DNA of 64,000 bases from Butyrivibrio sp. YAB3001 (GTDB lineage: Bacteria; Bacillota; Clostridia; Lachnospirales; Lachnospiraceae). Shown here one piece after another: positions 1-64,000 of the stretch. Position 1 is the stretch's first letter; every line of letters starts with the position of its first letter. The position numbers and the translations under genes were made by a program. The stretch spans positions 138,624 to 202,623 of the forward strand of contig NZ_FOKR01000002.1 in the NCBI RefSeq assembly GCF_900112195.1, read 5' to 3'. The notes below the pieces were generated by a model, which saw only the letters and a list, made by a program, of their open reading frames with translations, did no database searches and was not told the DNA's origin.

Positions 1-221
1 CTCTCGCACCATACATCCTCATAAGAGTTAAACATTCCGTAAAGAATTTGTATTCCCAGATGAGACATTCCTATTTCGTATACATCAGGAAAACAAAAAG
101 CAAATCTGATATCAATTTTGGATTTATCCTTGACCACAGAATTTACTTCGTTTCCTATGTATCTCTCAGGCTTTTCAATACTAAGTAATGTCTCATCATT
201 TAAAGCTAAATTGTAATTCAT
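1..221 (-). CDS. TIGR03960-type B12-binding radical SAM protein (N-terminal part)
   Basis: The gene runs off the left edge; only the first 73 or so codons are present. Reading the minus strand from the ATG at 221 gives a start MNYNLALNDETLLSIEKPER followed by RYIGNE, then a segment with FCFPDVYEIGMSHLGIQILY. The pattern of YIGNE followed by FPDVYEIGMSHLG is the recognisable N-terminus of the TIGR03960 family of B12-binding-domain radical SAM proteins, whose substrate is not established. AAGGAAAT lies just upstream of the ATG. The start is 9 nt beyond the hisIE stop, so it probably shares the his transcript, although no histidine role is known for it. Family identity is judged from the N-terminus only; the radical SAM CxxxCxxC motif lies outside the window. 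Confidence 0.7.
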   Translation of the reverse strand, partial: MNYNLALNDETLLSIEKPERYIGNEVNSVVKDKSKIDIRFAFCFPDVYEIGMSHLGIQILYGMFNSYEDVWCE

Positions 222-230
222 ATCATTTCC

Positions 231-1529
231 TTATCGTCTGGATAGTTCGTCGGTTACATCTTCCCAACTGACATTTTTTTCTGCCATCAGGACCATCATA
301 TGATACAGGAAATCAGACATTTCGTAAACTATTTCATTAGAATCCGGATTTTTGGCGGCTATAACCATTTCTGTCGCTTCTTCACCAACTTTTTTCAGAA
401 TCTTATCAAGTCCTTTATCAAAAAGATAATTAGTATATGAGCCTTGCCTTGGATTAACCTTTCTGTCTTTTATGACTTCAAATACACTGTCAAGCACTTT
501 CTGCGGATTTTTTTCATTGAAGTCTTTTGCGGCAATTTCATTGAAAAAGCAGGAATAGCTTCCTGTGTGACAGGCGGCACCAATCTGTTTGACTCTTGCT
601 AAAATAGTATCAAGATCGCAGTCACAAGTTAATGACATCACATATTGATAATGCGAACTTGTTTCTCCCTTGATCCAAAGCTCATTTCTGCTACGGCTGA
701 AGTACGTCATCTTCCCTGTTCTCAATGTAATATTATATGACTCTTCATTCATGTATGCCAGCATTAAAACTTTATCAGTCCGGTAATCCTGGACAATAAC
801 AGGTACCATTCCATCAGAGTTTTTCTTGAGGTCAGCCCATGAAAAAGCAGGTTCCAACTGGTATATTTTGATATCATGCGATATACATTCTTCTTTATAT
901 TCACTAATATTTGATATTTGTGAATTTATTATGTCGCCGGTAACACCTGACACAAATTCGTATTTTTCAAAAATACTGCAGGGGGAAATATCAGTATCAT
1001 TTACCAGAAGAACAATATTTAAATCCGTTTGGGTTTTATTATAGGAATTAATATTTTCAGTATTGATAAAAATAAGTTCTGATGCATATTTATTAACTAA
1101 ATCCTTATTTTCGTCAACACTACTGTAATCATCAAAACAAATAGATATCTTTTCTTTTCCAAACTTTTCAGATACTTCTTCAAGAATTTCAATATTTCCG
1201 GACTTTGAAAAATTAAGACAAGCCTTCTTGCAACCTGCATAAAGAAGCTTTTTGATATCCTCCATACGTTTTATATTGCCGGCTCCGACCACAGGAACAT
1301 CAACTTCCTTACATATATTCTTTATTACATTTAAAGAGAGTTCATGTGCCTTATCATCTCCTGAAGGAGAAAGGTCAAAAGTAATAATCTCATCAACATT
1401 TGCATCAGAATATTTTACTGCAAGTTCCACAGGATTATCTGAAATGACTTCTTTTTTATCAAAACTACTAAATGCTTTTCCATCGAATAAATAAATTGAT
1501 GCAACAAATTTTCTTTTTAAACTTGACAT
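231..1529 (-). CDS. hisI: HisIE (phosphoribosyl-AMP cyclohydrolase / phosphoribosyl-ATP pyrophosphatase) with N-terminal HisF-like domain
   Basis: Catalyses steps 2 and 3 of histidine synthesis. Residues about 240-330 are the PRA cyclohydrolase domain, with the zinc/metal cysteines and acids in CDCDLD (302-307) and AACHTGSYSC (318-327). Residues about 345-432 are the PRA-PP pyrophosphatase domain with KVGEEATE and a D-x-x-YH helix. Ordinary HisIE proteins are about 200-240 residues. Here an extra 205-residue N-terminal segment resembles the HisF/HisA TIM barrel (FDGKA, NPVELAVKY, VGAGNI, AGCKKACLN). The Asp expected in the HisF sequence CLDV is Tyr13, so cyclase activity looks lost. The gene starts 1 nt after the hisB stop. 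The HisIE call is firm; a structural or scaffolding role for the barrel is inference. Confidence 0.92.
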   Translation of the reverse strand: MSSLKRKFVASIYLFDGKAFSSFDKKEVISDNPVELAVKYSDANVDEIITFDLSPSGDDKAHELSLNVIKNICKEVDVPVVGAGNIKRMEDIKKLLYAGCKKACLNFSKSGNIEILEEVSEKFGKEKISICFDDYSSVDENKDLVNKYASELIFINTENINSYNKTQTDLNIVLLVNDTDISPCSIFEKYEFVSGVTGDIINSQISNISEYKEECISHDIKIYQLEPAFSWADLKKNSDGMVPVIVQDYRTDKVLMLAYMNEESYNITLRTGKMTYFSRSRNELWIKGETSSHYQYVMSLTCDCDLDTILARVKQIGAACHTGSYSCFFNEIAAKDFNEKNPQKVLDSVFEVIKDRKVNPRQGSYTNYLFDKGLDKILKKVGEEATEMVIAAKNPDSNEIVYEMSDFLYHMMVLMAEKNVSWEDVTDELSRR

Positions 1530-1530
1530 G

Positions 1531-2121
1531 TTATAGCGCTCCCTTTGTACTTAATACGTCGGTAATCCTATTATCTATCATGGTTGCCTCATCCAAAGCC
1601 TTAGCAAATGCTTTAAAAAGAGCCTCGATCTTGTGATGGTCATTTATACCGGTAATGATTCTGAGATGAAGGTTCATGGATGCTGAATACGAAACTGCAT
1701 AGAAGAATTCTCTGACCATCTGGGTATCAAAATCACCAACCATTGGCGCTGTAAAATCTCCGTCAAAAACAAAATATGGTCTGCCACATAGGTCAACCGC
1801 ACTCATTACCAATGTCTCATCCATTGGCAGGATCATACTTCCATAACGCTTTATTCCTTTTTTATCACCACATGCTTTAGCTATGGCCTGCCCGATGACA
1901 ATTCCTGTATCTTCAACCGTGTGGTGACAATCAACCTCAAGGTCTCCTTTAACATCAACAGTCAGGTCAAACAGTCCGTGGCGGGCAAAACCTGTAAGCA
2001 TATGATCAAAAAAGCCGATACCTGTGTTTATATTGCTCTTGCCACTTCCATCCAGATTGAACGAAACATGAATATCTGTCTCATTTGTCTTTCTTGCAAC
2101 TTCAGAAGTTCTTGCCTCCAT
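1531..2121 (-). CDS. hisB: imidazoleglycerol-phosphate dehydratase
   Basis: Dehydrates imidazole glycerol phosphate to imidazole acetol phosphate, the sixth histidine step; a manganese enzyme of the cytoplasm. The metal-binding His clusters are visible: FFDHML, DCHHTVEDTG and INDHHKIEALFKA, with the conserved RYG and LPMDE segments between them. I place the start at the ATG at 2121 (MEARTSEV), because AAGGAG lies 9 nt before it. An upstream in-frame ATG at 2148 would put that Shine-Dalgarno inside the gene. This gives 196 residues, the usual length of monofunctional HisB. The gene follows hisD after a 157-nt gap carrying a 13-bp direct repeat, and is followed by hisIE at 1 nt. Confidence 0.95.
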   Translation of the reverse strand: MEARTSEVARKTNETDIHVSFNLDGSGKSNINTGIGFFDHMLTGFARHGLFDLTVDVKGDLEVDCHHTVEDTGIVIGQAIAKACGDKKGIKRYGSMILPMDETLVMSAVDLCGRPYFVFDGDFTAPMVGDFDTQMVREFFYAVSYSASMNLHLRIITGINDHHKIEALFKAFAKALDEATMIDNRITDVLSTKGAL

Positions 2122-2182
2122 AAATAGTAGCTCCTTACTATCATACAACCAAATATTGTTGCTTTATCTTATAAAAAAAATA

Positions 2183-2226
2183 TAACTTGCAATTTATAAT
2201 CAGTTTAGAAAGTTAACTTGCAATTT
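2183..2226. repeat. 13-bp direct repeat spaced 31 bp in the hisD-hisB gap
   Basis: TAACTTGCAATTT occurs exactly at 2183-2195 and again at 2214-2226. The 31-bp period is three helical turns, so the two copies face the same side of the DNA. They sit in the only sizeable gap inside the his operon. An operator is one reading; chance in AT-rich DNA is the other. Confidence 0.4.
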
Positions 2227-2278
2227 TGACAATATTTCATAAAATTGCGTTCGTAATTCTATTCTTTTACCAAATTGG

Positions 2279-3571
2279 TCATTGCTCAAATCTTACAGCG
2301 ATTGAATTGGCGTGTGCAGTCAATCCTTCTTCTTTTGCAAAAAGTTCAATATCATTGTGGACTTTTTCAAGCGCATCATAGGAATATGAAATAATGCTTG
2401 ATTTTTTTAAGAAATCATCCACGTTAAGAGGTGAGAAGAATCTTGCAGTTCTGTTTGTAGGAAGAATGTGGTTAGGACCTGCAAAATAATCGCCAAGTGG
2501 TTCAGATGAATACTGTCCAAGGAAAATAGCGCCTGCATTTTTAATCTTGGTCATTGTTTCAAACGGATTTGCTGTTATGATTTCCAAGTGTTCAGATGCC
2601 ACAGCATTTGTAGCATCGATTGCATCCTTCATGGAATCTGCAACGAATATATATCCATAATTATCCAAAGATTTTTTAATAATATCTGCTCTTTCAAGTA
2701 GCTGAAGGAATCCATAAATTTCAGTCGTTACTTTTTCTGCAAGTTCCTGTGATGTTGTTATCAAAATTGCGCTTGCAAGTTCATCATGCTCAGCTTGGGA
2801 TAAAAGATCCGCTGCAACATATCTTGCATTTGCAGTCTCATCTGCAAGTACCAAAATCTCACTTGGTCCTGCGATAGAATCAATAGATACATACCCAAAG
2901 CATGCTTTTTTTGCAAGTGCAACAAAAATATTTCCGGGGCCTGTGATTTTATCTACTTTAGGAACGCAAGCTGTTCCAAATGCCATTGCTGCTATAGCCT
3001 GAGCTCCGCCTACTTTGTAGATTTCATCAACTCCTGCGATATCTGCAGCTACTAAAGTTCCGGGATTTACACTTCCATCTTTCTGAGGTGGGGTGCACAT
3101 GATTATTCTTTCTACTCCTGCAACTTTTGCCGGAACTACATTCATAAGTACGCTTGATGGATAAGCTGCTTTTCCTCCGGGAACATAGACACCTGAGATT
3201 TCAATAGGAAGGATTCTCTGACCGAGGATGCTTCCATCTTCCTTTGTTTCAATCCAGCTGTTACGCTTTTGTTTCTCGTGGAAAATTCGGATATTTTCAC
3301 AGCTTTTTTTCATGACTTCAATAAATTCAGGGCTTAGCTGTGAATACGCACTCTTTATCTCTTCTTTAGTAACTTTTATTGTATCAGCGGTGATTTTGCA
3401 GCCATCGAATTTCATCGTGTATTCAAATAAAGCATCATCACCATTTTTCTTGACGTTTTCTATGATTTCATTAACAGTATTTTCATAATTGGTATAACTT
3501 CCGGGATTTCTGTTAAGAAGATTCCCAAGAAGGTCATTCATTGTTTCTTCATTAAGCTTATATGTTCTCAT
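2279..3571 (-). CDS. hisD: histidinol dehydrogenase
   Basis: Oxidises L-histidinol to L-histidine in two NAD-dependent steps; a zinc homodimer. At 430 residues it has the family length. Seen in the sequence are GPGNIFVALAKK (nucleotide side), SIAGPSEILVLAD, and SQAEHDELASAILI containing the catalytic Glu-His pair, plus GPNHILPT near the C-terminus. The start MRTYKLNEE lies 3 nt after the hisG stop, so translation is probably coupled. No unusual features apart from the larger gap after it, before hisB. Confidence 0.96.
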   Translation of the reverse strand: MRTYKLNEETMNDLLGNLLNRNPGSYTNYENTVNEIIENVKKNGDDALFEYTMKFDGCKITADTIKVTKEEIKSAYSQLSPEFIEVMKKSCENIRIFHEKQKRNSWIETKEDGSILGQRILPIEISGVYVPGGKAAYPSSVLMNVVPAKVAGVERIIMCTPPQKDGSVNPGTLVAADIAGVDEIYKVGGAQAIAAMAFGTACVPKVDKITGPGNIFVALAKKACFGYVSIDSIAGPSEILVLADETANARYVAADLLSQAEHDELASAILITTSQELAEKVTTEIYGFLQLLERADIIKKSLDNYGYIFVADSMKDAIDATNAVASEHLEIITANPFETMTKIKNAGAIFLGQYSSEPLGDYFAGPNHILPTNRTARFFSPLNVDDFLKKSSIISYSYDALEKVHNDIELFAKEEGLTAHANSIAVRFEQ

Positions 3572-3574
3572 TTA

Positions 3575-4210
3575 TTACAAATTCTCCTTCATATCACTGA
3601 TAAGTTTCCTGATTCTTTCTGTCTCCATCTGCATGCTTACCTGATTGACGATCATTCTTGCAGATAAAGGACAAATCTCTTCCAATACTTCAAGTCCGTT
3701 TTCTCTTAGAGTTGAACCGGTCTCTACAATATCTACAATTACATCTGAAAGGTTGACAATAGGCCCAAGTTCAACAGATCCATTTAATTTAATAATATCT
3801 ACGGTCTGATGTTTCTGGTTAAAAAAATAGTCTTTGGCTATATTAGGATATTTACTGGCAACGCGGATCATTTCACGATGCTCTAACAGCTTTTTTGCTT
3901 CTTTTGGTCCGCATACACACATTCTGCATTTTCCAAAGCCAAGATCTAAAACTTCATAGACGCGTCTTTTTTCTTCTAATATTGTATCAGCACCAACAAT
4001 TCCTATGTCTGCTGCTCCATACTCAACATATGTAGGAACATCAGGTCCCTTAGCCAAGAAGAATTTTAATTTTAATTCTTCATTTGTAAAAATGAGCTTT
4101 CTGGTCTTCTTATCTAATATCTCATTACATTCAATTCCACATTTATTTAAAAGCTCCATTGTGGAATCCACAAGTCTTCCTTTTCCAAGTGCAAAGGTTA
4201 AATATCTCAT
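3575..4210 (-). CDS. hisG: ATP phosphoribosyltransferase, short form (catalytic subunit)
   Basis: Joins ATP and PRPP in the committed step of histidine synthesis. At 211 residues it is the short HisG form, which lacks the C-terminal regulatory domain and works as a hetero-octamer with HisZ, encoded immediately upstream (10-nt gap). Recognisable stretches are ALGKGRL at the N-terminus, YGAADIGIVGADTILE, and the PRPP-binding loop DIVETGSTLRENGL. Feedback by histidine is expected to be conferred by HisZ, as in other short-form systems. Confidence 0.95.
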   Translation of the reverse strand: MRYLTFALGKGRLVDSTMELLNKCGIECNEILDKKTRKLIFTNEELKLKFFLAKGPDVPTYVEYGAADIGIVGADTILEEKRRVYEVLDLGFGKCRMCVCGPKEAKKLLEHREMIRVASKYPNIAKDYFFNQKHQTVDIIKLNGSVELGPIVNLSDVIVDIVETGSTLRENGLEVLEEICPLSARMIVNQVSMQMETERIRKLISDMKENL

Positions 4211-4220
4211 ATATCCTCCA

Positions 4221-5330
4221 TCAAATTGCTTTTAAAGTTACATTTATGCCCTGAGAGCGAAGTTCTTTAGCTTTTTCTAAAGATTCTTTAAAATTGTCAG
4301 GGGTATATTCAATAGTCTCATTTGACTGTTCATATGTAATTTCCAGATTCTGTCTGTATAATGCCGACATCAGTCCATCGAGAACAATTGAAAAGCCGAT
4401 TGAGGGAGCATCCTTGCCATATTTGCCAAGAAGATTGTCATATCGTCCGCCTTTGGCAATAGCATCACCAACGCCATAGGTATATGCGCTGAATATGACT
4501 CCGGTATAATAATTGAATTTGCTCAGAATTCCCAGGTCAAAGGATACATATTTTTCTACGCCATACATAGAAAGAACTTCATAAAGGCTCTTTAACCTTT
4601 TTATCGCTTCTATAGATCTTTCGTTTTTAACTTCGCCAATGGCCTTATCGAGGGCATCAGATGAACCTATAAATTCGGATACCTTAACAATTAAATTACG
4701 GTATTTTTCTGAGATTCCCTTTTCAACCATTATTGCTTCAGCAGCGAAATAGTTTTTACCTGTTATCTGCTCTCGTATCTGCTCTTCGGTATCAGGAGAA
4801 ATGCCTGCTTCTTCACAAATTCCTTTATAATAGTCTGCATCTCCTACACTGATCTGGAAATTCTCAAGTCCTGTAGTTCTTAATGATTCTATCAAAAGAG
4901 CTATTGCCTCAGCATCAGCATATACTGAAGGATCATTCATAAGTTCTATTCCGATGTTGTAATTTTCCTTGAGTTTTCCCTGAAGTTCGGTTGTGTTAAG
5001 GAAAGTATTGCCTTCATAGACAACTCTTACAGGATTGCCATTCTCAAGCATGACCTTAGAAGCGCACCTGGCAATTGAAGGAGTAAAGTCTGGTCTAAGC
5101 ACCAGTGTATTTCCTTCTTTATCAAAAAATTTGTACAGTTCCTTGGCATCGGAAGCATTTATCTCTTCTGAAAAGACATCAAAGAATTCAAATGTTGGAG
5201 TATCAATATCTTCATAGCCAAAACTTTTCATCTTTGAATGTATCTTCTCGCAGATAATCTTTCTGTCACAGCATTCATTTCCATAGATATCTCTTACACC
5301 ATCAGGTGTATGAACAAGAACTTTACTCAT
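4221..5330 (-). CDS. hisZ: ATP phosphoribosyltransferase regulatory subunit
   Basis: A histidyl-tRNA synthetase paralogue that binds histidine and activates or inhibits short HisG. The N-terminus (HTPDGVRDIYGNE) and the class II motif 2 region (LVLRPDFTPSIAR) resemble HisRS, while KGGRYDNLLGKYG and PSIGFSIVLD match the C-terminal part of the catalytic core. It lacks the HisRS anticodon-binding domain, as is normal for HisZ. It is the first gene of the his operon, with a TTGACA promoter and a repeated motif directly upstream. 369 residues is within the family range. Confidence 0.93.
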   Translation of the reverse strand: MSKVLVHTPDGVRDIYGNECCDRKIICEKIHSKMKSFGYEDIDTPTFEFFDVFSEEINASDAKELYKFFDKEGNTLVLRPDFTPSIARCASKVMLENGNPVRVVYEGNTFLNTTELQGKLKENYNIGIELMNDPSVYADAEAIALLIESLRTTGLENFQISVGDADYYKGICEEAGISPDTEEQIREQITGKNYFAAEAIMVEKGISEKYRNLIVKVSEFIGSSDALDKAIGEVKNERSIEAIKRLKSLYEVLSMYGVEKYVSFDLGILSKFNYYTGVIFSAYTYGVGDAIAKGGRYDNLLGKYGKDAPSIGFSIVLDGLMSALYRQNLEITYEQSNETIEYTPDNFKESLEKAKELRSQGINVTLKAI

Positions 5331-5371
5331 ATAAACCTCACAAATAATACTTTATTACTTCACAGTGCTAC

Positions 5372-5396
5372 CATAGTAAATTGATATCATAGTAAA
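5372..5396 (-). promoter_or_regulatory. candidate his operator: repeated TTTACTATG
   Basis: On the minus strand TTTACTATG occurs twice, at 5396-5388 and 5380-5372, 16 bp apart, with palindromic TGATATCA between. The copies lie immediately downstream of the predicted -10 box, where a repressor would block initiation or clearance. A TrpR-like regulator (HisR/YerC type) controls his operons in some Firmicutes; whether it recognises this motif is not shown here. Confidence 0.4.
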
Positions 5397-5397
5397 A

Positions 5398-5426
5398 AGT
5401 TTATATTAAAAAACAGACTATGTCAA
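5398..5426 (-). promoter_or_regulatory. predicted sigma-A promoter of the his operon
   Basis: On the minus strand TTGACA (5426-5421, perfect -35) is followed after 17 bp by TAAACT (5403-5398). An alternative -10, TATAAA, sits two bases closer. The -35 overlaps the recU stop codon. The start of transcription would fall within the repeated TTTACTATG motif. Confidence 0.55.
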
Positions 5427-5962
5427 ACTCTTTCGTCCAAATCTTTTTGAATAAGATCCAGATAGGGAATCAGAACTCCCTGTTCTCCCGGTGAAAAGAT
5501 AACATAATCATCAGATAGTTCGTCTCTTCTAAAGCTCTTTCTTCCGCCACTTTCTGCTCTTTCCCAAAACTTTTTGAGCACTCTGAATGGCAGATAATAA
5601 TATTCATTTCTTGTTGTATAGTAGATAAGGAAAAAGGCTATTCCATCCTGCTTCTCAAAGTCTTCCATAAATCTGACCTGATGTGGATGTATATTTTCGA
5701 GAGCAAATGTATTCACAGCGCATTCTTTAGCGTCAAAACAGATTGGAATACCCTGCACAGCGCCAATATAGTCAACAGTACTTTTTTGGTCAAAATATGC
5801 AAGGGTAATATGTCTTGTTTTTTTATCAATATTTATTGGGGTAATTGGAGTTGGGATTTTTTGAATTAAAGCAAGGCCTAACTCAAGATACCTCTCGTTA
5901 GACCTGTTTATCAGTTCTTCTAAGGTTGACCCCCTTAGGCCTCTTGATTTCCAAGTAGGCAT
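5423..5962 (-). CDS. recU: Holliday junction resolvase RecU
   Basis: Endonuclease that cuts Holliday junctions in recombination and chromosome segregation in Firmicutes. The 179-residue protein shows the family order: RGLRGSTLEELINRSNERY near the N-terminus, PTPI, DYIGAVQG, then FDAKE, and HPHQVRFM. The family active site usually reads FEAKE, so a conservative Glu-to-Asp change is seen here; the upstream Asp and the Lys are kept. GGRKSFRRDEL near the C-terminus matches. It lies 2 nt after a pseudouridine synthase gene. In many Firmicutes recU sits next to a PBP gene; here it does not. Confidence 0.9.
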   Translation of the reverse strand: MPTWKSRGLRGSTLEELINRSNERYLELGLALIQKIPTPITPINIDKKTRHITLAYFDQKSTVDYIGAVQGIPICFDAKECAVNTFALENIHPHQVRFMEDFEKQDGIAFFLIYYTTRNEYYYLPFRVLKKFWERAESGGRKSFRRDELSDDYVIFSPGEQGVLIPYLDLIQKDLDERV

Positions 5963-5964
5963 GT

Positions 5965-6948
5965 TTATCCCCTCCTGAAGATTTTATCAAATATTTCCGG
6001 ACACTCAGCGATATACTCTTTTCCTGCAATATCGCTAAATTCTATAGACATTTCTTTTGGAAATCTTACTCTGTAACAATGAAGCAGCTGAAAATTCTGG
6101 CCTGCAATTACTTTTCCGCCATATTTAACGTCACCGATTATAGGCGTTTTTTGATCAGCTAAATGAGCTCTTATCTGATGAGGCTTACCTGTTATCAGCT
6201 TCACTTCCAATAAAGTAAGATTATTTTTGCTTGAATATTCAAGTGGAACAAATTCGGTTTCAATATATGAATATCTTGTATCGTGAGGATCTTCCTGGCT
6301 TATAAAGACTTTGTTTTTCTTTTCATCCTTAAAAAGAAATCCTGAAAGTTTCGATGATTTCCCAATCTTGCCGGATACTATAGTCCTATAATATTTATCA
6401 ACTGTTCTATCCTTGAGAAGCTCACTCATTGTACGGGCGCCCAAAAGAGATTTGGCGCAGATTACAATTCCACTTGTATTCCTGTCAAGTCGATTACAGA
6501 TTGATGGCTTGAAAGTTCCAAGCTCATCAGTTGAAATATCACCTTTTTTTACAAGATAATCAATAAGCCAGTCATTAAGACTGATATCAGAAGGCTTAGA
6601 TTTTTGTGACAGGACACCTGCAGGCTTATTTACAAGCAGGATATTGCTATCTTCATAGATTATTTCTAAAGGTCCTAACGCTTTAAGTGCCTTGAAATTT
6701 CCTTCTTCTACAGAATGTGAACTCTGTTTGCCATGAAATTTATCAAATGTTTCATCTGAAAAGAAAATCTTTATGCTGTCGCCTTTACTTAGTTTCTCTT
6801 TTCCATCAGCCTTTTTGTCATTTAAGGTAATGCTTTTTTTTCGGAGCATTTTGTATAAAAAGCCGGAAGATGCATTAGGCAAATATGATTTTAAGAAACT
6901 ATCAAGTCGTTTGTTTTCTTCATTTTTTCCTATAACTATTTCTTTCAT
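5965..6948 (-). CDS. RluA-family RNA pseudouridine synthase with S4 domain
   Basis: Isomerises specific uridines in structured RNA, probably 23S rRNA. An S4 RNA-binding domain occupies about residues 12-60 (RLDSFLKSYLP, then KKSITLNDKK). The catalytic domain starts near residue 95 (ILLVNKPAGVLSQ) and carries the catalytic Asp in NRLDRNTSG. Most RluA-family proteins have His where Asn is found here. GKPHQIRAHLA and the C-terminal IIGDVKYGG are typical. It resembles RluC or RluD; the target site cannot be told from sequence. It is one of three pseudouridine synthases in the window. Confidence 0.88.
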   Translation of the reverse strand: MKEIVIGKNEENKRLDSFLKSYLPNASSGFLYKMLRKKSITLNDKKADGKEKLSKGDSIKIFFSDETFDKFHGKQSSHSVEEGNFKALKALGPLEIIYEDSNILLVNKPAGVLSQKSKPSDISLNDWLIDYLVKKGDISTDELGTFKPSICNRLDRNTSGIVICAKSLLGARTMSELLKDRTVDKYYRTIVSGKIGKSSKLSGFLFKDEKKNKVFISQEDPHDTRYSYIETEFVPLEYSSKNNLTLLEVKLITGKPHQIRAHLADQKTPIIGDVKYGGKVIAGQNFQLLHCYRVRFPKEMSIEFSDIAGKEYIAECPEIFDKIFRRG

Positions 6949-6957
6949 ATTGCATCC

Positions 6958-7560
6958 TTATAATGAGATTGAAAGAAGAATTGATGCAGGAGTCTGTACT
7001 GTCCCCGGAACCCATGAATCTTCAATCCGGAAAGGATCTATACCCTTTTCTGATCTTAGATTTTCCAATTGTTCTAGCCTGTTGCAGAATTTATCCAGAT
7101 CATTAAAAACTTTTATGCTATAACTTGAATATCCATTTTGGACAAGCATCTTTTTTATGTGCTTCTCACAATCGATTGCATCAAGGTCTTTATCTGCTGA
7201 ATAACATGCTACATTTTTATCAAGAACAGTTGAAGCGTTTATATAAAAGTTTTTATCATAGGATGTAATGATGTGGTCATAATGTATTAAAAGACCGCCT
7301 TTTACAGCTTCAATCCTGTTATGATCAGAAGTTTTGCATGCTTTTGCTTTTATGAACATTATCATATTTACTGCACTCCAGCCGGTAGGAAGGCATCCAA
7401 GCGCTGCTACGATACTAAATATACTCTTTTGGCTTTTATATATGAGTAGACCTGTGACAAAAAGTCCAATTGTTATTGCAAGGCATATAGCAGTTCTTAT
7501 TATTGTTCTTTTTTTGGTGTGCTCAATATATCCAAAATCACCTTTATAAATTTTTGCCAT
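6958..7560 (-). CDS. small membrane protein of unknown function
   Basis: Not recognised. The 200-residue protein has two predicted membrane helices near residues 20-42 and 48-70, a short positively charged N-terminus, and a C-terminal cytoplasmic or extracytoplasmic part of about 125 residues with no motif I know. It ends with SWVPGTVQTPASILLSISL. It lies between two pseudouridine synthase genes, 9 nt and 15 nt away, suggesting co-transcription. The uninterrupted frame, consistent codon use and tight packing support a real gene. Confidence 0.7.
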   Translation of the reverse strand: MAKIYKGDFGYIEHTKKRTIIRTAICLAITIGLFVTGLLIYKSQKSIFSIVAALGCLPTGWSAVNMIMFIKAKACKTSDHNRIEAVKGGLLIHYDHIITSYDKNFYINASTVLDKNVACYSADKDLDAIDCEKHIKKMLVQNGYSSYSIKVFNDLDKFCNRLEQLENLRSEKGIDPFRIEDSWVPGTVQTPASILLSISL

Positions 7561-7575
7561 TAAAAAAGTCTCCCA

Positions 7576-8304
7576 TCATGCCTTTAATTCTTTTATCTCG
7601 TCCTCAGAAAGCGGTCTATACTCACCGGGGGTTAGTGTTTCATCAAGAACAAGACTTCCCATAGAAAGCCTTTTTAGAAATAAAACATTATTATCAACTG
7701 CTTCCATCATTCGTTTTACCTGATGAAAACGCCCTTCATGAATAACAAGATGAATTACAGGTCTTCCAGATTCATCAATGCCTTTTTCCAATACTATTGC
7801 AGGCATTGTATAAAAAGGCGTGCCGTCATCGTTCTTATCCCCGATATCTACACCTTTCTCAAGATTTTGTATATCTTTATCAGAAAGTTCATGTTCCAAA
7901 TGAACCTCGTAAACTTTATCTACATGCTTTTTGGGAGAAAGAAGCTTATGAATAAGCTGGCCGTCATCTGTCAGCAGAAGAAGTCCTTCAGTATCAATAT
8001 CAAGTCTGCCACAGGGACTTAAGTCTTTTACATTCTCAGCTTTTAAAATATCTATTACAGTTTTATTCCTGCCATCAGTAACAGCTGAAACAACACCTTG
8101 CGGTTTATATAGCATGAAGTAATGATATTTACTGTAATTAAGAACGTTTCCGTCAAAAGAAATCTCATCACTATTTTCATTTATGTGAGCATCAGCTTTC
8201 GTTGCAACAACGCCGTTTACTGAGCATCTCCCGTTTTTAATATATTCTTTTATCTGTTTTCTTGTACCAATATTCTGGTCGCCTAAAAATTTATCTAGTC
8301 TCAA
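7576..8304 (-). CDS. RsuA/RluB-family pseudouridine synthase
   Basis: Modifies a uridine in rRNA. The N-terminal S4 domain begins MRLDKFLGDQNIGTRKQIKE; the catalytic core has MLYKPQGVVSAVTD and the active-site Asp in GRLDIDTEGLLLLT, followed by HEGRFHQVKRM. The compact 242-residue size and the GRLDIDTEG form fit the 16S rRNA enzyme RsuA rather than the RluA branch. Its first 14 nt overlap the end of the amidase gene upstream. Confidence 0.9.
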   Translation of the reverse strand: MRLDKFLGDQNIGTRKQIKEYIKNGRCSVNGVVATKADAHINENSDEISFDGNVLNYSKYHYFMLYKPQGVVSAVTDGRNKTVIDILKAENVKDLSPCGRLDIDTEGLLLLTDDGQLIHKLLSPKKHVDKVYEVHLEHELSDKDIQNLEKGVDIGDKNDDGTPFYTMPAIVLEKGIDESGRPVIHLVIHEGRFHQVKRMMEAVDNNVLFLKRLSMGSLVLDETLTPGEYRPLSEDEIKELKA

Positions 8305-9337
8305 TGTTTACCTCATTACTTTGTTTATACAATTCGAAATTGTTGTAAGCTCTGCAAACTATATTTGCATTACTTACTCCGTTAGGAATTTTAATATTAA
8401 AGGATTGCGTCTTTTCTTCCCTGTTCCACATTTGAAGAGGGCTGAATGTTGCACCACCATCATAGCTGTAGGAAAAGTAAATAATTGGGCTTCCGGAATC
8501 TTTGGCTGTCATCTCAACAAGTACATTTCTGCTTTCCGGATCGTATGCAAGGGTTTTGATATCACATATTTCAGGTTCGGATGAATCCTGATGCACTTTG
8601 CCTGAAGGCTTCTTTACTGAAACATAAGAAAAAGTGCTATAATCTGTTCCTGTTTTTGAAGATTTCAATTTAAAATACTTTGCAACAGCTGTTGCGTCAC
8701 AAACACCAAGTTTCTGTAAAAAATCAGTCTCATTTATTTTCTGAACATCTACTATATGATCAAGATAACAATGTTCTATTATGTCACATGGAATGCTTCT
8801 CGCTACGCAATGGCGAATGATGCCATAATAATCATCACCTGTTTTGCCTACTTTTGATTTAACACCTTTTTGATAAAGCCCAAGCGATGCAAGTTCGTCG
8901 CTTTCTATAATTCCAAAATCATAGCCCTGCTGATAATATTTGCCTGTGCATGAAGTCCATACTTCAGAGCCATAAAAGTCATGTTCTGCAGAAGCGTTGA
9001 AATGTATGCTGTAACAAAAATCAGCATTTACACTCTTGGCAAATTTTGCTCTGTCTTCCAATGATAAAAATGTGTCTGCTGACCTTGTAAGATATACCGT
9101 TACATTATCATATTTTTCAAGTTCATCCTTCATTGCTACTGCAACTTTATAAGTAAGATCTTTTTCAGTAAATCCGTTGTAAACTGCGCCAAGATTTCTA
9201 TCGCCGGTGCCGCCATGTCCCGGATCTATAACAATAACAACATTATCCTTCGCAGCATAGCTTGTAACATTATATGAAAACAAACTACAGAAAATAATAG
9301 CAATTAGTATGCAAACAGAAAATAATTTTTTTCTCAT
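8291..9337 (-). CDS. secreted N-acetylmuramoyl-L-alanine amidase (Amidase_3)
   Basis: Cleaves the amide bond between muramic acid and the stem peptide of peptidoglycan. A signal peptide is clear (MRKKLFSVCILIAIIFCSLF, ending near SYAA). The zinc amidase_3 domain spans about residues 30-220: VIVIDPGHGGTGD with the first His, SIHFNAS with the second, and IIEHC containing the catalytic Glu. The last 110 residues look like a beta-rich domain with aromatic repeats (YFSYSYDGG), perhaps fibronectin-like. I use the ATG at 9337, preceded by GGGGGGA at 8 nt, rather than the in-frame TTG at 9355. The structured element at 9382-9500 lies in its 5-prime region. Confidence 0.9.
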   Translation of the reverse strand: MRKKLFSVCILIAIIFCSLFSYNVTSYAAKDNVVIVIDPGHGGTGDRNLGAVYNGFTEKDLTYKVAVAMKDELEKYDNVTVYLTRSADTFLSLEDRAKFAKSVNADFCYSIHFNASAEHDFYGSEVWTSCTGKYYQQGYDFGIIESDELASLGLYQKGVKSKVGKTGDDYYGIIRHCVARSIPCDIIEHCYLDHIVDVQKINETDFLQKLGVCDATAVAKYFKLKSSKTGTDYSTFSYVSVKKPSGKVHQDSSEPEICDIKTLAYDPESRNVLVEMTAKDSGSPIIYFSYSYDGGATFSPLQMWNREEKTQSFNIKIPNGVSNANIVCRAYNNFELYKQSNEVNIETR

Positions 9338-9381
9338 TTTGATAAATCCCCCCAAAAAACAATATACTTATAATCCCATAC

Positions 9382-9500
9382 ATTCTTGAATCAGAGATTC
9401 AAGAATGCCGCAAATAGGCCATTAAAAGTCGACTTCGTCGAAGGACCTATTTGCCTCTCGTATCATGTTCTCACGAAATCCGCAGCTAGTGCGGATTTCT
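9382..9500 (-). other. structured three-hairpin element, copy A
   Basis: Read on the minus strand: hairpin 1 is AGAAATCCGCA / TGCGGATTTC (stem 9490-9499 with 9475-9484, 5-nt loop). Next comes the linker GTGAGAACATGATAC. Hairpin 2 is CAAATAGG / CCTATTTG (9453-9446 with 9418-9411) enclosing a small CGAC-gaa-GTCG hairpin. Hairpin 3 is an 11-bp perfect stem (9406-9396 with 9392-9382, 3-nt loop). The whole layout recurs at 56753-56870 with compensatory changes in the stems. It ends 44 nt before the amidase start codon. I do not recognise it as a known riboswitch or ncRNA. The 9338-9646 gap also contains a terminator and a possible relic of hairpin 1. Confidence 0.75.
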
Positions 9501-9610
9501 GTAATTTCATCTAAGAAGTCATACATACTTGTGAAAAAACAGCAGTAAATGCGCTTTTCTGATATTTTATTTTATAATATACAATAAAAATCAATAACCT
9601 CATAAAGAAT

Positions 9611-9642
9611 ATAAAGCTGCCGCTAGATAACGACAGCTTTAT
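9611..9642 (-). terminator. terminator after the coiled-coil gene
   Basis: A 12-bp inverted repeat, ATAAAGCTGCCG at 9611-9622 with CGACAGCTTTAT at 9631-9642 (one G-T pair, 8-nt loop), starts 5 nt beyond the stop codon on the minus strand. The following T-rich stretch is short and interrupted, so termination may be partial. Confidence 0.6.
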
Positions 9643-9646
9643 GTGA

Positions 9647-10342
9647 TCAACTAATTATATCAAGATTAATAGGCTCAGGACTATCTGATGAATCTGTTGT
9701 GTCTGAAAATACACCTGCGGACACATTTTTTTCAACTTCCGGTGGTCTAAGGTCGGATCTGTTTGAGCGAATTATCTCACTGTACTGTGTAAGCGCAGAA
9801 AGAATATTATCGTTGTTTTTGGAAACTGAATTAATAACCTTCTCACTGTTTTGCTTTACAGAAGCGATTATCTCATCGCTATTTTTGCTTGTTGCATCGA
9901 TGGACTGTGAAATGATATCTTCCACACCTGCAAGAAGCTGATCCGTATATTGAACTGCAGCTGCCTTCATTGCATTTGCTTCATTAACCGCCTTATCAAG
10001 AATTTCCTTAGCCTGATTAGCAGCCTGAGATATTACCTCGTTAGCCTGAGCATAAGCCTGCTGCATAATTTCATGCTCGTTTATAAGCTCATTGGTGTGC
10101 TCTGTTGCCTCGTCAATAAGCTGCTGAGCTTTTTGTCTTGCATCATTTAATATAGCTTCTTTGTTGCTGATAATTTTCTGGTATCTCTTAATCTCTTCAG
10201 GTGTCTTACTTCTAAGTTCTCTTAAAAGGTCATCAATTTCTTCTTTATTGACAATAATCTTTGTTTGAGAGAGTGGTTGTGGTTTACAGTTGTCAATGTA
10301 TGTCTCAATCTCATCAATCAACTGCTCAATCCTGCTTGACAT
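9647..10342 (-). CDS. coiled-coil protein, ATP synthase B / DivIVA-like
   Basis: Residues about 50-190 form a long coiled coil with many Ala, Gln, Glu and Asn residues (NDARQKAQQLIDEATE, QAANQAKEILDKAVNEA), followed by a repetitive stretch with SEKVINSVSKNNDN and an acidic, Ser-rich C-terminus. There is no membrane segment. Proteins of this look are often annotated as F0 subunit B-like or vacuolar-ATPase-H-like in Clostridia, but no function is established; a cytoskeletal or division-site scaffold is only a guess. The start is the ATG at 10342 behind GGGGGA at 8 nt; an in-frame TTG precedes it directly. It follows coaD at 24 nt. Confidence 0.75.
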   Translation of the reverse strand: MSSRIEQLIDEIETYIDNCKPQPLSQTKIIVNKEEIDDLLRELRSKTPEEIKRYQKIISNKEAILNDARQKAQQLIDEATEHTNELINEHEIMQQAYAQANEVISQAANQAKEILDKAVNEANAMKAAAVQYTDQLLAGVEDIISQSIDATSKNSDEIIASVKQNSEKVINSVSKNNDNILSALTQYSEIIRSNRSDLRPPEVEKNVSAGVFSDTTDSSDSPEPINLDIIS

Positions 10343-10366
10343 CAATTGTATCCCCCTAACTTTTCA

Positions 10367-10858
10367 TCATGTTCTGGTATATCCGAATTTTTTGTACAGC
10401 TTGTCTGCTATAGAAGGAGGAACGCAAGGTGTAATATCCCCATTATAACTTGCAATCTCTTTTACAACAGAACTGCTAAGGTATGAATATTTCAAATTCG
10501 TAGTTAGAAAAACAGTATCAACTTCGTTATGTGATAATTCTTTATTGGTCTGAGCTATCTGAAGTTCATACTCAAAATCCGTAATCGCTCTAAGTCCTCT
10601 TATAACGATATGGATATTTTTTTCTTTACAATAATTGATCAAAAGTCCATCAAAAGACTCAATGATAACATTATCAAGGTCTTTCACAGACTCCTCTAAC
10701 ATTTTAACACGTTCATCCAGTGTAAACAATGGAGTTTTAGCGGAATTACACATTACAGCGACGATAACCTTATCAAACATCAGGGATGCACGCTTTATTA
10801 TATCCAAATGCCCGTAAGTTACTGGGTCAAAGCTTCCGGGATAAAGAGCTGTCTTCAT
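10367..10858 (-). CDS. coaD: phosphopantetheine adenylyltransferase
   Basis: Transfers AMP from ATP to 4-phosphopantetheine, the penultimate step of coenzyme A synthesis. The N-terminal nucleotidyltransferase motif PGSFDPVTYGHLDII carries the TxGH signature; RGLRAITDFEYELQIAQTN and YLSSSVVKEIA are the other conserved blocks. At 163 residues it has the normal size. Its ATG overlaps the rsmD stop by 4 nt, the usual rsmD-coaD arrangement in Firmicutes. Confidence 0.97.
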   Translation of the reverse strand: MKTALYPGSFDPVTYGHLDIIKRASLMFDKVIVAVMCNSAKTPLFTLDERVKMLEESVKDLDNVIIESFDGLLINYCKEKNIHIVIRGLRAITDFEYELQIAQTNKELSHNEVDTVFLTTNLKYSYLSSSVVKEIASYNGDITPCVPPSIADKLYKKFGYTRT

Positions 10859-11412
10859 TTTTCCGCCTTCCTATAAATAAAAACATGTTTATTTGTCTTG
10901 TAATCTTTTACCCTTCTGACTTCCAAACCGAGTTCATCTGTAAAAGAAAAATCCATTTCCTTAGGGCTTTCAACGATTATCATCGTATTCTCTGTCACAT
11001 AATCCATTGCAGCAAGCTGAGACAGAGTTCTTTCATATAGTTCACCGTGATAAGGAGGATCGATGAAAATAATATCAGCTTCTTTTTCATGGATATTTCT
11101 AAGCCCTATAACAACATCCTGCTTAATTACAGTTGAAACCTCTTCAAAATGAGTGGTCTTAATATTCTCCATTATGCACTTAAATGCATTTGAAGCATTT
11201 TCGATAAAATAAGCCTTTTTAGCACCTCTTGATAATGCTTCTATTCCAATTCCGCCACTGCCTGCAAAAAGGTCGATGAACACAGCTCCGGGTACCTGGA
11301 GCTGTATCATATTAAATAAGGTTTCCTTAATTCTGTCCTGAGTAGGTCTTGTATCATTGCCCTCAGGTGTTACAAGATGCAGTCTGCGAGCACTGCCAGC
11401 TATTACTCTCAT
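10855..11412 (-). CDS. rsmD: 16S rRNA (guanine(966)-N2)-methyltransferase RsmD
   Basis: SAM-dependent methylation of G966 in 16S rRNA. It starts RVIAGSARRLHL and shows TRPTQDRIKETLFN, the SAM-binding loop DLFAGSGGIGIEALSRGA and the catalytic IFIDPPYHG. The 185-residue length is typical. It overlaps both neighbours by 4 nt (ATGA-type junctions), so it is translated in a tight unit with parC-like and coaD genes. Confidence 0.95.
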   Translation of the reverse strand: MRVIAGSARRLHLVTPEGNDTRPTQDRIKETLFNMIQLQVPGAVFIDLFAGSGGIGIEALSRGAKKAYFIENASNAFKCIMENIKTTHFEEVSTVIKQDVVIGLRNIHEKEADIIFIDPPYHGELYERTLSQLAAMDYVTENTMIIVESPKEMDFSFTDELGLEVRRVKDYKTNKHVFIYRKAEK

Positions 11413-13646
11413 AATCTCACCTTTGTTCCCTTTGTATCTCTGCTTGTTACCTTTAAGTGTCCAAGCTCTAACTTCTTGTCGTTGTGTTCTATTGCTTTAT
11501 CTTCCATATCATTAAGATAAAAAACATCTCTGATAAAGTCATTTTTTGTAAGTCTCATACCTCTTACGCCAACTGCAGCTTTTTTCTTCTCAGGAATAGT
11601 ATCTACATAGAAGCGTAAAAAGAATCCATCGTTTGAACGCAAAATAACAGTTTTCTGTTCATGAAGAACTTCTACATTTACAACTTCATCATCATCCATT
11701 AGCTTAGTAGCAGCTACGGTTCTCTTTGAAACATCAAATTCACCGCCATCTACAACCTTCATCATCGCCATCTTTGTAGTAAACACAAGTCTGTAGAGAT
11801 TTAAATCTGACTGACTTGCTGCAAGAATAATGGTTTCTTTTGAAGTATCAAAATTACTTACATTATCAATAGGGACACCCTTATCTCTCATTTTTCCCTG
11901 AGGAAGATCCATAGCTTTTACAGTATGAAGATTACCTGTATTTGTAAAGAAACATACGCGTCCTGTATTCTTCATGATAAATGAGAATTTGAACTCATTT
12001 TCAATTGTTTCCTTGTTCTTTTCATAGGTATTGGCATCAATGGTCTTGGCATATCCAAATTTATCCATTATGAACGCAACATCTATCTCTTCAACAGGCT
12101 TTTCTTCATAGACTGCTGTTTCTCTGTTTTCAATCAATGTCTTTCTGGGACTTTGAAACTCTTTTTTAATCTTCTTGAGATCATTCTGGATTACTAAAGA
12201 CATAGATGCATGACTTTCAAGTATGTCTTCATATTTGAAAATGTTTGCAACAGTTTCCTCATGGTCTTTAATGAGTGCTTCAAGCTCCAATCCAATTAAC
12301 TTGTATAATCTCATTTCAAGGATTGCATCAGCCTGTGCCTCAGTAAACATAAGCTGAGAAGCCATTGCCTTGGATTCGCGTGACTTAAAGTTTATTCCAT
12401 CCGTAACTCCATTAACAAGACATTCCTTTGCCATTGCTCTGTCTTTGGAACCACGTAAGATTTCAATAACAAGATCAATCACATTGCAAGCCTTTATGAG
12501 CCCTTCCTGAATCTCTTTCTTATCCTGTTCCTTTTTAAGAAGAGTTGTATATTTTCTTGTGGCAGTCTCAAACTGGAAATCTGCGCAGGCACGCATTATT
12601 TCTTTTAGAGACATTGTCTCCGGTCTGCCATTATCAATAGCAAGCATGTTGACACCAAATGTGTCCTCAAGCTTTGTCTTTTTGTAAAGGAGATTTGTAA
12701 AGTTTTCTACATCAGTATCTTTTTTTAACTCAATTACGATTCTGATGCCTTCCTTTGAAGACTGATTGGAAATATCAATAATATCATTTGTAACCTTCTT
12801 TTCAGCAAGTTCAGCAACATCTGACATAAACTTGCCAATTCCCATACCGATCATGGTATAAGGGATTTCAGTGATTACAAGATTGATATGTCCGTTTTTA
12901 CCCTTTTCTGTTTCAACCTTACCACGAAGTCTGATCTTGCCAACACCTGTCTCATAAATACTTAATAGTTCATCTTTATTGATAACAACGCCGCCTGTTG
13001 GAAAATCGGGACCTTTAATGTATTTCATAAGGTCTTTTGTTGTAAGTGTATCATCCTGAATATAGGCAATTTCCGCATCAATTACTTCTGCAAGATTGTG
13101 AGGCGGAGTGCTTGTTGCCATACCTACAGCGATACCTTCAGAACCATTTATAAGAAAATTGGGTATCTTTACAGGTAAAACGGATGGTTCACGTTCATTC
13201 TCATCAAAGTTAGGGACAAAATCAACTACATTTTTATCTAAGTCTTCAAGAAAACTTTCCTGTGTGATCTTGGCAAGCCTTGCCTCTGTATAACGCATGG
13301 CAGCCTGAGTATCACCCTCGATGTTTCCAAAATTTCCATGACCATCAACAAGTGGTATAGTTTTCTTAAAATCCTGTGTCATTACAACAAGACAATCATA
13401 AATTGAACTGTCGCCGTGAGGATGATATTTACCCATCGTATCACCGACAATTCTCGCACTTTTTCTATAGGGCCTGTCATATCTTATTCCCAGCTCATAC
13501 ATATCATATAATGTTCTTCGCTGAACAGGCTTAAGACCGTCTCTGATATCAGGAAGCGCACGAGCAACAATAACACTCATGGCATAATCTATAAAAGACT
13601 TCTGCATGATATCAGAATATTCGGTTTTTATAATTCTATCTTCCAT
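11409..13646 (-). CDS. parC: type IIA topoisomerase subunit A, ParC-like
   Basis: DNA-cutting and rejoining subunit of a gyrase/topoisomerase IV. The catalytic tyrosine is Tyr119 in AAMRYTEARL. The quinolone-binding segment HPHGDSSIYD keeps Ser80 and Asp84, the drug-sensitive type. The C-terminal beta-pinwheel (about residues 500-740) lacks a canonical GyrA box: the nearest match is QGKMRDKG in the first blade, so supercoiling activity is doubtful and a decatenase (topoisomerase IV) is more likely. 745 residues is shorter than typical GyrA. It lies 33 nt after the ParE-like gene. Confidence 0.8.
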   Translation of the reverse strand: MEDRIIKTEYSDIMQKSFIDYAMSVIVARALPDIRDGLKPVQRRTLYDMYELGIRYDRPYRKSARIVGDTMGKYHPHGDSSIYDCLVVMTQDFKKTIPLVDGHGNFGNIEGDTQAAMRYTEARLAKITQESFLEDLDKNVVDFVPNFDENEREPSVLPVKIPNFLINGSEGIAVGMATSTPPHNLAEVIDAEIAYIQDDTLTTKDLMKYIKGPDFPTGGVVINKDELLSIYETGVGKIRLRGKVETEKGKNGHINLVITEIPYTMIGMGIGKFMSDVAELAEKKVTNDIIDISNQSSKEGIRIVIELKKDTDVENFTNLLYKKTKLEDTFGVNMLAIDNGRPETMSLKEIMRACADFQFETATRKYTTLLKKEQDKKEIQEGLIKACNVIDLVIEILRGSKDRAMAKECLVNGVTDGINFKSRESKAMASQLMFTEAQADAILEMRLYKLIGLELEALIKDHEETVANIFKYEDILESHASMSLVIQNDLKKIKKEFQSPRKTLIENRETAVYEEKPVEEIDVAFIMDKFGYAKTIDANTYEKNKETIENEFKFSFIMKNTGRVCFFTNTGNLHTVKAMDLPQGKMRDKGVPIDNVSNFDTSKETIILAASQSDLNLYRLVFTTKMAMMKVVDGGEFDVSKRTVAATKLMDDDEVVNVEVLHEQKTVILRSNDGFFLRFYVDTIPEKKKAAVGVRGMRLTKNDFIRDVFYLNDMEDKAIEHNDKKLELGHLKVTSRDTKGTKVRL

Positions 13647-13679
13647 GTCAAATCCTTTGTTTACAAGCTTTTAAAATAA

Positions 13680-15602
13680 TTAGATATCAAGTGCTGCATC
13701 CGTAGCATGCTGATGAATAAACTCTCTTCTTGGCGGTACATCAACGCCCATAAGAAGTTCAGTCATCTGAGAAGCCATTTTGGCATCCTCAATCTCAACC
13801 GCTTTTAAAAGACGACGTTCAGGATCAAGAGTTGTCTCCCAAAGCTGCTGAGGATCCATTTCACCCAAACCTTTGTATCTCTGAAGAGTGAAATTACCTT
13901 TGTGACTTGCTCTGTACTTGGCAAGCGCAGAATCATCATATAGATATTCTTCTTTTCCCCTTGCAGGCATAGCCTTATAAAGAGGCGGCATAGCAACATA
14001 TACATGCCCCTGGAAAATCAGTTCCGGCATAAATCTGTAAAACAATGTCAACAAAAGTGTTGAAATATGTTCACCATCAACGTCGGCATCGGCCATAATA
14101 ATTATCTTGTCATATCGCAGTTTGCTAATATCAAAATCATTGCCATATCCTTCAGAAAAACCACATCCAAAGGCATTTATCATAGTCTTGATCTCAGCAT
14201 TTGCAAGCACTTTGTCAATGCTGGCTTTCTCTACGTTAAGAATTTTACCTCGAATCGGAAGAATAGCCTGATAATTTCTATCTCTGGCCATCTTTGCACT
14301 ACCGCCGGCAGAATCACCCTCAACGATGAATATTTCACATTTGGATGCATCCTTACTGATGCAGTTAGCAAGCTTGCCATTGGAGTCAAATGAATACTTA
14401 GGCTTGGCAAGCATGTTTGTCTTTGCTTTTTCTTCAGTTTTTCTTATCTTGGCTGCCTTCTCAGCGCATCCGATGATAGATTTCAAAACTTCAAGATTTC
14501 TATCAAAAAATCTTGTCATTTCATCGTTTGTAACTTTTGAAACAACCTTCGATGCATCCTGATTGTCAAGTTTGGTCTTGGTCTGACCTTCAAATCTTGG
14601 ATCAGGGTGCTTGATTGATATAACGGCAGTCATACCGTTTCTGACATCAGTACCGGTAAAATTAGCATCTTTTTCTTTGAGAATATTAAGTTCCCTTGCG
14701 TACTGATTGATTATATTCGTAAACATTGTCTTAAAGCCGGTAAGATGGGTACCACCTTCAGCATTGTAGATATTATTACAAAAACCAAGCACTTCTTCGT
14801 GGAATTCATTTACGTACTGGAAAGCAACCTCTACTTCTACGCCTTCGCTCTCACCGCTAAAAGATACGACATCATGAACAGCTTCTTTTGACTTGTTCAT
14901 GTCTTTTATAAAGCCGGTTATACCATCAGGCTCATGAAACTCAATGTATTCTTCAACACCCGGTCTTTTATCCTGGTAAACAATTGTGAGTTCAGGATTA
15001 AGATAAGCTGTCTCATGGAGTCTGGATTTAATATCATCCTCTTTGAATCTTGTTTTTTCAAAGATGGTATCATCCGGTAAAAAGTTAATTGTAGTACCGG
15101 TTTCTTTTGTCGGTCCCAAAGGAACCAAGAGACCATCTACAAGTTTTGTTGTTGGAATGCCACGCTCATAAGTATCCTGATAAATAAAACCATCCTTTTT
15201 TATGCGAACGGTCATATGTGTGGAAAGCGCGTTAACAACTGATGAACCTACACCATGAAGTCCACCACTTGTCTTATAAGCATTATTATCAAATTTACCA
15301 CCTGCATGAAGCGTTGTAAGTACTACTCGCTCAGCAGTCATTCCCTTGGCATGCATACCAACGGGAATACCTCTTCCGTTATCCTCTACAGTTGCAGAAC
15401 CATCTGCCTCTAAAGTAACCAAAATGCGTGAACAAAAGCCCGCAAGATGTTCATCAACAGCATTGTCCACAATTTCATAAACCAGATGATTTAGTCCTCT
15501 GGTAGTGACACTTCCTATGTACATACCGGGACGTTTTCTTACAGCCTCAAGTCCCTCTAAAACGGTAATACTGGAAGCATCATATTGATCAAATGAAGAC
15601 AT
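13680..15602 (-). CDS. parE: type IIA topoisomerase subunit B, ParE-like
   Basis: ATPase and TOPRIM subunit partnering the gene downstream. The GHKL ATPase has EIVDNAVDEHLAG, VEDNGRGIPVG and TSGGLHGVGSSVVNAL; the TOPRIM domain has EGDSAGGSA and MADADVDGEHI; the C-terminus carries LQRYKGLGEMDPQQLW. 640 residues, without the insert of proteobacterial GyrB. Sequence alone does not separate GyrB from ParE in this group. I call ParE because of its partner and because it is not next to dnaA/recF genes; the main gyrase would be elsewhere. Confidence 0.8.
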   Translation of the reverse strand: MSSFDQYDASSITVLEGLEAVRKRPGMYIGSVTTRGLNHLVYEIVDNAVDEHLAGFCSRILVTLEADGSATVEDNGRGIPVGMHAKGMTAERVVLTTLHAGGKFDNNAYKTSGGLHGVGSSVVNALSTHMTVRIKKDGFIYQDTYERGIPTTKLVDGLLVPLGPTKETGTTINFLPDDTIFEKTRFKEDDIKSRLHETAYLNPELTIVYQDKRPGVEEYIEFHEPDGITGFIKDMNKSKEAVHDVVSFSGESEGVEVEVAFQYVNEFHEEVLGFCNNIYNAEGGTHLTGFKTMFTNIINQYARELNILKEKDANFTGTDVRNGMTAVISIKHPDPRFEGQTKTKLDNQDASKVVSKVTNDEMTRFFDRNLEVLKSIIGCAEKAAKIRKTEEKAKTNMLAKPKYSFDSNGKLANCISKDASKCEIFIVEGDSAGGSAKMARDRNYQAILPIRGKILNVEKASIDKVLANAEIKTMINAFGCGFSEGYGNDFDISKLRYDKIIIMADADVDGEHISTLLLTLFYRFMPELIFQGHVYVAMPPLYKAMPARGKEEYLYDDSALAKYRASHKGNFTLQRYKGLGEMDPQQLWETTLDPERRLLKAVEIEDAKMASQMTELLMGVDVPPRREFIHQHATDAALDI

Positions 15603-15638
15603 TTAATAACCCCTTTAAAACTTTTTCTAAATAATATC

Positions 15639-16508
15639 TTAAAAATGAAATTTTTTTGTGACTGTAACAGCCAATGCACCTGGACCGATGTGGCAGGCTA
15701 CAGACAATGAAAGTGGATCCATGTTTATATCTATTCCCGGAAAAGCAGCTTCAACTTCTTTCTTCCACTCTTCAGCAGTTTCTTTATCCTTGGTATATGC
15801 ACATGAAATCCAGAAATCTTTGGCATCAAAACCACCAAAACGATTTTCAATGTCAGCCTTAATGGCATTTATCATTATATTTTTACCCTGAGATGAGGTT
15901 CTTGCCTTAGCAAAGGCATCAAGTTTCTCACCCTGAATCTGTAAAACAGGCTTAAGTCTCAAAAGAGTTCCAAGCGCTGCAGCAGCAGGTGTGATTCTTC
16001 CACCCTTTTTAAGATAATAAAGAGTATCAAGCATAATGTAGATGCTTGATTCAAACTTATTTTCCATAAGCTTTTTGACAATTTCTTCTGCAGCTAATCC
16101 TGCATCAGCCATTTCTTTTGCGTCAAGAGCTGATTGTCTCTGAGTTACAGAGATTCGCTGATTATCAACTACGAATACTTTTCCTTCATATTCCTCAGAA
16201 GCTATCATCATTGCGCTTTGACATGAACCTGAAAGTCCACTACTCATAGGAATATATATAATCTGGTCATATTCTTTTAAAACCTTATCCCATAAAGTCA
16301 TGAGAGAATCCGGAGATGGCTGGCTGGTAGATACATTAGCATCCTCAGCAAGCTTATCGTAGAATTGTTCCTGAGAAAGATTTATATCTTCAAAAAAATC
16401 TTCGTTATTGATGGTAAATGGCATAGGAACAACAAAAATTCCCAATTCCTTTGATTGTGACTGCGTTATTCCACTATTACTATCTGTTATTACTGCTATA
16501 TTAGACAT
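15639..16508 (-). CDS. DegV-family fatty-acid-binding protein (FakB-like)
   Basis: DegV proteins bind a single fatty acid and present it to FakA for phosphorylation to acyl phosphate. The 289-residue protein shows VITDSNSGI at the N-terminus, the loop VSTSQPSPD, IYIPMSSGLSGSCQSA, and LYYLKKGGRI followed by a basic linker, all typical of the family. A fakA homologue is 2 kb upstream in the same run, making a FakA-FakB pairing likely. A hairpin TCGGCAA-tt-TTGCCGA at 16522-16537 lies just before the start; its role is unknown. Confidence 0.9.
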   Translation of the reverse strand: MSNIAVITDSNSGITQSQSKELGIFVVPMPFTINNEDFFEDINLSQEQFYDKLAEDANVSTSQPSPDSLMTLWDKVLKEYDQIIYIPMSSGLSGSCQSAMMIASEEYEGKVFVVDNQRISVTQRQSALDAKEMADAGLAAEEIVKKLMENKFESSIYIMLDTLYYLKKGGRITPAAAALGTLLRLKPVLQIQGEKLDAFAKARTSSQGKNIMINAIKADIENRFGGFDAKDFWISCAYTKDKETAEEWKKEVEAAFPGIDINMDPLSLSVACHIGPGALAVTVTKKFHF

Positions 16509-16577
16509 AATTTCCCCTGACTCGGCAATTTTGCCGATAATATACCTATTTTCATAATCACTAAAGATATCTTACTT

Positions 16578-18647
16578 TTATAAAGATGCAAAGTCAACTA
16601 AATTTGCCGATTTGGTGTCCATGATACCCTTTAATACACGATGTTGTGGAAGTGATAGATCAGGATCCTCAAACAGGATTTTATCAGCATCAACAGCGGA
16701 TTCTCTTACCAGATCCGAATCATGATAAATGTCACCTATTCTGAAATTAAGATCACCGCTTTGTCTTATTCCGAATAAATCTCCGGGACCACGCTGCTGC
16801 AGATCCTCTTCCGCAATCTTAAATCCATCATTAGTTTTATTCATTATATCGAGTCTTTTCTTTGCATCCTCGCCCTCGGAAGTATTTATAAAAATGCAGT
16901 AGGATTGATATTTACCTCTTCCAACGCGGCCTCTTAGCTGATGCAATTGTGAAAGCCCAAATCTTTCTGAATTCTCTATCATCATTACCGTTGCGTTCGG
17001 AACATTTATACCAACTTCAATAACGGTTGTCGACACAAGTACATCTATCTCTTTTCTTGCAAAGGCTTCCATTATTTCATCCTTTTGGGCAGGCTTCATC
17101 TTGCCATGGAGCATCTCTATGCGAATATCATGAGAAAGATTCTCTCTAAGTATTTCAACATAATCCGTTACATTTGTGAGGCCATCTACTTCGCCTTCTT
17201 CTATCATTGGGCATATCACATAAGCCTGTCTTCCTGCATTGACTTGATCCTGAATAAATTTGTAAGCCTTAGGCCTGTACTCAGTTCCAACAACGCAGTT
17301 TTTTATAGGAAGCCTTCCTCCGGGAAGTTCATTTATAATTGAAATATGCAGATCGCCATATAGAATTATTGCAAGTGTCCTGGGAATAGGTGTTGCACTC
17401 ATAGCAAGAATGTGTGTATTTACACCCTTTCCTGCAAGAGCTTCTCTCTGCCTGACTCCAAATCTGTGTTGTTCATCTGTGACAACCAGTGCAAGATTTT
17501 TATAATTCACTTTGGCCTGAATAAGCGCATTTGTTCCAATTATGCAGTTAACTTCACCTTCGCTTATCTGTCTCTGCGCTTCTTTCTTTTCCTTCGCAGA
17601 AAGAGATCCTGTCAAAAGCACAGGCTTTAATGTATTTAGATCATACTTTTCTATGAACTCTTTAAAACTTTCATAATGCTGCGCTGCCAGGACTTCTGTT
17701 GGGGCCATAAGTGCTCCCTGGAATCCATTTCCTGCAACTGTAAGAAGTGAAAGTAAAGCCAGAATGGTTTTGCCTGAACCAACATCACCCTGAATAAGTC
17801 TGTTCATAACATGCGTGCCAATGAGATCATTTTTTATATCTTCAAAAGCCTGCATCTGCGCATTAGTCAATCTATAAGGGAGATTTTCAAGTAGCCTTTT
17901 TACTTCTTTTTCTTCTTTCATAGGAAAAGAATTCAGGATTTCTTCTGAGTTTTGCTTTAATAACCTAAGTCTTATCACAAAAATAAGAAATTCGTTATAT
18001 GCAAGTCTTCTCCTTGCTTTTTCAAGCATGTCGGCATTCTTTGGAAAATGAATATTTCTTAAAGCTTCTGCATAACCAATAAGATTTAATCTGTTTAAAA
18101 TATCTTCCGGTACAAATTCTTCGATTTTCCCAACATTTATAAAAGCCTGTTCCATGGTCTTAATAACAATGTTATTTGAAAGACCTTTTATTAGAGGATA
18201 CCTTGGCTGGAGCTTTCCTGTAATAGCTGCATATTCCTCGATTTTATACATCTTAGGCTGATCCATATTCAAAAAAGATCCTTTTCTTTGGACCATTCCC
18301 CTAAAAATATGTGTTGTTCCACTTTTTAAAGAATTTGCGAGGTAAGGAGCATTAAAATATGTGATCTTGATCTTACCCGTCTGATCAGCAGCTTCAAATG
18401 AAACGATAGAAAGATTTCTCACTCGTTTACGTGCGATATTTCCAATAATAGTAAGCTTTAGAGCATTTACCTGTCCGGGAATTACATCACTTACGTTAAC
18501 AAATTTGTCGTAGCTGTCATAACACCTGGGATAATATATCAGGAGATTCCCAATATTTTTCACACCACATTTTTCAAATAATTTAGATGTTTTTTCGCCT
18601 ATTCCTTTTAGATTGATTACAAGTTCATCAAAATTATTGTTACTCAA
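16578..18647 (-). CDS. recG: ATP-dependent DNA helicase RecG
   Basis: Branch-migrating helicase that remodels stalled forks and Holliday junctions. The N-terminal wedge/OB domain spans about residues 1-230. The helicase core has Walker A GDVGSGKT, TDEQHRFGVRQR (motif II), AMSATPIPRTLAI, and the C-terminal TTVIEVGINVPNA and QLHQLRGRVGRG. At 689 residues it is complete. In Firmicutes it lies near fakA/asp23/rpmB, as here. A palindromic element separates it from fakA. Confidence 0.97.
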   Translation of the reverse strand: MSNNNFDELVINLKGIGEKTSKLFEKCGVKNIGNLLIYYPRCYDSYDKFVNVSDVIPGQVNALKLTIIGNIARKRVRNLSIVSFEAADQTGKIKITYFNAPYLANSLKSGTTHIFRGMVQRKGSFLNMDQPKMYKIEEYAAITGKLQPRYPLIKGLSNNIVIKTMEQAFINVGKIEEFVPEDILNRLNLIGYAEALRNIHFPKNADMLEKARRRLAYNEFLIFVIRLRLLKQNSEEILNSFPMKEEKEVKRLLENLPYRLTNAQMQAFEDIKNDLIGTHVMNRLIQGDVGSGKTILALLSLLTVAGNGFQGALMAPTEVLAAQHYESFKEFIEKYDLNTLKPVLLTGSLSAKEKKEAQRQISEGEVNCIIGTNALIQAKVNYKNLALVVTDEQHRFGVRQREALAGKGVNTHILAMSATPIPRTLAIILYGDLHISIINELPGGRLPIKNCVVGTEYRPKAYKFIQDQVNAGRQAYVICPMIEEGEVDGLTNVTDYVEILRENLSHDIRIEMLHGKMKPAQKDEIMEAFARKEIDVLVSTTVIEVGINVPNATVMMIENSERFGLSQLHQLRGRVGRGKYQSYCIFINTSEGEDAKKRLDIMNKTNDGFKIAEEDLQQRGPGDLFGIRQSGDLNFRIGDIYHDSDLVRESAVDADKILFEDPDLSLPQHRVLKGIMDTKSANLVDFASL

Positions 18648-18670
18648 CGTCTACCTCACTTGAATTTTCG

Positions 18671-18744
18671 AATGGGTAAAAAGACGGTTCTTCCCGTCTC
18701 ATTATTTAAAATGAGTCAGAAAGAACCGTCCCTAATTACTCATT
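18671..18744. repeat. REP-like long imperfect palindrome
   Basis: Nested inverted repeats are centred near 18706: GACGGTTCTT (18683-18692) with AAGAACCGTC (18721-18730); inside, CTCATT (18698-18703) with AATGAG (18710-18715); outside, AATGGGTAA (18671-18679) with TTACTCATT (18736-18744, one G-T pair). A GACGGTTCT...AGAACCGTC core resembles short palindromes I associate with REP/RAYT-type repeats in Clostridia. It fills the recG-fakA gap. A terminator role for fakA is also possible, but no T-tract follows. Confidence 0.55.
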
Positions 18745-18773
18745 TTTACAGTTCCTTAAGTAAATTCATAATA

Positions 18774-20549
18774 TTATTCAGCAGAAACAATATAATAATA
18801 AATTGGCTGACCACCAAATTGAAGCTCTACATCACAACTAGGGAATTTCTCAGAAACTCTTGCTCTGAATGCATCTGCATCTTTCTCGTCAACGTCACTA
18901 CCATAGTAAATACTGATAAGTTCAAGGCCATCATTCATCATCTTATCAAGCATTTCAACTGTGACATCATCGATTTCACTACCGACAGAAAGAATTCCAG
19001 AATCTCCGATTCCCATGTAATCACCCTGTTTGATCTGAACATCATCAATAGTGGTATCACGCACAGCATAAGTTACCTCTCCGGTACTAACTGTTGAGAG
19101 TGACTCTGTCATTGCTGCCACAACATCATCAACAGGTGTCTCAGGAACGTAGTTGATGATTGCTGTAATACCCTGAGGTATAGTCTTGGATGGAACTACA
19201 ACGATTCTCTTTCCGTCTTCATTATCTTCAGACATAATAGCTGCCTGATTTGCAGCAAGAATTATATTCTTATTGTTTGGTAAAACAATGACTGTATCAG
19301 CATTTACCTTATCAACTGCATCAAGGATATCTGCTGTGCTTGGATTCATTGTCTGACCGCCTTCTATAACATAATCAACGCCAAGACCTCTGAAAATTTC
19401 AGCAAGACCTGAACCCGCACAGACAGTAACAAAACCGATTTCTTTTTTAGGTTCATTAGTTACCGCTTCTGTCTTATTGCCAGCATCAACCTTATCTCCG
19501 AGAGGAATATCATCGCCAGGCAGATAAGTAGGAGTAAGCTCTGCTGCTCCGTTTATTTCAGTCTTAATCTCAGCCCATGTACCATCATTGTTTTCATGGA
19601 AAAGCTTCTCACGATGTTCCATTCTCATGTTATCTATTTTCATATTAGATAACTGTCCGTACATCAAAGCTCTCTGAATTGCAAGACCCGGATCATTTGA
19701 GTGAACATGAACCTTGCAGATCTCATCATCTGCAACCATAACAATGCTGTCACCAATTGATTCAAGGAATCCCTTGAAGTCGATTTCCTGTTTTACATTT
19801 AAAGGCTTGTTAAGAAGAACTATAAATTCTGTACAATATCCAAATTTAATGTCTTCTTCCTTAGCTTCCACACCTGCTCTTGCCCCTGGAGTAACATGCT
19901 CTTCTTTAATGGAAAGATCTATTTCTTTTCCAAGGAAACCATCAAATGCGCCCTTGAGAACTTGTACAAGTCCCTGTCCGCCTGAATCTACAACGCCTGC
20001 CTGCTTAAGAACAGGAAGCATATCCGGAGTCTTGGCAAGAACTTCTTCAGCATATTTAATAACTTCTGCGCCAAATATTTCAATATCATCAATTCCCTGA
20101 AGTGCAATCTCACGTGCTTTGTCACTTGCTCCCTTGGCAACAGTAAGGATTGTTCCTTCCTTGGGCTTCATAACAGCCTTATATGCAGTCTCGACAGCCT
20201 TTTCAAACGCATCAGCCAAAACTTTAACATTTACCTCTTCTGAAGCTTTTACAACCTTTGTGAATCCTCTTAAAAGCTGTGAAAGAATAACGCCTGAATT
20301 ACCTCTTGCTCCACGTAATGAACCGGATGAAATGGCTTTACAGATATCTTCCATGGAAGCTTTGTCGCCCAATTTGCTCACTTCCTTGGCAGCAGACATA
20401 ATAGTCATTGTCATGTTGGTTCCTGTGTCTCCATCAGGTACAGGGAAAACATTAAGTTCATTTATCCACTCTTTTTTTGCTTCAAGATTTTTGGCACCAG
20501 TTAAAAACATTTTAGCCAATAACTTGGCGTCAATTACATTGTTACTCAA
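18774..20549 (-). CDS. fakA: fatty acid kinase, ATP-binding subunit FakA (DAK2/YloV family)
   Basis: Phosphorylates FakB-bound fatty acids, feeding exogenous fatty acids into phospholipids. The N-terminal DhaL-type domain (about residues 1-210) has NVFPVPDGDTGTNM with the Mg-ATP aspartates and GARGNSGVILSQLLRG. The middle region with VHVHSNDPG and the C-terminal DegV-like region (from about 365) complete the FakA architecture. At 591 residues it is slightly longer than typical, with an acidic linker near residue 330. It follows asp23 at 35 nt; a DegV/FakB gene is downstream. Confidence 0.92.
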   Translation of the reverse strand: MSNNVIDAKLLAKMFLTGAKNLEAKKEWINELNVFPVPDGDTGTNMTMTIMSAAKEVSKLGDKASMEDICKAISSGSLRGARGNSGVILSQLLRGFTKVVKASEEVNVKVLADAFEKAVETAYKAVMKPKEGTILTVAKGASDKAREIALQGIDDIEIFGAEVIKYAEEVLAKTPDMLPVLKQAGVVDSGGQGLVQVLKGAFDGFLGKEIDLSIKEEHVTPGARAGVEAKEEDIKFGYCTEFIVLLNKPLNVKQEIDFKGFLESIGDSIVMVADDEICKVHVHSNDPGLAIQRALMYGQLSNMKIDNMRMEHREKLFHENNDGTWAEIKTEINGAAELTPTYLPGDDIPLGDKVDAGNKTEAVTNEPKKEIGFVTVCAGSGLAEIFRGLGVDYVIEGGQTMNPSTADILDAVDKVNADTVIVLPNNKNIILAANQAAIMSEDNEDGKRIVVVPSKTIPQGITAIINYVPETPVDDVVAAMTESLSTVSTGEVTYAVRDTTIDDVQIKQGDYMGIGDSGILSVGSEIDDVTVEMLDKMMNDGLELISIYYGSDVDEKDADAFRARVSEKFPSCDVELQFGGQPIYYYIVSAE

Positions 20550-20584
20550 AATTAAATCCTCCTAGACTTGCGTTTCCTGTATAT

Positions 20585-20947
20585 TTAGTCTATAACACGG
20601 ACGCCTTCAATATAGATATTGATCTTTTCGATTTCAAGCCCCGTAAACTCTTCAACCTTATATTTAACAGTATCTATAAGGTTATCTGATACTGCAGAAA
20701 TACTAACACCATAAGCTACTATAACATGGAAGTCAAGTTTAAGCTTATTATCATCATCTAAAGTAACATTGATTCCTCTAGTCATGGAATCAAGTTTAAG
20801 CAGGCTTACCAGACCATCCTTGACATTAACATTTGCCATTCCCACGATACCAAAACATTCCATGGCAACAGCTCCAGCATACTGGGCAATTACTTCATTA
20901 TCAATTGAAATACTTCCCATGTGCGTATTCACTACAGAAGCCTTCAT
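20585..20947 (-). CDS. Asp23/Gls24-family (YloU) envelope protein
   Basis: 120-residue member of the Asp23 family. It starts with the family pattern GSISIDNEVIAQYAGAVAME and CFGIVGMANVNVKDG, with a second conserved block LDFHVIVAYGVSISAVSDNL and KVEEFTGLEIEKINIYIEGV. These proteins lie at the membrane and are linked to envelope stress and fatty-acid metabolism. It is the first gene of the fakA run, with AAGGAGGAATTAT before the ATG, and is divergent from rpmB, the conserved Firmicute arrangement. Confidence 0.95.
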   Translation of the reverse strand: MKASVVNTHMGSISIDNEVIAQYAGAVAMECFGIVGMANVNVKDGLVSLLKLDSMTRGINVTLDDDNKLKLDFHVIVAYGVSISAVSDNLIDTVKYKVEEFTGLEIEKINIYIEGVRVID

Positions 20948-21012
20948 ATAATTCCTCCTTAATGCGTGAAATTACGATTGTAAAACAACCTACTTTATCG
21001 CATACATATAGT

Positions 21013-21018
21013 ATTATA
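21013..21018 (-). promoter_or_regulatory. candidate -10 box for asp23-fakA
   Basis: A perfect minus-strand TATAAT lies 66 nt before the asp23 start codon in the divergent asp23-rpmB gap. The matching -35 (TTTATT at 17 bp) is poor, so only the -10 box is marked. Confidence 0.4.
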
Positions 21019-21063
21019 ATAGCAGTTTAATAAAAAATAAACCATATTTTTTGAAAGAATTAC

Positions 21064-21092
21064 TTGCATTTCTATTTTGTATCTGCTAAGAT
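21064..21092 (+). promoter_or_regulatory. predicted promoter of rpmB
   Basis: TTGCAT (21064-21069) and TAAGAT (21087-21092) are 17 bp apart, each matching four of six consensus bases. The leader is about 60 nt and ends in AAGGAGGTG before the rpmB ATG. Confidence 0.45.
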
Positions 21093-21160
21093 ATCAATGT
21101 TGCGGAAATTTTTGCCGTTAAATTTATTGTAAATTATATGGCTTATAAGGAGGTGTCAAA

Positions 21161-21346
21161 ATGGCTAAATGTGATATTTGTGGCAAGGGCGTTCATTTCG
21201 GAAACAACGTAAGCCATTCTCATAGAAGATCTAACAGAGTTTGGAAGTCAAATGTTCAGCACGTTGCTTGCAAGATTAATGGCGCTACAAAGAGATTGCA
21301 TGTATGTGCAAGCTGCCTTAGATCTAACAAAGTAGAAAGAGCATAA
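21161..21346 (+). CDS. rpmB: 50S ribosomal protein L28 (zinc-ribbon form)
   Basis: 61-residue ribosomal protein L28. It retains the four zinc-binding cysteines, CDIC near the N-terminus and CASC near the C-terminus, so it is the zinc-containing paralogue type rather than the cysteine-free form. VSHSHRRSNRVWKSNVQ is the family core. Strong Shine-Dalgarno AAGGAGGTG 5 nt before the ATG, and a terminator immediately after, make it a single-gene unit, divergent from asp23. Confidence 0.97.
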   Translation: MAKCDICGKGVHFGNNVSHSHRRSNRVWKSNVQHVACKINGATKRLHVCASCLRSNKVERA

Positions 21347-21361
21347 TGATGCTACAAAAAG

Positions 21362-21386
21362 CCACCTGTTTATCAGGTGGTTTTTT
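21362..21386 (+). terminator. rho-independent terminator of rpmB
   Basis: CCACCTG (21362-21368) pairs with CAGGTGG (21374-21380) over a 5-nt loop, followed by TTTTTT at 21381-21386. It begins 15 nt after the rpmB stop codon. Confidence 0.9.
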
Positions 21387-21471
21387 ATTACCTATAAAGA
21401 ATGCTCAGCAATAACGACTACACAATAAATACTTCGCTAAGGATTCATACTCGAAAACTCTTTTTCATCAA

Positions 21472-21891
21472 TTATATCGAGAATCCAAACAGAGCAAGTT
21501 TAGATATTATCACTTCTCTTATTATCATGCCTTTCTGTGTCTTCTCTTCTACACTTAGCTTCACCAATTGATCTACGGTATATACTTTTTCTTTAAATCC
21601 CTTTTGAATATTTGACGGATCTTTGTACTGCGATACCCTGATTCTTGTTTTTAATTGTCTGAAAATCCTGTAATCGAAAGATTCATCTGTCAAATAATAA
21701 AAATGACTCTCTAATGTAGTGTCAAGATCAATATCATCTTTTAAATATTTTGAAATAATTGTCTTGTATTTAAATGGAACCATTTCATTATTTAAGAGCT
21801 CATTATAATTATAACGAGCTCCAAAATAATATCTTTCTATATCCTGCATATAATACTTAAAATCATTTTCATTTACAATATTATTCATCAT
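21472..21891 (-). CDS. unknown protein, last gene of the sigma-like/rhomboid-like trio
   Basis: Not recognised. A soluble protein of about 139 residues with many Tyr and Asp residues in the first half (DFKYYMQDIERYYFGARYNY) and a basic second half ending KLALFGFSI. The frame extends further upstream, but I start it at the ATG at 21891 (or its neighbour at 21888), because this overlaps the end of the sigma-like gene by 11 (or 8) nt in the ATGATGAATAA arrangement typical of coupled translation. No good Shine-Dalgarno is visible. It is probably translated with the sigma-like gene. Confidence 0.6.
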   Translation of the reverse strand: MMNNIVNENDFKYYMQDIERYYFGARYNYNELLNNEMVPFKYKTIISKYLKDDIDLDTTLESHFYYLTDESFDYRIFRQLKTRIRVSQYKDPSNIQKGFKEKVYTVDQLVKLSVEEKTQKGMIIREVIISKLALFGFSI

Positions 21892-22657
21892 CTGATCTGT
21901 TATTATTCTCTCCGCTGTCAATGTCTTCAATGTTGTCGCCACTAAATTTAATGGCATCTCTTATCTTATCTTCATCCCAGCCTGTTTCAAAGGCAAGTTC
22001 TTTTACAGTAACTTTTCTCCTTAGATCATCAGAAAGTTCTTTTGCCTTATCAGCAACTTCCTGAACAAGTTTTAATACCTTCTGATTGCCTGCATCCTCA
22101 GCCAGATTTTCTTCAATGATAGCTTCCATTGCATCAAGCATCATTTTATAAAGAAATGCTTCTACTTCTTTTGGCTCGCCGACTGCATCAAGCATTGTAA
22201 CTCCCTTAGCTAGAGCAAAATTTCCCTCACCAATCAGATCTTCAAGGTATACGCCCTGCTCAGTGTACATTTTAGCGACATCTACAACCAATGAAAGATA
22301 ACATTCGATGAGCTTGCTCTGAGCATCCTTATCACCTGAAATGGCAGCCATTGATAAAGCCATTTTCTCTCCTTCTGAATAAACAGGCAGAGATTTTAGA
22401 CTCTCAAGGTAGTCATTTAAATAGTTTGTTTCTTCGTCAGTAAGATCAAAACTTGTGTCAATGGCTTCATCTACACCAATCTTATGATTACGAAGATAAT
22501 CGTATACCATTTCCAACTGTTTTTCATCAAGTTCAAGCTCTTCAAAGGCTTCTTTCACCTGATCTTTACTGATAAAATTTTTGTTTTCTCTTGCAGTTCT
22601 GGTTACAATTTTAAGTGTTTCCGCAAATTCTTTTTCTTTATTATCAATATTTCCCAT
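21881..22657 (-). CDS. sigma-70-like protein lacking region 4
   Basis: About 258 residues. Residue numbers below count from the in-frame ATG at 22669. Residues 15-70 resemble sigma region 1.1 (FISKDQVKEAFEE, MVYDYLRNHKIGVDEA). Residues 82-155 match regions 1.2 to 2.2 (YLNDYLESLKSLPVYSEGE, YLSLVVDVAKMY, LEDLIGEGNFALAKG), the core-polymerase-binding part. The region 2.3-2.4 segment (160-188) has lost the aromatic and basic residues that melt and read the -10 box. Residues 195-245 resemble region 3 (RRKVTVKELAFETGWDEDKI). There is no region 4. I start at the ATG at 22657 behind GAGG at 6 nt. It could bind core RNA polymerase without promoter recognition; that is inference. Confidence 0.7.
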   Translation of the reverse strand: MGNIDNKEKEFAETLKIVTRTARENKNFISKDQVKEAFEELELDEKQLEMVYDYLRNHKIGVDEAIDTSFDLTDEETNYLNDYLESLKSLPVYSEGEKMALSMAAISGDKDAQSKLIECYLSLVVDVAKMYTEQGVYLEDLIGEGNFALAKGVTMLDAVGEPKEVEAFLYKMMLDAMEAIIEENLAEDAGNQKVLKLVQEVADKAKELSDDLRRKVTVKELAFETGWDEDKIRDAIKFSGDNIEDIDSGENNNRSDDE

Positions 22658-22665
22658 TTTTAGCC

Positions 22666-23535
22666 TCATTTAACATGTTGATGTGTAAAAAGATGATCCT
22701 GGCAGTATTCATAATTGCCATTACATTTTGAGCAAAATCTAAATTCAAGTTCCGGATGATCAACTTCTGTCCTGCCACAAACTGCGCATTTATGCCTTGT
22801 TACGCCCTTAGGAGTCATTTTGGTACCACGCTGAAAATCATTTCTGCGTTTAACTTCTTTTGGTCTGAAATGTGATAATTTGCCAGTCTGGAGCCAGAAA
22901 AGTATCAGGTTAAGAAGCTGAGATCCTATAGCAAAGAATATGCAATAATTTTGTGATATAAATCCAACAAAGCATTCATATACCATTATCGCGCCATATA
23001 ATATTCCAAGATATTTCACTTTTATCGGAATAATAAACATAAGAAGAACCTGCATTTGAGGATAAAGAATCGCAAACGCAAGAAAAACTGTCTGCTGCAA
23101 ATAATAAGTACTAAAATAGGATGAATAATAGAACATAATTGCATAGGCAGTATCAGGAGCAATGACATTATAAATCGCATAAGCAAGAAAAGCTCCTATT
23201 ATCATAAAAATCATTCCGCCAAAAATAAAAAGATTGTATCGGAATGTTCCCAAGGTTCGTTCCATTGTATTTCCTATAAAATAATAGAAAATCAAAGTTA
23301 TAAAAATCAAAAGACTAAATCCTGATGGGGGAATTAAAATCCAAGAGAAAATTCGCCATATCTGTCCCTGAAGTATCAGTGCCGGATTTAATGTGAGAAA
23401 AGCTGTAATATTAACGCTTGATGGTGCAAGTTGAAGAACATAGCCCACCACATAAAGACCTATTATATAGATCGTAAGATTTGGAATAGCAAATTTTCCA
23501 ATTTTTCTTTCAAGTTCATTTATAAAATTGTTCAT
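22666..23535 (-). CDS. rhomboid-like membrane protein with C-terminal zinc ribbon, probably non-proteolytic
   Basis: About six membrane helices between residues 17 and 217 resemble the rhomboid fold: QIWRIFSWILIPP matches the loop after helix 1, and LYPQMQVLLMFIIPIKVKYLG matches the segment after the catalytic helix. The catalytic GxSG serine motif is missing; the equivalent region reads FYYSSYFSTYYLQQTVFLA. After a basic linker there is a zinc ribbon with Cys250, Cys253, Cys268 and Cys271, and a His-rich tail. It overlaps the frame of the sigma-like gene by 4 nt if that gene uses its first ATG. Membrane-anchored partner of the sigma-like protein is a hypothesis from position. Confidence 0.7.
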   Translation of the reverse strand: MNNFINELERKIGKFAIPNLTIYIIGLYVVGYVLQLAPSSVNITAFLTLNPALILQGQIWRIFSWILIPPSGFSLLIFITLIFYYFIGNTMERTLGTFRYNLFIFGGMIFMIIGAFLAYAIYNVIAPDTAYAIMFYYSSYFSTYYLQQTVFLAFAILYPQMQVLLMFIIPIKVKYLGILYGAIMVYECFVGFISQNYCIFFAIGSQLLNLILFWLQTGKLSHFRPKEVKRRNDFQRGTKMTPKGVTRHKCAVCGRTEVDHPELEFRFCSKCNGNYEYCQDHLFTHQHVK

Positions 23536-23672
23536 TTTATCAACTCCGTTTTTCTGATTATTCTAAATATCTTCCATCTTTTTATACTGATATATCAACC
23601 ATGATACCACAAATAAGCTAAAGATATCTTTAATTTTTGGACACAATTTAAATTTTATACAATTCATTCCGG

Positions 23673-23701
23673 TTGATTTTTAATTACCCCTGCATTATAA
23701 T
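23673..23701 (+). promoter_or_regulatory. predicted strong sigma-A promoter of the activase gene
   Basis: TTGATT (23673-23678) and a perfect TATAAT (23696-23701) are separated by 17 bp. The predicted leader is about 67 nt. Confidence 0.75.
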
Positions 23702-23714
23702 CATAGGGATTGTC

Positions 23715-23738
23715 TTCTGCAACATGTATTTTGCAGAA
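23715..23738 (+). promoter_or_regulatory. hairpin in the leader of the activase gene
   Basis: TTCTGCAA (23715-23722) pairs with TTGCAGAA (23731-23738) over an 8-nt loop, starting about 7 nt after the predicted transcription start. No T-tract follows, so it is not a terminator; RNA stability or a regulator site are possible. Confidence 0.45.
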
Positions 23739-23774
23739 AACATCTTTATTTATTAGAAATTATGAGGTATTGAA

Positions 23775-26700
23775 ATGATTTCCAAAGATTACACATTAGG
23801 TATTGATATCGGTTCCACGACTGTTAAGATTGCACTCTTAGATAATAAACATAACATTATCTTTTCTGATTATAAGAGGCATTTTGCAAACATACAGGAA
23901 ACTCTCGCTTCACTTTTGCAGGAAGCAAGCAAGGTAAGTGGCAACGTTGTGCTTCACCCTGTAATTACAGGTTCCGGCGGTCTTACTCTTGCCAAGCATC
24001 TTGATGTGCCTTTTGTGCAGGAAGTTATTGCAGTTTCTACTTCATTAAAAGAACTTGCACCTAAAACTGATGTAGCTATAGAACTTGGCGGCGAAGATGC
24101 CAAGATTATATATTTTGAAGGTGGCAATGTTGAACAGCGTATGAATGGTATCTGTGCCGGTGGTACAGGTTCTTTCATAGACCAGATGGCATCTTTGTTA
24201 CAGACAGATGCATCAGGTCTTAATGAATATGCCAAAAATTATAATTCACTATATACTATTGCCGCCCGTTGCGGAGTTTTTGCAAAGTCCGATATTCAGC
24301 CTCTTATCAATGAGGGCGCTACAAAAGAAGATCTTGCAGCCTCTATATTCCAGGCGGTGGTAAATCAGACTATTTCTGGTCTTGCCTGTGGTAAGCCAAT
24401 AAGAGGTCATGTTGCTTTCCTTGGCGGGCCACTGCACTTCTTAGATCAGCTTAAAGCTGCTTTTATCCGTACTCTTAAACTTGATGAGGAACACACAATA
24501 GATACAGCAAATTCGCATCTTTTTGCTGCTATAGGTTCTGCCTTGAATGCAAAAGAAGAAAACCATTATTCTATGGATGAAATGGTTGGAAAACTTTCCC
24601 ATAAAATAGTAATGGATGCAGAAGTATCCAGATTGGACCCTCTTTTCAAAAATGAGAGTGATTACAAAGAATTCAGAAACAGACAGGATCAATACAGAGT
24701 CAAGACAAGAAAGCTTGATGATTATAAAGGTAATGCTTTCCTTGGAATTGATGCCGGTTCTACAACAACTAAGTGCGCTCTTATAAGTGAAGGCGGCGAT
24801 CTTCTTTATTCATTTTATTCAAGCAACAACGGAAGCCCTTTAAAGACTGCTATATCTTCCATTCAGGAAATATATAAGCTTATGCCAAAGGGTGTGAGAA
24901 TTGCGCGTGCATGCTCAACCGGTTATGGTGAAGCTTTGCTTAAGTCTGCACTTCTTCTTGACGACGGTGAAGTTGAAACAATTGCCCATTACAATGCTGC
25001 TGCATTTTTTGACCCCGAAGTTGACTGCATCCTTGATATAGGCGGTCAGGATATGAAATGTATTCATATCAAGAATCAGTCTGTTGATTCTGTGCAGTTA
25101 AATGAAGCATGCTCTTCAGGTTGCGGCTCATTTATTGAGACATTTGCTAAATCTCTAGATTACAGTGTTCAGGATTTTGCTCATGTAGCTCTTTTTGCAA
25201 AGTCACCGGTAGATCTTGGCACTAGATGTACTGTATTCATGAATTCAAGAGTTAAGCAGGCTCAAAAAGAAGGAGCTGATGTTGCAGATATATCTTCAGG
25301 ACTTGCTTATTCTGTTATCAAAAATGCTTTATTTAAAGTTATTAAAGTGTCAGATGCCAAAGATTTAGGAAATCATATAGTTGTTCAGGGCGGAACTTTC
25401 TATAACGATGCTGTTCTTAGAGCATTTGAGATCATCTCCGGTGCGGAGGCAATTCGTCCTGATATTGCCGGAATCATGGGTGCTTTTGGTGCTGCTCTTA
25501 TTGCAAGAGACAGATATTCAGAGACCTGTGACTACAAAACTACTATGCTTTCAATCGAACAGATAAATAACCTGGAATATTCTACAAGCATGACAACCTG
25601 CCAGGGATGCACCAACCATTGCAGACTTACAATCAACAAGTTTACCGGTGGCCGTCAACATATTTCGGGAAACAGATGTGAAAGAGGTATCGGTAAAGTT
25701 AAAAATGCTGATAATATTCCTAATCTTTTTGACTATAAATATAAGAGACTATTTAAATATGAACCACTCTCACCGGATAAAGCAACTCGTGGAACTGTTG
25801 GTATTCCAAGAGTACTAAACTTCTACGAAAACTATCCTTTCTGGTTCACATTTTTTACAAAACTTGGATATAGAGTTGTACTGTCCCCTCGCTCCACACA
25901 TCAGATCTACGAGCTTGGTATCGAATCAATCCCAAGTGAATCTGAATGTTATCCTGCCAAGATAAGTCACGGACATATCGAATGGCTTATCAAACAAAAG
26001 GTTGATTTTATATTCTATCCCGGATTATTTTATGAACGTGAGGAAGTTGAAGGTGCAACCAACCACTACAACTGCCCTATTGTTACGTCTTACTCAGAAA
26101 ACATTAAAAATAACGTTGAGTCAATAACAAGCGGACAGGTTAAATTAAGAAATCCTTTCATGGCATTTACTTCATTAGAGACTGCAACCAGTTCTCTTGT
26201 AAAAGAGTTCAGTGAAATTCCTGCTGATGAAATCGTTAAGGCAGCAAAGGCTGGCTGGGATGAAATGAATGTTGCCCGAAAAGATGTCCAGCAAAAGGGT
26301 GAAGAAACACTTAAATGGATGGAAGAAAACGGCAGACACGGAATTGTTCTCGCAGGTCGTCCATATCATATTGATCCCGAGATCAACCATGGTATTCCTG
26401 ATATGATCTGTTCCTATGGTGTTGCTGTTCTTACTGAAGACAGTGTTTCACATCTGGGGCACCCTGAAAGACCTCTTATCGTATCAGACCAATGGATGTA
26501 CCACTCAAGATTGTATGCTGCAGCAAGTTTTGTAAGAACAAGAGATGACCTGGATCTTATACAGTTAAACTCTTTCGGATGCGGACTTGATGCTGTTACA
26601 ACAGATCAGGTAAATGATATTCTTTCCGGGTCAGATAAGATTTATACATGCCTTAAGATTGATGAAGTAAACAATCTCGGAAGTGCAAGAATCAGAGTAA

Positions 26701-28025
26701 GATCGCTTCTTGCTGCCATAAGAGTAAGAAAGCAAAAGCACAAAGAAAGAACAATTAGGGAATGCTCAAACCACAGAGTTATTTTCACAGAGGAAATGCG
26801 CAAGAATTACACATTGCTCTGTCCTCAGATGTCACCTATACATTTTGACATCCTGGAACCTGCTTTTGCTGCATGCGGTTACAATTTTGTAGTAATGCAG
26901 AATGATAACAGACATGCTATCGATATGGGACTTAAATATGTTAATAATGACGCCTGCTACCCTTCTCTTTGGGTTGTTGGTCAGATTATGGACGAGCTTC
27001 ATTCCGGCAAATATGACTTAAACAGAACTGCTGTCGTAATGTCTCAGACAGGTGGCGGATGCAGAGCAACAAATTATGTAGGTTTCATCAGGAGAGCCTT
27101 GAAGAAAGCAGGTATGGAACAGATTCCTGTTGTATCCCTTAATCTTTCTAAATTAGAAGCTAATCCAGGTTTCCATATTAACTTTGAAATGCTTCAGCGC
27201 GCTGCATACGGTACTGTATTTGGAGATATTTTCATGAGATGTGTTTATCGTATGCGTCCTTATGAAAAAGTTAAAGGTTCCGTAGATGCCTGCCACGAAA
27301 AATGGCTTCCTGTTGTTAAAGAATTTGTTACTGCAAAGCATATGAGTCTCTTTAAATTCGAAAAGCTTTGCCGTGAAATTATAGAAGATTTTGACAAGAT
27401 AGAGATTACAGATGAGGTTAAACCAAGAGTTGGTGTTGTTGGAGAAATACTTGTAAAGTTTGCTCCTGCTGCAAACAATCATCTGGTTGAGCTTCTTGAA
27501 GCAGAAGGTGCTGAGGCTGTTGTTCCGGATCTTATAGATTTCATGCTATATTGCTTCTACAATCAGATTTACAAAGCTGAAGAATTGGGAACAAGTAAAA
27601 AGACTGCTGCATTAATGAAAGCATCCATCTGGGCTATAGAAAAATTAAGAAGCGGTGCTTCAAAAGCATTTGAGCGCAGTGTGCATTTTGAGCCACCAAC
27701 AAGTATTTATAAACTTGTAGATTATGCAAAGCCTATTGTTTCAATTGGTAATCAGACCGGTGAAGGATGGTTCTTGACCGGAGAAATGGTTGAGCTTATT
27801 AAAGAAGGCGCTACTAATATCGTATGTACACAGCCTTTTGGTTGTCTTCCTAATCACGTTGTAGGAAAAGGCGTTATAAAACAGATGCGTCATTTGTATC
27901 CTGGTTGTAACATTGTAGCAATTGATTACGATCCGGGTGCTTCAGAAGTAAATCAGCTTAACAGAATCAAACTGATGCTTTCTACTGCACAGCGTAAAGT
28001 TGACGAAAATAAAAAAGCAATTTGA
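23775..28025 (+). CDS. giant 2-hydroxyacyl-CoA dehydratase activase-related protein
   Basis: 1,416 residues. Two ASKHA ATPase domains of the BadF/BadG/HgdC type lie at about 5-260 (LGIDIGSTTVKIA) and 322-580 (LGIDAGSTTTKCAL). The first keeps the [4Fe-4S] ligands Cys127 (GICAGGTGSF) and Cys166 (AARCGVFAKSD), as known for HgdC; the second keeps ACSSGCGSF and GTRCTVF. A cysteine-rich patch near 610-640 (CQGCTNHCRL, GNRCERG) is followed by DUF2229 (about 680-900) and a C-terminal HgdB-like region. Such proteins may pump electrons into radical dehydratases, but their substrate is unknown. It stands alone with its own promoter and terminator; no dehydratase genes are adjacent. Confidence 0.88.
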   Translation: MISKDYTLGIDIGSTTVKIALLDNKHNIIFSDYKRHFANIQETLASLLQEASKVSGNVVLHPVITGSGGLTLAKHLDVPFVQEVIAVSTSLKELAPKTDVAIELGGEDAKIIYFEGGNVEQRMNGICAGGTGSFIDQMASLLQTDASGLNEYAKNYNSLYTIAARCGVFAKSDIQPLINEGATKEDLAASIFQAVVNQTISGLACGKPIRGHVAFLGGPLHFLDQLKAAFIRTLKLDEEHTIDTANSHLFAAIGSALNAKEENHYSMDEMVGKLSHKIVMDAEVSRLDPLFKNESDYKEFRNRQDQYRVKTRKLDDYKGNAFLGIDAGSTTTKCALISEGGDLLYSFYSSNNGSPLKTAISSIQEIYKLMPKGVRIARACSTGYGEALLKSALLLDDGEVETIAHYNAAAFFDPEVDCILDIGGQDMKCIHIKNQSVDSVQLNEACSSGCGSFIETFAKSLDYSVQDFAHVALFAKSPVDLGTRCTVFMNSRVKQAQKEGADVADISSGLAYSVIKNALFKVIKVSDAKDLGNHIVVQGGTFYNDAVLRAFEIISGAEAIRPDIAGIMGAFGAALIARDRYSETCDYKTTMLSIEQINNLEYSTSMTTCQGCTNHCRLTINKFTGGRQHISGNRCERGIGKVKNADNIPNLFDYKYKRLFKYEPLSPDKATRGTVGIPRVLNFYENYPFWFTFFTKLGYRVVLSPRSTHQIYELGIESIPSESECYPAKISHGHIEWLIKQKVDFIFYPGLFYEREEVEGATNHYNCPIVTSYSENIKNNVESITSGQVKLRNPFMAFTSLETATSSLVKEFSEIPADEIVKAAKAGWDEMNVARKDVQQKGEETLKWMEENGRHGIVLAGRPYHIDPEINHGIPDMICSYGVAVLTEDSVSHLGHPERPLIVSDQWMYHSRLYAAASFVRTRDDLDLIQLNSFGCGLDAVTTDQVNDILSGSDKIYTCLKIDEVNNLGSARIRVRSLLAAIRVRKQKHKERTIRECSNHRVIFTEEMRKNYTLLCPQMSPIHFDILEPAFAACGYNFVVMQNDNRHAIDMGLKYVNNDACYPSLWVVGQIMDELHSGKYDLNRTAVVMSQTGGGCRATNYVGFIRRALKKAGMEQIPVVSLNLSKLEANPGFHINFEMLQRAAYGTVFGDIFMRCVYRMRPYEKVKGSVDACHEKWLPVVKEFVTAKHMSLFKFEKLCREIIEDFDKIEITDEVKPRVGVVGEILVKFAPAANNHLVELLEAEGAEAVVPDLIDFMLYCFYNQIYKAEELGTSKKTAALMKASIWAIEKLRSGASKAFERSVHFEPPTSIYKLVDYAKPIVSIGNQTGEGWFLTGEMVELIKEGATNIVCTQPFGCLPNHVVGKGVIKQMRHLYPGCNIVAIDYDPGASEVNQLNRIKLMLSTAQRKVDENKKAI

Positions 28026-28032
28026 TCAAGTA

Positions 28033-28070
28033 AAAAAGACTCAAAGCCTTCAAAAGCTTTGAGTCTTTTT
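28033..28070. terminator. bidirectional terminator between the activase gene and the next gene
   Basis: AAAAAGACTCAAAGC (28033-28047) and GCTTTGAGTCTTTTT (28056-28070) form a 15-bp stem with an 8-nt loop. T-runs are present at the 3-prime end on both strands, so it can serve both convergent genes. Confidence 0.9.
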
Positions 28071-28096
28071 CGTTTAATCATTTGCAATCGTAAAAA

Positions 28097-28684
28097 TCAA
28101 GCCTCAGTTGTCTTATCTGCTAAAAGACTTTTAACAAGATTATCCATAGATTCATGAGTGTATGATTTGCCATTTATGTCTGCAAAGAAATTGAATTTGC
28201 CCGATTTATCCATACGAAGACCAAAGTTTGCAATTTCATCTTTCTCATCGGTATTCTGAGAAATTTTCTCACTCATTTCCTTGATTTTACCCATAGCATC
28301 GTCAATCTGACCTAAAAGTTTATCTTTTGCATCTTTATCCTTAGGATCTTCTGATGCCAATAGTTTCATTTCATCCTCAGAAAGAATTATGCTATACTCA
28401 AGTTCTCCACCAATCTGTGAGAGATCATCATTAGGCCCAGCCACGAACACATCGGCATTATCGTATTTCTTTTGTAAAAGATCTACAACTTTGCCGTACA
28501 TTTCAACTTCAGGTGAAAATTCAACCTTAGCGCTCTCTCCAAATTTATCCAGAGCTTTAACGTTTTTCTTATCACCTGCATTCTTGCCTGCCGGTCCACG
28601 AATTTTGCTATTTTGTGCACCATTCTTGGACTGATCAACACCACGAAACAGCTGATTAATGTTTCCACTAATGTTATTAGCCAT
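28097..28684 (-). CDS. unknown soluble acidic protein
   Basis: Not recognised. 195 residues with no signal peptide or membrane helix. The first 45 residues are polar and low in complexity (SKNGAQNSKIRGPAGKNAGD), then a predicted helical, strongly charged body (SEDEMKLLASEDPKDKDAKD) and a C-terminal piece with FNFFADINGKSYTH. The start has a strong AAGGAGGAAAA at 5-8 nt. It is a single-gene unit: terminator behind it, and two hairpins in its leader. It may be a lineage-specific Lachnospiraceae protein. Confidence 0.65.
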   Translation of the reverse strand: MANNISGNINQLFRGVDQSKNGAQNSKIRGPAGKNAGDKKNVKALDKFGESAKVEFSPEVEMYGKVVDLLQKKYDNADVFVAGPNDDLSQIGGELEYSIILSEDEMKLLASEDPKDKDAKDKLLGQIDDAMGKIKEMSEKISQNTDEKDEIANFGLRMDKSGKFNFFADINGKSYTHESMDNLVKSLLADKTTEA

Positions 28685-28708
28685 ATCTTTTCCTCCTTGA
28701 AATAATTG

Positions 28709-28769
28709 TTGCAGAGTCCGTTCTGCAATTAAAAAAACAAATTTTGTAATGGGCCAAACTACCCCATTA
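28709..28769 (-). promoter_or_regulatory. two hairpins in the leader of the unknown gene
   Basis: On the minus strand TAATGGG (28769-28763) pairs with CCCATTA (28753-28747) over 9 nt, then TTGCAGA (28728-28722) pairs with TCTGCAA (28715-28709) over 6 nt. The second hairpin ends about 24 nt before the start codon. No T-tract is present. A structured leader is seen; regulation by it is inference. Confidence 0.4.
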
Positions 28770-28852
28770 GAACGATTCTATCTTGATTTCAGCGTATCAT
28801 CACAGTATATTAAAAACAATTAAATATATATTAAATGTACTTATAATTGAAA

Positions 28853-28887
28853 AAAACTTCCAAAAATATAAAATTTTCGGAAGTTTT
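28853..28887 (-). terminator. terminator of the cytidylate-kinase-like gene
   Basis: AAAACTTCC (28879-28887 read on the minus strand) pairs with GGAAGTTTT (28861-28853), with extra A-T pairing inside, followed by a run of seven Ts. It lies 9 nt after the stop codon at 28896. Confidence 0.75.
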
Positions 28888-28895
28888 ATTTCATA

Positions 28896-29531
28896 TTATT
28901 TATTTCTTGATTGTTCAAAATCTTCAATATACTGAAGAATAAATTTAACAGTTCCTTCGATACCTAAAATTCCTGAATTGATGGAAAGATCATAGCTGTC
29001 AGCTCGTCCCCACTTCTTTGATGAATAATAATTATAGTAGCTTTGTCTCTGCTTATCCTTTTTATTCATCATCTCGCGAGCCTGTTCATCGGTTTTGACA
29101 TCAGCAAAACGTTCCTTGATACGTTTTATCTTAGTCTGCTCGTCTGCATGAATAAAGATATCCAATACATTGTCATATTCACTAAGTGCATAATCCGCAC
29201 ATCTTCCAACTATAACGCAAGGGCCTTCTTCTGCAATTTTCTTAATAGTATCAAATTGAGCAAGAAATACTTTATGACTAATTGGCATATCAACAAAACT
29301 GGATGCATTATAACCAAATGAATATGTATCCATTACAAGATTATATAAAAATGAATTGGTCGGCCTCTCATCATGATTTTGAATCATCTCTTCACAGAAA
29401 CCGCTTTCTTTAGCTGCTCTGCTAAGAAGTTCCTTATCATAACATTTAATCCCGAAATGTTCAGCTACTTTTTCACCGATTTCTCTTCCGCCAGAACCAA
29501 ATTGTCTGCCTATAGTAATAATTGTGTTCAT
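28896..29531 (-). CDS. cytidylate kinase-like family protein
   Basis: 211-residue P-loop protein of the cytidylate-kinase-like (AAA_26) family. The N-terminal phosphate loop is ITIGRQFGSGGREIGEKVAE, followed by CVIVGRCADYAL and the RIKERF / DKQRQSYYNYYSSKKWG region typical of the family. It is distinct from CMP kinase proper, and its substrate is unknown. The ATG follows GGGGTGAGGGT. It is the last gene before a terminator, 49 nt downstream of rluD. Confidence 0.85.
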   Translation of the reverse strand: MNTIITIGRQFGSGGREIGEKVAEHFGIKCYDKELLSRAAKESGFCEEMIQNHDERPTNSFLYNLVMDTYSFGYNASSFVDMPISHKVFLAQFDTIKKIAEEGPCVIVGRCADYALSEYDNVLDIFIHADEQTKIKRIKERFADVKTDEQAREMMNKKDKQRQSYYNYYSSKKWGRADSYDLSINSGILGIEGTVKFILQYIEDFEQSRNK

Positions 29532-29580
29532 ACCCTCACCCCTTTTACATATATATGTATGTATGTAACTATATTTTAAC

Positions 29581-30507
29581 CTATTTCATAACATCAAGCA
29601 AATGTGAAAAATACTCAGGAAGTGGAGCATCAGTCTCAACATACTCTTTTGTTACAGGATGAATGAAACCAAGAGTTTTGGCATGAAGGCACTGGCCTTC
29701 TGTTTTATACTTGGATTTTCGTCCCGGTGCATATACCTCGTCACCAAGAAGCGGATGTCCAATGTGGCTCATATGAACACGAATCTGATGTGTACGCCCC
29801 GTTTTAAGTTTGCACTCAATATATGTAAAACCATCTTCTTCAAAACGCTTCAATACCTTATAATGCGTGAATGCATATTTCCCATTTTCAACCACTGCCA
29901 TCTTTTTTCTATCAGCAGTGCTTCTGCCTATAGGACCTTCAACATCGCCTTCATCTTCACGAATCACACCATAACAGATTGCATGATAAACACGATTTAT
30001 ACTATGGTCTTTTAACTGCTGCGCGATATCTTTATGAGCATTATCATTTTTGCATATAATAATTGAACCGGTTGTATCCTTGTCAATACGATGAACGATA
30101 CCCGGTCTCATAACACCGTTTATTCCTGATAGGTTATCTCTACAATGATACATTACTGCATTTACAAGGGTATTTTCATAATGCCCTGCCGCAGGATGCA
30201 CAACCATTCCCTTAGGTTTATTGATAACAGCAACATCATTATCTTCATAAAGAATATCAAGAGGAATATCCTGAGGAACAATTTGAGGAATCTCAATTGG
30301 AGGGATTTCCATTACAATATGGTCGCCTTCAGATACCTTAAATGAAGCTTTCACATTTTTATCATTGCAAAAAACTTTTTTATCATCAATTATCTTTTGA
30401 ATATATGTACGTGAAAAAGAATCGATAAGTTCACTTATAAGCTTATCGATTCTCATGCCATCATATTCATCTGTAACTGCAAATTCAAATACTTCGTTAT
30501 TATTCAT
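29581..30507 (-). CDS. rluD: RluD-type 23S rRNA pseudouridine synthase
   Basis: 308-residue RluA-family enzyme. An S4 domain at about 18-75 (MRIDKLISELIDSFSRTYIQ), then VINKPKGMVVHPAAGH and the catalytic Asp in HRIDKDTTG; GRTHQIRVHMSHIGHPLLGD completes the core. The pairing with lspA upstream (TAATG overlap of 1 nt) is the standard lspA-rluD (ylyB) arrangement of Firmicutes and supports RluD-type function at the helix 69 uridines of 23S rRNA. Confidence 0.92.
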   Translation of the reverse strand: MNNNEVFEFAVTDEYDGMRIDKLISELIDSFSRTYIQKIIDDKKVFCNDKNVKASFKVSEGDHIVMEIPPIEIPQIVPQDIPLDILYEDNDVAVINKPKGMVVHPAAGHYENTLVNAVMYHCRDNLSGINGVMRPGIVHRIDKDTTGSIIICKNDNAHKDIAQQLKDHSINRVYHAICYGVIREDEGDVEGPIGRSTADRKKMAVVENGKYAFTHYKVLKRFEEDGFTYIECKLKTGRTHQIRVHMSHIGHPLLGDEVYAPGRKSKYKTEGQCLHAKTLGFIHPVTKEYVETDAPLPEYFSHLLDVMK

Positions 30508-31043
30508 TAGAATTCCCTGAATTTTTTCTGTTGCCTGAAGCTTAAGAAATTGAAATCATTTTCTTTATAATAGAATAAAAATAGTATTATAAATACAAAT
30601 GTTGAAACAGTAACATAAATATCCGCTACATTAAAGATTGGGAAATTAATTATAACAAAATAAATAAAATCCACAACATAATCATTCTTTATTCTGTCTA
30701 TCATATTTCCGGCAGCGCCGCTGGCGACAAATATCAGTAAAACATGCATTATGTCATATTTTTTGTCATCAGGTAATCTAAACAACACATACGCTATTAC
30801 AATCAGAATCATTATTGCTACCAGTACAAAAAATACTTTCTGATTTTGAAGCATCCCAAAAGCAGCACCTGAATTCTTCAAAAAATTTAGCTCCAATACT
30901 CCGCTTATAATCTTAAATGATGGCTTATCCTGCAAATATTTTACAGCAAGATGTTTTGTAAATTGATCAAAAAAAACAAGAACAAGTATTGATAAAAGAT
31001 CTACCGCTAGAAATATTTTCTTTTTCTTTGTTATATTATTCAT
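30507..31043 (-). CDS. lspA: lipoprotein signal peptidase (signal peptidase II)
   Basis: Membrane aspartic protease that cleaves lipoprotein signal peptides. Four hydrophobic helices (about 13-31, 67-87, 95-112, 136-158). The family motifs with the two catalytic aspartates are GAAGNMIDRI and FNVADIYVTV; FLKNSGAAFG is the conserved NxGAAFG segment. 178 residues, slightly long at the C-terminus because of a basic tail. It shares one base with rluD and lies 15 nt after aroB. Confidence 0.95.
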   Translation of the reverse strand: MNNITKKKKIFLAVDLLSILVLVFFDQFTKHLAVKYLQDKPSFKIISGVLELNFLKNSGAAFGMLQNQKVFFVLVAIMILIVIAYVLFRLPDDKKYDIMHVLLIFVASGAAGNMIDRIKNDYVVDFIYFVIINFPIFNVADIYVTVSTFVFIILFLFYYKENDFNFLSFRQQKKFREF

Positions 31044-31058
31044 TTATAAAAAAGTCTC

Positions 31059-32162
31059 CTAGTCATTTGTTTCGATATACAAAATTTCTTCAAGAGCTGC
31101 CTTCATCTCACTATCTGAAACATCCGTTGAAATAAAGGATTTGCCTATTCCCTTTAATAGAATAAACTTAATGCTTCCTTGGTCAGCCTTTTTATCAGAT
31201 TTAGTAAGTGCAATAACTTCATCCGGATTTATCTCTTCAACAGATATAGGCAGATTAAATGGCACAAACATATCTCTGATTTCATAATATTCTTCCATTG
31301 AAATCAGCTCTTTTTTCCAGGAAATAAAAGCTGCAGCCACGCACCCAAGAGCAACACATTCTCCATGATATAATTCAAAGTTTTTAGCCTTTTCAATAGC
31401 ATGTCCCAATGTATGTCCGAAATTAAGAAGCGCTCTGTCGCCTTTTTCTGTAGGATCCTTCTCAACAACAGCTTTTTTGATTTCACAGCTGCGCATGATC
31501 ATTTCAATCAATACATCCTGATCCTTATCACCTATTTCATACATATTCTCTAAAAGCCATGTATAAAAATCCTGATCTTTTATAAGACCATGTTTCATTA
31601 CTTCTGCAAAGCCTGATGCAAACTGTCTTTCAGGCAAAGTCTTTAATGTAGATACGTTTGTGTAAACAAGCCTTGGCATATGAAAAGCACCGACCATATT
31701 TTTATAGCCGTCAAAATCAACGCCTGTCTTACCACCGATACTGCTATCAGTTTGAGCAAGAAGTGTTGTAGGTACCTGAACAAAAGAAATGCCTCTTAAA
31801 TAAGTTGCAGCAGTAAAACCTGCCATATCTCCAACAACTCCTCCGCCAAGAGCAACAATCAGATCATGTCTGTCAAAATGATTCTCTATGAGAACCTGGT
31901 ATATCTTCTTAACTTCGTTTAGATTCTTATTATCCTCACCTGCCGGGATTGCATATACGATCACATTAGAAGCTATTTGTGATAAAACCTTTTTTACTTC
32001 ATCAGCATAGAGCCCTGAAACATTAGAATCTGTTATAATAGCAATTTTTCTACCTTTAAATCCTAATTCATCAATTTTGCAAGAAAGCTCACTAAAATCA
32101 GTAGTGAATATAATATCATAGCATGGCTTTTTTTCATAATTTATAGTCAATGTACTACTCAT
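31059..32162 (-). CDS. aroB: 3-dehydroquinate synthase
   Basis: Converts DAHP to 3-dehydroquinate, step 2 of the shikimate pathway; NAD- and zinc-dependent. Motifs seen: ALGGGVVGDMAGFTAATYLRG, QVPTTLLAQTDSSIGGKTGV, the zinc ligands in EVMKHG, FGHTLGHAIE and YHGECVALG. 367 residues, complete. It is not in an aro cluster: neighbours are lspA and sepF. Aromatic precursor synthesis fits with the iorA and ligase pair at the right end only loosely. Confidence 0.96.
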   Translation of the reverse strand: MSSTLTINYEKKPCYDIIFTTDFSELSCKIDELGFKGRKIAIITDSNVSGLYADEVKKVLSQIASNVIVYAIPAGEDNKNLNEVKKIYQVLIENHFDRHDLIVALGGGVVGDMAGFTAATYLRGISFVQVPTTLLAQTDSSIGGKTGVDFDGYKNMVGAFHMPRLVYTNVSTLKTLPERQFASGFAEVMKHGLIKDQDFYTWLLENMYEIGDKDQDVLIEMIMRSCEIKKAVVEKDPTEKGDRALLNFGHTLGHAIEKAKNFELYHGECVALGCVAAAFISWKKELISMEEYYEIRDMFVPFNLPISVEEINPDEVIALTKSDKKADQGSIKFILLKGIGKSFISTDVSDSEMKAALEEILYIETND

Positions 32163-32184
32163 TCCAATACCTCATATCAAAAAT

Positions 32185-32220
32185 AAGGCTGTTGACTATT
32201 AAGCTACTGTCAACAGCCTT
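32185..32220 (-). terminator. terminator of sepF
   Basis: A 12-bp perfect stem, AAGGCTGTTGAC (32185-32196) with GTCAACAGCCTT (32209-32220), 12-nt loop. On the minus strand it starts 14 nt after the sepF stop and is followed by ATTTTT. Confidence 0.75.
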
Positions 32221-32234
32221 GTATTAATTATCGT

Positions 32235-32768
32235 TTAATCAATCTGCTGTGGGCCATCAGCGAATCCACCGCCAAAAGCACCATTAATCATTGTCTGGAA
32301 GTCTCCTGAGATATCTACAGATGCAGGTGTAATTATGAAAATATATCTTGATATTTTTTGTAAATTACCGGAAATAGCAAATGTAGAACCGGAAGTAAAG
32401 TCTATAATTCTCTGAGCAATATCAACATCAAGTCCTTCAAGATTCAAAACAACTGTGCGATTTGCTAAAAGAGTCTCTGTTATCTCTCTAGCATCTTCTA
32501 CGGATGTAGGTTTGATAACACAAACTTCCATTCCTGCAGCGCTAAGTGATTTCTTACTTCTGGCCGGAACAACCTTAGGCGCTGTCTTCTTAGCACGCTC
32601 CTCAGCTAAATCTATGCTAGAGTTATCCTTCACAGCAGGAGCAGAACTTATTGATTCTATCTTAGAACTGCTACCCTTGTAATCGTCATCATAATCGTCG
32701 TCGTAATATCCGCTATCATCTTCCCCATTAAGCTGAATTGCCTTTAAAAATCTATCCATTACGCTCAT
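32235..32768 (-). CDS. sepF: cell division protein SepF
   Basis: FtsZ-bundling membrane-associated division protein. 177 residues: a short N-terminal amphipathic start (MSVMDRFLKAIQL), an acidic linker rich in Asp and Tyr (YYDDDYDDDY), and the C-terminal SepF domain from about residue 80 (VCVIKPTSVEDAREITETLL, TVVLNLEGLDVDIAQRIIDF, FAISGNLQKIS). It has its own promoter (TTGACA) and terminator, so it may be expressed alone. The HlyD-like gene is immediately upstream. Confidence 0.94.
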   Translation of the reverse strand: MSVMDRFLKAIQLNGEDDSGYYDDDYDDDYKGSSSKIESISSAPAVKDNSSIDLAEERAKKTAPKVVPARSKKSLSAAGMEVCVIKPTSVEDAREITETLLANRTVVLNLEGLDVDIAQRIIDFTSGSTFAISGNLQKISRYIFIITPASVDISGDFQTMINGAFGGGFADGPQQID

Positions 32769-32815
32769 AGTATTTTAACTCCTCGAATCTTTATTCCCAA
32801 ACAAAACCTCTTTAT

Positions 32816-32844
32816 ATATTACGTAAAAATAAAGAATATGTCAA
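32816..32844 (-). promoter_or_regulatory. predicted sigma-A promoter of sepF
   Basis: Minus-strand TTGACA (32844-32839, perfect) and TAATAT (32821-32816) are 17 bp apart. The start codon is 48 nt beyond the -10. Confidence 0.65.
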
Positions 32845-32864
32845 ATTTTCTTTAATAATTTATG

Positions 32865-34262
32865 TTATTTATTATCGTTATTATCTATGACACTTGCATC
32901 TAAAACAATATAATCGTAAACGTTCAGCCCATACATAGTGTTTGATTTTACGATTGAATACTCTTCATTTTCATAAAGAACTCGTATTTGCCTGAAATCA
33001 GCATAACCTTTATTGATATTATAAACTCCCACCAATGTATCCTGTTTACCAACATTAAATCTATCAGTTGAATCCGGTTTGATTAGCAGATCACCGGAAC
33101 GAAGCTCAGATGTATCAATATAGTATTCTGAATCCGTCTCACTATAAATTGAAATCTTTACAAATTCTGATGTTTCATTCCCTTGCTCATCGTATTTATC
33201 CCTAAGTACGCCGGTTGAATTATCATTATTTTTAATAATGTAATCCTTAGGAATCAGGTAAAAACTTTTATTCACAACAGAAGAATTTGGTATTTTAAGC
33301 CCCTTCTCATCCTCTGCAATAAGTTCAATATCAAGATATCTGTCCTTACAAAAAGTAATAAGCGAATTTGTAAACGTCAATACCACAAATGTATCGCCTT
33401 CACTATTGGTAACACTTGAGACCTTTCCCCAGGACTCATTCTGGTTCTTGATAAATCTTACCTTGATGTAGCCCATCTCTAAAAGATCATTTACTTTATC
33501 CGGATCCTTCTCATAAATTACAACTGACCAGTCCTCATTTGTACAAAGCTTATATATAGGATCTCCAATCTTAACCAGAGTGTTATTTATAAGCTGATTC
33601 TTAGTATAATTGGAATTATCAAAATCCTGCAAAGTCAGCTGTGAAGGTGTAATTTCCTCATAGCCATCTGTAGAATAAACAACAATACCGGTATTGGCAG
33701 AATACTTATAACTAATTGATTTTAATGTAGAACTGCTTGCATTAAGTGATTGTATATTCTGTAGTACGCTATTATTGGACAACTTCTGAACAGTACCATC
33801 TATTCCCACTTTAAAATCATAAACAGTATAAAAAGTGTGCTCATCAAAAGATGACTTAAAATCAATCATCTGTGATCTTAGCTCAGACAGGTCATCATCA
33901 CTTAAAGTAACCTCATCCGAGCCTTGAGATTTAAGATAATCCAATAGCTGCCCTGATTCATCAACAGTATATACAAGATTCCCTACAGCAACTCTGCCGC
34001 CTTCTGCAGCAAAATAGTTTACATAGCCTGCTGTATCGCTTGTAACAATTTCTTCCTGTCTTATGGCTATAGCATCATAAATATTGTTTGTTGAAAGTGA
34101 ACCTTCTTTTACTTCATATCCAACTATATGATCCCTTTTCAAGTAGGTGATAACACTGATTATGACATATATAGCGATTACACCAAAGATAACAACACCA
34201 ATGTTAATGTTGTTAAGATTTTTGGGATATTTTGTGATTTTACGGCCAGATCTTGAAGCCAT
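32865..34262 (-). CDS. HlyD-like membrane fusion-type protein
   Basis: 465 residues. A basic N-terminus and one membrane helix (about residues 20-42) anchor an extracytoplasmic part. Residues 55-110 look like a half lipoyl/barrel-sandwich (RQEEIVTSDTAGYVNYFAAEG, VAVGNLVYTVDESG), a helical insert follows, and a second half appears near 190-235 (SANTGIVVYSTDGYE, TLVKIGDPIYKLC). HlyD/RND adaptor-like proteins of this kind are often encoded beside sepF in Clostridia. No transporter gene is adjacent, so an envelope or division-linked role is plausible but unproven. Confidence 0.75.
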   Translation of the reverse strand: MASRSGRKITKYPKNLNNINIGVVIFGVIAIYVIISVITYLKRDHIVGYEVKEGSLSTNNIYDAIAIRQEEIVTSDTAGYVNYFAAEGGRVAVGNLVYTVDESGQLLDYLKSQGSDEVTLSDDDLSELRSQMIDFKSSFDEHTFYTVYDFKVGIDGTVQKLSNNSVLQNIQSLNASSSTLKSISYKYSANTGIVVYSTDGYEEITPSQLTLQDFDNSNYTKNQLINNTLVKIGDPIYKLCTNEDWSVVIYEKDPDKVNDLLEMGYIKVRFIKNQNESWGKVSSVTNSEGDTFVVLTFTNSLITFCKDRYLDIELIAEDEKGLKIPNSSVVNKSFYLIPKDYIIKNNDNSTGVLRDKYDEQGNETSEFVKISIYSETDSEYYIDTSELRSGDLLIKPDSTDRFNVGKQDTLVGVYNINKGYADFRQIRVLYENEEYSIVKSNTMYGLNVYDYIVLDASVIDNNDNK

Positions 34263-34304
34263 TTTCCCCCAACCTTTAAAAATTTCCTTTTATCTAAAAT
34301 ATAA

Positions 34305-34322
34305 GCCGCGGAATTCCGCGGC
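34305..34322 (-). terminator. palindrome, probable terminator of the P-loop gene
   Basis: GCCGCGGAATTCCGCGGC is a perfect 18-bp palindrome forming a 7-bp GC stem with a 4-nt loop. The minus-strand downstream sequence TTATATTTTA is T-rich but interrupted. Alternatively it belongs to the leader of the HlyD-like gene. Confidence 0.5.
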
Positions 34323-34406
34323 CTATGTCCGTATAATTTTTAATTATTGCCTCTATTCTCATGCAAGATGCATTTCTAAAGCGTTATATATCGTTTGTGC
34401 ACTTAA

Positions 34407-34826
34407 TCAAAGTGATATAACTATCTTTGATTTAACTGATTCAGGTAAATCAGATTCATCCATTGATACACTTAAAATGAAATCAACATTGAACTTCTCT
34501 GAAATCTTTTCAAGCTTATCAATAGTCTCAGTAATATCCTTACCTTCGAGACATGAAATATTCAGAAAACTATCAAAATACATTTGCTGAAGATCGTGGT
34601 CCTGAGAAATAATACCACTGACAAATCCGATAAACTCATCAGAATTAGAGATCATGAAATCAGACACTACAATTAAACGAATCTTATTATTTAGCTCATA
34701 CATATGCTTAGTGTTTTTATCAAGAAAAGCAATACTTCCGAGAACATTCTTAACCTCGGTATTTACCTTGTCCAATAAGCATTTGGTTTTACCCTTTCCC
34801 TTTTTCCCCACAATTAACTGAACCAT
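34407..34826 (-). CDS. small P-loop protein, PilT-like annotation
   Basis: 139 residues beginning VQLIVGKKGKGKTKCLLDKV, a clear Walker A P-loop at the very N-terminus. No convincing Walker B or sensor motif follows, and the remaining sequence (helix-rich, with VDFILSVSMDESDLPESV near the end) is not one I know. Similar short proteins are labelled twitching motility PilT in Clostridia, which I consider misleading. I start at the ATG at 34826, because AGGAGG is 8 nt before it; the ATG two codons earlier is only 2 nt from the Shine-Dalgarno. It has its own promoter. Confidence 0.7.
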   Translation of the reverse strand: MVQLIVGKKGKGKTKCLLDKVNTEVKNVLGSIAFLDKNTKHMYELNNKIRLIVVSDFMISNSDEFIGFVSGIISQDHDLQQMYFDSFLNISCLEGKDITETIDKLEKISEKFNVDFILSVSMDESDLPESVKSKIVISL

Positions 34827-34866
34827 CGGCATACCCTCCTGAAGTAAGATTTAATTCATTGTATTA

Positions 34867-34895
34867 ATTATAAGTTATCAATAACTAAAAGACAA
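34867..34895 (-). promoter_or_regulatory. predicted promoter of the P-loop gene
   Basis: Minus-strand TTGTCT (34895-34890) and a perfect TATAAT (34872-34867), spaced 17 bp. The -10 is 41 nt before the ATG. Confidence 0.65.
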
Positions 34896-34897
34896 CC

Positions 34898-35860
34898 TTA
34901 ATTAACGATTTCATTTAACAATTCCGTCATATCATCATATAGTTTTCCGTTGTCCAGATCCTTCATGATTACAGCTATATAAGGATTACCACTTGTATCT
35001 CTTGCAAGTAAGATAAGACAATGACCTGCAGCATTAGTTGTGCCTGTCTTACCACCGATAACAGTAATTCCGGATGGCTGAGATTTATTCCCATTAAGGA
35101 AACCATTAGTGGTATTAATCTCAACCTCTTTTGCAGTTCCTGTTGAATCAAGATAAGATGTGGTATATGAGTTCATATTTATAATTTCATTAAATGTATC
35201 AAATTGCATTGCTGCATTAAAAATAAGATACATATCATAGGCAGTAACGTAATGCTCATCACTTGTCAGGCCATGAGGATTAACAAAATGAGAATTTGTT
35301 GCGCCTATATTTTGAGCTTCTGTATTCATAAGGTCAATAAATTCGCTCAAAGAGCCACATATATTGGATGCTATAAGATTTGCAACGTCATTGGCAGAAT
35401 ATATAAGAAGGATATGAAGCGCCTGATCAAGAGTCATTCTGTCGCCTTCTTTTAAGTTGATCTTCTGCGCGCCGCTTTCATTCACATATACATCTTTTCC
35501 TGCAACCAACATCTGGTCAAGACTACCATACTTAAGGGCCACATAAGCAGTCATGACTTTGGTAAGGCTTGCAGGCATAACGCGTTCATTGACATTTTGT
35601 GCAAATAAAGTTTCCTTTTTGGTAAGATCAAAAAGACCGGCGCTGACATTCTCAGATAATGACAATTCAGAAGTATTTATATCAGTATTTGCAACACACA
35701 AATCTGATGCATATGTCGGATAAGTGCCAACAGAATTTTCTTTTGAAAAAGAACCAACAGAATACTTTGCGTCAAATGTAAGAGACGCACAACCGGTGAC
35801 ATTAACTGAACATATCAATAATACAGCTATTGTAACAAAAGCCTTATTTATACATTTCAC
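34898..35860 (-). CDS. D-alanyl-D-alanine carboxypeptidase, probable lipoprotein
   Basis: Trims the terminal D-Ala of peptidoglycan stems (S11 family, DacA/DacF type). The three active-site motifs are present: SLTK in [15 protein letters not shown] in YSANDVANL, and KTG in [11 protein letters not shown]. The N-terminus has a lipoprotein signal with lipobox-like VTGCAS. I favour the GTG at 35860 (protein start [14 protein letters not shown]); an in-frame ATG at 35884 would overlap mgsA by 41 nt and add GEILSGV. The normal C-terminal beta domain is missing, so the enzyme is short. Last gene of the shape cluster. Confidence 0.85.
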
Positions 35861-36239
35861 GCCACTCAAGATCTCCCCTGTCAAGTGATTTGATCAATAG
35901 CTCAGCAGAAGCTAAATTTGTTGCAACCGGAATATTATGCATATCGCAAAGAGTCATGACATTGTTAATATCAGGTTCATGCGATTTAACAGTTAAAGGA
36001 TCTCTTAAGAAGATAACAAGATCTATCTCGTTATGCTCAATAGCTGCTCCAAGCTGCTGAGCGCCTCCAAGATGACCGGCAAGATACTTATGAACACTTA
36101 AATTTGTCACCTCTTCAATAAGTCTTCCAGTCGTACCTGTTGCATATAGATCGTTTTTACTCAAAATACCTCTGTATGCTATGCAGAAATTCTGCATTAA
36201 TTTTTTCTTCGCATCGTGAGCTATAAGTGCTATATTCAT
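35844..36239 (-). CDS. mgsA: methylglyoxal synthase
   Basis: Converts dihydroxyacetone phosphate to methylglyoxal. 131 residues with the family start [14 protein letters not shown], the phosphate-binding [21 protein letters not shown], and the catalytic region [20 protein letters not shown]. Its position after rodA is conserved in Clostridia. It lies 4 nt beyond the rodA stop. Confidence 0.96.
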
Positions 36240-36243
36240 TCAG

Positions 36244-37368
36244 TTAAACCCTCCCAGAGTTATACTTGTTGCTTTGTAGTCTTACATTTAATACAAAACC
36301 AATCCCCATAAAAGAACTTAGCAGTGAAGTCAGACCATAACTTACAAAAGGAAGCGGGATTCCGGTGTTAGGGATTACACCTGTAGCAACTCCAATATTT
36401 ATAAATCCCTGAAATCCTATCCATGCTCCAACACCTGCCGCTATTATCTCACCTGCTCTGTTAAGAGCTCTAAGTGAAATCATGAAACATCTCACTGAAA
36501 TAGCAAGTATCAGCATAATAACAAGACATGCTCCAACAAATCCAAACTCCTCACCGATAACGGTAAAGATAAGATCGGTTGATGACTCAGAAATGAAACC
36601 ACCATTTAAAACAGAACTGATTTCGTTGGTATTATAGCCTTTTCCATATAGTTGTCCGGATCCAATAGCCATCATAGAATTAAGCGTCTGATAAGCATCA
36701 GAATTTGCATAATCCTCGGGATGAAGCCATGCCAAAATACGTCTTTGCTGATACTCATGTAAAAGACTGCTCTCACCTTGAACTGCGTTATAGATTACAA
36801 ATAACACCGAAGGAATTGAAACAGAAAGAACAGCTATGACGATTTTCCAACTAATACCTGAAATGAACATGATCGATGCAAAAATCGTCATAATCATAAT
36901 ACAAGTAGACAAATCAGGCTGCATAGCAATAAGGCCTAATGGCAAAGCTAAAAGAAGCAGACAAACCATTATAAATCCAAAGGATTTTATACGGTCTTTA
37001 TATTTCATAATAAACTGAGCATAAAATAAAATCAATAATATTTTAGCAGCTTCAGAAGGCTGGAAAGTAATGCCAAAAAGATTTATCCATCTCTGCGCTC
37101 CATTTGTATTACTTCCAAGAGGTGATAAAACAAGTGCCAGTAAGATTACATTTATGATATAAAAAAGTACATAAAACTTAATCAGGAACAAATAATCAAA
37201 TAATGAGATAAATATCATAAGGACTATTCCCATTACAAGACCGGCAACCTGTTTATTTTTTGAAGCGGGCTCAGCAGAATTGATAGCCATAATTCCTATT
37301 ATTGTCAGCCCTATGACCATGATCACAAGAAAAAAATCATAATCAATTATCCTATATTTCTTTAACAT
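36244..37368 (-). CDS. rodA: rod-shape SEDS glycosyltransferase RodA
   Basis: SEDS-family peptidoglycan polymerase that works with the class B PBP encoded just upstream. 374 residues with about ten membrane helices. Family motifs include NGAQRWINLFGITFQPSEAAK, the periplasmic loop QQRRILAWLHPEDYANSDAYQ, SGQLYGKGYN, and the C-terminal TGIPLPFVSYGLTSLL. RodA is preferred over FtsW because of the mre neighbourhood and the 15-nt spacing from pbp2. Confidence 0.95.
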   Translation of the reverse strand: MLKKYRIIDYDFFLVIMVIGLTIIGIMAINSAEPASKNKQVAGLVMGIVLMIFISLFDYLFLIKFYVLFYIINVILLALVLSPLGSNTNGAQRWINLFGITFQPSEAAKILLILFYAQFIMKYKDRIKSFGFIMVCLLLLALPLGLIAMQPDLSTCIMIMTIFASIMFISGISWKIVIAVLSVSIPSVLFVIYNAVQGESSLLHEYQQRRILAWLHPEDYANSDAYQTLNSMMAIGSGQLYGKGYNTNEISSVLNGGFISESSTDLIFTVIGEEFGFVGACLVIMLILAISVRCFMISLRALNRAGEIIAAGVGAWIGFQGFINIGVATGVIPNTGIPLPFVSYGLTSLLSSFMGIGFVLNVRLQSNKYNSGRV

Positions 37369-37383
37369 AAAAAACCTCAGTAA

Positions 37384-40272
37384 TTAATCCGCATTTGTGG
37401 CACCATCTTGTAAAGTCTGAGCTGTGCCGGAAATAATATCATCCTCATCTCTCAGGTTAAAGTAATAAGAAAGCGCTTCTTTTGTAATCTGTGCAGCATA
37501 ACTTGATGTATATCCGTTAGCTATTCGTGTAGCAATAGCAATTTCAGGCTTTTCATAAGGCGCATAGCAGACAAAAAGTGAGTGGTTAGGCTTACTCTTT
37601 GACTCCTGGGCAGTACCTGTTTTACCTGCAACGGCAACGCCTAGATTTGAATAATATGCCTTATCCTGTACAACCTGTCTCATACCGGTATGTATTGAAT
37701 TCCAGTAGGACTGTGGCATATCAATAGTATTCCTTATAGTAGCAGAATAATCTTCAAGAAGATTGCCATTTGAATCAGTAGTCCTGTCGATGAGAGTCAG
37801 ATTATAGCAAGTTCCGCTATTTGCCACAGTAGTAACATATCTTGCAAGGCCAACAGTTGTAAATGAGTTCGTACCCTGTCCAATAGCTGAACGAACAGAG
37901 TCCATTGTTGAAGTCTGCGGCTCTGATTCAGCAATCTCAATGCCTGATTTTTCTGTAAGTCCGTACATATCAGCATATTTGGCAAGTTTCTCAAGACCTA
38001 CATCAGACTGATATTTGTCATTTTCTATACCAAGTCTATATCCCACTTCGTAAAAGAAACAGTTACAGGAGTTTCTTATTCCTCCGGCAACATTTAATCC
38101 TCCGTGGCCTCTTGGATATATCCAACATCTTGGCGGATTATCAAGTTTATCAAAAATACCGCCGCAGTATATAACAGAATCGGTATTTATAATTCCTTCC
38201 ATCAACCCCGCTGTAGATGAAACCATCTTAAAGGTTGATCCGGGCGCTGTCTTCTGCTGTGTTGCATAATTATATAATGGATTTGAATTGTCTTTTCGAA
38301 GTTTGGCATAATATGCAGCATCAACACCGTTTGCCATCATATTATTGTCATACCCCGGATAAGAAACTAATGCCAGTACATCTCCGGTATTCACATCGGT
38401 TATTACCATTGATCCCGTACATGGATCAAGCGCAAGCTGAGCAGGTGTAATATCAAGATTGGCAATCCTGTTCACCATGAAAGTGTATGATGACTCTCCG
38501 CCTCTTTGCCAGATATTATACTCTTCTTCATCAACCTTGATCGCATCCTGTTCCAGAAGAATATCGCAAACCTGAGAACCGGAAATCTGTCCATCGAGCA
38601 AAAGATATTTATAAAGTCTTGTCCTAAAATCAGAATCTGTTTCAAGCCTTTCGACTATATATTTAACGACCTGTTTAAAAATCTCATCAGAATCAGCATA
38701 CTGATTATCAATGCTAAGCTTTGATACATCTACCCAGTTCATTGCGATAGCATACTTTAAATATTCAGCAAGTGATATTGTCTCATCAGTAGTCCATGCT
38801 ATGTAAGTAGCATCTTCTTTATCAACTTTTGAAGAGTCCAATATTCCGTTTGAATATAATTCAGAGGCAATATGGCTCATATACCACTGATATTCCTTTG
38901 AAAGATGATCATAACTGGTCTTTTTTTCATTAAGCTCAGTTTTTATCTCTTCAATTACAGTAGCATTCTTATTTAAAAAAGCATCATATACAGCCTTCTC
39001 ATTCTCACCTGCATCAGACTTCAAAAAATGCTCAACATCAATAACATTATTGTCAAACATAGCATAATAAACATCATAAATTGGTATGACAATATTGCTT
39101 GAGCTTGATGCCTCCGTATATGTATAAGTCTTTATATTCTGAATTTTTGAAACAAGGATTCCGGCAAGTGACTGCTCAATAATGTTATAACAAGCCTCAG
39201 TGAGGTCTTTATCTATTGTGAGGTACACATCATTTCCAGCAACAGAGTCCACATAATTACTTGTTTCAATGACCTGTCCCGTATTATCAACATAAACAGT
39301 TTCAGAACCCTTTGTTCCCTGAAGAACACTTTCCATTGCCTGTTCTATGCCGGATTTACCAACAGTATCATTCATATTGTAATTGTTGTTTTTTTGCTGA
39401 AGTTCATATAATTCATCTTCAGAGACCTTGCCTGTATAGCCTAAGATCTGTGAAAAATAATAGGAATCAACGTATTTTCTCGCTGTGCTTTCTTCAATGG
39501 ATACGCCCTCTAACGTATCAAGGTTTTCCATAACATCTGCAACAGTCTGTTCACTTACATCAGAAGCAACAGTAGTATCAATGTACTTCTGAAAGCTGTT
39601 TGCATTCATGTTATATCTTATATTCAATACCTTGAGCGCTCTGTCATTTGTATACCCTTTCCTTACGACAAACGACGAAGAATTGTTTTCCTCTTCATAA
39701 TCGCCCACACCGTATTTCTTACATAGATCATCAACAACTTCTGCTGCAGTTTTGGTCTTTTCCTCGTATTTAAGATTGCTTATCGAAGTTTTTCCATAAA
39801 CATCAGCAAGAAACCTGTAAAGAGTATTTCCTTCTACAGTGAACTCAAAAGCGTTATCTTCATTAACAACAATCTTAAAATCCTGGTCAACGCTATCACC
39901 ATTATTCTCAATAATATCGATCAGTCTGTTCAAAGTATTATTAATTGACTGGTTCTTGCCTTTGCCGGATTTATAAACGTCCTCTATCGTTACTGAATTA
40001 GCAAGTTCATTGTATGCTAGAAGTTTCCCGTTTCTGTCATAAATATTGCCCCTTGTTGCAGCAATACTTTTTTCTTTTTTTATCCTTAGTTTAAAAGAAT
40101 CAAGGTAGTATTCACCATTAATGATCTGCAGAGAAAAGAGTCTGTATATCATGATGCTTGCAAGACAGATGAGAACTGCAGAAACAATGACCGCCCTGGA
40201 TGTTATGAACTTAAATACAGCTTCTTTAATATCGTTAAACAAATTTCTTTGCGCTCCTTTGTTCACGCTCAT
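37384..40272 (-). CDS. mrdA: class B penicillin-binding protein 2 with a large insertion
   Basis: Transpeptidase of the elongation complex. Membrane anchor at about residues 26-46, dimerisation domain from about 70 (ATRGNIYDRNGKLLAYN), and the catalytic domain with S679-x-x-K682 (PGSTFKM), S735-C-N737 and K884-T-G. Between VYLTIDKDLTEA (about 350-360) and ALDPCTGSMVITDVNTGD (about 614) there is an insert of roughly 240 residues, mostly charged and helical, making the protein 962 residues rather than the usual 600-720. The start may be the TTG at 40242, which has AAGGAG 11 nt upstream; the ATG at 40272 has no clear Shine-Dalgarno and overlaps mreD by 38 nt. Confidence 0.92.
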   Translation of the reverse strand: MSVNKGAQRNLFNDIKEAVFKFITSRAVIVSAVLICLASIMIYRLFSLQIINGEYYLDSFKLRIKKEKSIAATRGNIYDRNGKLLAYNELANSVTIEDVYKSGKGKNQSINNTLNRLIDIIENNGDSVDQDFKIVVNEDNAFEFTVEGNTLYRFLADVYGKTSISNLKYEEKTKTAAEVVDDLCKKYGVGDYEEENNSSSFVVRKGYTNDRALKVLNIRYNMNANSFQKYIDTTVASDVSEQTVADVMENLDTLEGVSIEESTARKYVDSYYFSQILGYTGKVSEDELYELQQKNNNYNMNDTVGKSGIEQAMESVLQGTKGSETVYVDNTGQVIETSNYVDSVAGNDVYLTIDKDLTEACYNIIEQSLAGILVSKIQNIKTYTYTEASSSSNIVIPIYDVYYAMFDNNVIDVEHFLKSDAGENEKAVYDAFLNKNATVIEEIKTELNEKKTSYDHLSKEYQWYMSHIASELYSNGILDSSKVDKEDATYIAWTTDETISLAEYLKYAIAMNWVDVSKLSIDNQYADSDEIFKQVVKYIVERLETDSDFRTRLYKYLLLDGQISGSQVCDILLEQDAIKVDEEEYNIWQRGGESSYTFMVNRIANLDITPAQLALDPCTGSMVITDVNTGDVLALVSYPGYDNNMMANGVDAAYYAKLRKDNSNPLYNYATQQKTAPGSTFKMVSSTAGLMEGIINTDSVIYCGGIFDKLDNPPRCWIYPRGHGGLNVAGGIRNSCNCFFYEVGYRLGIENDKYQSDVGLEKLAKYADMYGLTEKSGIEIAESEPQTSTMDSVRSAIGQGTNSFTTVGLARYVTTVANSGTCYNLTLIDRTTDSNGNLLEDYSATIRNTIDMPQSYWNSIHTGMRQVVQDKAYYSNLGVAVAGKTGTAQESKSKPNHSLFVCYAPYEKPEIAIATRIANGYTSSYAAQITKEALSYYFNLRDEDDIISGTAQTLQDGATNAD

Positions 40273-40759
40273 CTATCTTGTTATTAAGATACAAAATAAC
40301 AGGATAATAAAAAATTGCGATAAGTGCTGTGTACACCATTTCCGGAACAATAACACTCATCATATAGTAGCCAATATTAAATCTGGTTCTGAAAAGAAAC
40401 ATCAAAACATAACATATAAAGCCATATACAAAATCAGTAATTGTTATAAAAAAGATTGGAATGGCAATATTTTGCGAAAAGAATACTTCATGAAACTTAC
40501 CTACTATAAATCCAAGATACATATAGATAAGCGCAAAAAAGCCCAGATAAGAACCAAAAAAGATATCTACAAGTATTCCACTGAAAAAACCAACTAAAAG
40601 TCCTGTCTTATCACCTTTTATAAAAGCAGAAGAAACAACTACGATCAATAAAAGATTTGGCGTGATGCCACCAAAATCAATTCTTCTAAAAACGGTTGTC
40701 TGCAATATAAAAGAGACAAGAAGAAGTATGAAATTAGTAATAGCCCGTCTTATATTCAT
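40235..40759 (-). CDS. mreD: rod-shape-determining membrane protein MreD
   Basis: 174 residues with about five hydrophobic helices and the family features NLLLIVVVSSAFIKGDKTGLLVGFFSGILVD near residues 35-65. MreD links MreC and the PBP2/RodA polymerase to MreB. It is placed 11 nt after mreC and runs into pbp2. Confidence 0.9.
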   Translation of the reverse strand: MNIRRAITNFILLLVSFILQTTVFRRIDFGGITPNLLLIVVVSSAFIKGDKTGLLVGFFSGILVDIFFGSYLGFFALIYMYLGFIVGKFHEVFFSQNIAIPIFFITITDFVYGFICYVLMFLFRTRFNIGYYMMSVIVPEMVYTALIAIFYYPVILYLNNKIDEREQRSAKKFV

Positions 40760-40770
40760 TAAAAAATCCC

Positions 40771-41640
40771 TTAATCAGTAACGTTTTTCTTTAAATCCAA
40801 CAGAACAAGCACAATATTCATATGTTCAAAATCAACTGCCGGTGTTAAAGTGCCGGATTTAGTAAGATTATTGGAATCATCATCAAGTGTGGCAATATAA
40901 CCGATAAGGATACCCGGAAGATACTTATCGCTAATATTAGAAGTTACAATCTTATCTCCAATGCTTACCCTGTCAATATCATCAACCAGCTTGGAAAAAC
41001 TGATATATCCCTGCTTGTATAATTCCAGATTTCCCTGAACAATAAGATTATCAGAAGATGACAATACCATTCCGCTGACCGCAGCATTATCAGCAATGAT
41101 TGACTGAACTTTTGCCCAGTCGGGACCAACATCGATGATTCTGCCAACCAGCGCGCCATTAGCAATAACGTTCATATCAATAGCAAGTCCGTCATCAGAG
41201 CCTTTATCAATTACGAATGCATGATACCAGTTTCCGGCATCTTTGGCGATGATCCTTGCGCCAACCTTATCATATTTTTCATATGGATCATCAAGCTGAT
41301 AGAGATTACGAAGCTCAATAAGCTCATATTTTTCCTGCTCAAGTTCGGTGTTTGCAATAGTAAGCTCATCAATCTTATTTTTAAGTTCTTCGTTTTCATC
41401 AAGGAGCTTTGTTATGGATGAGAGCTTTTCTGCTGAATCCATAAGGTATGTGGAAACCGTAGTTATGCCTTTTTGAAATGGCACGATAAATACACCTGCA
41501 AAAGAATTAAGCGGGCCGGTAAAAATATTTGTATTAAATGTGACCACAATTAAAAGTGTACACAGTACTGTTAAAATAAAGAGGAGATATTTACTGGGTA
41601 AAGTAAAATCCTCTCCTCTTCTCTTGATAATGGGACTCAT
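40771..41640 (-). CDS. mreC: rod-shape-determining protein MreC
   Basis: 289 residues: cytoplasmic start, one membrane helix (about 17-37), a coiled coil at about 65-110 (LLDENEELKNKIDELTIAN), and a beta-rich extracytoplasmic domain with the family motifs ARIIAKDAGNWYHAFVIDKGSDDGLAIDMNV and VGRIIDVGPDWAKVQSI. It bridges MreB filaments and the PBP2/RodA machinery. It overlaps the mreB stop by 1 nt (TAATG). Confidence 0.95.
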   Translation of the reverse strand: MSPIIKRRGEDFTLPSKYLLFILTVLCTLLIVVTFNTNIFTGPLNSFAGVFIVPFQKGITTVSTYLMDSAEKLSSITKLLDENEELKNKIDELTIANTELEQEKYELIELRNLYQLDDPYEKYDKVGARIIAKDAGNWYHAFVIDKGSDDGLAIDMNVIANGALVGRIIDVGPDWAKVQSIIADNAAVSGMVLSSSDNLIVQGNLELYKQGYISFSKLVDDIDRVSIGDKIVTSNISDKYLPGILIGYIATLDDDSNNLTKSGTLTPAVDFEHMNIVLVLLDLKKNVTD

Positions 41641-42644
41641 TATTTATCCTCTTCAATTCCATATGCAAGAGCCTTATATTGATCTTCTCTTATGATTTTG
41701 GCAAGACCAAGAGCACCGGAACCAACTGGATTCTCGGCAATATTAACATTCAGACCAACACCATTGCTAAGTCTCTGTGCCAGATGGCAAACCTGAGATG
41801 CACCACCTGTTAGATATAGACCATGCTTAAAGATATCTGCAGCAAGTTCCGGAGGTGTTTTCTCAAGAGCTGCTTTAATGTTATCCAAAATTGTATCAAA
41901 GTTTTCTATAAGAGATTGATTAAGAAGTTCAATCGGAATCTTTCTCTCAACAGGAAGACCGGTTACAATATCTCTGCCGTAAACAACCGCATCTTTATTT
42001 TCCTTTTCAAGATCTTTAAGTGCAATCTTAACAGCCTCAGATGTCTTCTCACCGATCAGAAGACCAAATTCTTTTCTGATAACATTTCTGATAGCTTCAT
42101 CAAACTTCTTGCCACCAACCTTAATAAGTTTGCTGACAACTATTCCTCTAAGCGAAAGGATTGAAATCTCAGTAGTATCATAACCAACGTTGACAACAAG
42201 AACACCCTGAGAATTCATGACATCAACGTTCATGCCAAGACCATCAGCAAGAGGCTTTTTAACCATCATGATCTTCTTAGCCTTGATTCCCGCATCATTA
42301 ATAAGATCATGGAAAGCTCTTCTTTCAACTTCTGTTACATCCTTGGGAACAGCTATATAAACTTCACAAGGCTTAACAGAACCCTTCATCTGATCTGTCA
42401 AAAACAGTTTTACCAAAGTTTCCATATGCTCAATATCTGCAATAACACCACTGTTTAGAGGATAAGAAATTCTGATCTTATCAGGTGCCTTTTCATACAT
42501 TTCATAAGCAGAATTACCATAAGCAAAAACATTAACTTTGTTTTCTATGGCAATCATATTTTTTTCTACTGTGAGAGAATCCTCATCTCTGTTATAAATC
42601 TTGATATTGCTTGTTCCAAGATCGATTCCGAATATATTACCCAA
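41640..42644 (-). CDS. mreB: rod-shape-determining actin homologue MreB
   Basis: Actin-like filament that steers lateral wall synthesis. The phosphate-1 loop is FGIDLGTSNIKIY; the interdomain segments include YPLNSGVIADIEHME, VAVPKDVTEVERRAFHD-like sequence, and GLYLTGGASQVCHLA. I place the start at TTG 42644, since AAGGAGG lies 5-6 nt before it and it falls 11 nt beyond the radC stop. This gives 334 residues, as for MreB. The longer in-frame ATG at 42683 would overlap radC and add an unrelated N-terminus (MQKKDCCGNKEET). Some core residues differ from canonical MreB, so an Mbl-like paralogue is possible. Confidence 0.92.
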   Translation of the reverse strand: MGNIFGIDLGTSNIKIYNRDEDSLTVEKNMIAIENKVNVFAYGNSAYEMYEKAPDKIRISYPLNSGVIADIEHMETLVKLFLTDQMKGSVKPCEVYIAVPKDVTEVERRAFHDLINDAGIKAKKIMMVKKPLADGLGMNVDVMNSQGVLVVNVGYDTTEISILSLRGIVVSKLIKVGGKKFDEAIRNVIRKEFGLLIGEKTSEAVKIALKDLEKENKDAVVYGRDIVTGLPVERKIPIELLNQSLIENFDTILDNIKAALEKTPPELAADIFKHGLYLTGGASQVCHLAQRLSNGVGLNVNIAENPVGSGALGLAKIIREDQYKALAYGIEEDK

Positions 42645-42654
42645 TGTTTCCTCC

Positions 42655-43368
42655 TTATTGCCACAGCAGTCCTTTTTCTGCAAGACTGCAATATGCTCTG
42701 TCTCCGATAATAATGTGATCGCGTAAAATTATATCAAGCATAGATCCTGATTCACGTATCTTGCTTGTAATTGCTACATCCGCCTTACTTGGTGTTGGAT
42801 CACCGGTAGGATGATTATGCAATAAAATAATATTTGCAGCACTGCATTTTAATGCATTCATAAAAACATCCCTGGGCGAAAGGCTTGCTGAATTTACAGT
42901 ACCAATTGATAAAAGACACTCTTCTATAAGTCCCATTTTGTTATTAAGACACAAAAGAATTGTTTTTTCCTGTTCTTCATGCCTTAATTTTTCCATGTAA
43001 TAATCCGCAACTACCGCAGGATTATTACAATCCAGGCTATCTTTGGTCTGCTTTTTGGCCATCCTCTTTGCAAGTTCTGCGACACACTTTAATTTAACAG
43101 CCTTGACCTGACCGATTCCATGAATCTTCTGAAGTTCATCCATAGAAAGACTAAATAAAGAATTTAATCCCTTCTCTTTACCCTTTCCAAGCTGCATGAC
43201 CTGCCTTGCAATATCAACCGGAGAATTCTGATTACTCCCGGTTCTGATTATTACAGCAAGAAGTTCTGCATCAGTAAGGCTCTCAGCACCAAAGGATAAA
43301 AACCTCTCATATGGCAGGCAATCCTTATATAAAATGTTCTCAGACAATTGCGTATTAAATGATTTCAT
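42655..43368 (-). CDS. radC: RadC/JAB-domain protein
   Basis: 237 residues. An N-terminal helix-hairpin-helix part (about 25-85: LSMDELQKIHGIGQVKAVKLK) and a C-terminal JAMM metalloprotease-like domain with HNHPTGDPTPSKADV supplying the metal His and Asp. Role in repair is doubtful in the literature, although the family name persists. It precedes mreB, a conserved Clostridial arrangement, and has AGAAGGAGAC before its ATG. Confidence 0.93.
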   Translation of the reverse strand: MKSFNTQLSENILYKDCLPYERFLSFGAESLTDAELLAVIIRTGSNQNSPVDIARQVMQLGKGKEKGLNSLFSLSMDELQKIHGIGQVKAVKLKCVAELAKRMAKKQTKDSLDCNNPAVVADYYMEKLRHEEQEKTILLCLNNKMGLIEECLLSIGTVNSASLSPRDVFMNALKCSAANIILLHNHPTGDPTPSKADVAITSKIRESGSMLDIILRDHIIIGDRAYCSLAEKGLLWQ

Positions 43369-43414
43369 ATGTCTCCTTCTGAAAAAACACTCCAGACAAT
43401 CAGAAAAAGACCAC

Positions 43415-43438
43415 TTTGTATTTTAACACAAATACAAA
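43415..43438 (-). promoter_or_regulatory. inverted repeat overlapping an extended -10 promoter before radC-mreB
   Basis: TTTGTATTT (43415-43423) and AAATACAAA (43430-43438) form a 9-bp inverted repeat with a 6-nt spacer. It overlaps the minus-strand TGTTAAAAT (extended -10; TAAAAT at 43425-43420). The same string TGTTAAAAT is used before gltX. The -35 (TTTAAA) is weak. It could be an operator for the shape cluster. Confidence 0.4.
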
Positions 43439-43451
43439 TAAGTTTAAACCA

Positions 43452-44744
43452 TTACATTTTATCAGCTGTCACTATTCCGGCATCAACAAGGCTTTGCAGT
43501 GTCTTAAGAATTCCAAGCTTTGCATGTGGCCAGGTAAGACCGCCCTGGAAAAATACGGAATAAGGCTCTTTTATAGGACCGTCAGCTGAAAGTTCAATTG
43601 AAGAACCTGATACAAATGCACCTGCAGCCATTATAACCTTTGCATCATACCCCGGCATATCCCATGGTTCAGGGGTTACAAAAGAATCAACAGGTGCAGC
43701 AGCCTGTACTCCCTGGCAGAATGCAATTACTCCTTCAGGCTTACCAAAAGTAACTGCCTGTATTATGTCATGTCTGTCTTCCGTTGCGTTTGGACAAACA
43801 TCGAAGCCTAGCTTCTCATAGATGTTTGCTGCAAAGATCGCACCCTTTAAAGCTGATGCTGTAACTATTGGAGCAAGGAAAAAGCCCTGATAGAACTGAG
43901 GTAATATTCCAAGGGAAGCTCCTACTTCTTTTCCAAGTCCTGGAGAAGTAAGTCTGAATGCTGCATTTTCTACACAAGCTCTTTTTCCAGCTATATATCC
44001 GCCAATTGGCGCAAGTCCTCCACCTGGATTCTTGATAAGAGAACCAACGACCATATCAGCTCCAACATCAGATGGTTCCTTTTTGTCAACAAATTCGCCA
44101 TAACAGTTATCAACCATACAGATAACATCAGGCTTAACTGATTTGATAAAGGCGATAAGCTCACCAATTCTGTCAACAGAAAGTGTAGGTCTTGTCTGAT
44201 ATCCCTTTGATCTTTGAATGGTTGCAAGTTTAATATTATCATGTTCAAGAAGAGCTTTCCTAATATTATCAAAATCAAAAGAACCATCTTTTTTAAGGTC
44301 AACCTGACAATAATCTATGCCATATTCCTTTAATGATCCCTTAGAAGGTCTTATTCCTATTACTTCTTCAAGGGTATCATAGGGCTTTCCAACAGGAGAA
44401 AAAAGCATATCTCCTGGTCTGAGATTACTCATAAGAGCAAGTGCAAGCGCATGAGTTCCGCAGGTAATCTGAGGACGAACAAGAGCATCTTCTGTATGAA
44501 AAACAGATGCATAGACAGCTTCAAGCTTTTCTCTGCCGATATCGTTATAACCGTAACCTGTTGTTCCTAAAAGGCAAGCTTCACTGACCTTATTATCCTG
44601 CATTGCCTTAATAACTTTAAGCTGATTATACTCAGCATTTTTATCAATATTTGAAAATCTTTCTTCAAGACTTTTTAATACTTTCTCACCAAAATCATAT
44701 ACTTCTTCTGAAATTCCAAGTGCTTTATAAATCTCTTTGTTCAT
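43452..44744 (-). CDS. ynbB: methionine gamma-lyase-like PLP enzyme (YnbB / aluminium resistance family)
   Basis: 430-residue fold-type I PLP enzyme of the Cys/Met-metabolism superfamily. Recognisable blocks: LLGTTGYGYNDIGREKLEAV, LVRPQITCGTHALALAL, MVDNCYGEFVDKKEP, and the PLP lysine in VGSLIKNPGGGLAPIGGY. Members follow miaA (or hfq) in the mutS-mutL-miaA cluster of many Firmicutes, as here; the true substrate is not established. It overlaps the miaA end by 20 nt. Confidence 0.88.
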   Translation of the reverse strand: MNKEIYKALGISEEVYDFGEKVLKSLEERFSNIDKNAEYNQLKVIKAMQDNKVSEACLLGTTGYGYNDIGREKLEAVYASVFHTEDALVRPQITCGTHALALALMSNLRPGDMLFSPVGKPYDTLEEVIGIRPSKGSLKEYGIDYCQVDLKKDGSFDFDNIRKALLEHDNIKLATIQRSKGYQTRPTLSVDRIGELIAFIKSVKPDVICMVDNCYGEFVDKKEPSDVGADMVVGSLIKNPGGGLAPIGGYIAGKRACVENAAFRLTSPGLGKEVGASLGILPQFYQGFFLAPIVTASALKGAIFAANIYEKLGFDVCPNATEDRHDIIQAVTFGKPEGVIAFCQGVQAAAPVDSFVTPEPWDMPGYDAKVIMAAGAFVSGSSIELSADGPIKEPYSVFFQGGLTWPHAKLGILKTLQSLVDAGIVTADKM

Positions 44745-45663
44745 ATAATCTAATCATCTCTTTCAAAATTAATTCATCATCATGATCAAAATCATTTTTA
44801 TCGATCCAGATCACATCTCTTTCTCGTCTAAACCAGGTAAGCTGCCGCTTTGCAAAATGCCTTGTATTTTGTTTGATAAGGTAGACAGCCCTTTCAAGGT
44901 CGTATTCCCCATCCAGAAATCCCAGTACTTCTCTATATCCAAGTCCCTGCATGGATGTCGCTGTTCGAGGAATGTTCATTGCGTTAAGCCTTGTCACTTC
45001 ATCCACAAGACCTTCCTCAATCATCATATCAACTCTTTTATCTATGCGGGAATAAAGAGTCTTTCTTTCATCTGTAAGAACAAAATACCTGAAATCATAA
45101 GGCGATTTCTTAACGCGCTGCTCTTTATTGTGTTCTGAAATTGGACGCCCTGTTTTCCTATAATACTCTAAAGCTCTAATAACTCTTTTTGAATTGTTCT
45201 CATGAATTATCAGAGCTGACTCAGGGTCAACTCTTTTTAATTCTTCATGAAGAACATGAACGCCTTCAGTTTTTGCTCTCTTTTCAAGTTCAAGTCTGAT
45301 GCTGTCATCTTCATCAGTTTCGGTAAAATCTATGTCATACAATACAGCCTGAATATAAAAACCTGTTCCACCAACAATAATGGGAACTTTTCCGCGTGAT
45401 GCAATATCCAATATTGCATCTTTAACAAGCTTTTGGAACATAAATACATTAAAATCCACATCAGGTTCCAAAAAATCTATAAGATGATGCGGAACGCCAT
45501 CCATTTTTTCAGGGCTTATTTTATCTGTCCCGATATTCATATACTTATATACCTGCATAGAATCAGCGGAGATTATCTCTCCGCCTATTCTCTTAGCAAG
45601 TTCTATTGATAATTTGGATTTTCCAACAGCAGTTGGTCCTGTAAGCACAATAATTTTCTGCAT
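44725..45663 (-). CDS. miaA: tRNA dimethylallyltransferase MiaA
   Basis: Adds dimethylallyl to A37 of tRNAs reading U-starting codons; MiaB (also in this window) then methylthiolates the product. P-loop IVLTGPTAVGKSKLSIELA; SADSMQVYKYMNIGTDK and VPHHLIDFLEPD are family blocks; the C-terminus has RRERDVIWID. I use the ATG at 45663 (MQKIIVL, 312 residues), 1 nt after the mutL stop; a longer in-frame ATG at 45702 would overlap mutL by 38 nt. Confidence 0.94.
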   Translation of the reverse strand: MQKIIVLTGPTAVGKSKLSIELAKRIGGEIISADSMQVYKYMNIGTDKISPEKMDGVPHHLIDFLEPDVDFNVFMFQKLVKDAILDIASRGKVPIIVGGTGFYIQAVLYDIDFTETDEDDSIRLELEKRAKTEGVHVLHEELKRVDPESALIIHENNSKRVIRALEYYRKTGRPISEHNKEQRVKKSPYDFRYFVLTDERKTLYSRIDKRVDMMIEEGLVDEVTRLNAMNIPRTATSMQGLGYREVLGFLDGEYDLERAVYLIKQNTRHFAKRQLTWFRRERDVIWIDKNDFDHDDELILKEMIRLYEQRDL

Positions 45664-45664
45664 A

Positions 45665-47764
45665 CTATTCCACAACTCTCTTAAACTTTTTGTCAATCTC
45701 ATATTTGCTCATGGAAATAATAGTAGGTCTACCATGAGGACAATTATAAGGATTATCCAAAGTTAACAGTTCATCAAGAAGGGCTTCCATTTCTGTTCGA
45801 GTCATTTTTGTATTGCCTTTTACAGAAGCCTTGCAAGCCATACTTGCTATCTTATAGTTTATTACATCTGGTGTTCTGTCCTGGCTCGTCTCATGCGATA
45901 ATTCATCAAGAATTTCAAGGAACATTTCCTTTTCATTGCTGCAGCCAAATAAATCTATAGGGATTGCTCGCATTGCATATTCATGTCCACCAAAGTTTTC
46001 AATGTTAAAGCCAAGTTTCTCAAAATACTGTCTATATGATAAAAACATTTCTTCTTCACTGGCTGACAATGTAAGAATAACAGGCGGATTTACCATCTGA
46101 GAAAGAAGTTCTCCTGCTTTGTACCTCTTCATCATACGCTCATAGTTGACTTTTTCATGAGCTGCATGCTGGTCAACAAGAAACATCTTATCCTTAAAAC
46201 CAATAATCCAATAGGTGCCAAAAATCTGCCCCAATATATCATATTCCTTCACATTTTCTTTGGAAAGAACTTTCTCATCAAAGAGATTAAGCTGAACCGG
46301 CTTTTTTTCAACAACTATTGCATCCTGCTGTTTGATTATAGGCGATGGATGCTCATTTTTGTCAGCCCTTGACCCGTCAGAATCTCCAAAGATTCTTGTC
46401 CATACCGCAGATTTATTTGAATCCTCAATCTTTATTGGTTCAGCCTTTACACCGGTAGCATATACAGGCTGACTTTCAGCAACTTTATTTTCTTCAAATC
46501 TAAGCTTTTCAAAAGGCTCCGGCGCAAGCTTTTTGTCCTGACTCTTAGGCTGTTCATTAACCGGATTTAATTCTTTTGTCTTTTCCTGATCTTTATCTTC
46601 GGTATCATCAAAAAAAGATTCCTGCTCTGGCAGCTTTGTAGTATCTTTCACCACTATATCAGCCTTTTTTGGTTCTCTTACAGCCTCATTTACTGTGGCC
46701 ACTTGTTTAGGTTGTTCTTTGCTCTTAATCTCTTTTTCATCTTCTTTGCTGTTTAAAAGAGCATCAGGTATCATTTCCTGCCTTTTAAGTACTTCTTCAA
46801 CGCTTCTTCTGATAAAATCATAAAGAGCAATCTGATTATTAAATCTCACTTCGAGCTTTGCAGGATGTACATTGACGTCAACCATTGACGGATCCATACG
46901 AATGTGCAAAACAACGAATGGAAATTTATGCATCATCAGATATTGCTTATAGCCTTCCTCAATAGCTTTGGAGATAACCTTGTCCTTAACATATCTTCCA
47001 TTAACAAAAAACACTTCAAAGTTTCTGTTTGATCTGTTAAGTGAAGGTTCTCCAAGATAGCCTTCAAGGGTAATACCATTCTCACTGACATTGATTGGTC
47101 TTATGCTCACTGAAACATCTCTTCCATAAATACGATAAATGAGTTCTTTTAAATCACCATTTCCAGAAGTTGAGAATTTATCGTCCTTATTATTTATGTA
47201 ATGAAAAGAAATTGTTGGATTATCAAGAGCCAGATGCTCCATGACATCGCCAATATAACTTCCTTCTGTTTGAGGAGTTTTTAAAAACTTCTTTCTTGCA
47301 GGTGTATTGTAAAAAAGGTTTTTGATAAGAAAAGTGGTTCCATCTGGAGCTCCGATTTCCTCCATTCCCTCCTCTTCACCACCATTTATGGTATATCTTA
47401 TGCCGGTCAGATCTTCAGGAACTTTAGTTATCATCTCGACCTGCGAAACAGAAGAAATACTTGATAAAGCCTCACCTCTAAAACCGAGGGAATGAATTGA
47501 AAACAGATCATCGATGTTTTTAAGTTTACTTGTAGCATGGCGCTTAAATGCTTTTCTTATCTGGCTCTTTTCAATGCCGCACCCATTATCCGTAACACGG
47601 ATAAGATCAATGCCACCGCCCTTAATTTCGACAGTCACAGCTGTAGCGCCTGAATCGATAGCATTTTCCACCAGTTCTTTAACAACACTGGCAGGTCTTT
47701 CTACAACTTCTCCTGCCGCAATCTGATCAATTGTGTTTTTATCAAGCTCGTTTATAAAGGCCAT
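45665..47764 (-). CDS. mutL: DNA mismatch repair endonuclease MutL
   Basis: N-terminal GHKL ATPase (ELVENAIDSGAT, VTDNGCGIEKSQI, HSLGFRGEALSSI), a long low-complexity linker rich in Lys, Glu and Gln (about 345-490), and the C-terminal dimerisation/endonuclease domain. The metal-binding endonuclease motif DQHAAHEKVNYE is intact, as is CPHGRP, so this is the nicking-type MutL found outside enterobacteria. 699 residues. Starts directly after the mutS stop. Confidence 0.96.
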   Translation of the reverse strand: MAFINELDKNTIDQIAAGEVVERPASVVKELVENAIDSGATAVTVEIKGGGIDLIRVTDNGCGIEKSQIRKAFKRHATSKLKNIDDLFSIHSLGFRGEALSSISSVSQVEMITKVPEDLTGIRYTINGGEEEGMEEIGAPDGTTFLIKNLFYNTPARKKFLKTPQTEGSYIGDVMEHLALDNPTISFHYINNKDDKFSTSGNGDLKELIYRIYGRDVSVSIRPINVSENGITLEGYLGEPSLNRSNRNFEVFFVNGRYVKDKVISKAIEEGYKQYLMMHKFPFVVLHIRMDPSMVDVNVHPAKLEVRFNNQIALYDFIRRSVEEVLKRQEMIPDALLNSKEDEKEIKSKEQPKQVATVNEAVREPKKADIVVKDTTKLPEQESFFDDTEDKDQEKTKELNPVNEQPKSQDKKLAPEPFEKLRFEENKVAESQPVYATGVKAEPIKIEDSNKSAVWTRIFGDSDGSRADKNEHPSPIIKQQDAIVVEKKPVQLNLFDEKVLSKENVKEYDILGQIFGTYWIIGFKDKMFLVDQHAAHEKVNYERMMKRYKAGELLSQMVNPPVILTLSASEEEMFLSYRQYFEKLGFNIENFGGHEYAMRAIPIDLFGCSNEKEMFLEILDELSHETSQDRTPDVINYKIASMACKASVKGNTKMTRTEMEALLDELLTLDNPYNCPHGRPTIISMSKYEIDKKFKRVVE

Positions 47765-50458
47765 TTAGTTTTTCCACCTGTTCTTTAAGTCACTCTGCAA
47801 TTTGTATAAAGTATTTAAGGCATCCATAGGAGTCAGCGTTGTTATATCAATTTCCTTTAATCTCCTAAGAACTTCCTCATCTGTAACAGTGTCAAAAAGC
47901 GACATCTGGTCGATATCTACATCATCGTAATGCTTAACTTTAACCTTTTTATCATTTCTGTTGTCTTTAGCAATGCTCTGAACCTTTTCAGTTATATCAT
48001 TATCAGAAAGCTCAGCTACAATCTCTTTAGCCCTGTCAATTACCATGTCAGGAACGCCGGCAAGTTTTGCAACCTGTATTCCATAGCTCTTGTCTGCGCC
48101 GCCCTTAACAATTTTTCGTAAAAAGACAATGTCATCACCATTTTCCTTAACAGCTATGCAATAGTTATTCACATTATCCATCTTACCTTCAAGCTCTGTA
48201 AGCTCATGATAATGAGTAGCAAAAAGTGTCTTTGCTCCAAGAATCTTTCTATTACTGATATGCTCGGTAACTGCCCACGCAATCGCAAGACCATCATAGG
48301 TGGATGTTCCTCGTCCTATTTCATCAAGGATAAGAAGCGAATTAGGAGTGGCATTTCTTAGGATATTTGCAACCTCATTCATTTCCACCATAAATGTTGA
48401 CTGACCGCTTCCTAAGTCATCCGAAGCTCCTACCCTGGTAAAGATTCTGTCAACAACACAGATATCTGCCTTCTTTGCAGGAACAAAGCTGCCAATCTGT
48501 GCCATTAACACTATCAGGGCCGTCTGTCTCATATAAGTGGATTTACCAGCCATATTAGGGCCTGTAATAATTGAAATACAGTGTTTTTTATTATCAAGAT
48601 ATGTATCATTGGAAATAAACATATCCGATGTATCGAGCATAATCTCTACAACAGGATGTCTGCCATCTTTGATATTGATTATTCCCTTATCATTCATATC
48701 AGGCTTGATGTAATGATTTTTCTCAGCAACATAAGCCAAAGAGGCATATACGTCAAGAAGAGCGATTGCCTTTGCTGTCGACTGTATTCTGTCTATCTCA
48801 AGAGCAATTGAATCACGTATCTTGCAGAACATTTCATACTCAAGATTATTAAGCTTATCCTGAGCATTCAAAATTGTGTCTTCAAGTTCTTTTAACTTAG
48901 GAGTTGTATATCTCTCACAATTGGTAAGAGTTTGTTTTCTGATAAAGTAATCAGGAACACTATCCTTGTATGAGTTTGTAACCTCAAAGGAATATCCAAA
49001 AACATTACTGTACTTAATTCTGAGATTTTTGATACCGGTCTTTTCTTTTTCTTCCTCTTCCATCTGAGCAAGCCAGGTTTTACCATTAGTTCCTGCTTCT
49101 CTGAAATGGTCGATATCACTGTCAAAGCCCTCTTTAATGATGCCGCTCTCTTTTATCGCAAGCGGTGGTTCTTCAACAATTGCTTTATCTATAAGTTCAT
49201 AAATATCCTGCAGACTATCCAATTTTTCAAAAATAGATGCAAGTTCCGTATCATCATGAACATCAAGAAGCGAAGTTTTTATTGCAGGTATCATCTTGAT
49301 TGAATTTCTAAATGCCAAAAGATCTCGTGGATTTGCTGTCTTAAAAACAATCTTTGACATAAGTCTCTCAAGATCGTATACAGGACCAAGGTATTCTCTT
49401 ATTTCTTCTCTTGTAACAACATTCTTTAAAAGGCTGTTAACTGCGCCCTGCCTTCTTAAAATTTCATTTTTATCAATCAAAGGCTGTTCGATAAAACCTC
49501 TTAAAGTTCTTGCTCCCATAGCTGTCTTGGTCTTATCGAGCACCCATAAAAGAGTTCCTTTTTTCTGTTTATCTCTCATAGTTTCAACAAGCTCAAGATT
49601 ACGCCTTGTTGAACTGTCAAGAAGCATATATTTACTTGCAAGGTAAGGATACAGGTGTGTAAAATTGGAAATATCTGACTTTTGCATATCTGTCAGATAT
49701 TGTAAAAGCGCTCCTGCTGCAACTACGCCGTTTGGAAAATCGTCTACGCCAAGTCCAATAAGTGATGACACCTTAAAATGCTTCATCAAAAGCTTTTTGC
49801 AGGAATCTTCATCAAAATATCTTGCTTCAAGAGGATTTACAAAAATCTGAAGTCTTCCCTTTAATTCCTCAATATTAACTCCGCTCACACTAAAAGATTC
49901 ATTACATATGAGCTCGGAAGGCATATATTTACCGATTTCATCCATCGCCTCACGCACGGAAGAAACCTCTGTAAGAAAATAATCTCCGGTTGTAACATCA
50001 GCTACGGAAATTCCAATCACATCAGGAGTATAAAGAATACTCATGATATAGTTGTTCTTTGTTTCCTCAAGTGATTGCATATTAAGGTTTGTTCCGGGAG
50101 TCACTATCCTTGTAACTTCCCTTTTTACAATTCCTTTAGCAAGCTTTGGATCTTCCATCTGCTCGCAAATCGCAACTTTATATCCTCTTGAGACCAGTTT
50201 GGTAAGATATGAATCTACAGCATGAAAAGGCACTCCGCACATAGGTGCTCTTTCCTCAAGTCCACATGCCTTACCTGTAAGTGTAAGTTCAAGTTCTTTT
50301 GAAGCTATCTTTGCATCATCAAAAAATAATTCGTAAAAATCTCCAAGTCTGTAAAAGAGAATACAGTCCTTATTTTCTAACTTTGTATTAAGATAATGTT
50401 GCATCATAGGTGATACTTTTTCTATGTCAACAGTATCAAAAGTAGCGGTGCTCTCCAC
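47765..50458 (-). CDS. mutS: DNA mismatch recognition protein MutS
   Basis: 897-residue mismatch-binding ATPase. The mismatch-contacting Phe and Glu lie in FYRLGDFYELFFDDA at about residue 35-48. The ATPase has GPNMAGKSTYMRQTA (Walker A), DEIGRGTSTYDGLAIAW (Walker B region) and TLFATHYHELTELE. It starts the mutS-mutL-miaA-ynbB run, with miaB 50 nt upstream. No hfq gene follows miaA here, although many Firmicutes have one. Confidence 0.97.
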   Translation of the reverse strand: MESTATFDTVDIEKVSPMMQHYLNTKLENKDCILFYRLGDFYELFFDDAKIASKELELTLTGKACGLEERAPMCGVPFHAVDSYLTKLVSRGYKVAICEQMEDPKLAKGIVKREVTRIVTPGTNLNMQSLEETKNNYIMSILYTPDVIGISVADVTTGDYFLTEVSSVREAMDEIGKYMPSELICNESFSVSGVNIEELKGRLQIFVNPLEARYFDEDSCKKLLMKHFKVSSLIGLGVDDFPNGVVAAGALLQYLTDMQKSDISNFTHLYPYLASKYMLLDSSTRRNLELVETMRDKQKKGTLLWVLDKTKTAMGARTLRGFIEQPLIDKNEILRRQGAVNSLLKNVVTREEIREYLGPVYDLERLMSKIVFKTANPRDLLAFRNSIKMIPAIKTSLLDVHDDTELASIFEKLDSLQDIYELIDKAIVEEPPLAIKESGIIKEGFDSDIDHFREAGTNGKTWLAQMEEEEKEKTGIKNLRIKYSNVFGYSFEVTNSYKDSVPDYFIRKQTLTNCERYTTPKLKELEDTILNAQDKLNNLEYEMFCKIRDSIALEIDRIQSTAKAIALLDVYASLAYVAEKNHYIKPDMNDKGIINIKDGRHPVVEIMLDTSDMFISNDTYLDNKKHCISIITGPNMAGKSTYMRQTALIVLMAQIGSFVPAKKADICVVDRIFTRVGASDDLGSGQSTFMVEMNEVANILRNATPNSLLILDEIGRGTSTYDGLAIAWAVTEHISNRKILGAKTLFATHYHELTELEGKMDNVNNYCIAVKENGDDIVFLRKIVKGGADKSYGIQVAKLAGVPDMVIDRAKEIVAELSDNDITEKVQSIAKDNRNDKKVKVKHYDDVDIDQMSLFDTVTDEEVLRRLKEIDITTLTPMDALNTLYKLQSDLKNRWKN

Positions 50459-50509
50459 AACAAAAAATCCCCTTAAATATCAAGAATAAAAATACATTAC
50501 AAATCAAAT

Positions 50510-51964
50510 TCAGCATTTATGGCCTGTAAAATAAAAGCCGTGACACTCGTCAAGCGAAACTTCAACGATTTCACCTATAAGCTCCTCATTTCCTGGAAAA
50601 TGTACAAGTGAATTGTTGGACATTCTTCCTGTCAAAAGAGAACTGTCATGATCGTTTACTTCTTCAACAAGAACCTTTGCAACACTTCCCGTATACTTTT
50701 CTGACTGCTTTCTTGCAGTTTCCTGTACAACTTTAAGAAGTCTGTCAAAATTCTCTTTTACAACATCTTCAGGAACCTGATCTTCAAAAGAGGCAGCAGG
50801 TGTTCCTGTTCTTTTGGAATAGATAAATGTAAACGCATTGTCAAACTCTGCTTTTTTTACAACATCTATTGTCTCATCCACATCTTCTCTGCTTTCGCCC
50901 GGGAATCCAACAATAATATCTGTTGTTATAGCAACCTCAGGAAGCTTTGTCCTAATCTTATTTACAAGTTCAAGATAAGCATCTTTAGTGTACTTTCTGT
51001 TCATACGGCGAAGTATCTCTGTACTTCCTGACTGAAGTGGCAGATGGATATGTCTTGCAATCTTAGGATTTCTCTCAATTACATCCAAAAGCTCATCTGA
51101 AAAATCCTTGGGATGAGGTGTCATGAAACGAACTCTCTCAAGTCCTTCAACCTTGCACACTTCTTCAATAAGCTCAGGGAAAGAAATCTTATCAGGGTTG
51201 TCATCCTTAAAATCAAGGCCATAAGAATTAACATTCTGTCCAAGGAGCATTACTTCCTTAACACCATCAGCAGCAAGCTTCTCACATTCTCTAATGATAT
51301 CTTTTGGAGAACGGCTTCTCTCCCTGCCTCTTACATACGGAACGATGCAATATGTACAGAAATTGTTGCAGCCATACATAATGTTGACACCGGATTTAAA
51401 AGGATATTTTCTAAGAACAGGAAGATCCTCCACAATCTTATCTGTCTCTTTCCAAATATCTATTATCATTCTGTCAGATTCAAAACATGTGCAAAGAAGT
51501 TCTGCAAATTTGTAAATATTATGTGTTCCAAAAATAAGATCAACAAATCTGTAGCTTTTTTGAATTTTCTCAACCGCTGACTGTTCCTGCATCATGCAGC
51601 CGCAAATAGCAATCTTCATATGTGGATTTTTCTTTTTATGATTGCTGCATGCGCCAAGTCTTCCAAGAACTCTCTGGTCTGCGTTATCTCTTACTGTGCA
51701 GGTATTGTAAATTACAAAATCAGAATTCTCGGATTCAGATTCTTCATATCCAACAAGCTTTAAAATAGCAACAAGTTTCTCAGAATCTCTGGCGTTCATC
51801 TGGCAGCCAAATGTAACAACACATGCTGTAGGCTTTCTTCCAAGATTCTTTTCAAGCTCGGACACATATTCTTTTGCCTTATTGATAAATTCAAGCTGCT
51901 TAAGGCTTTCTGCATCGGTTACTTCGTTTTTGCTGCCATTTAAAATATTTATTTCTTTAATCAT
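50510..51964 (-). CDS. miaB: tRNA-2-methylthio-N6-dimethylallyladenosine synthase MiaB
   Basis: Radical SAM methylthiotransferase acting on the MiaA product at tRNA position 37. 484 residues with an N-terminal extension of about 40 residues, the MTTase domain (TFGCQMNARDSEKL with auxiliary-cluster Cys; TCTVRDNADQRVLG; CGCMMQEQS), the radical SAM loop NFCTYCIVPYVRGRERSR, and a C-terminal TRAM domain (about 420-480). Upstream of mutS, consistent with Firmicute order. Confidence 0.95.
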   Translation of the reverse strand: MIKEINILNGSKNEVTDAESLKQLEFINKAKEYVSELEKNLGRKPTACVVTFGCQMNARDSEKLVAILKLVGYEESESENSDFVIYNTCTVRDNADQRVLGRLGACSNHKKKNPHMKIAICGCMMQEQSAVEKIQKSYRFVDLIFGTHNIYKFAELLCTCFESDRMIIDIWKETDKIVEDLPVLRKYPFKSGVNIMYGCNNFCTYCIVPYVRGRERSRSPKDIIRECEKLAADGVKEVMLLGQNVNSYGLDFKDDNPDKISFPELIEEVCKVEGLERVRFMTPHPKDFSDELLDVIERNPKIARHIHLPLQSGSTEILRRMNRKYTKDAYLELVNKIRTKLPEVAITTDIIVGFPGESREDVDETIDVVKKAEFDNAFTFIYSKRTGTPAASFEDQVPEDVVKENFDRLLKVVQETARKQSEKYTGSVAKVLVEEVNDHDSSLLTGRMSNNSLVHFPGNEELIGEIVEVSLDECHGFYFTGHKC

Positions 51965-51997
51965 TACAAATCACTTTCTAACTATAAAACTAAATAA

Positions 51998-53236
51998 TTA
52001 TTTTCCATATTCGCTTACAATTCCAAGAAGGATTTCAACCACCTTCTTCATTTCCTGAACTGAAGCATACTCGTATTTACCATGATAATTGTAGCCACCT
52101 GTACAAAGGTTAGGGCATGGAAGTCCCTTATAAGAAAGAGCTGCTCCATCTGTGCCTCCTCTGATAGGTGAATCAATAGGAGTAATCCCAAGATTCTCCA
52201 TAATCTTTTTGGCATTATCTACAAGATGCATGTGAGGACGTATCTTACTGATCATGTTATAGTACTGATCGTGCATTTCAACAACAACAGTTCCTTCACC
52301 ATATTTCTTATTAAGGAAATCTGCTGCGTCCATAAATAGCTTCTTTTTCTTCTCGAAAAGGACCTCATCATGGTCTCGTATGATATAAGAAGCGCTTGCT
52401 TTCTCTGTTCCGCCTTTCACTTCTGTAAGATGAAAGAAACCTTCTCTTTTCTCGGTATACATTGGATTCATAAATGCAGGCAAAAGAGAATGGAATTCAT
52501 AGCAGATAAGCGCAGCATTTATCATTTTGTTTTTGGCATCACCCGGATGAACACTTCTTCCATTTACGAAAATATTTCCCTCTGCGGCATTAAAATTTTC
52601 ATATTCAAGTTCGCCGAGTTTACCACCATCAACTGTATAAGCGTACTTGGCACCGAATTTTTCAAGATCAAAATATGCTGTGCCGGCGCCGATTTCCTCA
52701 TCAGGAGTAAATGCAATCTTAATATCTCCATGGCGAATGTCAGAATTTTTTAACAAAGTCTCTGCCATTGTCATGATCTCGGCAACTCCAGCCTTGTCAT
52801 CAGCACCAAGAAGTGTTGTGCCATCTGTTACTATAAGATCTTCTCCTACATGATTTGAAAGCTCAGGGAAATCAACAGGTGATAATGCCACATTCTCTTT
52901 TTCATTTAAAATAATATCTTTACCGTCATATTTCTCGACGATTCTTGGCTTAACATCTTTGCCGCTTACTTCATCAGAAGTATCCATATGAGCAACAAAA
53001 CCAATTGCTGGCAGCTCACTTCCATTTTCTGCATTTGACGGAATTGTAGCATATACATAGCAGTGCTCTTCATCATAAAAGACATCGCTTGCACCAATCT
53101 CTTTAAGTTCGTTAAAAAGAATTTTTGCAAGGTCATGCTGCTTCATTGTTGAAGGAGATGTGCCTGTTGTATCATCCGACTGTGTATCAACCTTTACATA
53201 TCTTAAAAATTTTTCAATAACGTCATTTCTTTCCAT
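51998..53236 (-). CDS. pepT: peptidase T (tripeptide aminopeptidase)
   Basis: Zinc M20B peptidase removing the N-terminal residue of tripeptides. Metal and catalytic motifs: VAHMDTSDEVSG, GADDKAGVAEIM, PDEEIGAGT and DGGKLGELEYENF; the C-terminus has PIRGGTDGAALSYKGLP. I start at the ATG at 53236 (MERNDVIEKFLRYV), which gives 412 residues, the family length. The open frame extends 40 codons further upstream, but that part is out-of-frame GH13 coding sequence. The start overlaps the GH13 gene end by 14 nt. Confidence 0.94.
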   Translation of the reverse strand: MERNDVIEKFLRYVKVDTQSDDTTGTSPSTMKQHDLAKILFNELKEIGASDVFYDEEHCYVYATIPSNAENGSELPAIGFVAHMDTSDEVSGKDVKPRIVEKYDGKDIILNEKENVALSPVDFPELSNHVGEDLIVTDGTTLLGADDKAGVAEIMTMAETLLKNSDIRHGDIKIAFTPDEEIGAGTAYFDLEKFGAKYAYTVDGGKLGELEYENFNAAEGNIFVNGRSVHPGDAKNKMINAALICYEFHSLLPAFMNPMYTEKREGFFHLTEVKGGTEKASASYIIRDHDEVLFEKKKKLFMDAADFLNKKYGEGTVVVEMHDQYYNMISKIRPHMHLVDNAKKIMENLGITPIDSPIRGGTDGAALSYKGLPCPNLCTGGYNYHGKYEYASVQEMKKVVEILLGIVSEYGK

Positions 53237-55193
53237 TTTTCTTTTTCTTAGCTTCTTTCTTCTTATATTCTGTATCAACAATGCTCTTGTATATGCGAAC
53301 TGATCTGTCACTTTGAAGTTGGAGTTCTTTGTTATCTCTTTCCTTGGAATCACCATTGTTTATAGGATTAACCTCAGTATCAGAAACTATCTTCCACTTT
53401 AATCCATCAGGAAGCTTTGGAAGAGCAAATTCCATTTTTAACCAGTGCATATTGTAGCAAACATATATAAATGTTTTATCAGTATTGTCTTTATCATAAA
53501 GACCACAATATAACATGCCCAGCACATGACTATATCCTGAAAGATCAGGTCTCCACGCTTCTTTCCCATGGCAGGAAAGGTCCGGATACCCACAGGAAAT
53601 GTAATCCATTAGTTTAAATGGCTTTGCATTATGTAAAAATCCATTCTCTGATTTAAGATTAACCAGGAACTTAACATATTCTAATATATCCTGATTTCTG
53701 TCAAGAGCTTTCCAGTCTACCCATCCAGTCTCATTGTCCTGACAATAAGGATTATTGTTTCCTGCCTGAGAATTACCGAACTCATCACCGCTGTATATCA
53801 TGGGAATTCCCTGTGATAGGAACAGCATTGTCAGAACATTCTTAATCTGTTTCTTTCGAAGTTCAAGAATATTATGTCTTCGTGTTCTTCCCTCAATACC
53901 GCAGTTCCAGCTTAAATTGTTATCAGTGCCGTCCTTATTGTTCTCGCCGTTTTCTTCGTTATGCTTGTGTTCATAGGAAACAAGATCGGCGAGCCTGAAC
54001 CCTTCATAATCACAAACATAATTGATAACGCCATAATGTTCATCATTAGCGATCATCACTTTAAAAAAGTCAGACACAGTATTGTCATCGCTTTTTAAGA
54101 ATCTGCGCGAAGCATTCAAAAAGCTGTTATTATAGATTGCAATCGTTTTGTTCTTTGGAAAATTGCCACCATATATGTATCCGGTGTCAAACCACTCATA
54201 CCAGATCTTTACATCAGTAAATAGCGGTTCATTCACAATCTGTCTTACAGGAATTCTTTTCCCTTTAAGATGGAATCCGTCAACATGGTACGTGCATCTC
54301 CAAAATCTAAGAGCATCTATTATCAGACTCTCATTTTCGTTATCTTCAAAAAAGAACTGTAAAACGACCTCAATATTATTTTCATGTAGTGTTTTTACAA
54401 AATTTTTAAACTCATTCTCTGCATCGTAAGGATTTTCGCAATAAGCAGATCTTGGAGCAAAATAATAGCCTTTTTTATAGCCCCAGAAATTCACCTTCTT
54501 AGTCACTGAATTCTCATTTACGATACTTCCATCCTTGGAAAAGACAACATTTTCCCTTGGAATCTTATTTCTCTTTAAAGAATTCTCAACCTCATTCATT
54601 TCAACAATAGGCATAAGCTCAATTGTTGTAACACCTAAATCCTTAAGATAGGGCAATTTTTCAAGAATTCCGGCAAATGTTCCCCTTTTCGCAGATGGAA
54701 CACCACTGCTTGAACTCTTCGTAAAACCTCTTACATTAAGTAAATAGATAAAGCTCTTTTCATAAGGGATATTGGGAGATTTCTCATTGCCCCAGTCAAA
54801 TACCTGAGTATTGTCAAGTCTTTGAGACTTATTATCAAGTTTTGCCCTTATTTCGCTGTCTTCCACATCCTTGCCAAAGCCTTCAAGCCCTATGATCTGT
54901 TTGGCATATATATCGCAAAAATAATTACCGTCAGCAAAATAATTATAGGAATCATATTTATCGATATTATCTATTCCTTTAATTCTTGCTGAATAAATAG
55001 CGCCGTGTTTTAATTCTTTAGGAAAAGTGATAGTAAGTTTATCTGCATCTCTGCATTTAGTTGCAGGATATAGTGTAATGCCACAATTCTTATTATCAGA
55101 AAAAACAGCCCTCACAACAAGACTCTTATCATAATCAATATAGCATCCAAGCGGATATGGCTTTTCATTTAGAACCTGATATTTTACCTGCAT
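53223..55193 (-). CDS. GH13_11 isoamylase/debranching-like protein with missing catalytic residues
   Basis: 656 residues with isoamylase/GlgX-like layout: an N-terminal beta domain (1-130), a TIM barrel (about 145-500) and a C-terminal beta domain. Family landmarks are clear: LKDLGVTTIELMPI, NFWGYKKGYYFAPRSAYC, YGGNFPKN, LADLVSYEHKHNEENGEN and SQGIPMIYSGDEFGNSQ. The catalytic sites are altered. Region I DVVYNH reads QFFFED (280-285). Region II GFRFD reads GFHLK, with Lys310 in place of the nucleophile Asp. Region IV HDGF reads YEGF (396-399). Only the region III Glu (Glu333) remains. It probably binds but does not cut alpha-glucan. A basic Lys-rich tail ends the protein. Confidence 0.85.
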   Translation of the reverse strand: MQVKYQVLNEKPYPLGCYIDYDKSLVVRAVFSDNKNCGITLYPATKCRDADKLTITFPKELKHGAIYSARIKGIDNIDKYDSYNYFADGNYFCDIYAKQIIGLEGFGKDVEDSEIRAKLDNKSQRLDNTQVFDWGNEKSPNIPYEKSFIYLLNVRGFTKSSSSGVPSAKRGTFAGILEKLPYLKDLGVTTIELMPIVEMNEVENSLKRNKIPRENVVFSKDGSIVNENSVTKKVNFWGYKKGYYFAPRSAYCENPYDAENEFKNFVKTLHENNIEVVLQFFFEDNENESLIIDALRFWRCTYHVDGFHLKGKRIPVRQIVNEPLFTDVKIWYEWFDTGYIYGGNFPKNKTIAIYNNSFLNASRRFLKSDDNTVSDFFKVMIANDEHYGVINYVCDYEGFRLADLVSYEHKHNEENGENNKDGTDNNLSWNCGIEGRTRRHNILELRKKQIKNVLTMLFLSQGIPMIYSGDEFGNSQAGNNNPYCQDNETGWVDWKALDRNQDILEYVKFLVNLKSENGFLHNAKPFKLMDYISCGYPDLSCHGKEAWRPDLSGYSHVLGMLYCGLYDKDNTDKTFIYVCYNMHWLKMEFALPKLPDGLKWKIVSDTEVNPINNGDSKERDNKELQLQSDRSVRIYKSIVDTEYKKKEAKKKKNGKK

Positions 55194-55335
55194 TAAATCA
55201 CTTCCCTTTTCCTAGTGTTTTATCTGCCTTTAGTTAATCTAAGCACACATATCACAATATTTTATCACATATTTTCTTTATATGCACATAAACAATTTTT
55301 TATCTGCTAACTGTACCTACTGAACAATTATAAAA

Positions 55336-55370
55336 AGCCCCAATCCCGGATAATCTCCGTAATTGAGACT
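55336..55370 (-). terminator. terminator of the REC-GGDEF gene
   Basis: On the minus strand AGTCTCAATTACGGA (55370-55356) pairs with TCCGGGATTGGGGCT (55350-55336) with several G-T pairs and one mismatch, 5-nt loop, then TTTTTA. It lies 33 nt after the stop. Confidence 0.75.
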
Positions 55371-55402
55371 TTTTTACATTAACTCTTGATAAAAAATATC
55401 AT

Positions 55403-56707
55403 TTAAATAAACAGCTTTTCAGCATCCAGCTTTACTATTGATTCTTTTGATATTTGGAGTTCATTCCACTTTCCCATAATTCTGTCTACCGGAATCTGAT
55501 AATCTTCAGTAGAAGCCTTCATAAGCAATGTTAGCGCCTTATCACTTCCGTATTTTGTAATAACATCACTTCCTCTAAGACAGGAGGACATAGTTTCAAC
55601 AAACTCATCAACGCACTCATTTACAGGCTTTTGGCTACTTTCAAAAGTAAAAATAAGAAAATGCACTCCAAACGCATAGTTTCTCTCAAACCTGATAAGA
55701 AAGCGGAATACATTTTTAAACATATCTATAGGTATTACATAGGCACCCTTTTGCCCTTCTCTTTCTCCCAGAATCTTCCTGATCTCAAAGCTACTTGCTA
55801 TTTCTTTTTCAGAAGAGTTCTCAGCCGTCTGCTTATAAATGGAAAAACCATGCTTTCCATTTTGTTTAACTTCATAAAGAGCCAGATCTGCCTTTTTAAA
55901 AAGAGTCGCATAATCATTTCCTTCATCAGGACATATGCATGCGCCGATAGAGCAGCCAAGAGGTATATTCATATCTTCAGAAAGACACTCTTTTGCATAG
56001 CTTAATATTTTCCTGTTAAGAAATTCGCATCTTTCTTTAAGCATTCTCTCATCTTTTGTATTCTGACAAAATGCTATGAATTCATCACCGCCGATTCTTC
56101 CAACGATATCTGTGGATCGCATCACACTCTTTAAAATCTCAGAAAATTTTAGAAGAATCAGATCGCCCTTTTCATGTCCGTAAATATCATTTACCAGCTT
56201 AAAGCTGTCAAGATCGATCATCATAAGGATTCCATTGCCGTTTTTGACAAGTTCATCAATCTTGGATGCGCTGGTCGTCTTATTATAAAGCCCGGTCATT
56301 GGATCATTTTCAGCCGCTTTCCTAAGTCCCTGAATTTGTCCAAGGTTATCCATGATATTGTCGACACGTCTAAGAAGCACATCTGACTTAAAAGGCTTTC
56401 TGATATAGTCTACAGCTCCGGTGGTAAGGCTCTTTTCCTCACTGTCATCTCCAGACACTCCGGTCATAAACATAACCGGAATTACAAAATTATACATTTG
56501 ACGTAAAGCATCCATCATCTCAAAACCGTCCATCCCCGGCATCATAAGATCGGATAGGATCATATCAGGCTTTGTTTTTTCATATAATTCAATAGCTGCT
56601 TTTCCTGAATCAGCAGTTATTACGTCATATTTATCTGACAATATTCTTTGTGTCTGTTTGCAAAATATTGATTCATCATCAACGACAAGAATTCTTCTTT
56701 TATCCAT
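55403..56707 (-). CDS. response regulator with tandem GGDEF domains, second one degenerate
   Basis: Residue numbers count from the in-frame ATG at 56710. REC domain at 5-120 with the acidic pocket VDDE, phospho-acceptor Asp54 (ILSDLMMPG) and Lys in RKPF. First GGDEF domain at about 135-290 with GGDEF 207-211 and an I-site RSTD (198-201), so a product-inhibited cyclic-di-GMP synthase. A third domain (about 315-425) repeats the fold: LRGSDVITKYGSDKALTLL aligns RGSD to the I-site and GSDKA to GGDEF. It keeps the I-site but not catalysis and may sense cyclic-di-GMP. The start is the second of two ATGs, at 56707, behind GAGGTGG. Confidence 0.88.
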   Translation of the reverse strand: MDKRRILVVDDESIFCKQTQRILSDKYDVITADSGKAAIELYEKTKPDMILSDLMMPGMDGFEMMDALRQMYNFVIPVMFMTGVSGDDSEEKSLTTGAVDYIRKPFKSDVLLRRVDNIMDNLGQIQGLRKAAENDPMTGLYNKTTSASKIDELVKNGNGILMMIDLDSFKLVNDIYGHEKGDLILLKFSEILKSVMRSTDIVGRIGGDEFIAFCQNTKDERMLKERCEFLNRKILSYAKECLSEDMNIPLGCSIGACICPDEGNDYATLFKKADLALYEVKQNGKHGFSIYKQTAENSSEKEIASSFEIRKILGEREGQKGAYVIPIDMFKNVFRFLIRFERNYAFGVHFLIFTFESSQKPVNECVDEFVETMSSCLRGSDVITKYGSDKALTLLMKASTEDYQIPVDRIMGKWNELQISKESIVKLDAEKLFI

Positions 56708-56752
56708 CATCCACCTCAGATATCAATGTATGAATTATCAAATGATATTTCA

Positions 56753-56870
56753 GAAATGCGCACTACGCTGCGCATTTCGTGAGAATATGATACAAGTGCA
56801 AATAGGCCCTGCGACGTAGTCGCGCTGGAATGGCCTATTTATCATATATTCCCGAGCTTTATTCGGGAAT
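56753..56870 (+). other. structured three-hairpin element, copy B
   Basis: Hairpin 1: GAAATGCGCA (56753-56762) with TGCGCATTTC (56769-56778). Linker GTGAGAATATGATAC (56779-56793). Hairpin 2: AAATAGGCC (56800-56808) with GGCCTATTT (56832-56840), enclosing GCGAC-gta-GTCGC (56811-56823). Hairpin 3: ATTCCCGA (56848-56855) with TCGGGAAT (56863-56870). It aligns end to end with copy A at 9382-9500, differing mainly by paired changes in the stems. It lies in the 386-nt divergent gap (56708-57093). The predicted DUF1292 promoter is 170 nt further down, so it is probably not part of that leader. The rest of the gap holds that promoter and nothing else I can name. Confidence 0.75.
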
Positions 56871-57042
56871 GAATACATTTTTAAAAAATCTGTATAGTGA
56901 AATAATTGATTAATGTTCAGATTTTCTAGTACTATATTACGCCTCAGGAACCTTCTTTTACCCGTATTTATGATAAATTTAGTTTCTTTTTATGATTATT
57001 TATATATGAGTGCTTACATTTGCTTTATATGCGCTAAAACTA

Positions 57043-57051
57043 TGATATAAT
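57043..57051 (+). promoter_or_regulatory. extended -10 promoter of the DUF1292 gene
   Basis: TGATATAAT: a TGn extension with a perfect TATAAT at 57046-57051, 42 nt before the ATG. No good -35 is visible at 16-18 bp, as is common for extended -10 promoters. Confidence 0.6.
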
Positions 57052-57093
57052 CTACATGTTAAGTTATTTTTTTATATTCAGGAGGCTTATTTG

Positions 57094-57459
57094 ATGGAAT
57101 TTTCCAAAGTTGCTACAGATATGAACACCAAAATTGAAAATGGCGACCAGACAACCGTTGACATTGAGCTTGATAACAATGAAACTGTTACCTGTGCCAT
57201 TATCATCGTTCTTACAGTTAATAGTAAAGATTACATTGTACTTCTGCCACTTGATAAGAATGGTCAGAACGAAGATGGAAATGTATGGTTCTATGAATTC
57301 ATTTATAATGGTGAGGATGCTGACCCGGATCTTGGCTACATCAGTGATGATGATGAATATGAGGCTGTTTCTGAGGCCTTCAACCTCTATCTCGATGATG
57401 TTGAATTTGATGAGATTGTAGAACTGCCCGAAGAAGGACTTGATGGCGAAGAAGAATAA
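57094..57459 (+). CDS. DUF1292-family protein
   Basis: 121 residues, very acidic. The core VTCAIIIVLTVNSKDYIVLLPLD followed by VWFYEFIYNGEDADPDLGYISDDDEYEAVSEAF is the DUF1292 (YrzB-like) pattern; function unknown. The ATG at 57094 has AGGAGG 8 nt upstream; an in-frame TTG just before it is not needed. The Glu/Asp-rich C-terminus ([17 protein letters not shown]) is encoded by DNA that also encodes, on the other strand, the last 23 codons of the helicase gene. Confidence 0.9.
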   Translation: MEFSKVATDMNTKIENGDQTTVDIELDNNETVTCAIIIVLTVNSKDYIVLLPLDKNGQNEDGNVWFYEFIYNGEDADPDLGYISDDDEYEAVSEAFNLYLDDVEFDEIVELPEEGLDGEEE

Positions 57460-59330
57460 GCTTTTTCCCATAAATCCCTTAAAGGTCTAAGGAAACGAGA
57501 CGGAAGCATTTTATTTTCTTCGCTTCCCGTAATATAAGACATTATGAGCGCCCTTTTTGCCCTTGTCATACCAACATAGAGCATTCGGCGCTCTTCTTCT
57601 ATTTCGCTCTGTGTTACGCTGCTTCTGCTAGGAATTATACCTTCATTTAAGTTTGGAAGCCATACGGTATCAAATTCAAGACCTTTTGAACCATGCATAG
57701 TCATAAGATTCACTTTTGATCTGCTTTTTACTATTTTATTTAAACATGTTTTATTTTGTTCCTGTTCTCTAAGTTCACTTAATTGTTTCAATAATATTTT
57801 ATTATCAGTCATCTTTAATGAAAGTTCACTAAGTTCATTTAGCGCATCTATCTCACCTGGATAAAGCTTATCAATTCCAATTTCATTTCTGATAAATCTT
57901 ATGGAAAGCGATGGTCTCATATGTGAGATCATATTTAGTTGTCGAAACAGCTTTTCTATCTCTTTCGTTTTTTGAGTATTTCCATAATAAAAATGTTTCA
58001 GATCATTCTCATTAACTGTTCCAGAGCAAAGAGCTTCTCTGCTGATATATCTCTTTGGATTATTCATTATCCTGATAAAATCTTCTCTTTTATGACCGCA
58101 GCATGTAAAAGACAAATATGCTTCGCAGAGCTTAACAGCTGGAGAATCATAAAAACTCTTCGCCTGATTATCAAGATTAGTCGGAATTCCAGCCTCTTTT
58201 AAAACAGCTGCAAGAGATAATGCTTCAGAATTAGTTCTGAAAATAAAAGCTATATCATCGAGATTGTCTTTTCTATTTTGTAAAAAAGTAATTATTGCCT
58301 TTGTCTGATTTGCTTTACTTGTGTATTTTCTAGGTGCAAGTATTCCGACACCATTAGTATCATTTGCAATAAGTTCTTTTTTGAATCTTATCTTATTAAC
58401 CTCAATAAGACGATTTGCATTTTCCAATATTGTTCTTCCGCATCTGTAATTCACATTAAGATTTATGATTTCTGGTCTTTCATTTACAAAATCTTCAGCA
58501 AATCTCTGCATTATCCCCGGATCTGAACCTCTAAAACCATAAATTGACTGATCATCGTCTCCTACAACAAATAGATTATTCGAAGAACATAAAAGACGTA
58601 TGACCTTATACTGAATCATGTTTATATCCTGATATTCATCAATAAGGATATACTTAAATCGGCTGCTCCAATTTGCCAAAAGTGCCTTATCCTCTTCAAG
58701 TAAGCACAAACATCTCTTTACCATATCATCAAAATCAATAAAGCCAAATTCCAAAAGGCATTTGTTATATTCTTCATAGACTTTATCAAACTGCGCACAT
58801 ACAGTTTTTTTCTCAGATTTAGAAGATACATTATCTCCGGTATTCTTTACTCTTGAAATCTCAGACACTATATCTTTAAGAACTTCAAGTGCATCATCAC
58901 ATTCTTCCTTGGTCATTACAGAATTTGCCTTTAACCTGTATATAATATCTTTTAAGAGCTTATATTTTGTTGTTTCATTTATTATCTCAAATTTATTATT
59001 GGGATTAGCCTGACGAATTATCTGATAAAAAACAGAATGAAATGTGCCAAAACACACTTCCGGATAAGAATTATCCGTTATTTTCATGAAACGTTGCTGC
59101 ATCTCGATAGCAGCAGCTTTTGTAAAAGTAATAACAAGAATTGACTGTGGACTTACATCATACTTCTCAATCAAGGATCTAAGCCTTTGAACAATCACAA
59201 AGGTCTTGCCGCTTCCCGGACCTGCCAAAACCATAGCAGGTCCATCTTTATGAAGAATAGCCTTCATCTGAGCGGCATTGCCACAAACATCGTTATTACC
59301 TGTCTGTGGATTATTTTTCAAGTAACTCAA
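57387..59330 (-). CDS. UvrD/PcrA-family superfamily 1 helicase
   Basis: 647 residues. Motifs: Q/NAAQ, Walker [33 protein letters not shown] (Ia), [13 protein letters not shown] (II), [13 protein letters not shown] (III), NYRC (IV), [20 protein letters not shown] (V), [16 protein letters not shown] (VI). It resembles PcrA/UvrD but is shorter, so it may be a paralogue. The start is a TTG, at 59330 or 59321; the latter has a better-placed AAAGGA. The final 23 codons (Ser-rich [12 protein letters not shown]) overlap the DUF1292 gene on the opposite strand by 73 nt. It overlaps the gltX end by up to 20 nt. Confidence 0.88.
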
Positions 59331-60795
59331 TTCCTTTTTTAATTCTATTTATTGTCTCTTCCTTACCAATAACTTCCATAAGCTCAGTTGCTCCGCATGG
59401 AGTCATTTCTTTGCCGGAAACAGCAATTCTTACTGGCCAGAGAACATATCCGTTCTTGTATTCATGTGACTTAATGTAATCAGTTAATACTGCATAAAGT
59501 GCATCATTTGTATAGTCATCATGCGCTTCAAGAACAGGAAGCACTTCTTTAAGAACTGCAAGTGAAGTCTCTTCATTAGTCTTCATCTTCTTGTGAGTAT
59601 AAATAGCTGTGTCATAAGAAGGAAGCTCATTAAAGAAATCAACCATTCCCTCAATATCAGGGAAAATCTCGATTCTTGTCTTAACCATTGCAGCAATCTG
59701 GCGCATCTTCTTATCATCTGATCTGATTGCTTCATTGGTAATAGCTTTATCAAGATAAGGTTTAGCCATTTCAAAGAACTTGTCCTCATCCATAGCCTTC
59801 ATATACTCACCATTCATCCACTTAAGCTTAGTGTAATCAAACACAGCAGGTGATTTATTGATACGTGTATAATCAAACTTCTCAACAAGATCCTTGAGAC
59901 TCATGATCTCGTTGTTATCATCAGGAGACCATCCAAGAAGAGCTACAAAATTGACAACTGCTTCTGCAAGGAAGCCCTGCTCAATAAGATCCTCGAAGGA
60001 TGAATGTCCGCTTCTCTTAGAAAGCTTATGATGATCTTCATCTGTGATAAGTGGGCAGTGAATGTACTTAGGCACTTCCCATCCGAAAGCATCATAAAGT
60101 CTGTTATATTTAGGTGATGAAGAAATATACTCATTACCACGGACAACATGAGTGATTCCCATCAAATGGTCATCTACTACATTAGCAAAATTGTAGGTTG
60201 GATAACCATCAGACTTAATAAGGATCATGTCATCAAGTTCTTTATTCTCAACGGTAACATCTCCGTAAAGTTCATCATGAAAAGTTGTTGTTCCTTCAGT
60301 AGGATTGTTCTGTCTGATAACAAATGGCTTTCCTTCTGCAAGATTCTTCTCAACTTCTTCCTTGGAAAGGTGAAGACAATGCTTGTCATAAACACTGATT
60401 TCCTTCTTGCCGCCGTTACCATCATCTATTTCCTGCACAAGAGTTGCAAGACGAGCCTCATCACAGAAGCAATAATAAGCTTCACCCTTGTCGATAAGCT
60501 CTTTTGCATATTTCATATATATTCCATCTTTTTGTCTTTCGCTCTGAACATAAGGACCAACAGGGCCACCGATGTCCGGACCTTCATCATGTACAAGACC
60601 GGTATCCTTAAGTGTCTGATATATAATTTCAGTAGCACCCTCAACAAAACGTTCCTGGTCTGTATCTTCTATTCTAAGAATATAATCTCCGCCTTCATGT
60701 TTTGAAATAAGATAAGCATAAAGAGCTGTTCTTAAATTACCAACGTGCATACGTCCTGTAGGGCTTGGTGCATATCTTGTACGAATTTTAACCAT
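59311..60795 (-). CDS. gltX: glutamyl-tRNA synthetase
   Basis: Class I synthetase charging tRNA-Glu. HIGH-type signature [20 protein letters not shown] at the N-terminus and the KMSKS-type loop [16 protein letters not shown]. The CFCDEARL stretch belongs to the zinc-binding region variant. I start at the ATG at 60795 ([14 protein letters not shown], 494 residues) behind GGAG at 4-5 nt; the ATG at 60816 would add MNMKWSI. A structured leader and an extended -10 promoter lie upstream; no T-box is visible, so control would not be by the standard tRNA-sensing leader. Confidence 0.95.
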
Positions 60796-60831
60796 AATAC
60801 TCCATTTCATGTTCATGTAGCAGCATATTTA

Positions 60832-60917
60832 TTGTAACTATCAGGTAATTGACAAAAATACGCGGAACCAGCTCTTTCCACATTTACATAATGCCATAAA
60901 ACCTAAAATAGTTACAA
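60832..60917 (-). promoter_or_regulatory. structured leader RNA before gltX
   Basis: On the minus strand TTGTAACTAT (60917-60908) pairs perfectly with ATAGTTACAA (60841-60832), closing an 86-nt region. Inside, AGGT (60904-60901) pairs with ACCT (60846-60843), and TGTGGAA (60882-60876) pairs with TTCCGCG (60867-60861, with G-T pairs). It ends 36 nt before the gltX ATG. T-box conserved bases and a terminator T-run are absent. The fold is seen; a regulatory function is inference. Confidence 0.5.
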
Positions 60918-60962
60918 AATGCCACATGATATATTTAAAAGTACAACAAACAACAACAGAAA

Positions 60963-60990
60963 ATTTTAACACAAAATAAATAAATTTCAA
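60963..60990 (-). promoter_or_regulatory. predicted promoter of gltX
   Basis: Minus-strand TTGAAA (60990-60985), 16 bp, then TAAAAT (60968-60963) within TGTTAAAAT, an extended -10. Transcription would start about 160 nt before the gltX start codon, covering the structured leader. The remainder of the 60796-61044 gap is AT-rich and shows nothing else. Confidence 0.5.
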
Positions 60991-61044
60991 CCCACAATTA
61001 ATAATTTGAATTTTTAATACAAAATAGAATTGCATGAAATATAT

Positions 61045-61482
61045 TTATCTTTTTCCGGTAGAACCAAAGCCGCCTCTGTCCTGACCTTCAAGATGATCAC
61101 ATTCTTCAAAATCAATATGAGGCTGATTTTCCATTATTCTGAACTGGCAGATTCTGTCATTAAAGCCAATATGCGTATCTCTCATGGCAATAACAGGCAT
61201 GAACCACTGATCATTATCACCGCAGTATGAATGATCTATTATCCCCATGCTGTTAGCCTGTATCACTCCAAAATTCTTAAAAGTTGAGCTTCTTGGAACA
61301 ACATGAGCCTCATACCCTTCAGGAATTTCCATAGCAACTCCAAGGGGCACAAGATGAAACTCTCCCTGCTTAAGATCAACATCCTCAGCACTTCTAAGAT
61401 CGATCCAGTCTGATTTGCCATCAATATACTCAAGCTTTTGAAGATTTTCATTAAAATACTTTATCTTTACAATTTTACCCAT
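61045..61482 (-). CDS. dut: dUTP diphosphatase (dUTPase)
   Basis: Hydrolyses dUTP to dUMP, keeping uracil out of DNA. 145 residues with trimeric dUTPase motifs: motif 2 [13 protein letters not shown], motif 3 [17 protein letters not shown] with the catalytic Asp, motif 4 DRICQFRI, and the P-loop-like motif 5 [10 protein letters not shown]. Motif 1 reads [10 protein letters not shown] instead of the usual AGxDLxA. It is a single-gene unit with its own promoter. Confidence 0.92.
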
Positions 61483-61512
61483 TTAATAAATCTTTCCTTT
61501 TCTTTTTTATTT

Positions 61513-61541
61513 ATTTTAATAGGAAAGTATATTTTTGCCAA
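61513..61541 (-). promoter_or_regulatory. predicted sigma-A promoter of dut
   Basis: Minus-strand TTGGCA (61541-61536) and TAAAAT (61518-61513), each five of six consensus bases, spaced 17 bp and 31 nt before the ATG. Confidence 0.7.
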
Positions 61542-61561
61542 TTACTTCTTCTGCTAAAAAA

Positions 61562-61607
61562 TCCCTGCAAAAGATATGCATTATCAGCATAAAATCTTTT
61601 ACAGGGA
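61562..61607 (-). terminator. terminator of the acyl-CoA synthetase gene
   Basis: TCCCTGCAAAAGAT (61562-61575) pairs with ATCTTTTACAGGGA (61594-61607), one mismatch, followed on the minus strand by TTTTTT. It begins 16 nt after the stop codon and isolates the ligase gene from dut. Confidence 0.85.
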
Positions 61608-61622
61608 GTTTTTAAAATAAAC

Positions 61623-63257
61623 TCAGCCTTTATTCTGTTTTTCTACCAGGTGATCTCCGCAATATTTTTCGCGGAGCTTAGGTTTATCGATTTTGCCGGT
61701 AGGATTTCTTAAAACAGTGTCAAATATAATCTTACGAGGTCTCTTGTACCTGGGAAGATCAATACAGAAAGCATTGACATCATCTTCTGTAAGTTCCATA
61801 CCTTCTTTTACCTGAATTATAGCTGCTGCAATCTCACCAAGTCTTGGATCTGGAAGTCCGATAACTGCAGCGTCATGGATCTTATCATTTTTCATAAGGA
61901 AGTTTTCTATCTGTACAGGATACAAATTTTCACCACCTGAAATAATAACATCCTTCTTGCGGTCAACAAGGAAAATAAAACCGTCTTCATCCTGGCGAGC
62001 CATATCACCTGTAAAAAGCCATCCATCCTTTAAAATCTCGGCTGTAGCTTCAGGATTTTTGTAGTAGCAGACCATAACTCCCGGTCCCTTTACACAGAGT
62101 TCGCCAATCTCACCCTTTTCAACTGTCTTTCCTTCTTCGTCAACAATCTTTGTCTTCCAGCCATATCCCGGAATTCCAATTGCACCAACCTTGTGGGGAT
62201 TTTCCATTCCAAGGTGAACGCATCCTGGGCCTGTTGATTCTGAAAGACCGTAATTGGTATCGTATTTATGCTCAGGAAAATACTCAAACCAATGCCTCAC
62301 GAGTGACGGTGGAATCGGCTGTGCTCCGATATGCATAAGTCTCCACTGACTTAGCTTATAATCCTCAATCTTAAGTTTTCCTGCATCAAGCGCAGCAAGT
62401 ATATCCTGTGCCCACGGAACAAGAAGCCATACAATTGTACAATGTTCTTCTGAAACTGCCCTGAAAACTGATTCAGGAGAATTTCCTTTTAAAAGAACTG
62501 CCTTACTTCCTGTAAATAATGAGCCAAACCAATGCATTTTAGCGCCTGTATGATACAAAGGCGGTATACATAAGAAACAGTCTTTGTGAGTTGTTTCATG
62601 GTGCATTGCTTCCATTTTTGCGCTCTGCATAAGAGCTGTATGAATATGCAAAATAGCCTTAGGAAATCCTGTAGTTCCTGAAGAAAAATAGATTGCAGCA
62701 TCATCACTGTCTTCAACAAGTACCCTTGGCGCAACAGATGAAGCATTAGATGCCTGTCTGAAATAATCTTCAGCGTAAGATGGGCACTGGTCTCCAACAT
62801 AGTAAAGAAGCATTTCCTTTTTTAACTTCTGGGCAATATCTTCAATACGTCCGATAAATTCCGGGCCATAAAATAAAACATCCGAATCAGAAGCCTTAAG
62901 ACAGTAATCTATTTCTTCTGAAGTAAATCTGAAATTTAGCGGAACTGCAACAGCTCCTGATTTTAAGATACCAAAATAAATAGGCAGCCACTCAAGGCAA
63001 TTCATAAGAAGGATTGCACATTTCTGGCCCTTTTTGATACCTCTTTCCATCAGCATATTTGCTACACGATTTGCCTTCTCATCAAATACAGACCATGTTA
63101 TCTGACGTCTGTAATAAGATGTTGATGTAGGCTGAATAAGTTCATATTCTTTCCAGGTTACTCTTTGTTCCTCCCTTATTTCAGGATTAATCTCTACAAG
63201 AGCAACTTCTTCCCCATACAATTTGCTGTTTCGCTCCAAAAGATCTGTGATTGGCAT
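61623..63257 (-). CDS. AMP-forming acyl-CoA synthetase, possibly arylacetate-CoA ligase
   Basis: Class I adenylate-forming enzyme, 544 residues. Motifs: P-loop IYFSSGTTGFPKAI, the YGLSESTG region (A5), GWLFTGDMARQDEDGFIFLVDRKKD (A7-A8 hinge) and the C-terminal catalytic Lys in NPTGKIDKPKLR. It activates a carboxylic acid to its CoA thioester through acyl-AMP. The substrate cannot be read from sequence. It is divergent from iorA, whose enzyme makes or uses arylacetyl-CoA, so an arylacetate substrate is a reasonable guess; a medium-chain fatty acid is the alternative. Own promoter and terminator. Confidence 0.85.
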   Translation of the reverse strand: MPITDLLERNSKLYGEEVALVEINPEIREEQRVTWKEYELIQPTSTSYYRRQITWSVFDEKANRVANMLMERGIKKGQKCAILLMNCLEWLPIYFGILKSGAVAVPLNFRFTSEEIDYCLKASDSDVLFYGPEFIGRIEDIAQKLKKEMLLYYVGDQCPSYAEDYFRQASNASSVAPRVLVEDSDDAAIYFSSGTTGFPKAILHIHTALMQSAKMEAMHHETTHKDCFLCIPPLYHTGAKMHWFGSLFTGSKAVLLKGNSPESVFRAVSEEHCTIVWLLVPWAQDILAALDAGKLKIEDYKLSQWRLMHIGAQPIPPSLVRHWFEYFPEHKYDTNYGLSESTGPGCVHLGMENPHKVGAIGIPGYGWKTKIVDEEGKTVEKGEIGELCVKGPGVMVCYYKNPEATAEILKDGWLFTGDMARQDEDGFIFLVDRKKDVIISGGENLYPVQIENFLMKNDKIHDAAVIGLPDPRLGEIAAAIIQVKEGMELTEDDVNAFCIDLPRYKRPRKIIFDTVLRNPTGKIDKPKLREKYCGDHLVEKQNKG

Positions 63258-63302
63258 AAATTACCCCCAAAAATGTTTGTTGTGCTTTAAAGCATTAAAG
63301 TA

Positions 63303-63332
63303 AGTATAATACATTTTATAAAAAAAGGTCAA
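63303..63332 (-). promoter_or_regulatory. predicted sigma-A promoter of the acyl-CoA synthetase gene
   Basis: Minus-strand TTGACC (63332-63327) and TATACT (63308-63303), each five of six consensus bases, spaced 18 bp, 45 nt before the ATG. The divergent iorA promoter is less clear: TTGATT near 63342 or TTGTAA near 63374 with weak -10 boxes. Confidence 0.65.
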
Positions 63333-63441
63333 ATAATCAACTTGATTTTACCCGACAATTTTATTATTCTTGTAATATGCACTTTATCACGTTAAATTGC
63401 AAAGTTGATAAAGTTAAATTTTTCTTTTGGGAGGTTTTTTA

Positions 63442-64000
63442 ATGACTACAAACGCTAATAAGCAGCTAATGCTGGGCAATAAGGCTGTTGCCCGTGGTCT
63501 CTACGAAGCCGGTGTATGCTTTATTTCAAGTTATCCCGGAACACCAAGTACTGAGATCACAGAAGAAGCTGCTAAATATGATGAAATATACTGTGAATGG
63601 GCACCTAATGAAAAAGTTGCCATGGAATCAGCTTTTGGAGCATCGCTTGCAGGTCGCAGAGCTTTTTGTGCCCAAAAACATGTAGGCCTTAATGTGGCGG
63701 CTGATCCTCTTTATACAATGTCCTATACAGGCGTAAACGCCGGACTTGTAATCGCTGTTGCCGACGATGCAGGCATGCATTCTTCTCAGAACGAGCAGGA
63801 TTCAAGACATCATGCCATTGCATCAAAAGTTCCAATGATAGAGCCCTCTGATTCAAAAGAAGCCCTTGAATTTACAAAAATTTCTTTTGAATTATCTGAA
63901 AAATTCGATACTCCTGTTCTCTTAAAAATGTGTACAAGAGTTGCACATTCTCAGTCAATCGTCGAGACCGGCAATCGTTCTGTACCTGATAAAATATATG
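63442..64000 (+). CDS. iorA: indolepyruvate:ferredoxin oxidoreductase alpha subunit (N-terminal part)
   Basis: The gene runs off the right edge after 186 codons. The protein begins TTNANKQLMLGNKAVARGLY and continues with ISSYPGTPSTEITEEAAKY, EWAPNEKVAMESAFGASLAG, and ADDAGMHSSQNEQDSRHHA. This is the N-terminal pyrimidine-domain pattern of IorA, the thiamine-diphosphate enzyme that interconverts aryl pyruvates and arylacetyl-CoA with ferredoxin. GGGAGG lies 7 nt before the ATG. iorB is expected just outside the window. Divergent from the acyl-CoA synthetase. Confidence 0.92.
   Translation, partial: MTTNANKQLMLGNKAVARGLYEAGVCFISSYPGTPSTEITEEAAKYDEIYCEWAPNEKVAMESAFGASLAGRRAFCAQKHVGLNVAADPLYTMSYTGVNAGLVIAVADDAGMHSSQNEQDSRHHAIASKVPMIEPSDSKEALEFTKISFELSEKFDTPVLLKMCTRVAHSQSIVETGNRSVPDKIY

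Follow-up and report, generated by a model that had tools for sequence, protein, structure and literature searches.

The 64,000-nucleotide stretch of Butyrivibrio sp. YAB3001 DNA analysed here (the window) contains a minus-strand gene running from an ATG at 55193 to a TGA at 53223 and coding for P0001, a 656-residue isoamylase-like protein; there are no internal stops, and the full-length, intact reading frame given in a preliminary description of this DNA stands. The 3' end overlaps the downstream gene, which codes for an M20 peptidase that we take to be PepT, by 14 nt, suggesting that the two genes may share one transcript. Promoter and terminator scans gave matches no more numerous than in shuffled sequences. 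Directly upstream of P0001 in the window is a GGDEF response-regulator gene, which has no same-cluster relative in the 80 other neighbourhoods compared; nine of these carry, somewhere in the stretch, a GGDEF- or GGEEF-containing ORF. The conserved neighbourhood is composed of housekeeping genes, not glycogen genes. Features of the locus are listed below.

53223..55193, minus strand: P0001 gene, non-catalytic isoamylase-like (ORF, Pfam, NCBIfam, AlphaFold2 model)
54789..55154, minus strand: CBM48-like N-terminal part, residues 14-135, placed by similarity with GlgX
54342..54359, minus strand: region I, QFFFED (279-284) replacing DVVFNH (alignment)
54330..54341, minus strand: place where 44 residues of an active-site loop are missing, immediately following region I (loop lengths versus homologues and active GlgX)
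54264..54278, minus strand: region II, GFHLK (306-310), with Lys310 at the nucleophile position (alignment)
54195..54197, minus strand: Glu333, the sole catalytic residue left in P0001 (alignment)
54105..54107, minus strand: Arg363, matching maize ISA1 Arg504 (su1-NC site), invariant in 119 homologues
54003..54008, minus strand: region IV, Tyr396-Glu397 replacing His-Asp (alignment)
53889..53987, minus strand: border-lobe loop 1 (403-435), with Asn412 (maize N561), Glu417 (SvGlgX E470) and Trp429 (maize W578)
53712..53789, minus strand: border-lobe loop 2 (469-494), with Asn479 (maize N628), Asn481 and Tyr483 (SvGlgX N534 and Y536)
53394..53606, minus strand: C-terminal domain segment 530-600, with D530, P537, S540, H542, W547, N581, P592 and W600 conserved family-wide
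53226..53267, minus strand: Lys-rich C-terminal tail, residues 643-656 (sequence)
51998..53236, minus strand: downstream M20 peptidase gene, start codon inferred

P0001 has a Pfam match to the alpha-amylase domain and scores 305.4 bits against TIGR02100 (the NCBIfam GlgX equivalog), about half of the curated cut-off of 640.9, which places it outside that family. Its AlphaFold2 model (mean pLDDT 86.5) has the GH13_11 isoamylase/GlgX fold over its whole length, with a CBM48, a (beta/alpha)8 barrel and a C-terminal beta domain, and its closest structural matches are ISA1 (Z 36.3), SvGlgX (Z 35.2) and ISA2 (Z 34.8); the VIA-align superposition on ISA1 (9xvg_A) covers 541 residues within model range 6-641. 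Pfam makes no CBM48 call in P0001, unlike in both GlgX paralogues of the same genome, and no large new insertion is seen. Loops 428-433 and 482-486 have a pLDDT below 50 in the model, which would fit ligand-dependent loops and also a poor model.

Residues were counted in 119 homologues, comprising P0001, the 80 closest loci and sequences from 38 further genomes, most of them selected because their match was partial or weak; the 80 loci rank highest among 565 relatives and are thus biased toward near relatives. The counts skip L130, a second copy of the place of L111, and a further set (A2) takes the 80 loci without L051, L059, L062 and L077, with a stated reason for L059 only (a stop codon).

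The catalytic centre of P0001 is gone, with loss of the nucleophile, the region I Asp/Asn/His, the region IV His-Asp and a 44-residue loop. Alignment bears out the preliminary description in placing QFFFED at region I, Lys310 at the nucleophile position and Tyr-Glu at region IV; its broader statement that the nucleophile and other catalytic residues are lost holds for the nucleophile and regions I and IV but not for the acid/base Glu333, which is still there. The loop deletion had been overlooked: region I and Trp298 are separated by 13 residues in P0001, by 12-13 in 119/119 homologues and by 57 in all 16 aligned active GlgX sequences, such that the region I-II loop of P0001 lacks 44 residues relative to active GlgX, a deletion shared by all 119. 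Mapping against active enzymes, which that description had proposed along with a search for orthologues sharing the substitutions, finds the Asp/Glu/Asp triad of regions II, III and IV (Lys310, Glu333 and Glu397 in P0001) complete at the aligned positions in 0/119. Since the full triad is absent both from the closest set (81/81, P0001 plus 80 loci) and from the 38 more divergent sequences (38/38), the loss reflects neither chance nor assembly error. The acid/base Glu is present in 26/119, and region I has Gln in 81 and Glu in 32 of the 119; residues vary widely at the nucleophile position of region II (Lys, Met, Asn, Leu and Ile among them) and at the region III position (Tyr, Glu, Asp, His and Lys among them).

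The dead homologues form one clade with SH-like support of 0.92 in a tree of 63 dead and 16 active sequences, and are under purifying selection, with a median dN/dS of about 0.09 across genera (eight pairs, some with sequences in common and therefore not independent). A stop lies within the match at one of the 80 loci (L059), the others being long open frames. About 125 of the 150 Lachnospiraceae genomes have a dead copy; with strict cut-offs, none of the sampled genomes outside the family has one. The figure of 125 derives from 127 genomes with a match, less two (G003 and G042) whose best match is their own active GlgX; it includes two (G038 and G110) counted by E-value alone, and about 37 genomes were read at residue level and the remainder counted by score, with three unlisted match-free genomes identified by elimination. 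The concerted loss with retention proposed earlier is thus a property of most sampled Lachnospiraceae genomes, and P0001 is best explained as belonging to an ancient non-catalytic branch of GH13_11 that has passed down vertically within Lachnospiraceae.

What the dead proteins have kept is unevenly distributed. Fifty-one positions are common to the dead family and the active enzymes among the 119 homologues, and 27 of these fall in two loops totalling 72 residues, which hold three of the four matches to maize sugary1 border-lobe sites and three SvGlgX outer-sugar contacts. The maize-site matches are kept in 119/119 (R363), 119/119 (N412), 112/119 (W429, the Trp of secondary binding site 2, SBS2, missing in seven) and 119/119 (N479); changes at the corresponding maize sites are reported to abolish ISA1 activity. 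Residues matching SvGlgX are similarly retained, with W237 (W222) in 119, Y239 (Y224) in 107, E417 (E470) in 119, N481 (N534) in 119 and Y483 (Y536) in 118 of 119, although Glu417 as a sugar contact draws on SvGlgX alone because the position is Trp in 12/16 active sequences. Retention, defined as the share kept in the 119 homologues of 199 positions conserved to 90% or more across 16 active enzymes, is 0.84 for residues 396-440 and 0.90 for 469-495, versus 0.30 for 284-345 and 0.24 for 346-395. The C-terminal part (0.89, nine positions) matches the lobe in retention, and barrel strands 1-3 (0.70, 38 positions) are kept fairly well, so retention is not peculiar to the lobe. By alignment, loops 403-435 and 469-494 together with Arg363 are nearly unchanged counterparts of the plant ISA1 border lobe/SBS2 and of the Streptomyces GlgX outer-subsite contacts. 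A dead protein has no activity for these residues to protect, and the lobe therefore needs another use.

The pattern of kept residues favours the role in glycogen binding or regulation that was suggested at the outset, and we consider it moderately probable that P0001 is a non-catalytic glycogen-binding protein whose border-lobe face binds glucan without cutting it. P0001 would be cytosolic and would bind the alpha-1,4-glucan chains of the cell's glycogen through this face, holding chains or masking them from branching enzyme or phosphorylase; alternatively, it may place other enzymes on the glycogen particle. The border-lobe residues could instead owe their conservation to folding or to contact with another protein. 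Repurposing away from glucans, to serve RNA, DNA or protein, is a fairly unlikely explanation: it has a precedent in plant MKIP1, a dead branching enzyme working in intron splicing (PMC13172542), and would suit the housekeeping neighbourhood, the Lys-rich tail and the acidic residues E417, D530 and D538, which reach 95% conservation or more among the dead proteins and differ from the majority residue of active enzymes, but many of the kept residues are those touching or flanking glucan in relatives, and no large new insertion is seen. Moreover, the dead family conserves 14 positions that fall short of 90% conservation in active enzymes, and 11 of these (one by a tie) match the commonest active residue, such that no new site stands out. 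The same three acidic residues, the retained Glu333 and the common Gln or Glu of region I could speak for continued enzyme activity, through another set of catalytic groups or on a different reaction, yet this is very improbable, since a catalytic residue would not vary as the region II and III positions do, and part of the groove is deleted. A decaying pseudogene, for which one could cite the lost catalytic residues and the stop in L059, is barely credible; the long open frames and the dN/dS across genera refute it unless selection acts only on overlapping signals, and the 51 kept positions also count against it.

Other readings turn on which glycogen enzymes accompany P0001. Glycogen synthase (GlgA) is found in 149/150 and branching enzyme (GlgB) in 146/150 Lachnospiraceae genomes, making glycogen an almost universal possible client; for the same reason co-occurrence has little power, and glycogen genes are useless as a phylogenetic marker. 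An obligate ISA2-like subunit that forms a heteromer with active GlgX and modulates it is a quite unlikely role for P0001. Plant ISA2, a GH13_11 paralogue, binds ISA1 and raises its activity (PMC12892837), the window's genome has two intact GlgX paralogues, and the dead copy occurs in 41 of 43 GlgX genomes (Fisher p 0.014, phylogeny uncorrected; the 43 are defined by score, with 25 above the curated cut-off and one, G033, a 470-aa fragment, and 15 GlgX proteins, from 13 genomes with the window's among them, were read at residue level). However, P0001 is not adjacent to either paralogue, no GlgX match reaches E 1e-125 in 84/125 dead-copy genomes, and both GlgX and type I pullulanase are missing from 61/125; on account of the 84 genomes, an obligate active GlgX partner is rejected as the general case. 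A glucan-binding partner of GlgB2, a long branching enzyme with an N1 domain, that presents or masks chains for branching is likewise unlikely. Strong GlgB2 matches are commoner with the dead isoamylase (86/125) than without it (9/25; Fisher p 0.003, phylogeny uncorrected, omitting G045, G107 and G135, which have weak matches only), and among the 84 genomes listed with both, 28 pairs share a contig, 26 of them on the same strand and 13 within 20 kb, with about 3 nt between the genes in L132. Against this, 39/125 genomes lack a strong GlgB2 match, including 17/17 of a short sub-group, and distances reach 400 kb, so the linkage may reflect an ancestral gene order; in the window's genome some 146 kb separates the two genes, which lie on opposite strands, and the Butyrivibrio GlgB2 is itself dead, giving this genome a dead branching enzyme as well. 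A bolder form of the glycogen-binding reading, possible but rather unlikely, is that P0001 is a stand-alone bacterial glucan chaperone that keeps the SBS2/border-lobe face, where plant ISA2 keeps the SBS1 face, and arranges glycogen chains with no isoamylase needed, and that in Butyrivibrio it forms with dead GlgB2 an all-pseudoenzyme scaffold setting glycogen-particle architecture.

A possible link between P0001 and c-di-GMP, prompted by the upstream GGDEF gene, is a lead. S. venezuelae GlgX is reported to bind c-di-GMP through an ExR(X)6R motif and Arg438/Arg579, and the phmmer alignment of P0001 with it starts after this N-terminal motif.

If glycogen binding is the function, most sampled Lachnospiraceae keep a dead copy probably for holding or shaping stored glycogen, not for cutting it. 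A non-catalytic isoamylase function is already known in plants, but there ISA1 combines it with cutting, which makes the two difficult to tease apart; a bacterial family dead in every member read, and often lacking a recognisable active isoamylase in the genome, would let it be tested alone. Literature titles and abstract openings yielded no description of a dead bacterial isoamylase, which is weak evidence of absence given that subscription papers are little covered. There is also a correction to annotation. The glgX2 gene of Butyrivibrio hungatei MB2003, inferred to be the P0001 orthologue from size, domain content and name only, is annotated as a glycogen debranching enzyme (648 aa, GH13, no CBM48), with its locus tag given as bhn_I1315 in one paper and bhn_I1336 in another; it is reported as upregulated on pectin (log2 3.27), a figure to be treated cautiously as the table's FDR column has values like 3.69E+06. 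If the two are orthologues, a published Butyrivibrio genome calls a dead protein a debranching enzyme, and metabolic models built for Lachnospiraceae of the gut and rumen may include a debranching step beyond this gene's ability.

The mode proposed for P0001 resembles the non-catalytic function proposed for maize ISA1/ISA2. Judged by sequence, P0001 is, like ISA2, a dead GH13_11 paralogue that has been kept, presumably for a non-catalytic role, and its model aligns with ISA2 (9lfn_C) over 533 residues (Z 34.8, rmsd 2.8). Plant ISA2 is described as keeping SBS1, having lost SBS2, carrying an additional beta-sandwich at its N-terminus and acting together with ISA1 (PMC12510319). In contrast, the P0001 family keeps the SBS2/border-lobe residues, P0001 appears to have no such beta-sandwich, as its model aligns with ISA1 from residue 6, and active GlgX is often absent (84/125), arguing against an obligate heteromultimer with active isoamylase. 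The distribution suggests an origin separate from Chloroplastida ISA2, which lies outside the tree of 63 and 16 sequences. MKIP1, a member of another GH13 subfamily, is likewise a storage-glucan enzyme that lost its activity while the gene was kept, although MKIP1 acquired an insertion of 150 aa that serves its partner whereas P0001 has a deletion. With GlgX/TreX and plant ISA1, P0001 shares the fold, the CBM48-like N-terminal part, the border lobe, the -1 floor Trp/Tyr and the outer sugar contacts, and it differs in its missing catalytic residues and 44-residue loop and in a TIGR02100 score at half of the cut-off.

P0001, the dead isoamylase-like GH13_11 protein of the window, is encoded by an intact gene, as follows:

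55193 to 53223, minus strand, intact open reading frame of 656 aa (P0001).

Pfam assigns it an Alpha-amylase domain and a weak isoamylase C-terminal domain, and the nearest NCBIfam model is GlgX (TIGR02100), at 305 bits against a cutoff of 641. The closest solved structures by sequence are those of plant ISA1, S. venezuelae GlgX (SvGlgX), Chlamydomonas ISA1, TreX, E. coli GlgX, and plant ISA2. An AlphaFold2 model (77 sequences; mean pLDDT 86.5, pTM 0.88) matches ISA1 with a Z score of 36.3 across 541 residues, SvGlgX with 35.2, and ISA2 with 34.8, Z gaps of <1 being treated as ties.

The catalytic regions were compared with those of E. coli GlgX and two intact GlgX paralogues from the same genome. 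The preliminary description, of a protein without its nucleophile and some further catalytic residues, is borne out for region I (QFFFED), region II (GFHLK), and region IV (Tyr-Glu), but Glu333 of region III is still present; it also overlooked a shortening between region I and Trp298, which spans 13 residues in P0001 versus 57 in active enzymes. Among 119 homologues (P0001, the 80 closest loci, and 38 further genomes), the nucleophile position is Lys in 37, Met in 33, Asn in 23, Leu in 12, Ile in 7, and another residue in 7, and the single Asp is in locus L106, itself without the acid/base Glu. The region I Asp is retained in 3/119 and the region IV Asp in 22/119; none has the full catalytic triad, 4 have two of its residues, 41 have one, and 74 have none. 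As judged from these residues, it is close to certain that P0001 is not a debranching enzyme.

The best 80 relatives in GTDB genomes are labelled mostly Butyrivibrio and other Lachnospiraceae, with a few labelled more broadly or oddly (uncultured Eubacteriaceae, Clostridia, a Bacillus sp. MAG, and an uncultured bacterium). The dead isoamylase is present in ∼125 of 150 sampled Lachnospiraceae genomes, and no sampled genome outside the family passed the strict cutoffs in draws from the order (1e-105), class (1e-105), and phylum (1e-100), which were set to keep out active GlgX and which remote relatives could escape; the matches above them (17 in 147 genomes, 8 in 243, and 3 in 398, respectively) are all Lachnospiraceae. 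In a FastTree phylogeny of 63 dead and 16 active sequences with one pullulanase outgroup, the dead sequences form a single clade with support of 0.92, which long branches could exaggerate. Values of dN/dS are 0.05 to 0.14 (median, 0.09; 8 pairs with dS of <1.5, from 10 in the identity range), and the dead isoamylase is retained for a function.

The gene often lies amid housekeeping genes. Neighbor families, each named from one member apart from miaB and mutS, include a UvrD-type helicase in 59 of 81 neighborhoods, gltX in 53, and a DUF5662 gene in 43, together with, mainly in Butyrivibrio, an M20 peptidase (28/81) and two genes that we take to be miaB (30/81) and mutS (29/81). The inferred start of the M20 peptidase gene in the window overlaps the P0001 3′ end by 14 nt. 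Two further neighbors in the window are as follows:

57091 to 57459, plus strand (opposite to P0001), DUF1292 gene between the helicase and P0001, in the same place in at least 43/81 neighborhoods.
55403 to 56710, minus strand, response regulator with a GGDEF domain, directly upstream of P0001 with a 209-nt gap.

By cluster, the response regulator has no relatives in the other 80 neighborhoods; some open reading frame with a GGDEF/GGEEF motif occurs in 9 of these.

The genome codes for a second dead GH13 protein, GlgB2 (P0002), outside the window:

G000:C29, 42917 to 45484, second branching enzyme (loci L153 and L154) with GlgB_N and CBM48 domains.

In P0002, none of the three catalytic residues survives, and there is a long tail rich in Lys and Thr. 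The same loss (Ser/Ala, Lys, Glu) is seen in all 30 Butyrivibrio loci read, P0002 included (40 genomes have the gene); in the seven genera read besides Butyrivibrio, the enzyme is intact. A strong match to this long, N1 domain-containing branching enzyme is present in 95/150 family genomes. The 84 genomes listing both genes yield 28 same-contig pairs, 26 on the same strand and 13 within 20 kb, and at locus L132 the two are ∼3 nt apart; in the window's own genome they are ∼146 kb apart on opposite strands. This linkage is a hint rather than a test, because these genomes are related by descent and gene orientation in bacteria is biased toward one strand. A shorter sub-group of the dead isoamylase (L093 to L109; 568 to 630 aa) has GF[IVF]xN/D in region II and mostly HT or HN in region IV; none of its 17 genomes has a strong match to the long branching enzyme.

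Among the 150 family genomes, GlgA is present in 149, GlgB in 146, GlgX in 43, and type I pullulanase in 38. An obligate dependence of the dead isoamylase on an active partner, as for ISA1/ISA2, is therefore unlikely, as GlgX accompanies it in 41 of the 125 genomes and is absent from 84; 61 of the 125 lack both debranching families searched (GlgX and type I pullulanase), nearly all with glycogen synthesis genes.

Retention was measured at 199 positions that are ≥90% identical in 16 active GlgX-type sequences, as the share of the 119 dead homologues keeping that residue; the 32 positions missing from P0001 score 0. By P0001 segment, retention is 0.56 (residues 1 to 141), 0.70 (142 to 283), 0.30 (284 to 345), 0.24 (346 to 395), 0.84 (396 to 440), 0.79 (441 to 468), 0.90 (469 to 495), and 0.89 (496 to 656, 9 positions), and loops 396 to 440 and 469 to 495 hold 27 of the 51 positions conserved in both sets. 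In the accessible text on SvGlgX, R212, E470, N534, and Y536 contact outer sugars, and W222, Y224, H271, D342, E378, W380, and H449 contact the −1 sugar (PMC9530166). Mapped with a +3 offset judged by eye from the alignment, W222, Y224, E470, N534, and Y536 correspond to P0001 W237 (119/119), Y239 (107), E417 (119), N481 (119), and Y483 (118), although the E417 position is Trp in 12/16 active sequences, such that an E470-type contact is not general. D342 and W380 are gone from nearly all 119, H271 from all but one, and H449 from 97; the E378 position is variable, and R212 is without a conserved counterpart in the alignment. Thus, most of the residues for cutting were lost and those for holding stayed.

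The inference with the most support is that P0001 holds glucan on glycogen, as many of the residues it has kept contact or border glucan in related proteins and nearly all of its hosts have genes for glycogen synthesis. B. hungatei glgX2 (648 aa, GH13 without CBM48) is listed as a glycogen debranching enzyme in the accessible part of the published genome, and an excerpt of a later paper has it upregulated on pectin; if it is orthologous to P0001, this is an expressed gene with a wrong annotation.

The maize enzyme offers a parallel. In the accessible portion of the maize ISA1 report, a border lobe, which makes up secondary binding site 2 and walls the glucan channel on one side, contains the sugary1 (su1) missense sites R504, N561, W578, and N628 (PMC12510319). 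Placed via a rice ISA1 segment, with one numbering offset suiting all four, these align to P0001 R363, N412, and N479, invariant in the 119 homologues, and W429, present in 112. Activity of the su1 border-lobe variants is undetectable and starch content varies, from which those authors infer a role beyond catalysis (PMC12510319). By analogy with maize, we speculate that P0001, once bound to glucan, would mask chains, recruit enzymes, or order chains.
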